From: Parcubacteria group bacterium Athens0714_16
GTDB lineage: Bacteria; Patescibacteriota; Minisyncoccia; Phycocordibacterales; 21-14-all-36-13
Assembly: GCA_007376805.1 (NCBI GenBank)
Contig: VMGX01000005.1
Location: 1-34,052, forward strand
DNA: 34,052 bases
Reading direction: 5' to 3'
Shown: piece after piece, positions 1 to 34,052 of the stretch
Position numbering within the stretch: position 1 is the first letter of the stretch
Layout of the letters: each line of letters starts with the position of its first letter
Position numbers and translations under genes: made by a program
The notes under the pieces: generated by a model
The model's database searches: none
The model's input: only the letters and a program-made list of their open reading frames with translations
What the model was told of the DNA's origin: nothing

Positions 1-127
1 ATGAAATGTGCCTATATTTTTTTATCTTTTTCATATGACAGTTAGTTAAATTACTAATCTATATATTTTAACTGTCCTACTTCAAAGGTTAACTGGGGTA
101 ACTTTCTTTAACAATTTGGAGTTAAAA

Positions 128-499
128 ATGAGTATTAAAAAATATGTTCTTTTGGTTATTTCCGACCAGCCATTGGGCTTAGGATGCGAACTCATTGAAA
201 AAATAAGCGGTGATCCTTCAACCCAACATTTCATTTATGAAGAGCTTGAGTTGGAGCCGACCAACAAAGGAATGCGTGCGAAAAAAGAATTACCATCACA
301 CTCTAGTGATGAAGATATGATTCTTGAGGCGGAAGGTGTTGGGGCATCCAGTTCAATGGTAATAACGAGTTTTTTAGTAGATATGGTTCATTCTGTTTTT
401 GAATACAAACCACACTACAAAAAAACTGAAACCGAAAGAGGAGCTACGGTCGAAAAAATGTTAGAAACCGACGAAGAAAGAGAGCCGGGTTCTAATTGA
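128..499 (+). CDS. hypothetical protein (start likely internal ATG at 128)
   Basis: ORF with GGAG 5' of ATG at 128, followed by a hairpin/T-run; no recognised family. Confidence 0.6.
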   Translation: MSIKKYVLLVISDQPLGLGCELIEKISGDPSTQHFIYEELELEPTNKGMRAKKELPSHSSDEDMILEAEGVGASSSMVITSFLVDMVHSVFEYKPHYKKTETERGATVEKMLETDEEREPGSN

Positions 500-508
500 T
501 AGGATTTA

Positions 509-542
509 ATTGGTGTGATTTTTTAATCACACCAATTTTTTA
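509..542 (+). terminator. Rho-independent terminator
   Basis: aattggtgtgatttttt aatcacaccaatttttt stem-loop plus T-run after the 128-499 ORF. Confidence 0.8.
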
Positions 543-570
543 TTGCCAAAAATTTTTTTAGTGATAATAT
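543..570 (+). promoter_or_regulatory. putative sigma70 promoter
   Basis: TTGCCA (543-548), 16-nt spacer, TAATAT (565-570). Confidence 0.5.
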
Positions 571-576
571 TATCAA

Positions 577-790
577 AAAGTTCTTTTGGACAGAGTATGG
601 TTGCCTGGCTGGCGATACTCAAGAGAATAAAAAAGTTAGCGGAGCGTGAGAATAACCGAGAGACTTTGAAACTTTCTTTCTGGGGAAAGTGGAGTCGCCA
701 GTGCGATATCGGTCTTGTCGTTTACTTTTTTAATTCTGTCGTTCATTGTTTGCGGGTTTGTAGAGCAACTGCCCGCAAACATTTTTTCCA
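577..790 (+). ncRNA. candidate structured RNA of unknown class
   Basis: downstream of promoter-like boxes; complementary arms ctggcgatactc (608-619) / gagtcgccag (693-702); ends with gtttgcggg...cccgcaaac attttt terminator. Confidence 0.4.
747..790 (+). terminator. Rho-independent terminator
   Basis: tgtttgcggg...cccgcaaaca followed by T-run. Confidence 0.7.
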
Positions 791-827
791 AAAAATAACG
801 AGCAAGGCGATTATATTTTTTGAGAAT

Positions 828-932
828 CCAGCTCCACTTTCATATTTTTGTTTTAGAATTTTTGAAATAAAAAATTTCTTCAAATTTTTTAATCTTAAAA
901 TTCTTTACAAAAAAATATAGAAGTGGGGCTGG
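828..932 (+). repeat. long inverted repeat, member of ccagcYccac...gtggggctgg family
   Basis: ccagctccacttt (828-840) pairs with gaagtggggctgg ending at 932; related elements at 12741-12841 and 14220-14320. Confidence 0.6.
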
Positions 933-960
933 ATAAAAATAACCAATAACCGGAGGTACG

Positions 961-1038
961 ATGAGAAAACAATTTTTTGTTATTCAGTGGTCTTTTCCCG
1001 CAGTTCTGCATTGTGATTGTGGATGCGGAAGCGGTTAG
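961..1038 (+). CDS. 25-aa micro-ORF MRKQFFVIQWSFPAVLHCDCGCGSG
   Basis: ATG preceded by ccggaggtacg (strong SD), stop TAG at 1036-1038, followed directly by a strong terminator; below the ORF-track length cutoff. Confidence 0.5.
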   Translation: MRKQFFVIQWSFPAVLHCDCGCGSG

Positions 1039-1041
1039 TTT

Positions 1042-1077
1042 GGGGAGAGTGATTAAAAATCACTCTCCCCTTTTTTG
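1042..1077 (+). terminator. Rho-independent terminator
   Basis: ggggagagtgatt aaa aatcactctcccc tttttt. Confidence 0.9.
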
Positions 1078-1099
1078 TTTTTCAAAAACAAATGTTGAG

Positions 1100-1127
1100 T
1101 TGACACAGATTAAAATAAATATATAAT
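1100..1127 (+). promoter_or_regulatory. sigma70 promoter
   Basis: TTGACA (1100-1105), 16 nt, TATAAT (1122-1127). Confidence 0.8.
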
Positions 1128-1182
1128 GCGGAAAGAAAAGTTTAAAATTAATTAATTTTTTAAATTCAGTAAGGAGTTCTTT

Positions 1183-1536
1183 ATGCTAAGGGGTATAATA
1201 AAAAAAATATTCAAAACTAAAACTTTCTACGTAGAAACAAATCTTAAAATAATTTCACTGGTTGTTGAAAAAACATATCCTGTCTTTGCTGGAACACTTA
1301 ATGACAAAACGAGTAAGCAAATGCCATTTGTTGTGGGAAAAACAGAATATGGGCCAGTAAAAATACCGATAAGTGAAAAAACGCACAAAGCTCTGTGGAG
1401 CAAGATAAGTTTTGGACATAACAAAATCCGAACCAGTGTCCCTATTAAATTGAAGATACGAAAAACAAAAGAAGGTGGACACACGGAGTTTAAGATACTG
1501 GCTGGAAAAGTTATTTCGGAAATAAAGAAAGAATGA
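1183..1536 (+). CDS. hypothetical protein
   Basis: ORF with promoter and aaggag SD upstream and terminator downstream. Confidence 0.7.
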   Translation: MLRGIIKKIFKTKTFYVETNLKIISLVVEKTYPVFAGTLNDKTSKQMPFVVGKTEYGPVKIPISEKTHKALWSKISFGHNKIRTSVPIKLKIRKTKEGGHTEFKILAGKVISEIKKE

Positions 1537-1547
1537 TTTTTTATTCT

Positions 1548-1585
1548 ACAACCTCACTCTTTATACAAAATAAGGGTGAGGTTTT
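1548..1585 (+). terminator. Rho-independent terminator
   Basis: aacctcactc...gggtgaggtttttat. Confidence 0.7.
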
Positions 1586-1745
1586 TATTTGCTTAAAATA
1601 TAGTCCTGTGCTATAAATAATGGGTATTTTGTTGGACTAAATCCACCGCTTAATAGTGTGAAAATACTGGAATACTTTTTTAATATTCAATTATTACACT
1701 AAATATACCACGCTAAACGTGGTAAAAAATACAAACTAAAATACA

Positions 1746-2267
1746 TTGACGAAAAAAATAGAAAATAGAATACGAATAAACCAACAAATCAGAGCATCTG
1801 AACTGCGTGTCGTAGGACCAGATGGAACTAATTTGGGTGTGATAAAGCTTGAAGAGGCTCTTCAAAAAGCCAAGGAATTTGGTACAGATTTAATAGAAGT
1901 TTCACCAAATGCAGTACCTCCCATTGCGAAAATAATGGACTACGGGAAATTCCAATACGAACAAAACAAAAAACAGAAAGAAACCAAATCAAAAACACAC
2001 CGAACGGAAACAAAATCAATACAAATAAAGGTTGGAACAAGCGAACACGACCTTGAGCTAAAAGCAAAAAAAGTATCGGGGTGGTTAAAGGAAAAACACA
2101 GAGTAAAAATAGACCTTTTCCTTTTTGGAAGATTGAAATATATGGAGAAAAATTTTCTTGAGAGTAGGATGGAAAGAATTCTCAAGTTAATAACAAGCGA
2201 GTTTAAAATTTCTGATGGGCCTAAAAAAAGCCCAAAGGGATTATCGATTATTGTAGAACATAAGTAA
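1746..2267 (+). CDS. infC: translation initiation factor IF-3 (TTG start)
   Basis: RINQQIRASELRVVGPDGTNLGV...IDLFLFGRLKYMEKNF; adjacent to rpmI-rplT. Confidence 0.95.
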   Translation: MTKKIENRIRINQQIRASELRVVGPDGTNLGVIKLEEALQKAKEFGTDLIEVSPNAVPPIAKIMDYGKFQYEQNKKQKETKSKTHRTETKSIQIKVGTSEHDLELKAKKVSGWLKEKHRVKIDLFLFGRLKYMEKNFLESRMERILKLITSEFKISDGPKKSPKGLSIIVEHK

Positions 2268-2269
2268 TG

Positions 2270-2424
2270 GAAATTTAAAGTTGAAAAATCAAAGTGCAAA
2301 GTTGTGGAGTTCGCCACAAGCGAACAAAAGATTAGTTGCAAATTTTCTTTGAGAAAATTTGTTCAATGATTTTAACATTTTGCATTGTCATTTTTCATTT
2401 TGAGATTTGCATTTTTTAATTTAT
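2270..2424 (+). repeat. about 150-bp intercistronic repeat, copy 1
   Basis: near match to the reverse complement of 15581-15735; internal hairpins gttcgc/gcgaac and caaattttct/agaaaatttg. Confidence 0.75.
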
Positions 2425-2428
2425 TATC

Positions 2429-2614
2429 ATGAAAACAAACAAATCATTTACAAAAAGAATGAAGGTGACAAAGAACGGTAAAATCGTTGTTAGAAAACCG
2501 GGTCTTAACCATTTCAACGCAAAAGCAAGTAGAAGTAGCAAAATGGATAAAAAAAGAAGTTCCCTTTTTGTTATGACAAACAAATCAAGGGCTAGATTTT
2601 TACCAAATTCGTAA
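2429..2614 (+). CDS. rpmI: 50S ribosomal protein L35
   Basis: MKTNKSFTKRMKVTKNGKIVVRKPGLNHF...; infC-rpmI-rplT synteny. Confidence 0.95.
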   Translation: MKTNKSFTKRMKVTKNGKIVVRKPGLNHFNAKASRSSKMDKKRSSLFVMTNKSRARFLPNS

Positions 2615-2700
2615 ATTCAAAACCGATATAATGAGGTTTTGAATCCATAATTATTTTATTTAACTAAAAAAATTATAAGAAAACATTTTAAATTTTAATC

Positions 2701-3048
2701 ATGACTAGAGTAAAAAGAGGAACAATTTCATTAAAGAGAAGAAAAAATGTCTTAAAAATGACAAAGGGTTATCGTTTTGGCAGAAGCACCAAAGAAAGAC
2801 AGGCGCGTGAAGCAATAGCTCACGCAGGAGTTCATGCTTTTAATGACAGAAGAAATAAAAAAGGTAATTTTAGAAGAGATTGGACAAACACAATAAATTA
2901 CGCCGTTAGAGAATTAGAATTAACATACAGCAAATTTATAAAACTTTTGAAAGATAAAAAAATTGAATTGGATAGAAAGGTTCTTGCTCAAATTGCGATA
3001 GAAAACCCTGAATCATTCAATAGAATAGTCGAGCAAACAAAAAAATAA
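2701..3048 (+). CDS. rplT: 50S ribosomal protein L20
   Basis: MTRVKRGTISLKRRKNVLKMTKGYRFGRST...; synteny. Confidence 0.97.
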   Translation: MTRVKRGTISLKRRKNVLKMTKGYRFGRSTKERQAREAIAHAGVHAFNDRRNKKGNFRRDWTNTINYAVRELELTYSKFIKLLKDKKIELDRKVLAQIAIENPESFNRIVEQTKK

Positions 3049-3050
3049 CA

Positions 3051-3075
3051 AAAACCCCCGCAAGGGGGTTTTTAA
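3051..3075 (+). terminator. Rho-independent terminator
   Basis: aaaacccccgcaagggggttttt. Confidence 0.9.
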
Positions 3076-3087
3076 AAACAAAAAATA

Positions 3088-4491
3088 TTATAAATCGAAG
3101 CTCTCCCCCTCCTTTGGATAAATAGCATCTAAATCAAGGTTGTCTCTAACTTTCTGAACAAAAAATAATCCCGCTTTTAACTCCCCCATCACAACAAAAA
3201 CCTTTTTTACTTTTTCTCCGGCTTGTTCAACAAATTCAAGTAAATGATCTGAATCTTTGTGACTTGAATAACTAAAAATACTTTCTACATCAGCTCTTAC
3301 TTCTATATCATTATCAAAAATATTAACATTTCTTGAGCCGTCTAATATTTGCCTTCCGAGTGTTCCGGCAACTTGAAATCCTGTAAACAATACTGTTGTG
3401 CTTTTATCTGAAAGATATTCTATTTCGTGCGACATAACTCTTCCGCCCATAGACATACCGGAACCAGCTAATATTATTTTGGGGTTAGGTGTATTTTTTA
3501 TATTTTCGGACTCTTCTCTTCTTTTTGTAAGTTTCAATTTAGGAAAATTAAAAATGTCGTCACCCGAATTAATTGTTTCTTTAGATTCTTTATTAAAATA
3601 ATGCGAATACTTTTTATAAACTTCGGTCGCTTTTATTGCTAATGGCGAATCAAGAAAAACTGGTATTGATTCAACTTCTTTGTTTTCTATTAAAGAATTT
3701 AATTCGGAAAGAATTATTTGTGTTTTCTCAACAGAAAAAGTTGGTATAAGTAGCGTTCCTTTTTTTTGAATTACTTTTTTAATTATTCCTTTTAATTTTT
3801 CTCTTCTCGTTTCTTTTCCTTCGTGGTTTCTGTCGCCATAAACACTTTCCATAACTATGTAATCCACACCTTTCACGGATTCAGTGTCTCTAATTATTGG
3901 TGATGGAGAATTTCCAAGGTCGCCCGTAAACGCAACGCTTTTGCCATCACATTTAATTTCAACAATAGAAGATCCAAGTATGTGCCCAGCGTCTTTAAGT
4001 AAAACAGAGAAGCCCTCATTAAACTTTGTTTCAACTCCATAATCAATGGTTTCCCACATAGAGATTGTTTTATCCACGTCCTTTGAAGAATAGAGAAAAT
4101 CTTTTTCATTTGAATTATATGACATTATTTTAAGAGCGTCTTCAAAAATTAAATATGAAAGATCTTTTGTTGCTGGGTTTGAATAAATTTTACCCTTAAA
4201 TCCATCTTTTATTAATTTCGGTATTCTACCGATGTGATCAAGATGTGAATGTGTAACAAAGAGAAAATCTATTTCTTCTGGGTTATATTTAAATGGTTGA
4301 TTATTTAATTTTTCTCTTTCTTTCCCACCCTGAACCAATCCACAATCAATCATTATTTTAAAATTTTTCTTTGTATCTAATTCTCCGGTCTTTTCCAAGA
4401 TAAAATTTGCCCCAGTGACCATCCCTACTCCGCCGTAAAAAATTAGCTTCAATTTTTTGTCTGTGTTTTCCATCCTGTAGTGAAATTTCAA
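3088..4491 (-). CDS. metallo-beta-lactamase/beta-CASP family RNA-processing exonuclease (start may be 4473)
   Basis: HSHLDHIGR motif, GHILGSS, beta-CASP region, C-terminal SSHKDSDHL. Confidence 0.85.
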   Translation of the reverse strand: MKFHYRMENTDKKLKLIFYGGVGMVTGANFILEKTGELDTKKNFKIMIDCGLVQGGKEREKLNNQPFKYNPEEIDFLFVTHSHLDHIGRIPKLIKDGFKGKIYSNPATKDLSYLIFEDALKIMSYNSNEKDFLYSSKDVDKTISMWETIDYGVETKFNEGFSVLLKDAGHILGSSIVEIKCDGKSVAFTGDLGNSPSPIIRDTESVKGVDYIVMESVYGDRNHEGKETRREKLKGIIKKVIQKKGTLLIPTFSVEKTQIILSELNSLIENKEVESIPVFLDSPLAIKATEVYKKYSHYFNKESKETINSGDDIFNFPKLKLTKRREESENIKNTPNPKIILAGSGMSMGGRVMSHEIEYLSDKSTTVLFTGFQVAGTLGRQILDGSRNVNIFDNDIEVRADVESIFSYSSHKDSDHLLEFVEQAGEKVKKVFVVMGELKAGLFFVQKVRDNLDLDAIYPKEGESFDL

Positions 4492-4622
4492 ATTGTTTTT
4501 TATTAATTTTTTTAAAACAATCCAAAACTCTATTATTAACTTAATTATATATTATTTTAAAATCTAGTCCCGAGAAAAACAAATTAATAATTTGAAATTC
4601 TACTACGGGATCCATATCTTTA

Positions 4623-5069
4623 TTATACACCAGGTTCTTTATTATTAGTTTCAATTTTTATTTTGTTTGATAATAAAGAAATTAAAAAAGCTCCAGCCAG
4701 AGCAATAAGGATATCAGTTAAAGTATCAATAAAATAGTTACCACCAAAAAGATTTGCGTCTATTAAAAATTCCATAATTTCCCACAATATAGAAATCGTT
4801 ATCGTTACAAAAAGTATTGTTGAAGCTATACTTATTTTTTCTTTCAATCCAAAATTCTTGTATAAATAAAGAACAAGAAGTGCTACAGATACCCCGCCGG
4901 TAAAATGCATAAACAAATCAAACCACCAAAATCTCCAGTACCAAAAATATAGGCCTGCATAAAAATTTAAAAAGGCCAGCGAAAGGGCTAAAAGAAATAG
5001 GATTAACAAAAAAAGTTTATTTTTCATATCAAAATTATTTAACAATATTTTTTCGACAAAATATAACAA
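4623..5069 (-). CDS. multi-pass membrane protein, possibly DUF2238/YjdF-like (start probably about 5027)
   Basis: hydrophobic segments, FDLFMHFTGG and WEIMEF motifs. Confidence 0.55.
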   Translation of the reverse strand: MLYFVEKILLNNFDMKNKLFLLILFLLALSLAFLNFYAGLYFWYWRFWWFDLFMHFTGGVSVALLVLYLYKNFGLKEKISIASTILFVTITISILWEIMEFLIDANLFGGNYFIDTLTDILIALAGAFLISLLSNKIKIETNNKEPGV

Positions 5070-5221
5070 AAATATCTGCTCTCGCAGATATTCTCGTTAG
5101 GGTCGTCTGTGAATGAGCCCGCCGTTGATGACAGGTGGGTGCTCGCAGAAACAAGTCCAAGGACTTGTCCGATGTAAAGCTCCCAAATAACTCATTGTGG
5201 ACTTTTTCAACAAACAACCCT
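5066..5221 (-). ncRNA. ssrS: 6S RNA-like candidate with own terminator
   Basis: closing stem AGGGTTGTTT/AGACGACCCT (G-U tolerant), aatgag/ctcatt stem, apical acaagtccttggacttgt, GCACCCACCTG...GGCGGGCTC motif, then aatatctgcgagagcagatattttt terminator. Confidence 0.5.
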
Positions 5222-5411
5222 ACTATATTTTAGAATAGAAATAACAAATCACAAGCACCAAAACACAAACAAACACAGAAATGCAAAAACAACAAACACA
5301 AAAAACGAAAACACCAAGTTCTTAGGCATTTATTAATTTAATCGAAAATTAGAAATTGAAAATTGAAAATTTTTGATTTAGTGATTTTATGATTTGGTGA
5401 TTTTATGAATT

Positions 5412-5999
5412 TTAATTATCCACCCCAAATCTTTTATAATCAAAAATTGGTGGATTCTTACCAAACCAATGTTCTATTTCATGTTTTGCCTCTTCTGGTG
5501 TTTCCGATGCATGCATTAAATTCATTACCGCTCTTTTTTCTTTATTAGCAAGAACCGGAGAATCAATTGAAAAATCTCCTCTTACTGTCCCCATATCTGC
5601 TAAATACGGCATCGTAACTCCTGCGATTTTTCTAACAGTATCAACTGCATGAATTCCTTGAACAACCATTCTTATTAATGGTGCAGATGTCATATAATCA
5701 ATAAGCCAACTTCTTACCATTTGCCCTATCTCAAACTCATCTTCTGTTTTATATTCTTCTTTCGCTGAATAGCCATATTTTTCATATGTTGTTTTTGTTT
5801 TTGTTCCTAAACGTGTTATATACTCTTTGTTTTTTGGATAATGATTATCCATTTCGTCGTGTGTTGGTTGAAACATTTCAAGAGCAACTATTTTTAAGTC
5901 CCTTTGTTCTAATCTTTTTATAATCTCCCCTATCAAACCTTTCTTAACTCCATCTGGTTTAACCATAACAAATGTTCTTTCTTCTTTTGGATTTATCAT
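5412..5999 (-). CDS. ndk: nucleoside diphosphate kinase
   Basis: ERTFVMVKPDGVKKGLIGEII...; HASETPEEAKHEIEHWF. Confidence 0.93.
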   Translation of the reverse strand: MINPKEERTFVMVKPDGVKKGLIGEIIKRLEQRDLKIVALEMFQPTHDEMDNHYPKNKEYITRLGTKTKTTYEKYGYSAKEEYKTEDEFEIGQMVRSWLIDYMTSAPLIRMVVQGIHAVDTVRKIAGVTMPYLADMGTVRGDFSIDSPVLANKEKRAVMNLMHASETPEEAKHEIEHWFGKNPPIFDYKRFGVDN

Positions 6000-6028
6000 A
6001 AAAATTTTTTTAATAAATAATAATTAAA

Positions 6029-6811
6029 TTAATATACTAGATTTTTATCTTTCGTCAAAATTTCACAACCATTTTTTGTTACAACTATTGTATGTTCAAA
6101 GTGTGCACTTCTTTTGCCATCTTTTGTTTTGTATGTAAAACCATCTTCACCAGAAATTATTTTTCCGATACCCTCTCCTATCATTGGTTCTATTGCTATG
6201 ACCATTCCTTCTTCTAATTTTTCTCCGTCGCCCTTGAAACCAAAATTTGGAATAAACGGTTCTTCGTGTAATTCATAACCTACACCATGCCCAACAAGTT
6301 CTCTAAAAACAGAAAATCCATTTTCTTTTGCAACTTTTTCAACAGCAAAACCAATATTTCCTACATGATTACCAGCCTTAACTTCTTTTATACCGCTTAA
6401 TAGAGCCGTTTTTGTTGTTTCTATAAGTTTTTTTGCTTTGTCATTAATTTTACCAACACCAACAGTGTATGCCATGTCCGTAATTAAATTTTCATATTTC
6501 ATACCTATATCCAAAGAAACAATGTCTCCATTTTTTATTATTCTTTTTTCTGATGGAACACAGTGAACGATTTCATCATCTATTGAAACACAGAGTGATG
6601 CGGGATAAGGTTTTGATTTTTTATCCGGCCTATAATTAAGAAACGCCGGTTCACCGTTTTGTTGTTTTATTAATTTATAAGCAAGTTTGTCCAATTCAAT
6701 TGTTGAAACCCCGACCTTAACATTTTTAATTAGCTCCGACATAACAAAAGCGAGGCGCTTTCCGCCTTCTTTTAAGATTTTTATCTCATTTTCTTTTTTT
6801 ATGGAAATCAC
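6029..6811 (-). CDS. map: methionine aminopeptidase type I
   Basis: SIDDEIVHCVPSEKRIIKNGDIVSLDIGMKYENLITDMAYT; GHGVGYELHEEPFIPNFG. Confidence 0.95.
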   Translation of the reverse strand: MISIKKENEIKILKEGGKRLAFVMSELIKNVKVGVSTIELDKLAYKLIKQQNGEPAFLNYRPDKKSKPYPASLCVSIDDEIVHCVPSEKRIIKNGDIVSLDIGMKYENLITDMAYTVGVGKINDKAKKLIETTKTALLSGIKEVKAGNHVGNIGFAVEKVAKENGFSVFRELVGHGVGYELHEEPFIPNFGFKGDGEKLEEGMVIAIEPMIGEGIGKIISGEDGFTYKTKDGKRSAHFEHTIVVTKNGCEILTKDKNLVY

Positions 6812-6818
6812 AAGTTTT

Positions 6819-7424
6819 TTATTTAAAAATCTTTTTTATTACTTGATTATGAACCTCATCAATACTTTGTTCTCCGTTTATTTCATAAAATTTATAATTT
6901 GGATCTGTTTTAAAGTATTCAATTGTAGGCACAACTTCTTTTTCATACCAATCAAGTCGTCTCTCTATGTCTCCCTGAACTTTATCATCCAATCTTCCTC
7001 TTTCTTCTAATCTTTGTTTTGACCACCCGTGAGAAACATTTAGAAAAATAATATTCGTGCTCGTTCTTTCATAAAACCTAATTGCGGTATCAAAAACTTT
7101 TGCTTCTCTGAGCTTGCGTGGTGTCCCATCAACAACCAAATGTTCATCGTCTTTCAAATTTCCAATCAAAATGTCAGCCCAAACCCAAACCGCCAAAAAT
7201 TCCGGTTGTAGTTTTCCGTCTTCATAAAGTTGTTTAGAAAGTTTATTGGAATATTTATCTCCAGCCATAAAACTTCTAATTTTTTCTCCCGTCTCCAAAT
7301 AAAAAACACCCCTGCTTGGATCATTTTCTTTGAGATATTTAATTAAAAGTTCTGCCTGTGTTCCCTTGCCACAGCCAGATGGGCCTATAAATATAAATGT
7401 TTCTGATTTTGTTATATTTGTCAT
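6819..7424 (-). CDS. adk: adenylate kinase
   Basis: FIGPSGCGKGTQAELL P-loop; VDGTPRKLREA; secY-adk-map synteny. Confidence 0.9.
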   Translation of the reverse strand: MTNITKSETFIFIGPSGCGKGTQAELLIKYLKENDPSRGVFYLETGEKIRSFMAGDKYSNKLSKQLYEDGKLQPEFLAVWVWADILIGNLKDDEHLVVDGTPRKLREAKVFDTAIRFYERTSTNIIFLNVSHGWSKQRLEERGRLDDKVQGDIERRLDWYEKEVVPTIEYFKTDPNYKFYEINGEQSIDEVHNQVIKKIFK

Positions 7425-7618
7425 TGCCTATAATAATACGATATTTTAGGCCAAAATCAAAATCCCAAGATGAAATCTCGGGATTTTGTTAAATTTTATT
7501 AAAAGATATTATCAATCAAAACTCTCATTAAGAGCTTTAAAAAAAATAATTACTTGTCCCGTAGTGAGCTTTGCTCTACTACTGGGATGGATTTAAAACC
7601 TCTCCCAGAGCTTTTTCA

Positions 7619-8890
7619 TTAATATTCTCTCATGGCAACTTGTGCATCTACTTTCTTAATGAGGTCTATAACAACTGAAACAACAATTAGAAGAGCCGTA
7701 CCGCCTATCGCAAGAGATGCTATACCTGTGATTGATTTCATTATGAGAGGAAGAATTGCAATTACTCCTAAGAACAAAGCACCAACAAAAGTTATTCTTG
7801 TAAGTATTTTTGAAATATGTTCGGATGTTGTTTTACCAGGTCTTATCCCCGGAACAAATGCCCCACTCTTTTGTAAGTTGGTTGCAATTGAATCTGGGTC
7901 AAATGTAATTGCTGTGTAAAAATATGTGAATAGAAAAACAAGAAGGAAATATAAAATTCCATAAAATACCTGATTTGTAAGTATTTTCAATATAAAACTA
8001 GAAACACTCACAATTGTTGCATTTTGAACATTCGCTAAAAAGCTAAATATCATTTGTGGGAAAAGAAGTATCGACAACGCAAATATTATTGGCATAACGC
8101 CGGCTTGATTTACCCTTAATGGGAGGTATGTAGATATACCACCATAAACCTTCATTCCTCTCACCCTCTTAGCATAGGTGACCGGTATTGGCCGTTCGGC
8201 CTCTGTTACGATAACCACACCGAGTATTACCAAAGCAGCTGCGACTAGAAAACCAAGATAAATTGGAATCTGTGACACATCAAATGTATATAAAAGCTGA
8301 CTTATTTGTGCTGGGAGTCCCGCAACAATACCAGCAAAAATTAATAAAGAAATACCATTACCTATTCCAAACTCCGTCATTAATTCACCAATCCACATTA
8401 ACAAAACTGAGCCCGCGGCTATCATTAAAATATTTGAAACTAAATCAAATGTGCCTAATTGTCCTATGATATTTTGTTTTTGTAAAAGTGTTAAAAAAGC
8501 AAAACCTTGTAATAACGCAAGAGGAAGTGTAAGTAAACGAGAATATTGTGTAAATTTCTTCTTTCCTGCCTCTCCTTCTTCGTGATATAAAGCTTTTAAT
8601 TTAGGAAACATTATTGTCAAAAGTTGCATTATTATTGAGCCCGTTATATATGGGCCAACACCCAACATTACCAATGACAAGTTAGACAAACCTCCTCCTG
8701 AAAAAATATTCAAAAGTCCTAAAAATTGATTTTGAGAAAAAAACTGTTCTAGATTAGATATATCAATACCTGGGATTGGGACAGATGCAAATGCTCTAAA
8801 AATAATAAATGCTACAAGTATAAATACTATTTTCTTTCTTAAAATTCTATCTTTAAAAACTTGTTTTGTTTTTTCTATGAATTTGTCCAT
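7619..8890 (-). CDS. secY: preprotein translocase subunit SecY
   Basis: FRAFASVPIPGID...; GIGNGISLLIFAGIV; multi-pass. Confidence 0.97.
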   Translation of the reverse strand: MDKFIEKTKQVFKDRILRKKIVFILVAFIIFRAFASVPIPGIDISNLEQFFSQNQFLGLLNIFSGGGLSNLSLVMLGVGPYITGSIIMQLLTIMFPKLKALYHEEGEAGKKKFTQYSRLLTLPLALLQGFAFLTLLQKQNIIGQLGTFDLVSNILMIAAGSVLLMWIGELMTEFGIGNGISLLIFAGIVAGLPAQISQLLYTFDVSQIPIYLGFLVAAALVILGVVIVTEAERPIPVTYAKRVRGMKVYGGISTYLPLRVNQAGVMPIIFALSILLFPQMIFSFLANVQNATIVSVSSFILKILTNQVFYGILYFLLVFLFTYFYTAITFDPDSIATNLQKSGAFVPGIRPGKTTSEHISKILTRITFVGALFLGVIAILPLIMKSITGIASLAIGGTALLIVVSVVIDLIKKVDAQVAMREY

Positions 8891-8985
8891 TATAATAAAT
8901 TAAAAATTAAAAAAATTACTTGTCCCGTTAAATGCGAAGCATATTTAACTGGGATGGATGAAAAACTCGTTAAGAGTTTTTTCAT

Positions 8986-9492
8986 TTATCTCTTCCTCTT
9001 GGATTTTTCTGGCTTCCCTTGTCTACGTAGGTGTGTCATTTTTTGATTTTTTATTTCTTGTCTTTTTACCTCCTTAATTTCACCTCCGGCTTTTTTTATT
9101 TTCTCTGCTGCTTTTTTTGAAACCAAACATCCTTCAACAACTATTTTTTTGGTTATTTCTCCCATTGATAATATTTTAACCCCAACAACACTTCCCTTTT
9201 TCAAATTCAAAATCTTTTTTGAAACAAGTATAGTTGGTGAAACCACTTCACCGGCAGAAAATTTTTTATCAATCAAATTAAGATTAATTACAACTGGTTT
9301 TGTTTGTATTGTATTAAAACTGTACCCTCTATTTTTAGGAAGTTTTTTTATCACGTCACGAATTGCCGGTCTTGGATTTCCTCTTGCCTTTTGTCCTTTG
9401 TGACCTGCGCCAGATGTTTTTCCTCTTTTACCACCACGTCCAACACGGATTTTTCTTCTTTCTGTATTTCTTTTTAATTCATGGAGTTGCAT
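8986..9492 (-). CDS. rplO: 50S ribosomal protein L15
   Basis: RVGRGGKRGKTSGAGHKGQKARGN. Confidence 0.95.
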   Translation of the reverse strand: MQLHELKRNTERRKIRVGRGGKRGKTSGAGHKGQKARGNPRPAIRDVIKKLPKNRGYSFNTIQTKPVVINLNLIDKKFSAGEVVSPTILVSKKILNLKKGSVVGVKILSMGEITKKIVVEGCLVSKKAAEKIKKAGGEIKEVKRQEIKNQKMTHLRRQGKPEKSKRKR

Positions 9493-9494
9493 AT

Positions 9495-10118
9495 TTATTT
9501 TATTGTTTTTAGCGCCTTTATTGTTGCCTGTGCGATATTTAATTTATTTTTTGATCTAGAAAGTATTTTTGCAGTAATGTCTTTTATTCCGGCCATTTCT
9601 ACAACATCATGAACAGCACTTCCCGCTGAAACTCCTCTTCCGTGTGCTGGTCTCATTTCTATTATTGATGATGAGTATTTGGCTTTTATTTCACTTGATA
9701 TAGACATATTTTTATCCAAAATCACCTTTATCATATTCTTTTTTGCGTCTCTTATGGCTTTTTCAATTGCAAGAGACGTGTCTGTGGCCTTTCCTGTTCC
9801 AACACCAACTGAGCCTTTTTTGTCTCCGATAACAATTGCAACGCTAAAACTAAATCTTCTTCCCCCCGATACAACACGAGTAACTCTTCTTATGTTTAAA
9901 ATTTTCTGTTCGAATTCATTTTTTACTCTTTCCCTTCTAACAAATTTGCGAGGATTTTTTCTTAAAGAAGATCTCTGTCCGACATCTGCTCTTCTTGTGT
10001 CTTTTTTGTCAGCAACAGAAACAGAAACAGCGGGCTGAATATTATTTTCAACAGTTTCTCCTGCTTGCGCAGGCAATTCTATGTTTGTGTTCGATTCTTT
10101 TTTTACTTCTTCTTCCAT
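9495..10118 (-). CDS. rpsE: 30S ribosomal protein S5
   Basis: RVTRVVSGGRRFSFSVAIVIGDKKGSVGVGTGKA. Confidence 0.97.
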   Translation of the reverse strand: MEEEVKKESNTNIELPAQAGETVENNIQPAVSVSVADKKDTRRADVGQRSSLRKNPRKFVRRERVKNEFEQKILNIRRVTRVVSGGRRFSFSVAIVIGDKKGSVGVGTGKATDTSLAIEKAIRDAKKNMIKVILDKNMSISSEIKAKYSSSIIEMRPAHGRGVSAGSAVHDVVEMAGIKDITAKILSRSKNKLNIAQATIKALKTIK

Positions 10119-10129
10119 ATAAATTTATA

Positions 10130-10489
10130 TTAAAAAATTAATCCTCCTTCTCTTGCACTGTCAGCAATTGCCTTAATAACACCAGTATAAATATATCCAC
10201 CCCTATCAAACACGACTGTGGTTATTTTCTTTTCTATTGATTTCTTTGCTATATCATTTCCAACAGCCTTTGCCATAGCAATTTTACCTTTTTCTTTAAG
10301 TTTTAAATCTTTTGAAGAAGAATACGCCAATGTGTTTCCGTTTTCATCGTCTATAATTTGTGCGTAAACATAATAGTTTGATCTATATACAGAAAGTCTT
10401 GGACATTCTTTTGTACCCGAAACTCTCGCACGAATTCTTCTGTGTCTTTTTTCTCTATTTATTCTTTTTTCTTTTGATTTATCTAGCAT
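10130..10489 (-). CDS. rplR: 50S ribosomal protein L18
   Basis: RHRRIRARVSGTKECPRLSVYRS...; VVFDRGGYIYTGVIKAIADSAREGGL. Confidence 0.97.
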   Translation of the reverse strand: MLDKSKEKRINREKRHRRIRARVSGTKECPRLSVYRSNYYVYAQIIDDENGNTLAYSSSKDLKLKEKGKIAMAKAVGNDIAKKSIEKKITTVVFDRGGYIYTGVIKAIADSAREGGLIF

Positions 10490-10517
10490 ATCGTTTGATA
10501 TAAAATTTATTTAAAAC

Positions 10518-11051
10518 CTAAACTGATTTCTTGCCTTCTTTTCTCTTTATAATTTCGTCAAAATATCTTATTCCCTTTCCTTTGTATGGTTCCGGTTCTT
10601 TTCTTGATCTAATAACGGCAGTAAATTGTCCAACCGCTTCTTTATCAATCCCAGAAACTGTAATAATATTTTTTTCTATTAAAACATTTAGTCCGGCTGG
10701 AATTTTTATATTAACAGGATGTGAAAAACCAATGTTTAAAACAATTGTGCTTCCAGATAGGGTAGCCTTATAACCAATTCCCTCAATTATTAATTTCTTC
10801 TGAAACGGTGTATTTACACCATTTATCATATTCATAATATGGGAAGCATACGTACCCCATAAAGACATCGTCTCTATCGCTTCGTCTTTTGGAGAAAGAA
10901 TTACTTTTTTGTCTTTTATTTCAATTAAAATATTTGGTCTAAAATTTTTTGAAAGTTCTCCTTTTGGTCCTTTTACAACAACAGTACCATCTTTTATGGT
11001 TACTTCTGTTTTTTCTGGTATTTCAATTTGTTGTTTTCCTATTCGTGACAT
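10518..11051 (-). CDS. rplF: 50S ribosomal protein L6
   Basis: MSRIGKQQIEIPEKTEVTI...; EPEPYKGKGIRY. Confidence 0.97.
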   Translation of the reverse strand: MSRIGKQQIEIPEKTEVTIKDGTVVVKGPKGELSKNFRPNILIEIKDKKVILSPKDEAIETMSLWGTYASHIMNMINGVNTPFQKKLIIEGIGYKATLSGSTIVLNIGFSHPVNIKIPAGLNVLIEKNIITVSGIDKEAVGQFTAVIRSRKEPEPYKGKGIRYFDEIIKRKEGKKSV

Positions 11052-11096
11052 GTTTATAAATTGTTTTATTGTTTTATTGTTTTTTTTGTTTTGAGA

Positions 11097-11489
11097 CTAC
11101 CAAATTTTAAATAACGCCTCGCCACCGACTCTTTCTTTCTTTGCTTCTTTGTCTGTTAAAATTCCTTTCGGAGTTGATAATATCAAAGAGCCCTTTCCTT
11201 GCTTTACTGGTTTAATATCATTAACTCCAAGATAAATTCTTCTAGATAATTTAGATATTCTCTGAACATCACTTATTTTTGATTTTTTGTTTTTATATAA
11301 AAGCTGAACATCAATTGTCTTGGTTGTTTTCTTTCCTTTTTTAGCAACTTCTCCAACAAATCCTGCTTTTGAAAGCGCCACTGCGATTGCATATTTCAAA
11401 TTTGAGTGTGGTATAGAAATTTCTTCTTTACCTACTAAAGTTGCGTTTTTTATTTTTATTATAAAATCTGATATTGGATCGTTTACCAT
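11097..11489 (-). CDS. rpsH: 30S ribosomal protein S8
   Basis: [16 protein letters not shown]...; [27 protein letters not shown]. Confidence 0.97.
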
Positions 11490-11668
11490 GATGATTTTTT
11501 TATTCCCGGGATTTTACCTTCGTTTGCTAATTCTCTAAAACAAATTCTACAAAGATCAAAATCTCTCATATAAGCTCTTTTTCTACCGCAACGAAAACAT
11601 CGTCTCACTACTCGTGATGCAAATTTTGGTTTCTTTTGACTTCTTGCTATAACTGATTTTTTTGCCAT
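11483..11668 (-). CDS. rpsN: 30S ribosomal protein S14 type Z
   Basis: [39 protein letters not shown]. Confidence 0.97.
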
Positions 11669-11783
11669 AAAATTAAGGAATGCTAATGACTATAATTTTT
11701 GAGCACCCCGCCTTGGCGTGGGTCGCCATAAATAACTTTTTCTGTAAACAAAAAAGGCATTTAAGCCCCTTAAGCCAGTGCGA

Positions 11784-11812
11784 ATATTAGCAATATAAAA
11801 CATCCTTGTCAA
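11784..11812 (-). promoter_or_regulatory. internal sigma70 promoter in front of rpsN-rpsH
   Basis: TTGACA (11812-11807), 17 nt, TAATAT (11789-11784) on minus strand. Confidence 0.75.
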
Positions 11813-11828
11813 CCAAATTAACTATATA

Positions 11829-12380
11829 TTATCTTGTTTTTTCCTCGGTCTTTTTAAAAGGAAAACCTATACATTCAAAGAATTTTATTGCTTCTTTCTT
11901 TGATTTAGCCGTTGTAACTATTGTCATAGAAAGACCAAAAACATCCTTCAACTCTTCGTCTGCGGTTTCTGGGAAAATTATATGTTCTCTAATACCAATT
12001 GTCATATTCCCCATTTCATCAAGACAATCTTTCGAAATACCCCTAAAATCTTTTGTTCTTGGCATCGCAATATCAATCAATTTATATAAAAAACTAAACA
12101 TTCTGTCTCCTCTTAGTGTAACTTGATATCCGACAACATCTCCCTGTCTAACTTTAAATGAAGCCACAGATTTTTTTGCGGGGCACGCAGATGGTTTTTG
12201 GCCAGTTATTTTAGTTAAACGATTTTCTATAAGTTTTATTTTGTCTTTGTCTTTCATAGAACCAACACCAGAGGTAACAATAACCTTCACAAAGTGTGGT
12301 GATTCAATCGAATTTGTATAACCAAATTCTTTTTTCATTAATCCAAAAACTTTTTTTTCTTTTTCTCTTATTGATTCCAT
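11829..12380 (-). CDS. rplE: 50S ribosomal protein L5
   Basis: KIKLIENRLTKITGQKPSACPAKKSVASFKVRQGDVVGYQVTLRGDRMFSFLYKLI. Confidence 0.97.
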   Translation of the reverse strand: MESIREKEKKVFGLMKKEFGYTNSIESPHFVKVIVTSGVGSMKDKDKIKLIENRLTKITGQKPSACPAKKSVASFKVRQGDVVGYQVTLRGDRMFSFLYKLIDIAMPRTKDFRGISKDCLDEMGNMTIGIREHIIFPETADEELKDVFGLSMTIVTTAKSKKEAIKFFECIGFPFKKTEEKTR

Positions 12381-12426
12381 AATATATTCATTAAAATCAC
12401 TAAATCACTAAATCACTAAATCATAT

Positions 12427-12693
12427 TTATTTTTTGCTTACTTTTGCCTTCTTGGTCGGTGCTTTTGCTTCTTTTAATTCTAAGGATTTTACATTGGAAG
12501 CATTAATTGGCATCGGTTTTTCTATTATTCCACCACTTTTCCCTTGTCCTTTTGATTTTTGATGTTTTTTTACAATATTTATCCCATCAACAATAACTAA
12601 ATTACTTTTAGGAATAACTCTTAAAATCTTTCCGGTTTTACCCTTATCTTTACCTGTTATAACTTTCACATTTTGTCCTTTTTTTATGTGCAT
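12427..12693 (-). CDS. rplX: 50S ribosomal protein L24
   Basis: [28 protein letters not shown] (KOW). Confidence 0.95.
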
Positions 12694-12843
12694 GATTGAT
12701 TTTCTTATTAAACTTTAGTGGGGATTTTAAAAATCGTTATCCAGCCCCACTTTTTTATAACAAATTTTAATCTTATTCTCAAATTTTATAAATTTTTTCT
12801 TATTAAATTTCATTTTACCTCTCCCAGAAAAGTGAAGCTGGAT
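12694..12843 (-). promoter_or_regulatory. repeated structured leader upstream of rplX
   Basis: ccagcttcactttt / aaaagtggggctgg inverted repeat with alternative gtgggg/ccccac pairing; similar to 14174-14325. Confidence 0.5.
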
Positions 12844-12876
12844 TAAGAAAAATATATTCGCTCGCTCATTATTTTT

Positions 12877-13248
12877 CTAAACAATCTCTGGTGCTAAAGA
12901 TGCTATTTTTTGATATCCGCGCTCTGCAAGTTCTCTAGGAATTGGACCAAAAATTCTACCTGCTTTTGGGTCTTTTTTGTCTTTTTCAAGTATAACAACT
13001 GCGTTTTCATCAAAACGAATATATGTACCATCCTTTCTTCTTAGCGGTTGTTTTTGTCTAACAACAACTGCTTGAAAAACATCTTTCTTCTTTACTTCCT
13101 TCCTTGGTTCTGCGGATTGTATAGATAAAATAACAACATCACCTATTCTTGCATACTTTTTTCTTGTTCCACCAATAACCTTAAAGATACGTCCTATCTT
13201 CCCTCCTGAATTATCTGTTATTTTCACTAATGATCTTGGTTGAATCAT
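12877..13248 (-). CDS. rplN: 50S ribosomal protein L14
   Basis: MIQPRSLVKITDNSGGKIGRIFKV. Confidence 0.97.
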   Translation of the reverse strand: MIQPRSLVKITDNSGGKIGRIFKVIGGTRKKYARIGDVVILSIQSAEPRKEVKKKDVFQAVVVRQKQPLRRKDGTYIRFDENAVVILEKDKKDPKAGRIFGPIPRELAERGYQKIASLAPEIV

Positions 13249-13254
13249 AAAATT

Positions 13255-13521
13255 TTATTTTATTTTTTCTTCGCTTGAATTTTTAATTACAACAAATGAT
13301 TTTGTTTTCGATATTGGTTTTGATTCTCTTATAACAACATTGTCACCAATTTTACATTTATTACCGAAATCATGCGCTTTAAATTTCTTGCTCTTTTTAA
13401 AATATTTTTCATATTTTGGATGTTTTACATATCTTTCAACCAAAACAACGACAGTGTCTTTCATTTTATCTGAAACAACTTTACCTTTTAAAATTTTGCT
13501 GTTATTAATTTTTTTCTCCAT
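13255..13521 (-). CDS. rpsQ: 30S ribosomal protein S17
   Basis: LKGKVVSDKMKDTVVVLVERYVKHPKYEKYFKKSKKFKAHD. Confidence 0.95.
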   Translation of the reverse strand: MEKKINNSKILKGKVVSDKMKDTVVVLVERYVKHPKYEKYFKKSKKFKAHDFGNKCKIGDNVVIRESKPISKTKSFVVIKNSSEEKIK

Positions 13522-13554
13522 GTTAATTATATTTAAATGTTACGGGCACAAAAT

Positions 13555-13749
13555 CTAGTTTAGAGATTTTGAATTTCTTAAATTAACCTCCGTTAATACA
13601 CGTGCAATATCTTTTTTAATATTTCTTCCGTGTTTAACATCTCTAGTTTTACCTCCGGCACCAGAAAATCTGAATGCACTTAATGCTTCTCTTTTCTCAA
13701 TAAGCATTTTTTCTAATTCCGTATTATTTTTTTTATCCAATTCCAACAT
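13555..13749 (-). CDS. rpmC: 50S ribosomal protein L29
   Basis: short L29-like ORF in canonical position; LEKMLIEKREALSAFRF. Confidence 0.93.
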   Translation of the reverse strand: MLELDKKNNTELEKMLIEKREALSAFRFSGAGGKTRDVKHGRNIKKDIARVLTEVNLRNSKSLN

Positions 13750-13753
13750 AAAA

Positions 13754-14173
13754 TTATTCCCTGGTTATTATTTTTGTTTTAAGTGGTAATTTCTTACCAG
13801 CCTTTCTTAACGACTCCTTTGCTACCTCTTCGGTGACACCATCAATTTCAAATAAAATTCTTCCTGGTTTTACTTCAAATTCATAACCCTTTGGTTCACC
13901 TTTTCCCTTTCCCATACCTACCTCAGCCGCTTTTCTTGTATAAGGTCTGTCTGGGAATATTCTTGTCCAAACTCTTCCTGTCTTACCACTTGCTCTCTTA
14001 GCAACCCTTCTGGCTGCCTCTATTTGATTTGAATTTAATCTGTGTGCAGTCATGGCTTTCAAACCACAGAAACCAAAGGCAAGCGTTGTTCCTCGGTATT
14101 CAATACTCTTTTTGGCAGGATTTACTCTCTTTTTCTGCCATTTTCTGTGTTTTACTTTTTTGGGGAATAACAT
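13754..14173 (-). CDS. rplP: 50S ribosomal protein L16
   Basis: MLFPKKVKHRKWQKKR...; RIFPDRPYTRKAAEVGMGKGKGEPKGYEFEVKPGRILFEI. Confidence 0.97.
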   Translation of the reverse strand: MLFPKKVKHRKWQKKRVNPAKKSIEYRGTTLAFGFCGLKAMTAHRLNSNQIEAARRVAKRASGKTGRVWTRIFPDRPYTRKAAEVGMGKGKGEPKGYEFEVKPGRILFEIDGVTEEVAKESLRKAGKKLPLKTKIITRE

Positions 14174-14325
14174 GATTGATTTTCTTATCGAGCTTTGGTG
14201 AGATTTAGAAAATCATCATCCAGCTCCATTTTTTTATAATAAATTTTAATCTTTTTTTTAAATTTTATAAACTTTTTTTAATTAAATTTTGATTTACCTT
14301 CCCCAAAAAAGTGGGGCTGGATTCT
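14174..14325 (-). promoter_or_regulatory. repeated structured leader upstream of rplP
   Basis: ccagccccacttt / aaatggagctgg inverted repeat; AT-rich loop and gataagaaaatcaatcATG 3' end shared with the rplX leader. Confidence 0.5.
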
Positions 14326-14337
14326 CGGAAATAATAC

Positions 14338-15009
14338 TTATTCTATTCGTTTATCTCCAGAAAAAATATTTCCTTTATAAATCCAAACCTTTATCCCTAT
14401 AGCACCGTAGGGCAACTTCGCAGTGCCTTTTGCAAAATCTATATCTGCTCTAAATGTCTGTAACGGTATTCTGCCTTTCTTTATTTCTTCTTTTCTTGCC
14501 ATTTCAGAACCACCCAATCTACCAGAAAGTTTTATTCTCACGCCGAGAACGTCTCTATTCGCCATAACTTTTTCAATTGTTTGTTTTAAAACTTGTCTGA
14601 AAGGTAATCTTTTTTCTAATCCCTCTCTTGCCATTTGCAAAACAATACTTGCATCTGATTCTGGTGATTTTATTTCATCAATATCTATCTTTATCTCACC
14701 AGCAGTCATAAGATTGTTCTTTTTCACAAATGCGTCAATTTGATTTTTCAACTTCACAGCTCCGTCTCCACTTCTTCCAATAATAACTCCCGGACGAGAT
14801 GTTCTTATTATTATTTTTAAATATTTTTGATTTCTTTCTGTTTCTACAGAGCTGACATAATTATTCCTCAATATTTTTTCCAAATATTCACGAATAAGCA
14901 CGTCAGATTTAAGCATTTCACTATAATTGCTCTTAATACCAAACCATCTGGATTTCCATCCTCTTATTATTCCTAGTCTATGAATGTATGGGTGAACTAT
15001 ATGTGTCAT
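14338..15009 (-). CDS. rpsC: 30S ribosomal protein S3
   Basis: VHPYIHRLGIIRGWKSRWFG...; GVIIGRSGDGAVKLKNQ; KH domain. Confidence 0.97.
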   Translation of the reverse strand: MTHIVHPYIHRLGIIRGWKSRWFGIKSNYSEMLKSDVLIREYLEKILRNNYVSSVETERNQKYLKIIIRTSRPGVIIGRSGDGAVKLKNQIDAFVKKNNLMTAGEIKIDIDEIKSPESDASIVLQMAREGLEKRLPFRQVLKQTIEKVMANRDVLGVRIKLSGRLGGSEMARKEEIKKGRIPLQTFRADIDFAKGTAKLPYGAIGIKVWIYKGNIFSGDKRIE

Positions 15010-15054
15010 ATTTTTATCTTAAATCTCAAAATTAAAATCTCAAATCTTAAAAAA

Positions 15055-15525
15055 TTATTTCTTTTTTAATACCTTTTCTTTTTTAACAACTTTTGTTGGT
15101 TTTTTCTCACTTTTTACTGGTAAATCTTTCACATCCTTATTTTTTTTATCTTGTTTTGTTGTTTTTTTGCTCTCTTGCTTATTTGTTTTCTTGCTTTCTT
15201 GTTTATCTCCTAATTCCAAAGTGATATGACTCGTTCTTTTATTTATTCTAAAAGCCCTACCCTTGCTCATTGGCATCATTCTTTTCAATGTCACCCCCTC
15301 ATCAACTCTTATTTCTTTAATAAATAAATTTTCTTTTGCTTTTCCAGAATTCGTTTCAGCGTTTGATACAGCAGATTTAATAAGCTTTTCTATTGTTCCC
15401 GAAGCTCTCTTGGGAATAAATTTCAATTCAGCAAGTGCTCTTTCAACACTTTTACCTCTAATAGAGTTAATTACTAAACGAACTTTTCTTGGTGATTGTC
15501 TGTACTGATTTAATGTGGCCTTCAT
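15055..15525 (-). CDS. rplV: 50S ribosomal protein L22 with Lys-rich C-terminal extension
   Basis: YRQSPRKVRLVINSIRGKSVERALAELKFIPKRAS. Confidence 0.95.
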   Translation of the reverse strand: MKATLNQYRQSPRKVRLVINSIRGKSVERALAELKFIPKRASGTIEKLIKSAVSNAETNSGKAKENLFIKEIRVDEGVTLKRMMPMSKGRAFRINKRTSHITLELGDKQESKKTNKQESKKTTKQDKKNKDVKDLPVKSEKKPTKVVKKEKVLKKK

Positions 15526-15580
15526 ATAATTTGTTATTTTATCTTGCTTTATATTATTTATTTTTTCTACGTAACACTCT

Positions 15581-15735
15581 AAATTAAAAATGCAAATCTC
15601 AAAATGAAAAGTGATAATGTAAAATGTTAAAGTTATTGAGCAAATTTTCTTTCAGAAAATTTGTATTTAATTGTTTGTTCGCCTTCGGCGAACTCCACAA
15701 CTTTACACTTTGATTTTTCAATTTTAAACTTTTAC
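15581..15735 (-). repeat. about 150-bp intercistronic repeat, copy 2
   Basis: reverse-complement match to 2270-2424; same orientation relative to transcription. Confidence 0.75.
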
Positions 15736-16076
15736 TACTTCTTACCTTCTACGGTTGATTTCGCCGCTTTTGCTGCTGTTATTTCTGCCTCTTTCTTCTT
15801 TAATTCTATTTCCTTTTGCATCTTACCTCCGTGTCTTACGAATTTTTTTGTAGGAGAAAATTCTCCCAATCTATGTCCAACCATATCTTCGGAAACAAAA
15901 ACATCTATATGGGTTTTCCCATTATAAACACCAAATGTAAAACCAACCATTTCTGGAGAAATTTGACATCTTCTTACCCATGTCTTAATAACCCCAACGT
16001 TTTCGGGTTTTTTACCAACAACTTTTTTTAGAAGTCGTTCGTCTACATAAGGACCTTTTTTAATTGAACGTGACAT
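15735..16076 (-). CDS. rpsS: 30S ribosomal protein S19
   Basis: [19 protein letters not shown]...; RHGGKMQKE. Confidence 0.96.
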
Positions 16077-16198
16077 ATAACAATAATAAAAGCCCCGAAG
16101 AGCTTAAGAGAGATAATAGCAAAATAAGGTTTAATGTCAACAGAAAATCACCAAATCACTAAATCACTAAATCATAAAATCAAAATTCATAAAAATAC

Positions 16199-16226
16199 TT
16201 GACACTTTGTTAAATAACTATATAAT
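16199..16226 (+). promoter_or_regulatory. sigma70 promoter
   Basis: TTGACA (16199-16204), 16 nt, TATAAT (16221-16226). Confidence 0.8.
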
Positions 16227-16272
16227 AAGCCCAGAATTTAAAACATTTTAAATAACTTACTTGGAGTTAAAA

Positions 16273-16824
16273 ATGAGTACTTTTAAAAATATTCAAACCA
16301 AAATTGGATTTTGGTTATACGATAATTCATATGGATTGATGATTGTTTCGTTCTTTCTAATGGTTTTTTCCTTGTTTACCACCATTATATTTGTGACAAG
16401 GAACACGCCAACGCACGAAACGAGTTTCAATTTTTCTGTGTTTTTATATTTCATTCCATTTTTCATCATAGTTGTGTTGTTTCTCTTCTTTTTTGTCGCT
16501 TGTACTGACAGAAAAAAATGGGAAAGGAGTTCAAATTATTTAATAGTAATTGACCTCGCTAGAAAACTTCGTGAAAAAATTTCTGCCCAAGGAAAAATGA
16601 CTGGCGAAATTTCTGGAAGATTATCAATTCAAGTTGCGGGGGCAGTGGGGACAAAAAATTCAAAAGAACTAACCGCTTGGATGTGGAACTATCGAGCATG
16701 GGGAAAATTTCAAAAGTCAATTGATGAAAAAAAAACATTACTAAAAGAGCTTACTAAACTTTCGTCTGAAATCGCAGAAATGGAAAACAGACAAAAAATC
16801 CTTTGGAAGGGTTTAATGTCGTAA
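16273..16824 (+). CDS. membrane protein of unknown function, divergent insertion in the S10 block
   Basis: two hydrophobic segments then coiled-coil-like tail; own promoter and terminator; SD ggag then ATG at 16273. Confidence 0.75.
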   Translation: MSTFKNIQTKIGFWLYDNSYGLMIVSFFLMVFSLFTTIIFVTRNTPTHETSFNFSVFLYFIPFFIIVVLFLFFFVACTDRKKWERSSNYLIVIDLARKLREKISAQGKMTGEISGRLSIQVAGAVGTKNSKELTAWMWNYRAWGKFQKSIDEKKTLLKELTKLSSEIAEMENRQKILWKGLMS

Positions 16825-16839
16825 ATTCCGAAGTTAGAA

Positions 16840-16866
16840 GGCCGAATTTAATTCGGCCTTTTTTAT
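16840..16866 (+). terminator. Rho-independent terminator
   Basis: ggccgaatttaattcggccttttttatttt. Confidence 0.9.
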
Positions 16867-16882
16867 TTTTAACTTTTATTCA

Positions 16883-16920
16883 AAAACTCACATCTACGCT
16901 ATAGCGTAGATGTGAGTTTT
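16883..16920 (-). terminator. palindromic terminator downstream of rplB
   Basis: aaaactcacatctacgctatagcgtagatgtgagtttt. Confidence 0.75.
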
Positions 16921-16944
16921 CTTTTATCTGCGTTAATCTGCGTT

Positions 16945-17787
16945 CTATTTTTTCTTCCCAACTTTTCTTCTTTGAATGATTAGTTTGTTTGAATATTTTT
17001 TAGCTCTGCGGGTCTTTTGTCCTTTCCCCGTTGGTTTACCCCACATTGACTTAGCCCTTCTTAATCCTCTTCCCTGTCTTCCTTCTCCACCACCGTGTGG
17101 GTGGTCAACCGGGTTCATTGCAGTCCCGCGAACCGTTGGTCTTATACCAAGCCATCTTGATCTCCCCGCCTTACCAAGATTTCTTAATTTGTGTTCTTGA
17201 TTTGAAACTTCTCCAATTGATGCCCATGCATTGTCAGGAATTTTTCTTACTTCGCTTGATGGCATTTTTATATTTACATAACCAGCGTCTTTGGCAACAA
17301 CCTCTGCATAATTACCAGCACTTCTTGCTATTTTTGCACCACCAAGATTTTTTAATTCAACATTATAAACAAATGTCCCGACTGAAATTTTTGATAGAGG
17401 CAATCTATTCCCTGGTTTTAAATCTGCCTTTTCAGAACAAATGACCTTATCGCCAACCTTCACTGATTTTGGTAACAAAACATATCTTCTTTCTCCATCT
17501 GCATAGCAAATCAAAGAAATATAACTTGACCTGTTTGGATCATATTCTATGGTTTCTATTTTTGCCGGAATATCAAATTTGTTGTACTTAAAATCAATTT
17601 CTCTAAATAATCTTTTATGTCCTCCGCCTTTGTGTCGGACTGTTATTCTCCCCGCATTATTTCTTCCCTTATCTCTTTTTACTCCTTTTGTTAAACTTTT
17701 TTTAGGTTTAGATACGGTTAAAATATCACCGAATGATGGCGTCGTTGTGTGTCTTTGTGATGGTGTTGTTGGTTTATAAGATTTCAT
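16945..17787 (-). CDS. rplB: 50S ribosomal protein L2
   Basis: GRNNAGRITVRHKGGGHKRLFREIDF...; NPVDHPHGGGEGRQGRG. Confidence 0.97.
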   Translation of the reverse strand: MKSYKPTTPSQRHTTTPSFGDILTVSKPKKSLTKGVKRDKGRNNAGRITVRHKGGGHKRLFREIDFKYNKFDIPAKIETIEYDPNRSSYISLICYADGERRYVLLPKSVKVGDKVICSEKADLKPGNRLPLSKISVGTFVYNVELKNLGGAKIARSAGNYAEVVAKDAGYVNIKMPSSEVRKIPDNAWASIGEVSNQEHKLRNLGKAGRSRWLGIRPTVRGTAMNPVDHPHGGGEGRQGRGLRRAKSMWGKPTGKGQKTRRAKKYSNKLIIQRRKVGKKK

Positions 17788-17967
17788 CCTGTAGTGAAAA
17801 ATGACATCGCTCTAAAAGAGCACTGCTATTTTTGTTATTAATATTGATAAATTTTTTGTTTTTAACATGTTTTATTATTTTTAATTTTTTCCCGTAATAC
17901 CATTTTCTACTACGGGATTCATAGTATTTTTCTGATTTTATGTTTTAGTGATTTAGTGATTTTATGA

Positions 17968-18402
17968 TTATATGAGTTCTAACTTATCACCTTTTTTCAA
18001 ATATATATATGCTTTCTTCCCTCCGGATTTTACACCTCTTTTACCACGAGAAATTACATTTTTTAATGGAATTTTAACTGTTCTAATTTTTTCTGGAGTT
18101 ACATTATAAAAAGTTTTTACTGCTTTTGATATTTCTCTCTTGTTTGTATTTTTATCAACTTCAAAAACATAAACGTTATGGTCCTGTGACAAATCTGTTG
18201 CCTTTTCTGTTATGCGAGCATTTTTTAGAACAGAAAACAAATGACTACCTTGTATTTTAGGAATTGAAACAACCTTTTCCTTTTCTTTTTTTGCAGGTTT
18301 ATTTTCAACTTCTTTTACAGATACTTTTTTGATTGTTTTTCCTGTCTGCACGGGTAGATCTGTTTTTTCAGACGTATTCTTTTTTGCTTTAAATAATGCC
18401 AT
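17968..18402 (-). CDS. rplW: 50S ribosomal protein L23 with N-terminal extension
   Basis: NARITEKATDLSQDHNVYVFEVDKNTNKREISKAVKTFYNV. Confidence 0.93.
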   Translation of the reverse strand: MALFKAKKNTSEKTDLPVQTGKTIKKVSVKEVENKPAKKEKEKVVSIPKIQGSHLFSVLKNARITEKATDLSQDHNVYVFEVDKNTNKREISKAVKTFYNVTPEKIRTVKIPLKNVISRGKRGVKSGGKKAYIYLKKGDKLELI

Positions 18403-18413
18403 ATTTTAAATTT

Positions 18414-19076
18414 TTATAATTTTTTACCTTCAATAAAAGCAACGCTTTCCTCTGGTTCTGTTATAACTATATGTTTATATTTTAATAAATCTACAGAACT
18501 TAAGCTCTTAACATTTATAATCTCTGTATTATTAAAATTATTGAAACTTTTTGTTGTATTAATATTATTTTTTCCTAGAATTATCAAAACAGAGTTATTC
18601 TTTTTTGAAAGAATTTTTTCAAAACCAGAAATTTTTGATAAATTAGATAAAATACTTTTAGCCTCTTTTGCTTTTGGTTCAGAAAACTTTATTGAATCAA
18701 CAAACAAAAGTTCTCCGTCTTTAAGTTTCTGTGAAAGTAACGTGAAAAGAGCCTTAACCTTCATCTTCTTGTTTATTTTTTTAGAAAAATCTCTTTCATT
18801 TCTTGGTCCAAAAGTAACACCTCCACCTTTCCATATTGGTGATCTTGATGAACCGTGTCTCGCCTTTCCTGTTCCTTTTTGTCTCCAAGGCTTAATCCCG
18901 CCCCCCCTTACATCACCTCTGTTTTTTGTGTGTGCAATTGCTTTTCTTGCATTTGACATCATTGATGTCGCAACCTGATAAATAAGATCAGCGTTCCATT
19001 TAACACCAAAGATAGATGCGGGTATTTTGATTTTACCTTTTTCTTCTCCTTTTTGATTGTATACTTTTACTTCCAT
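18414..19076 (-). CDS. rplD: 50S ribosomal protein L4
   Basis: KNRGDVRGGGIKPWRQKGTGKARHGSSRSPIWKGGGVTFGP. Confidence 0.97.
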   Translation of the reverse strand: MEVKVYNQKGEEKGKIKIPASIFGVKWNADLIYQVATSMMSNARKAIAHTKNRGDVRGGGIKPWRQKGTGKARHGSSRSPIWKGGGVTFGPRNERDFSKKINKKMKVKALFTLLSQKLKDGELLFVDSIKFSEPKAKEAKSILSNLSKISGFEKILSKKNNSVLIILGKNNINTTKSFNNFNNTEIINVKSLSSVDLLKYKHIVITEPEESVAFIEGKKL

Positions 19077-19109
19077 GTTTTTTAAATAATTATGGATTAA
19101 AAAGCTCGT

Positions 19110-19781
19110 TTAGAGCTTTTTAATTACCTCCACCAAGGTTCCTCTTCTGCCTGCAACAGCGCCTTTTATTAAAATTAAATTATTTTCTTTATCTATTTGA
19201 ACAACTTTAACATTTTTTAAAGTGACAACATCACTACCCATTCTACCCGCCATTCTTGTTCCTTTTAAAACTCTCTGTGGTCCGGTTGCTGCAATTGAGC
19301 CCGGTTCTCTTTCTGAGTGTTTTTGTCCGTGACTTCTTCTTCCCCCACCAAAACCGTGTCTTTTAACAACTCCCTGAAAACCTTTTCCTTTTGAAATTGA
19401 GCTAACATTTACTTTATCGCCTTCGCTGAAAAAAGAAGCATCAATTTTATCTCCAACATTATATTTATTTAAATCATTTTCATCTTTCATCCTAAATTCA
19501 CGAAGATGTCTAAAATTACCCAAGTTTTTTCTGTGACCAATATCTGCTTTTGTAAGTTTTTTAGGATTTTTTTCTCCAAAACCAACTTGAATCGCATTAT
19601 AACCATCCGTTTCTTTATTCTTTTTTTGTACAACAACAACGGGTCCTACTTCCAATACAGTGACAGGCGAAACCACTCCGTCTTCATTAAACACCTGTGT
19701 CATATTCTTTTTTAACCCTAATATAAATTTCATACCAAAAAAATAAAGCTTCTTAGATGATCTAACAAGCCCTTGAAACAA
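19110..19781 (-). CDS. rplC: 50S ribosomal protein L3
   Basis: GLKKNMTQVFNEDGVVSPVTVLEVGP...; GFGGGRRSHGQKHSEREPGSIA. Confidence 0.96.
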   Translation of the reverse strand: MFQGLVRSSKKLYFFGMKFILGLKKNMTQVFNEDGVVSPVTVLEVGPVVVVQKKNKETDGYNAIQVGFGEKNPKKLTKADIGHRKNLGNFRHLREFRMKDENDLNKYNVGDKIDASFFSEGDKVNVSSISKGKGFQGVVKRHGFGGGRRSHGQKHSEREPGSIAATGPQRVLKGTRMAGRMGSDVVTLKNVKVVQIDKENNLILIKGAVAGRRGTLVEVIKKL

Positions 19782-19786
19782 GCAGT

Positions 19787-20146
19787 TTACATCATCTTAA
19801 CGTCTATTGTTACACCTGATGGTAAACTCAAGTTCGTTAATGCTTCAACCAGCTTAGCCTCAGGATTTATTATGTCAAGAAGTCTCTTGTGTGTCCTCAT
19901 TTCAAACTGTTCCCTGGCATCCTTAAAAATAAATGTAGACCTGTTAACGGTATACTTTTTTATTTCAGTTGGAAGTGGAACCGGCCCTCTAATCTCAGCA
20001 TCAAATCTTAGTGCTGTGTCTATAATTTGTTTAACAGAGATATCAAGAATCTTACTGTCATAGGCACGAACCCTAATTCTCAACACCTGTGAGATTTCCT
20101 TTTCTTCTTTTTTCTTTGAAACTTTTTTTGTTTTCAACGTAGTCAT
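19787..20146 (-). CDS. rpsJ: 30S ribosomal protein S10
   Basis: LRIRVRAYDSKILDISVKQIIDTALRFDAEIRGPVPLPT. Confidence 0.96.
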   Translation of the reverse strand: MTTLKTKKVSKKKEEKEISQVLRIRVRAYDSKILDISVKQIIDTALRFDAEIRGPVPLPTEIKKYTVNRSTFIFKDAREQFEMRTHKRLLDIINPEAKLVEALTNLSLPSGVTIDVKMM

Positions 20147-20359
20147 CCCGTTAGAAATTAAAAAATTTTAATAAATTTTTTAATCCGTAATTTTAATAAA
20201 TTTTAATTATTTAACAATATTCACTGTAATTATTCTCTCTTTGTTTATCCACATTATTTCTAACGGGATAAATTTTACTTGATTTAAAAAGATTGGTTGT
20301 GAAAAATAAGATTTTTTATTTCTTATTTTTCACAACATCATCTTTTTGTTTATCTCTGT

Positions 20360-21559
20360 TTAAGCGACAATCTTTGTAACAACTCCTGCTCCAACTGTTT
20401 TTCCTCCCTCTCTGATAGCAAATCTTTGTTTCTCTTCAAGAGCAATCGGTGCAATAAGTTTTACTTTGAATGTTACTGTGTCTCCTGGCATAACCATCTC
20501 AACTCCTTCTTTCAAGACAACATCTCCTGTAACATCGGTTGTTCTTATATAGAACTGCGGTTTGTAACCACTGAAGAATGGTGTGTGTCTACCCCCTTCT
20601 TCCTTACTAAGAATGTAAACCTCTGCTTCAAAATCTGTGTGTGGAGTAACTGAACCTGGTTTTACAATAACTTGACCTCTCAAAACATCTTCTTTCTTTA
20701 CACCTCTCAATAATATTCCAGCGTTGTCGCCAGCCATACCTTTATCAAGAGATTTATTAAACATTTCAATTCCTGTAACCGTTGTCTTCATTACTGGTTT
20801 TAATCCAACCAATTCAACTTCCTCTCCTATTTTTACAACACCTCTTTCAATTCTTCCTGTTGCTACTGTTCCTCTACCTTCAATTGAGAAAACGTCTTCA
20901 ACTGGCATAAGAAATGGTTTTTCTATTTCTCTTTCTGGAACAGGTATGTATGTATCAAGCGCATCAACTAATTGCATAATGCCCTTTGTCCATTCATTGT
21001 TCATGTCTTTTGCTTCCAATGCTTTCAATCCAGAACCTCTTATAACTGGAGCGCTTGCTCCGTCAAATCCTTGTTTTGTCAAAAGTTCGCGAACTTCTTC
21101 TTCTACCAAATCAATCAAATCCTTGTCATCTACTTGGTCAATTTTATTTAGGAAAACGATTATTTTTGGGACACCAACTTGTTTTGCAAGAAGAACGTGT
21201 TCTCTTGTTTGTGGCATAACACCATCAGATGCTGCAACAACCAATATTGCACCGTCCATTTGTGCTGCACCTGTAATCATGTTCTTTATATAGTCAGCGT
21301 GACCTGGAGCGTCAACGTGTGCATAGTGACGATTTTTTGTTTCGTATTCAACGTGTGCTAATGCGATAGTAATACCTCTTTCTCTTTCTTCTGGGGCATT
21401 ATCAATAGCGTTAATATCCTTATTTTGTGCCTTGTACCCATCACCTGCCATGTTGAGTGTTTTCAAAATAGCTGCGGTAAGAGTTGTTTTCCCGTGGTCA
21501 ACGTGGCCTATAGTTCCTACGTTAACATGGGCTTTTGATCTATCAAATACTTCTGCCAT
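20360..21559 (-). CDS. tuf: elongation factor Tu
   Basis: [48 protein letters not shown]. Confidence 0.99.
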
Positions 21560-21708
21560 ATTTATTTTTTACCCTGTGAAATAAAAAACTTTAGTTTTTA
21601 TGATGTTAAAGCATCATATTTCACGGGGTGAATTAAATCTTATAATAATTTTTAAATACTTTTTTAGCTTGCGCAAACCAAAAATACGCAACAAATGCGT
21701 TAGAAGAC

Positions 21709-21736
21709 ATGATAACAAAAAACCGTTTATAGTCAA
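21709..21736 (-). promoter_or_regulatory. putative tuf promoter overlapping the RT stop codon
   Basis: TTGACT (21736-21731), 16 nt, TATCAT (21714-21709) on minus strand. Confidence 0.6.
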
Positions 21737-22740
21737 GAAGCTTTTAGCGTCTGCCCCAATTTGTAGGCATCACCATGAGAAAGCATTCCTAAATATGATT
21801 GCCTCATTTCTTCTTTTGAATTTTCCCTTAATTTTCTTACCATTCTTTTCTTTGTTGAAGTTCGTAACACTCGATGGTTTGAAAAATGAACCCAGCCCAA
21901 GAAATCTACACCAGAAAAAATGGTTTTAATAAAAACTTTGTTTGGATGTAAATTCAATTTTAAATTGTTTTCCAAAAAAATTTTTATTTTTTCTAAAATA
22001 TCTTCTAAAAATTTTTTATCCTGCGACAAAACAACAAAATCATCAGCATATCTTATATAATATTTTATTTTCAATTCGTGTTTTACAAACTGGTCAAATT
22101 CATTCATATAAATATTTACCAAAAGTTGCGAAGTTAAATTACCCAAAGGAAGTCCTTTTTCGATATCAGCCATGTCTGATATCGAACTTGAAGTATAAAA
22201 ACTATCTATTATATTTTCTAAAAGCCAGAGAATATTTTTATCTTGAATATGTTTCTTTAGAATTTCTTTCAAAATACTATGGTCTATATTTGCAAAAAAC
22301 TTTTTAACATCACATTTTAAAACCCAACAAGTTTTTGTATCATTTTTACTTACTTTTTTTATAAAACTCTTAAATCTATATATTGCTTTATGTGTTCCTT
22401 TTCCAACACGACAAGAATACGAATCATAAATAAATTTCTTATCAAAATATGGATATAGCATTCTATAAATTGTGTGATGTAACAATCTATCTCTTACTTC
22501 GGCTTTATGTATATCTCTGGGTTTGGGGTCATCTATCTTAAATGCTTCATAACTACCATGCTTATATGTTTTATGTAAAAGTTCGTTATGAAGTTTAATA
22601 ATATTAGTCATTAAGTTTCTTTCAAAACCTAAAACATCTTTTCGTGATTTTTTATCTTTCAAAAACTCCTTCCACGCAAGAAGAAGATTTTCAATGGAAA
22701 TGATATATTGGTATGTATGAATAAGTTGAACATGAGACAT
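21733..22740 (-). CDS. DGR-type reverse transcriptase
   Basis: RT motifs KCDVKKFFANIDH, GLPLGNLTSQLLVNIYMNEFD (SQ in motif 4), YIRYADDFVVLS; adjacent TR/VR pairs. Confidence 0.95.
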   Translation of the reverse strand: MSHVQLIHTYQYIISIENLLLAWKEFLKDKKSRKDVLGFERNLMTNIIKLHNELLHKTYKHGSYEAFKIDDPKPRDIHKAEVRDRLLHHTIYRMLYPYFDKKFIYDSYSCRVGKGTHKAIYRFKSFIKKVSKNDTKTCWVLKCDVKKFFANIDHSILKEILKKHIQDKNILWLLENIIDSFYTSSSISDMADIEKGLPLGNLTSQLLVNIYMNEFDQFVKHELKIKYYIRYADDFVVLSQDKKFLEDILEKIKIFLENNLKLNLHPNKVFIKTIFSGVDFLGWVHFSNHRVLRTSTKKRMVRKLRENSKEEMRQSYLGMLSHGDAYKLGQTLKAS

Positions 22741-22776
22741 ACTAATAATTCTACCCCCCCCCTACTTTTGCCACTA

Positions 22777-23121
22777 ATGGCAAAAGTAAAAAGTTGTTAT
22801 TTAATTTGGATTACTTTTTATCAAATCTTACCAAAGCCCCATAAATATTCTTTGGGACAAAAAATAGATAATATTTTTATTGAGATTATTGAAGCAATTT
22901 CTATTGCCACTTTTTTATCTCGTGAAGAAAAACATCCATGGGTTCGGTTAGCGATACGAAAAGTGGATACTCTAAAAATACTTTTGATGGTTTTGTGGGA
23001 AACAAAATCATTGGATAATAAAAAATATATTGTTCTGTCTTTACAAATAGACGAAATAGGCAGAATGTTAGGCGGATGGAATGGACAAATTATAAAACAA
23101 AACTCTCCCACTAAAAAGTAA
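22777..23121 (+). CDS. avd: Avd-like accessory protein (four-helix bundle, DGR accessory variability determinant); upstream ATG at 22708 also possible
   Basis: ITFYQILPKPHKYSLGQKIDNIFIEIIEAISIATF pattern typical of Avd; next to RT and TR. Confidence 0.8.
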   Translation: MAKVKSCYLIWITFYQILPKPHKYSLGQKIDNIFIEIIEAISIATFLSREEKHPWVRLAIRKVDTLKILLMVLWETKSLDNKKYIVLSLQIDEIGRMLGGWNGQIIKQNSPTKK

Positions 23122-23137
23122 GAGAGAAATGAAGAGA

Positions 23138-23264
23138 TTTGCGAGAACCGCGGACGGGTTGTTGACATCAAAATCATTGTCAAGCCAGTTGTAATTCCAG
23201 TTCCACTTGCCACCATTCCAGTAGAGATACAGGACGTAGCGATTACCATTGGAGTTCCGTAGAA
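23138..23264 (-). repeat. DGR template repeat (TR)
   Basis: 127 bp aligned without gaps to VR1 and VR2; minus-strand reading encodes RNSNGNRYVLYLYWNGGKWNWNYNWLDNDFDVNNPSAVLAN, rich in AAC/AAT codons. Confidence 0.95.
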
Positions 23265-23507
23265 ATATATAGAATGTCATCAGCCCCACCACCTCTTGAA
23301 TATTCTTAAGGTTGTATCTTATTTGTATCTTTTGTGATAGTAATCACCCAACACTCTATACCAAGTATCTTCATTTTTTGAAGTTTCTGCATACATCACT
23401 CTATTTGAAACTGTAGTTGCAAATACTCTCAATGTATGGATACTGGTTTCGGTAGCAGAAAACCGTAATTTTCTACATATTCACCTACTGCCATATTTAA
23501 TTTAGCA

Positions 23508-23543
23508 CAAAAAAAAACCTCGTCCCGATAAATCGGAACGAGG
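23508..23543 (-). terminator. terminator/hairpin downstream of VR1 gene
   Basis: minus strand CCTCGTTCCGATTTATCGGGACGAGG followed by T-run; same stem at 26112-26137. Confidence 0.85.
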
Positions 23544-23596
23544 ATAAGAACAAAAAATAAAGGATCAAAAAGTTTAAAGAAAAAAAGTCCTAAGTA

Positions 23597-24241
23597 CTAA
23601 CTTGCGAGAACCGCGGACGGGTAGCTGACATCAAAATCATTGTCAAGCCAGTAGAAATCCCAGTGCCACTTGCCACCATACCAGTAGAGATACAGGACGC
23701 AGCGATTACCATAGGAGAACCGTAGAATTGTTCCATCAAAGAAAATAAAAGTTGTGTTTCCATTTGTTTTCTTTTTCCATTCTTCGGGAATAAAGTTTTG
23801 ATTTTCCCAAAGTGTTTGGAAAATTTTTGCATCCAAACGAATAACATTTTTTTCTTTTAGGCACTTGAGTTTGTCTACGCCGTTGATGGTTTTTTCATTT
23901 TTTTCTAAAGTTGTTTCAAAAACAACTTTAGTTAAATCAATTTCTGTGAGAGCAAGTGATTTTTCATCTTGCTCTTCTATTGACCATCCTGCACCAATGA
24001 ATTTTGCAGGGTCAAATGGAATAGAGCGGTCAATTTGGATTATTTTCGATCCAGAGACAATAACTTTTCCGCCACTGTTTATAAAAGTGACTAAATTTTT
24101 TAGAACAGTCTCTTCGCTTGAAAGCGAATTAATGCACGACTGGATTTTTTCTTTGTCGATAGAAGAGATTATTTCGTCGCTTCCCTTTACAAGAATTTTT
24201 CCAATAAATTCACGAAACTGACCATTAGTGGCTTTTTCCAT
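23597..24241 (-). CDS. DGR target protein 1 (variable C-terminus, probable C-type-lectin-like fold)
   Basis: C-terminus TILRFSYGNRCVLYLYWYGGKWHWDFYWLDNDFDVSYPSAVLAS encoded by VR1; about 150-aa C-terminal region near-identical to target 2. Confidence 0.93.
   Translation of the reverse strand: MEKATNGQFREFIGKILVKGSDEIISSIDKEKIQSCINSLSSEETVLKNLVTFINSGGKVIVSGSKIIQIDRSIPFDPAKFIGAGWSIEEQDEKSLALTEIDLTKVVFETTLEKNEKTINGVDKLKCLKEKNVIRLDAKIFQTLWENQNFIPEEWKKKTNGNTTFIFFDGTILRFSYGNRCVLYLYWYGGKWHWDFYWLDNDFDVSYPSAVLAS
23601..23727 (-). repeat. DGR variable repeat VR1
   Basis: 12 differences from TR, all at TR adenines on coding strand. Confidence 0.95.
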
Positions 24242-24321
24242 GACTTTCTCCTTATTTTAAAGAACATTTGAGCCGATTTTTCTACATTTTGTAGAAAGGG
24301 GCGGTTTCTAACCTTTGTTAT

Positions 24322-24350
24322 ATTATATACCCACTCGAACAAAATGTCAA
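24322..24350 (-). promoter_or_regulatory. sigma70 promoter of DGR target 1
   Basis: TTGACA (24350-24345), 17 nt, TATAAT (24327-24322) on minus strand. Confidence 0.85.
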
Positions 24351-24410
24351 GAGTTTGTAAAAAAGACCCCAAATAAGCCCTTTAATAAAAGGTATTATTT
24401 CTATTAAACA

Positions 24411-24446
24411 AACCACCGTGCTTTCATATATGAAAGCACGGTGGTT
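24411..24446 (-). terminator. palindromic terminator
   Basis: aaccaccgtgctttcatatatgaaagcacggtggtt. Confidence 0.8.
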
Positions 24447-24470
24447 ATTTTTTACTTTTATTTACTAAGA

Positions 24471-25160
24471 TTACTCTTTCTTCCCTATTTCTTTCTTTAT
24501 ACTTTCAAGATATTTCGCAGCTGCTTCTTGTCCTCCAAGTCCAAATGCCAATCCAAATGCAAGAGACAAAGCAACAACAATTCCGGTAAATAATGTTTGA
24601 ATGAATGTTACTGCAACACCAAGTTCAAACAATGCTGCCAATGCGGCAAAAATCCAGATTGTCCATTTTGTTAATGCTCCCAAAAACTTTGAAGATCTAA
24701 CATTTGCTGCTTTTATTCCTCCGATAACAACATTTTGCATTGCATCAGCTATAACAACACCAACAAGAAGTATAAGAACGGCAACAATTACTCTAGGCAA
24801 GAATAACAACACTACGTCTTGCAAAAAGATATTTACTTGATCAAGACCAAGAATATCTAAAGATGCAACAAGAAATGCTATCACCACAAACCATTTTATA
24901 AGACCTCCAACAAAAGCACCTGAATCAAGATTAAATCCTGTGCGATTAATTGGTGCTTCAAAACCAGCGTTTCTCAATGCATTATCTATCTTCAACGACT
25001 TAAAAATTTGGCTAACTGCTTTTCCTAAAACAGAACCAACCAACCATCCTAGAAGGAAGATTATGATTGCGATTATAAGACTTGGAATGAAGCCAATGGC
25101 ACCAACCCACAAGTCCTGAAATGATTTAGTCAAAACATTTCCCCATGTATTTAGTATCAT
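24471..25160 (-). CDS. membrane protein, mechanosensitive-channel-like conserved TM helix (CmpX/MscS-related)
   Basis: repeated TM segments, IIAIIIFLLGWLVGSVLGKAV, LAFGLAFGLGGQEAAAKYLE. Confidence 0.75.
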   Translation of the reverse strand: MILNTWGNVLTKSFQDLWVGAIGFIPSLIIAIIIFLLGWLVGSVLGKAVSQIFKSLKIDNALRNAGFEAPINRTGFNLDSGAFVGGLIKWFVVIAFLVASLDILGLDQVNIFLQDVVLLFLPRVIVAVLILLVGVVIADAMQNVVIGGIKAANVRSSKFLGALTKWTIWIFAALAALFELGVAVTFIQTLFTGIVVALSLAFGLAFGLGGQEAAAKYLESIKKEIGKKE

Positions 25161-25349
25161 ATTTCTTTTCTTTACTAATTAGCCTAAGCTAATTTGTTAT
25201 TAAAAATTCTAATAAAATTAATAATGTTGACCTGATTATTTAAACAACCTTTAAACAAGGTCTCTATAAATAATAACATTTTAGGAATATCACGGGTTGG
25301 TTCGTGTGGATAACCCAACCCCACCTAAAAGAAAGGGATGAAAAGGGGA

Positions 25350-25423
25350 TGAAAAATGCCAATAGGGGCATTTTTTAAAAAAAATTAATCATGGATGAAA
25401 AATGCCCATAGGGGCATTTTTCA
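25350..25423. repeat. tandem duplicated hairpin aaaaatgcc(a/c)ataggggcattttt
   Basis: two copies of gatgaaaaatgccNataggggcattttt about 50 bp apart. Confidence 0.7.
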
Positions 25424-25424
25424 T

Positions 25425-26054
25425 TTAGATGATGTTCGTTTTCTTTAATATTTTTCTATGTGGATAATCGAGAACATCTCTGATTAATTTATCATGTATA
25501 TCCAATCTGTAAGAAAAATCTTCCATATCAAAAGCTGCGTACGATAATTCTTTCCCTACCTGTGATTCTATGTCTTGAATAGCATTCTGTAATAATGTTT
25601 TATTTATTTTGTCTCCAACAACAAGAATATCAACCCTACTTTCTTCTGTTTTGTTAAAAAATACTCCGGAAAGGACAACCAATTTTATGTTGCCTGTCTT
25701 TTTTATTTTTTCAATTATTTGTTTATCGCCCAAAAGATCATTATTTAAAAGTAAATTTTGTAATGCATTTAAATATGGAAAATCTTTGTCCAAACACCAT
25801 CCGTTTGTTTTCTTTTTTTTGTTTTTTTGTTTTTTTGCTTTCTTGCTTTTTTGTTCTATTTCTTTAAAAAATATTTTTTTCTTTATCATCCCCGCACTTT
25901 CAATTTGTTTAATTATTTTACCAGCGACAAATTGCGAAACCTTGGATTTTTTTGAAACATCACTTTTGTTGTATGAATTTTCGGGATTAAATAGGAAAAG
26001 ACGCATTATTTTAACCCGATTTATTCCGTCAAATAGTTTTGATAAACTTTCCAT
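25425..26054 (-). CDS. winged-helix-like transcriptional regulator/nucleotidyltransferase-like protein
   Basis: N-terminal INRVKIMRLFLFNPENSYNKSDVSKKSKVS HTH-like; C-terminal SGVFFNKTEESRVDILVVGD. Confidence 0.55.
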   Translation of the reverse strand: MESLSKLFDGINRVKIMRLFLFNPENSYNKSDVSKKSKVSQFVAGKIIKQIESAGMIKKKIFFKEIEQKSKKAKKQKNKKKKTNGWCLDKDFPYLNALQNLLLNNDLLGDKQIIEKIKKTGNIKLVVLSGVFFNKTEESRVDILVVGDKINKTLLQNAIQDIESQVGKELSYAAFDMEDFSYRLDIHDKLIRDVLDYPHRKILKKTNII

Positions 26055-26104
26055 ATAAAGTCATTCTACCACTATTTTAAAAACCCGCCACCGATAAACA
26101 AAAT

Positions 26105-26137
26105 AAAAAAACCTCGTCCCGATAAATCGGAACGAGG
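26105..26137 (-). terminator. terminator/hairpin downstream of VR2 gene
   Basis: identical stem to VR1 terminator. Confidence 0.85.
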
Positions 26138-26192
26138 ATAAGAACAAAAAAAACAAAGGTTCAAAAAGTTAAAAGAAGAAAAATCCCAAGTT

Positions 26193-26774
26193 CTAACTTG
26201 CGAGAACCGCGGACGGGAAGTTGACATCAAAATCACCGCCAAGCCAGTAGAAGAACCAGTACCACTCGCCACCAAGCCAGCAGAGACACAGGACGCAGCG
26301 ACGACCAAGGGAGAACCGCAGAATTGTTCCATCAAAGAAAATAAAAGTTGTGTTTCCATTTGTTTTCTTTTTCCATTCTTCGGGAATCAAGTTTTGATTT
26401 TCCCAAAGTGTTTGGAAAATTTTTGCATCCAAACGGGTAACATTTTTTTCTTTTAGGCGATTGATTTTATCTTCGCCTTTGATGGTTTTTTCTTTTTTTT
26501 CTAAAGTTGTTTCAAAAACAACTTTAGTTAAATCAACTTCTGTGAGAGCAAGTGATTTTTCATCTTGCTCTTCTATTGACCATCCTGCACCAATGAATTT
26601 TGCAGGGTCAAAGGGTTGAGAGCGGTCAATTTGGATTATTTTTTGTCCAGAAACAATTAATTCATCTCTCAAAAATTTTCTGGCGGACTCCTCTCCGCCG
26701 AGTTTTTTAACAATGGCGTTCATTTCGCCCATTGTTAGATTTTTTGAAGCAAATTTGCTTTCAGCATTTTCCAT
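26193..26774 (-). CDS. DGR target protein 2 (variable C-terminus)
   Basis: C-terminus TILRFSLGRRCVLCLCWLGGEWYWFFYWLGGDFDVNFPSAVLAS encoded by VR2. Confidence 0.93.
   Translation of the reverse strand: MENAESKFASKNLTMGEMNAIVKKLGGEESARKFLRDELIVSGQKIIQIDRSQPFDPAKFIGAGWSIEEQDEKSLALTEVDLTKVVFETTLEKKEKTIKGEDKINRLKEKNVTRLDAKIFQTLWENQNLIPEEWKKKTNGNTTFIFFDGTILRFSLGRRCVLCLCWLGGEWYWFFYWLGGDFDVNFPSAVLAS
26197..26323 (-). repeat. DGR variable repeat VR2
   Basis: 25 differences from TR, 24 at TR adenines on coding strand. Confidence 0.95.
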
Positions 26775-26840
26775 TTGAAACCTCCAACTAATTTGTTGTT
26801 TTAACCTCTCATCCGAGGTAGGAGCTTAGCTTTTATTTTC

Positions 26841-26889
26841 AGCCACAGCTAAAAAATTACAAATGAAATTACAATTTTTTAGCTGTGGC
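26841..26889 (-). promoter_or_regulatory. long 5'UTR hairpin of DGR target 2
   Basis: gccacagctaaaaaatt...aattttttagctgtggc. Confidence 0.7.
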
Positions 26890-26933
26890 CACTCGCAAGT
26901 TATGTAAACGAGCTCTTTGAAAATTCTATATAT

Positions 26934-26962
26934 ATGATAGCATACTATGGTTTATTTGTCAA
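26934..26962 (-). promoter_or_regulatory. sigma70 promoter of DGR target 2
   Basis: TTGACA (26962-26957), 17 nt, TATCAT (26939-26934) on minus strand. Confidence 0.8.
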
Positions 26963-27111
26963 ATATTTTTCAATTACCCAATGCTCCCTAAAATAGACAA
27001 CAAACCACGGCTTAATAAAGCCGTAGTTTGTTTAATTTCACTTGGAGACTTAGTCTCCAAGTGAAAAAATAATGGATTCAAAACCTCCCCCAGAGGTTTT
27101 GAATTTAGTGA

Positions 27112-27522
27112 TTACTTGAGTTCTACTTTTGCTCCGACTGCTTCTATTTGTTTCTTCATGTCTTCTGCTTCTGCTTTCTTTACCCCTTCTTTCAAAACTG
27201 AAGGTGCATTATCTATCAATGCTTTTGCCTCAGCCAAACCAAGATTCAATATTGCTTTAACTGCTTTAATCACAGCAATTTTATTTTCACCAACTGATTT
27301 CAACTCAACTGTGAATGAATCTTTTTCTTCAACTTCTTCTACGACTCCTCCATTTCCTAAAGAAGCAACTGCAACTGCTGTTGCAGAAACTCCAAATTTC
27401 TTTTCTAAAACTCTAACGAGTTCGTTGAGTTCCAAAACTGACATTTTTTCAACTTCATCAACAAGTTTTTTAAATTTTGCAGGAACTTCAAATGTTTCTT
27501 CTACTTTATTTTCATCTGCCAT
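27112..27522 (-). CDS. rplL: 50S ribosomal protein L7/L12
   Basis: [45 protein letters not shown]. Confidence 0.97.
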
Positions 27523-27586
27523 AATAATTTTTTAAAATTAATAATATTGTGCTTTTGTGATTTAATGATTTAGTGATTTGGCGATT

Positions 27587-28075
27587 TTATGTTCTCGCTT
27601 CTGCAATTTTGCTTAAAACTGTAACAATTCCTTGTATTGGAGAATTAATTATGTTTGCAAATTGTCCTCTTAAAATGAGCATGTCTGGTATTTGTGCTAA
27701 TTCATTTATTTTATCTTTACCAGCAAATTCATTTTCAAAAATACCGCCCATGATAACAAGTTTCTCTTTATATTTTTTACAAAAGTTGTATATCTCTCTC
27801 GCAGGAGATAATTCATCTTTTGCATATACTAAACCTAACTCGCCATCAAGTTTTGGTGTTTCTCCTCCGATTTTTTTACTTTCAAGCGCTTTTCTTATGA
27901 GTGTTTTTTTAGCAACAAAATAACCGATATCGTTTTTTCTTAATTCCTTTCGTATCGCAGTAGTTTCACCTACACCCAAACCATGAAAGTTTACAAAAAC
28001 AATAGTTTTTGCATCATCAAAAATATCTTTCAATTTTGATACTATTTCTTTCTTTTTATCTTTTGTTATAGCCAT
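27587..28075 (-). CDS. rplJ: 50S ribosomal protein L10
   Basis: DDAKTIVFVNFHGLGVGETTAIRKELRKNDIGYFVAKKTLIRKAL. Confidence 0.95.
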   Translation of the reverse strand: MAITKDKKKEIVSKLKDIFDDAKTIVFVNFHGLGVGETTAIRKELRKNDIGYFVAKKTLIRKALESKKIGGETPKLDGELGLVYAKDELSPAREIYNFCKKYKEKLVIMGGIFENEFAGKDKINELAQIPDMLILRGQFANIINSPIQGIVTVLSKIAEART

Positions 28076-28153
28076 ACATTCTTCGAAGCGAAGATCAACG
28101 CACTTGCCCGCCTATGGCGGGGATAATACGCAGATAAACGCAGAAATTAAAAT

Positions 28154-28225
28154 AACGGTCCAAAGAAAAGACCGCTTAATCGACCTCCGCAGGACTTATA
28201 TGTATTCGTCGCCTGCTTCTTTGGT
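28154..28225 (-). ncRNA. L10 leader (autoregulatory) with putative attenuator
   Basis: ACCAAAGAAGCAGGCGACGAATAC...TAAGTCCTGCGGAGGTCGATT followed by CGGTCTTTTCTTTGGACCGTTATTTT, upstream of rplJ. Confidence 0.75.
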
Positions 28226-28231
28226 ATTTGT

Positions 28232-28260
28232 ATATTATCTTTAATTAAAAATCATGTCAA
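28232..28260 (-). promoter_or_regulatory. sigma70 promoter of rplJL
   Basis: TTGACA (28260-28255), 17 nt, TAATAT (28237-28232). Confidence 0.85.
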
Positions 28261-28297
28261 CCCAGCACTTATTTTGTTAACAAAATAAGTGCTGGGT
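28260..28297. terminator. perfect palindromic hairpin between the SIMPL gene and rplJL promoter
   Basis: acccagcacttattttgttaacaaaataagtgctgggt. Confidence 0.6.
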
Positions 28298-28341
28298 ATC
28301 TGCGAAAATCTGCGGTTTTTTATCTGCGGATATCTGCGACG

Positions 28342-29148
28342 CTAGCGTATTTCGTAAGTAATATTTACAGTTGAAACAATTTTACTTTCCCCGGTTGGTA
28401 TTTCTGGTACTGATGCCGTTACCGCTCCTCCGGTTGCGTAACTTTCTGATTTCATGGCATCATATCGTCCATAAACAATTCCATTCCCATATTCAGAATA
28501 ATTTACAACTCTGACAAGCTTAACACCAAGCGCACTTGCAAGTTCTTCTGCTTTTGTCTTTGCATTTTCTATCGCCATATCACGAGCTTGGGTTTTTAAT
28601 TCATCTTGTTTATCAATTGAGAAACTGACACCACTCACATCACTCGCTCCAAGCCCACCTAAATCTGTAAGAATACTGCCGACTTTGTCTAAATCTCTAA
28701 TCTTTAATGTAATATTGTGGCTAACGTTATACCCAACGATAATACTTTTGCCCTGTGGACATGGATAAGCAAAACAATTTATTTTTTCATAATCGTATTC
28801 TGGGTAAATATTATAACCGCCCGTTGCTATGTCTTTTTCATCGATTTCTGAATTTTTCAAACTTTCAAGAATGCCATTCATCTTTTTGGTAACCGCTTCC
28901 TGTGCTTCTTTTACTGTTTTTGCCTTTTCACTCACAGTAAAAGAAAATGTAGCTATGTCGGGCGCAGCAAAAACCTCGCCCTTGCCTTCTATATTAATCG
29001 TACCCTGCATACCTCCCTCTCTACCAATATAACTACCGGATTTCCATTCGTTTATGACCTTGACTGCAAAAAAGAGAGAAATAATAATAACAAAAACAAA
29101 AATTGCTTTTGATACATTATTCTTATTATTTTCAAAAAGTGTATTCAT
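28342..29148 (-). CDS. SIMPL domain (DUF541) protein with N-terminal TM/signal
   Basis: GKGEVFAAPDIATFSFTVSEKAKTVKEAQE...; SVNITYEIR. Confidence 0.9.
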   Translation of the reverse strand: MNTLFENNKNNVSKAIFVFVIIISLFFAVKVINEWKSGSYIGREGGMQGTINIEGKGEVFAAPDIATFSFTVSEKAKTVKEAQEAVTKKMNGILESLKNSEIDEKDIATGGYNIYPEYDYEKINCFAYPCPQGKSIIVGYNVSHNITLKIRDLDKVGSILTDLGGLGASDVSGVSFSIDKQDELKTQARDMAIENAKTKAEELASALGVKLVRVVNYSEYGNGIVYGRYDAMKSESYATGGAVTASVPEIPTGESKIVSTVNITYEIR

Positions 29149-29212
29149 GATTATTTTTAATTAAACTTATAAATTCTAATGTGTGTATTATAGTATTTTT
29201 TTATACAAAAAC

Positions 29213-29240
29213 AAAAAAACGGAGCTCTGCTCCGTTTTTT
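29213..29240 (-). terminator. bidirectional-looking terminator
   Basis: aaaaaaacggagctctgctccgtttttt. Confidence 0.85.
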
Positions 29241-29258
29241 TATACTCTATAACGAGAA

Positions 29259-29429
29259 TTACTCTGTTACAGGTGGTACTACTTCAGGAGTAGTCGTTGC
29301 AACTACGTCTGTTGGTACTGTTGTATCTGTTGTTACATCAGTTGGTGTTGTTGTTTTAGAAGCAAACAAATACCATCCAAGTATCAACACAACTACTACA
29401 ACAATTACAGTCATTAGTGTTTTGTTCAT
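29259..29429 (-). CDS. 56-aa membrane-anchored Thr/Val/Pro-rich small protein
   Basis: MNKTLMTVIVVVVVLILGWYLFASKTTTPTDVTTDTTVPTDVVATTTPEVVPPVTE; followed by terminator; below ORF-track cutoff. Confidence 0.7.
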   Translation of the reverse strand: MNKTLMTVIVVVVVLILGWYLFASKTTTPTDVTTDTTVPTDVVATTTPEVVPPVTE

Positions 29430-29509
29430 ATTAATTTTCGATTAATAACTTTATAATACACAGCACTATATCATGTGTTGGTTAATATACACAAGTGGAT
29501 ATTTAAATA

Positions 29510-30196
29510 TTATTGGGAGGTAATCTCTAGGCGAAGTTTTTTCGCAAGCAAAGAGGGCTTGTTTCTACACATAAATTCAATTTTACTGGCCGACCTGTGT
29601 GATTCTGGGTATAACAAACCACTCGCCATTAGGCGCCTTTCATGAACTTCGTGTAAAAGAACAAACCGTCGCTCTTTTGGAGAAAGATCATCGTCAATCC
29701 AAACTTCGTTTTTTGGTACAAACGAATAAACTTTGTCATGACCACCCTCAGTAAAATCGATAAAATAAAAGTCCCGCACAAGTTCGCCGTGAACAAGCCA
29801 CACTTCTAGCCCATTTTTGTAGGATGCGATTTGTTTTTTGTGAATTTGTTTTATAAGTGTCGTGTTCGTAAGTGATGGTTTTAAATCTTTAACCTCATCT
29901 GATTTAATTCTTTCTGCACGTTCAGATTTGCTAGCATGCATAAGGGCGGTTTTGTATTTCATCCCCCGTCGCATAAGATGCCACTCAACAAGAAGGTGAT
30001 GAATAAAAAACTCCTCTTCTCCGGGACTAAATTCTTTATCAATCCAAAATTCGTTTGTTGGAATAAAATGGAAAACGTAATGTTGTCCGAAATTTGTAAA
30101 TTCTTGATCAAAGTTTTCTCGAACATATTTCCCATCAACAAACCAAATCGTTATGTTCTTTATAACTTTAAATTTTTTTAAATATGGTTTTTTCAT
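29510..30196 (-). CDS. hypothetical protein with internal tandem duplication
   Basis: two copies of WxVxGxxVR...DxxFTxxGxxxVxxFxPxNExWIDxxxSPxExxFxxxHxxxExxLMxxG. Confidence 0.7.
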   Translation of the reverse strand: MKKPYLKKFKVIKNITIWFVDGKYVRENFDQEFTNFGQHYVFHFIPTNEFWIDKEFSPGEEEFFIHHLLVEWHLMRRGMKYKTALMHASKSERAERIKSDEVKDLKPSLTNTTLIKQIHKKQIASYKNGLEVWLVHGELVRDFYFIDFTEGGHDKVYSFVPKNEVWIDDDLSPKERRFVLLHEVHERRLMASGLLYPESHRSASKIEFMCRNKPSLLAKKLRLEITSQ

Positions 30197-30244
30197 ACAA
30201 AAAATATGACAAACAAAAATCGGTTGATAATTTTTTACTTACAG

Positions 30245-31003
30245 CTAGATTTGAAAACAATAACTTATCGAAACAAAAACCAAAACCATAAACAGAAATG
30301 TGTAAATTTGAGGCAAATTAATTCTGCTTGGTAATTTTTTTAGTTTCTTTGTGATAAACCATTCTGAAATTTCTATTAATAAAATTAAGGTTGCAAATCC
30401 AACAAGATTACCAGCAATTACATCACTAAAATAATGAACCCCCAAATAAAGACGGCTCAAATCAACCAACACAACTAGTGAAAGAAAAGACAGGAATGCT
30501 ATCGCCCGTATTTTTAATGATTCATAATTTCTAAAAATTAAATAAACTAGAAATCCATAAAATAAAACTACTGATGTGGCATGTCCACTTGGAAATGAAA
30601 AAGAGTTTGCTACTACTGCTCTTAAAAAAAGAGCTGGACGTTCTATGTGAAATAAATATTTGCTGACAATTGCAATGCCTTCTCCGACAGCAAGTGTTAG
30701 CCAAAGAAAAAATACATAAATATGTTGTTTGTTAAACCAAAAAAATATACTCAATATAGTTGATAAAGCAATAACAACTAAGGACTCTGCAAATAAAGTT
30801 ATAAAATAAAAGATATTGAGAAATGTTTCGTTACGAAAAATATAAAAAAAGTTGGTAATCCGCACATCAAACAATACCAGTGGGTTGTTTACAAGATAAC
30901 CTTGGACCATACCAAGCAGTAAAAAAAACGCATACAAAATAACGGCCGTAAAAACATGAATGGGTATATCTGCAAAATTAATTATGTTTAATACTTTCTT
31001 CAT
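30245..31003 (-). CDS. PAP2-family phosphatase
   Basis: HIERPALF...SFPSGHATS...SRLYLGVHYFSDVIAG. Confidence 0.92.
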   Translation of the reverse strand: MKKVLNIINFADIPIHVFTAVILYAFFLLLGMVQGYLVNNPLVLFDVRITNFFYIFRNETFLNIFYFITLFAESLVVIALSTILSIFFWFNKQHIYVFFLWLTLAVGEGIAIVSKYLFHIERPALFLRAVVANSFSFPSGHATSVVLFYGFLVYLIFRNYESLKIRAIAFLSFLSLVVLVDLSRLYLGVHYFSDVIAGNLVGFATLILLIEISEWFITKKLKKLPSRINLPQIYTFLFMVLVFVSISYCFQI

Positions 31004-31043
31004 ATAATAAAGTTTAGCAAATCAAAAATAAAACCACCAATAC

Positions 31044-31081
31044 AAACATGACCGTTTTGTTAAAACAAAACGGTCATGTTT
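31044..31081 (-). terminator. palindromic terminator
   Basis: aaacatgaccgttttgttaaaacaaaacggtcatgttt. Confidence 0.75.
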
Positions 31082-31101
31082 TATAATTTTAAATATATTG
31101 A

Positions 31102-31338
31102 TTACTTCTTTCTTCGCAACACAAACAAAACTCCCGCAGAAAAAATGAAGGAAATTAAGTTAAGCCATGCAATAGATCCAAGTCCAGAAATAAATCCGTC
31201 CAAAACAAGCAAGAAAACACCCGCTGTATAAATACCAACAAAAGAAGAATTAATTCGTGTGTCTTTTTTATTGGTCAATAAACTAAACTCATAAAGCCAC
31301 GCAACACAAATAATGATTAACCCAAGTATAGTTAACAT
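31102..31338 (-). CDS. small membrane protein
   Basis: 78 aa, hydrophobic helices. Confidence 0.6.
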   Translation of the reverse strand: MLTILGLIIICVAWLYEFSLLTNKKDTRINSSFVGIYTAGVFLLVLDGFISGLGSIAWLNLISFIFSAGVLFVLRRKK

Positions 31339-31394
31339 ATGTTTTTTTAATTATTTTTTTTTATAAATATTCCAAATCGACCAAAGTAAAAATT

Positions 31395-31414
31395 GGGCGA
31401 CTAGAGAGAATCGG
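31395..31414 (-). repeat. 20-nt duplicate of the tRNA-His 3' end
   Basis: gggcgactagagagaatcgg identical to 31560-31579. Confidence 0.9.
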
Positions 31415-31559
31415 GGTCAAGTTTCTAATTCGTTTTGTTCATAAGAACTTCCTCCCCGAGCTCGGCGACCCAGAGGGTACCCCGCCTCCGCTTTTCGATT
31501 CTCTATACCCACTCCAAAAATACAGTTGCCAAACACTTTGTGTTTGTCTCATTATTTTT

Positions 31560-31632
31560 GGGCGACTAGAGAGAATCGGACTCTCAACTTCGGTTCCACA
31601 AACCGAGGTTTTACCATTAAACTATAGTCGCC
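31560..31632 (-). tRNA. tRNA-His (GTG)
   Basis: GGCGACTATAGTTTAATGGTAAAACCTCGGTTTGTGGAACCGAAGTTGAGAGTCCGATTCTCTCTAGTCGCCC cloverleaf, anticodon GTG, C73. Confidence 0.93.
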
Positions 31633-31692
31633 ATATAAAATATATTATATTAGAAATGGTTTAATAACAAACTGTTTAAATTACTCTATTTG

Positions 31693-31776
31693 TGCACGAG
31701 AGAGGACTTGAACCTCCACACCCGTAAGGGCATATCCACCTCAAGGATACGTGTATACCAATTTCACCACTCGTGC
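31693..31776 (-). tRNA. tRNA-Leu (GAG)
   Basis: GCACGAGTGGTGAAATTGGTATACACGTATCCTTGAGGTGGATATGCCC...GTTCAAGTCCTCTCTCGTGCA with long variable arm. Confidence 0.93.
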
Positions 31777-31777
31777 A

Positions 31778-32458
31778 TTATTTTATCAAATACTTTTTTT
31801 GTTGTTTCTTTTCTGTCTTTAGGGCTTTTTCTATTTTTACAAGCTTCCTGGATAAACAAACAACGCTGTGATTGTAATACATTTTTTTAATAATTTCTAA
31901 TGCTTCTTTTTTTGCATATTTTAATTGGAAAGCAGAATTTTTCTTGCTTTTCCCGATATAACCAGAAACGTTGATTTTGTTATTTAATTCTTCTCTAATC
32001 CATTCTATGTGTTTTTTGCTTGCAGAAACAAATTCTATATAAAACATATGACTCGAACGCCATCTTGGGTCCCAGTATGAGTAAAATGTCCCATCACCAT
32101 CAAAACAACCCCTCAAAAAATCAAAAAAATACTTTTCTGGTATATTTAATTTCCCCATTGTCAGTGATTTTTTTGGAGTTAAACCAATAGAAAAAAGAAA
32201 ATCGTAAAACATTCTATTTTTAAATTGGATTCTCAAACACTTGTCTCCTTTTTGGTTTCGCTTATTACCTATTTTAAAATTTATCCCAACACACTTAGAA
32301 AAATTCAATAACTGTTCTCTGTCCTTGGATGTTAAATCGATTAATAAACCATCATTAGACAAACAACCATCCGTGACAAGTAAACCAATTGCATAAGCCA
32401 AATTTGAATTCCACTTCTCGTTTATAATTTTCTTTGGTTTTGGTCCACTCTTTCCCAT
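31778..32458 (-). CDS. LAGLIDADG-family homing endonuclease-like protein (start probably 32458)
   Basis: AYAIGLLVTDGCLS and FLRGCFDGDGTFY paired LAGLIDADG-type motifs. Confidence 0.85.
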   Translation of the reverse strand: MGKSGPKPKKIINEKWNSNLAYAIGLLVTDGCLSNDGLLIDLTSKDREQLLNFSKCVGINFKIGNKRNQKGDKCLRIQFKNRMFYDFLFSIGLTPKKSLTMGKLNIPEKYFFDFLRGCFDGDGTFYSYWDPRWRSSHMFYIEFVSASKKHIEWIREELNNKINVSGYIGKSKKNSAFQLKYAKKEALEIIKKMYYNHSVVCLSRKLVKIEKALKTEKKQQKKYLIK

Positions 32459-32465
32459 GTAAATA

Positions 32466-32499
32466 TTATACCGCCTCAAGGTAGTAGCGTCTACTAGTT
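32466..32499 (-). pseudogene. tRNA-Leu(GAG)-like fragment (D-arm to anticodon arm)
   Basis: CTAGTAGACGCTACTACCTTGAGGCGGTATAAT on minus strand resembles GGTAGACGC..TACCTTGAGGTGGTA of bacterial tRNA-Leu(GAG). Confidence 0.5.
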
Positions 32500-32504
32500 A
32501 TAAA

Positions 32505-32541
32505 AAAATTAAAAAACCATAACAATGTTATGGTTTTTTAA
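32505..32541 (-). terminator. terminator after rplS
   Basis: aaaaaaccataacattgttatggttttttaattttttt on minus strand. Confidence 0.85.
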
Positions 32542-32543
32542 AC

Positions 32544-33068
32544 TTACTCCTCTTTTTTTGTTTCTGTAGATTGATTTTCCTGTTCTTTCAAAATTTTCTT
32601 ATTTTCTTCATCGGCTAAATCTTTTTTCTTTTTTTCATCTTCTTTTCTCTTTTCGTCTATTCCGCTTAGTGTAGAAATATCTACCATCTTTGCCTTTCTC
32701 ATTTGTTTTTTAATTTCTTTTGAGGCCTTGTCTCTTATGTAGTAAAGTTTTGCTCTTCTTACTTTTGCTCTTTTTGTTATTTCAATCTTGTCTATTATTG
32801 GAGAATATAGTGGAAAAATTTTTTCAACACCAACCCCGTCCAAAACTCTTCTTACGGTAAAAGTTGCTCCGGCTTCGTTCCCATGTTTTTTCGCAAGAAC
32901 AATCCCCTCAAAGGCCTGAACCCTCGTTTTGCCTTTGTCTTGAATCTTTTGCCACACACGAATTGTATCACCTGACTTAATACCAAGGTTTCTTCTTTCT
33001 TCCATATTTACTGGAGACGTTTTTGTATTTAATTTTATTACTGTCTTTGCGGTCATAATGGAGAACAA
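32544..33068 (-). CDS. rplS: 50S ribosomal protein L19 with acidic/basic C-terminal extension (start probably at the MTAK Met)
   Basis: SGDTIRVWQKIQDKGKTRVQAFEGIVLAKKHGNEAGATFTVRRV...RRAKLYYIRDK. Confidence 0.95.
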   Translation of the reverse strand: MFSIMTAKTVIKLNTKTSPVNMEERRNLGIKSGDTIRVWQKIQDKGKTRVQAFEGIVLAKKHGNEAGATFTVRRVLDGVGVEKIFPLYSPIIDKIEITKRAKVRRAKLYYIRDKASKEIKKQMRKAKMVDISTLSGIDEKRKEDEKKKKDLADEENKKILKEQENQSTETKKEE

Positions 33069-33108
33069 TTTAACACAGACGGCGAATTACCGCAATATTT
33101 TAAATTTC

Positions 33109-33831
33109 TTATTTTAAAAACGTTAATGCTTTTTCAAAATCGTCTGGTAGTGGTGCTTCTATTTTTAAAACAGTTCCATTTAGATTTTTAAATTCAATAG
33201 AAAATGCATGAAGAGCCAGTCGTTCAAAACCTAGGGCACATTCTCTTCTATCGGCATATAATTTATCACAAACGACGGGATGATTTATTAATTTAAAATG
33301 AACACGAATTTGGTGTGTTCTTCCGGTCTTGGGGCTAACTTCCACAAAAGAAAAACTTTTGTTTCTTATTAAAATTTTATATTCCGTTATTGCGTCCCTC
33401 AATTTTCCTCTTGCCTTATCAGACGCTGACCACTGCTTAAAATCTCTTCTGCTTTTCCCAATTGGCTTATCTATCACCCCGCTGTTTTCTTTTATTTCTC
33501 CATAAACAAAAGCTCTGTATGTTTTTTTAACTTCTCTGTTTTTGAATTGGTTCTTTAAATTTAAAAATGTTTCTTGGTTTTTTACAACCAAAAGAACGCC
33601 GGACGTTTCTCTGTCTATACGATGAACTACCCCCGGTCTTTTTATTTCTCCGCCACCAATAAGTTTTAGTGGTTCCCCAACATCTTTTGTGTTCGGGTAA
33701 TTTTTAAGAATCCAGTCGCATAGGTTTGGCTCGTCTGTTTTTCCATCATTATGCACAACAAGCCCACTTGGTTTGTTTACTGCAACAATATTTTCATCCT
33801 CGTATATTATTTTTACTTCATCCAAAATCAT
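33109..33831 (-). CDS. RluA-family 23S rRNA pseudouridine synthase
   Basis: NKPSGLVVHNDG; VHRIDRETSGVLLVVKN; KTGRTHQIRVHFKLINHPVVCDKLYA. Confidence 0.93.
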   Translation of the reverse strand: MILDEVKIIYEDENIVAVNKPSGLVVHNDGKTDEPNLCDWILKNYPNTKDVGEPLKLIGGGEIKRPGVVHRIDRETSGVLLVVKNQETFLNLKNQFKNREVKKTYRAFVYGEIKENSGVIDKPIGKSRRDFKQWSASDKARGKLRDAITEYKILIRNKSFSFVEVSPKTGRTHQIRVHFKLINHPVVCDKLYADRRECALGFERLALHAFSIEFKNLNGTVLKIEAPLPDDFEKALTFLK

Positions 33832-33896
33832 AAATTTATATTAGCATAAAGTTGTTTAATCTCATTTTTTATTATAATATAAAACCGTTTAGATAG

Positions 33897-33970
33897 GGGC
33901 GATTAGCTCAGTTGGTTAGAGCAATTGTTTTACACACAATAGGCCGGGGGTTCGAATCCTCCATCGCCCA
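33897..33970 (+). tRNA. tRNA-Val (TAC)
   Basis: GGGCGATTAGCTCAGTTGGTTAGAGCAATTGTTTTACACACAATAGGCCGGGGGTTCGAATCCTCCATCGCCCA. Confidence 0.96.
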
Positions 33971-34052
33971 CAAACATAAGCTTAACGGCTTTGTTGAAGA
34001 AGTTTTTGTTTTGACAAATTAGCAGATGAGCAAGCAAATTTATTTGCTTGTG

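Follow-up and report, generated by a model that had tools for sequence, protein, structure and literature searches.

A diversity-generating retroelement of CPR bacteria with a frame-shifting repeat in its inverted avd gene as a candidate on/off switch

The retroelement and its two target genes

The window, that is, the whole stretch of 34,052 nucleotides that was analysed, carries a reverse transcriptase (RT) gene, an avd gene, one template repeat (TR) and two target genes, each with a variable repeat (VR). Profile matches and repeat comparisons confirm, at the level of sequence, that these elements make up a complete diversity-generating retroelement (DGR). The closest named relatives of this ultra-small bacterium are Candidatus Nomurabacteria / Paceibacterota. 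Apart from avd and the RNA elements around the TR, which are listed further below, the locus comprises:

21733-22740, minus strand: DGR reverse transcriptase, 335 aa
23139-23264, minus strand: template repeat TR
23139-23158, minus strand: IMH-like CCCGTCCGCGGTTCTCGCAA, 20 nt, at the 3' end of TR and the same in TR, VR1 and VR2
23597-24241, minus strand: target gene 1, 214 aa
23602-23727, minus strand: VR1, inside target gene 1
26193-26774, minus strand: target gene 2, 193 aa
26198-26323, minus strand: VR2, inside target gene 2
24322-24350, minus strand: sigma70-type promoter of target 1, TTGACA-17-TATAAT, 12/12 consensus
26934-26962, minus strand: sigma70-type promoter of target 2, TTGACA-17-TATCAT, 11/12 consensus
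23518-23543, minus strand: terminator hairpin of target 1
26112-26137, minus strand: terminator hairpin of target 2, the same hairpin as for target 1

In family profile searches the RT matches RVT_1 (1.3e-25) and the PHROG reverse transcriptase family (5e-113), and it contains the motifs LPLGNLTSQ and YADD. Among solved proteins, its top PDB match is 8ub7 (1.5e-37), which we take to be the RT of the BPP-1 DGR (bRT); judged by this closest solved relative and by the LPLGNLTSQ motif, the enzyme can be assigned to the DGR type. The repeats point in the same direction. VR1 differs from TR at 11 of 126 positions, all 11 of them at a template A (11/32 template A against 0/94 non-A positions, Fisher p 6e-8), and VR2 differs at 24 positions, 23 of them at a template A (23/32 against 1/94, Fisher p 7e-17). 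The initial annotation had recognised a DGR in which one template serves two target genes, and both points are borne out, the first by the RT and Avd family matches together with this bias of the mismatches. No further VR or TR copy was found in the 632-kb, 19-contig assembly (89% complete).

The C-terminal parts of the two targets are nearly identical even outside the VR, while their N-terminal modules differ; over residues 5-43, target 2 has matches of 61-65% in other CPR proteins. Since a shared C-terminal part is combined with different N-termini, the pair is read from its sequence as the product of a target duplication, recent for the C-terminal parts, with module exchange. Neither target has a Pfam match, and a PDB profile search in which a C-type lectin fold, the one expected of the C-terminal domain, was looked for returned chance matches only. 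A MscS-like gene and a DNA-binding-like gene sit between the two targets. The earlier statement that each target has its own sigma70 promoter and terminator also holds: promoter-like matches across the region number 20, against a shuffle mean of 22.6, and only the two near-perfect target promoters stand out from them. The identical hairpins after the VRs have an 11-bp stem and a TTTA loop, lie about 58 nt from the VR and are followed by a T run, for which reason they are read as terminators. In phage DGRs, the hairpin after VR has 7-10 bp and a GRNA loop and lies 4-34 bp away (PMC3240598); the hairpins found here are not of that type, which is a feature of phages and not universal to DGRs.

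Two aspects that had been singled out as deserving description lose weight on comparison. One is the ribosomal-gene setting, with tuf downstream of RT and the genes for L7/L12 and L10 upstream of target 2. Among non-redundant loci, one relative has tuf and S10 near the DGR, five more have tuf and none has rplJL, which rules out a conserved tuf/rplJL context, and the neighbourhood is incidental. The other is the layout of one template and two targets; multi-target DGRs are already common, 235 of 271 multi-VR DGRs hitting several genes (PMC6642488). That DGRs are established in CPR genomes was rightly stated, as they make up DGR clade 2, already described by Roux et al. 2021 (PMC8144416). The first description did not contain the antisense orientation of avd, the C9 tract at the avd/RT junction or the structured RNA 5' of TR, which are treated in the following sections.

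Antisense avd and the RNA around the template

The elements between target 1 and the RT gene are these:

22717-23121, plus strand: avd, 134 aa, with alternative ATGs at 22732 and 22777
22701-22709, plus strand: candidate extended -10 of avd, TGATATATT, within RT codons and 7 nt before ATG 22717
23265-23494, minus strand: conserved structured RNA domain 5' of TR, seven consensus helices, about 230 nt
23103-23126, minus strand: hairpin resembling a terminator, located 3' of TR and overlapping the stop of avd; the TR RNA is proposed to have its 3' end here

The avd product is identified by Pfam bAvd (1.4e-10, above the gathering score), by PHROG "Avd protein of DGR" (2.2e-14) and by NCBIfam DivGenRetAVD (7.5e-16, below the curated cut-off of that family). 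The gene is antisense to both TR and RT, and its first 24 nt overlap the RT gene. Among CPR-type loci, 97 had a detected Avd and a junction that allowed analysis, and every one of them shows this orientation, with avd between TR and RT, as do 46/46 loci of a second sample drawn from the whole phylum, in which one locus of the first set recurs. The order in CPR DGRs is target-VR, about 340 nt, TR, 10-20 nt, reversed avd and RT; Avd on the RT strand was seen only in distant viral contigs, outside the CPR-type clade. In support of the candidate -10 of avd, the RT motif has ATC for its first Ile in 68/97 loci, as opposed to 24% of the Ile codons elsewhere in the RT genes.

The stretch 5' of TR is conserved as a folded RNA. 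Its consensus comprises 48 pairs, 43 of which show compensatory changes, and one of its helices, of 12 bp, adjoins TR. In all, 94% of the cells of the domain are paired, a share that falls to 73% when they are shuffled and to 39-50% when the partner is slid. R1, a covariance model made from 32 loci for the half nearest to TR, matches the window at 23262-23382 (the window being part of the training set) and recovers 52/52 held-out CPR loci and 0/17 viral loci with same-strand or no Avd. In the phylum sample, R1 matches 25/26 of the nearer loci and, more weakly, 11/20 of the more distant ones. A search of Rfam gave nothing for the region. The possibility of a small ORF in the stretch from target 1 to TR was rejected: conservation there, with its indels and compensatory changes, is that of an RNA and not that of a protein. 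The BPP-1 spacer, folded 3' of TR, recruits RT-Avd (PMC12875486), and by analogy the 5' domain may be the part on which RT-Avd docks in CPR DGRs.

On the other side of TR, a fold like that of BPP-1 was likewise rejected: the space is taken by the antisense avd, whose conservation is 3-nt periodic, and by a terminator hairpin only. This terminator-like hairpin after TR is kept in 77/81 loci, on which ground the TR RNA is probably a separate transcript that ends before avd.

A repeat at the avd/RT junction

The starts of avd and RT are divergent and overlapping, and a simple-sequence repeat sits there within the avd reading frame:

22754-22762: C9 tract (G9 on the minus strand), in the 5' coding region of avd between the divergent avd and RT starts; proposed switch

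A repeat is present at the junction in 86 of the 97 CPR loci, against 0.036 expected per 150 nt, and in 22/25 non-redundant loci of the phylum sample. On the RT strand it is mostly G8-G13 and otherwise (GA)n, (CTGA)8, (TTGG)10 or, in one weak case among the 97, TTAA, to which the phylum sample adds (GT)n and (TTGA)n. G/C runs of at least 8 nt number 72 at the junctions, where the expectation is 0.05, versus 4 in 1.175 Mb of flanking DNA. The longest repeat of each junction, belonging to at least six kinds, has a unit of 1, 2 or 4 nt in 113/113 cases; units that are multiples of 3 make up 16 of 73 background repeats, a set from which A/T runs were left out, and none at the junctions (p 1e-7). 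The kinds change even within one well-supported branch, where the avd strand reads C9 in L110, (CCAA)10 in L029 and (TCAG)8 in L046. Three other G8+ sites exist in the genome of the window, two of them ordinary glycine coding (in PHP-domain and acyltransferase genes) and the third adjoining an ORF. A divergent CPR subgroup (46-51% RT identity) keeps the antisense avd and has the repeat in 5/20 loci only, so a switch at this site would not be universal.

The conserved Avd coding sequence (LLPVLxxVKxxYxLW) abuts the tract, and no ATG lies between the tract and this core in 76/87 loci. Upstream, inside the RT gene, 87/87 loci have an ATG open to the tract in at least one of the three phases, where 200 dinucleotide shuffles give 45 of 87 on average and 55 at most, and 27/27 loci of the phylum sample have one as well; this ATG overlies a His codon of RT, and constraint on the protein may account for some of its conservation. 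In the window, avd read from ATG 22717 is open at 9 C and closed at 7, 8, 10 and 11 C, which places this assembly in the ON frame. The actual tract length is in frame with the upstream ATG in 29/87 loci and in 6/27 of the phylum sample, lengths scattering over all three phases and, for homopolymers, coming from consensus assemblies, which can miscount them. A one-third in-frame fraction would also be expected if translation began after the tract.

That last situation belongs to an unlikely reading, in which the DGR is ordinary, the repeat is a sequence element, such as an RT promoter spacer or a nucleic-acid structure, and translation of Avd sets in downstream of the tract. It is favoured by 32/74 loci in which a TAnnnT motif follows the G run at a distance of no more than 12 nt and by an ATG, GTG or TTG between tract and Avd core in 53/87 (42 GTG/TTG and 11 ATG, the window included, where ATG 22777 after the C9 tract could still serve as avd start). 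It sits poorly with the replacements (GA)n, (GT)n, (CTGA)n, (TTGG)n and (TTGA)n, which share no sequence and never have a 3-nt unit, and with the retention of the open ATG before the tract in all loci. Moreover, Avd coding reaches the tract, and the remaining 34/87 loci have none of the usual starts after it; among the off-frame loci, 20 lack ATG, GTG and TTG altogether from tract to core.

With two thirds of the loci off-frame relative to the upstream ATG, the DGRs could also be regarded as decaying, avd becoming a pseudogene and the off-frame cases being broken. This is scarcely credible, in view of an Avd core that stays intact and conserved in off-frame loci (a stop within 30 codons after the tract occurs in 2/87), of TR/VR pairs that are still A-biased and of the retention, throughout the phylum, of a repeat in this position. 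If RNA polymerase or ribosome slipped in a programmed way at the repeat, a fixed fraction of Avd would be in frame at any DNA length, with no genetic switching; this reading is very improbable too. Long homopolymers can cause slippage, but polymerases and ribosomes slip poorly on di- and tetranucleotide tracts of 10-40 nt, which are classic DNA contingency repeats, and the tract lengths are spread over all three phases.

In this comparison, in which all genomes belong to different species, one close pair, L137 and L126, differs by two TC units and in state: the two are 99% identical beside the tract, with (TC)6 in frame (ON) in the former and (TC)8 out of frame (OFF) in the latter. Mapped on the RT tree, the ON/OFF state changes 24 times, versus 24.4 when shuffled, which fits fast switching and an irrelevant frame alike.

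A candidate switch and its relation to known systems

Frame-shifting unit sizes, together with one third of the loci in frame, are the signature of phase variation. The comparison of more than 100 relatives suggests that the slippery repeat acts as a random on/off switch of the DGR of this group. For the window, we put at about three in four the probability that it contains a CPR DGR of functional type whose Avd is switched by slipped-strand mispairing at the repeat. It is also likely that CPR DGRs constitute a distinct class, in which avd is inverted and switched by a repeat, the TR RNA is folded 5' and hypermutation is on in a fraction of the cells.

The proposed course of events is as follows. 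TR would be transcribed as a self-contained RNA consisting of the structured 5' domain, TR and the terminator hairpin, which RT and Avd would copy with errors at A. The resulting cDNA would overwrite the VR of either target, a retrohoming step deduced from homology and from mismatches at A. For its part, avd would start within the RT gene and run against it, crossing the slippery repeat (C9 here), and the gain or loss of repeat units through slippage in living cells would shift its frame, so that cells would toggle Avd and retrohoming. Retrohoming of BPP-1 needs Avd (PMC12875486), and out-of-frame cells, if Avd function is lost in them, would accordingly leave their targets undiversified. Within a population, Avd and hence retrohoming would thus be turned on and off at random, and the on state would expose both targets to diversification together.

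To our knowledge, the regulation of DGR activity is largely open. No mention of an antisense avd, of DGR phase variation or of the 5' RNA domain was found in the open-licence full text that was searched. A repeat switch, if true, would account for the way in which very small genomes can afford a mutator and yet spare the target constant damage, and mixtures of tract lengths would be expected in existing metagenomic reads. The 5' RNA domain offers a covariance model to find CPR DGRs, even where the contig does not include the RT, and it adds a second RNA architecture to comparisons of template recognition and priming by DGR RTs.

The BPP-1 DGR (mtd/avd/TR/brt) shares with the present one RT, Avd, A-specific changes between TR and VR and an invariant GC-rich 3' end of VR, although the BPP-1 IMH is GC-only and CCCGTCCGCGGTTCTCGCAA is not, and the catalytic motif is YMDD in bRT and YADD here. 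The BPP-1 avd has the orientation of TR and comes before it, and the structured Sp RNA is located on the 3' side of TR (PMC12875486), whereas here avd is antisense, the conserved RNA fold is found on the 5' side, and TR is followed by a terminator. The CPR DGRs of clade 2 (PMC8144416) are likewise from Patescibacteria, cellular and provided with small targets without recognisable domains. From the multi-target DGRs of Stenotrophomonas (PMC6642488) and Treponema, in which one or few TRs also serve several VR genes, nothing essential differs. In the present element there are two such genes; their C-terminal parts were duplicated recently, and their N-terminal modules are different.

The closest parallel to the repeat itself is provided by the contingency loci of Neisseria, Campylobacter and Helicobacter, which carry poly-G/C tracts and short tandem repeats. 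As judged from sequence, the junction repeat has the properties of such loci: a fixed place, an occurrence beyond chance, a frame-shifting unit and open frames on both sides. A hypermutable type of repeat early in the coding sequence and a mixture of in-frame and off-frame states are common to both. Contingency loci, however, switch a surface gene or a methylase, whereas the candidate switched gene is here part of the hypermutation machine.

Overlapping sequence features at the two ends of avd

The codons for KQNSP, the conserved C-terminus of Avd, lie across from the TR-RNA terminator on the complementary strand (window 23103-23126), which places the protein and the terminator under mutual constraint. 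At the other end of the gene, 68 of 97 loci use ATC for the first isoleucine of the RT YxxIIS motif (window ~22695-22712), compared with an ATC share of 24% among the isoleucine codons elsewhere in the same RT genes. The use of ATC at this position generates TGATATCAT on the avd strand, shortly upstream of the avd ATG and, judging from the sequence, this element embedded within RT codons is a possible antisense promoter.

Sequence context of the C9 tract and other G runs

Window 22763-22788: perfect inverted repeat TACTTTTGCCA-CTAA-TGGCAAAAGTA, adjoining the C9 tract on its avd side
G000 C19:2431-2439: further G9 run (L169) in the window's own genome, outside any obvious gene

The inverted repeat might influence slippage at the tract. 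As a separate observation, tract-flanking palindromes resembling it occur in some relatives (e.g., loci L091 and L040). Besides L169, the two remaining runs of G8 or longer in G000 both lie within ordinary coding sequence.

Variant layouts among related DGRs

A more divergent subgroup of CPR DGRs (loci L196-L215, RT identity of 46-51%) retains the antisense avd; the junction repeat is mostly missing from it, and the RNA model matches only partially. CPR-type DGRs with antisense avd are also present at L139, L140 (with two VRs), L141 and L143, on contigs classed as viral (IMG/VR), which are possibly phages of CPR bacteria, or else misclassified. At L143, as well as at L092 and L044, the target genes are inverted with respect to TR, with VR on the opposite strand.

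G026 C7:358973-359945: target gene, TR and 5' RNA domain in another genome

No match to a DGR RT was found anywhere in G026, a 100% complete genome, and this locus is an orphan template-target pair.
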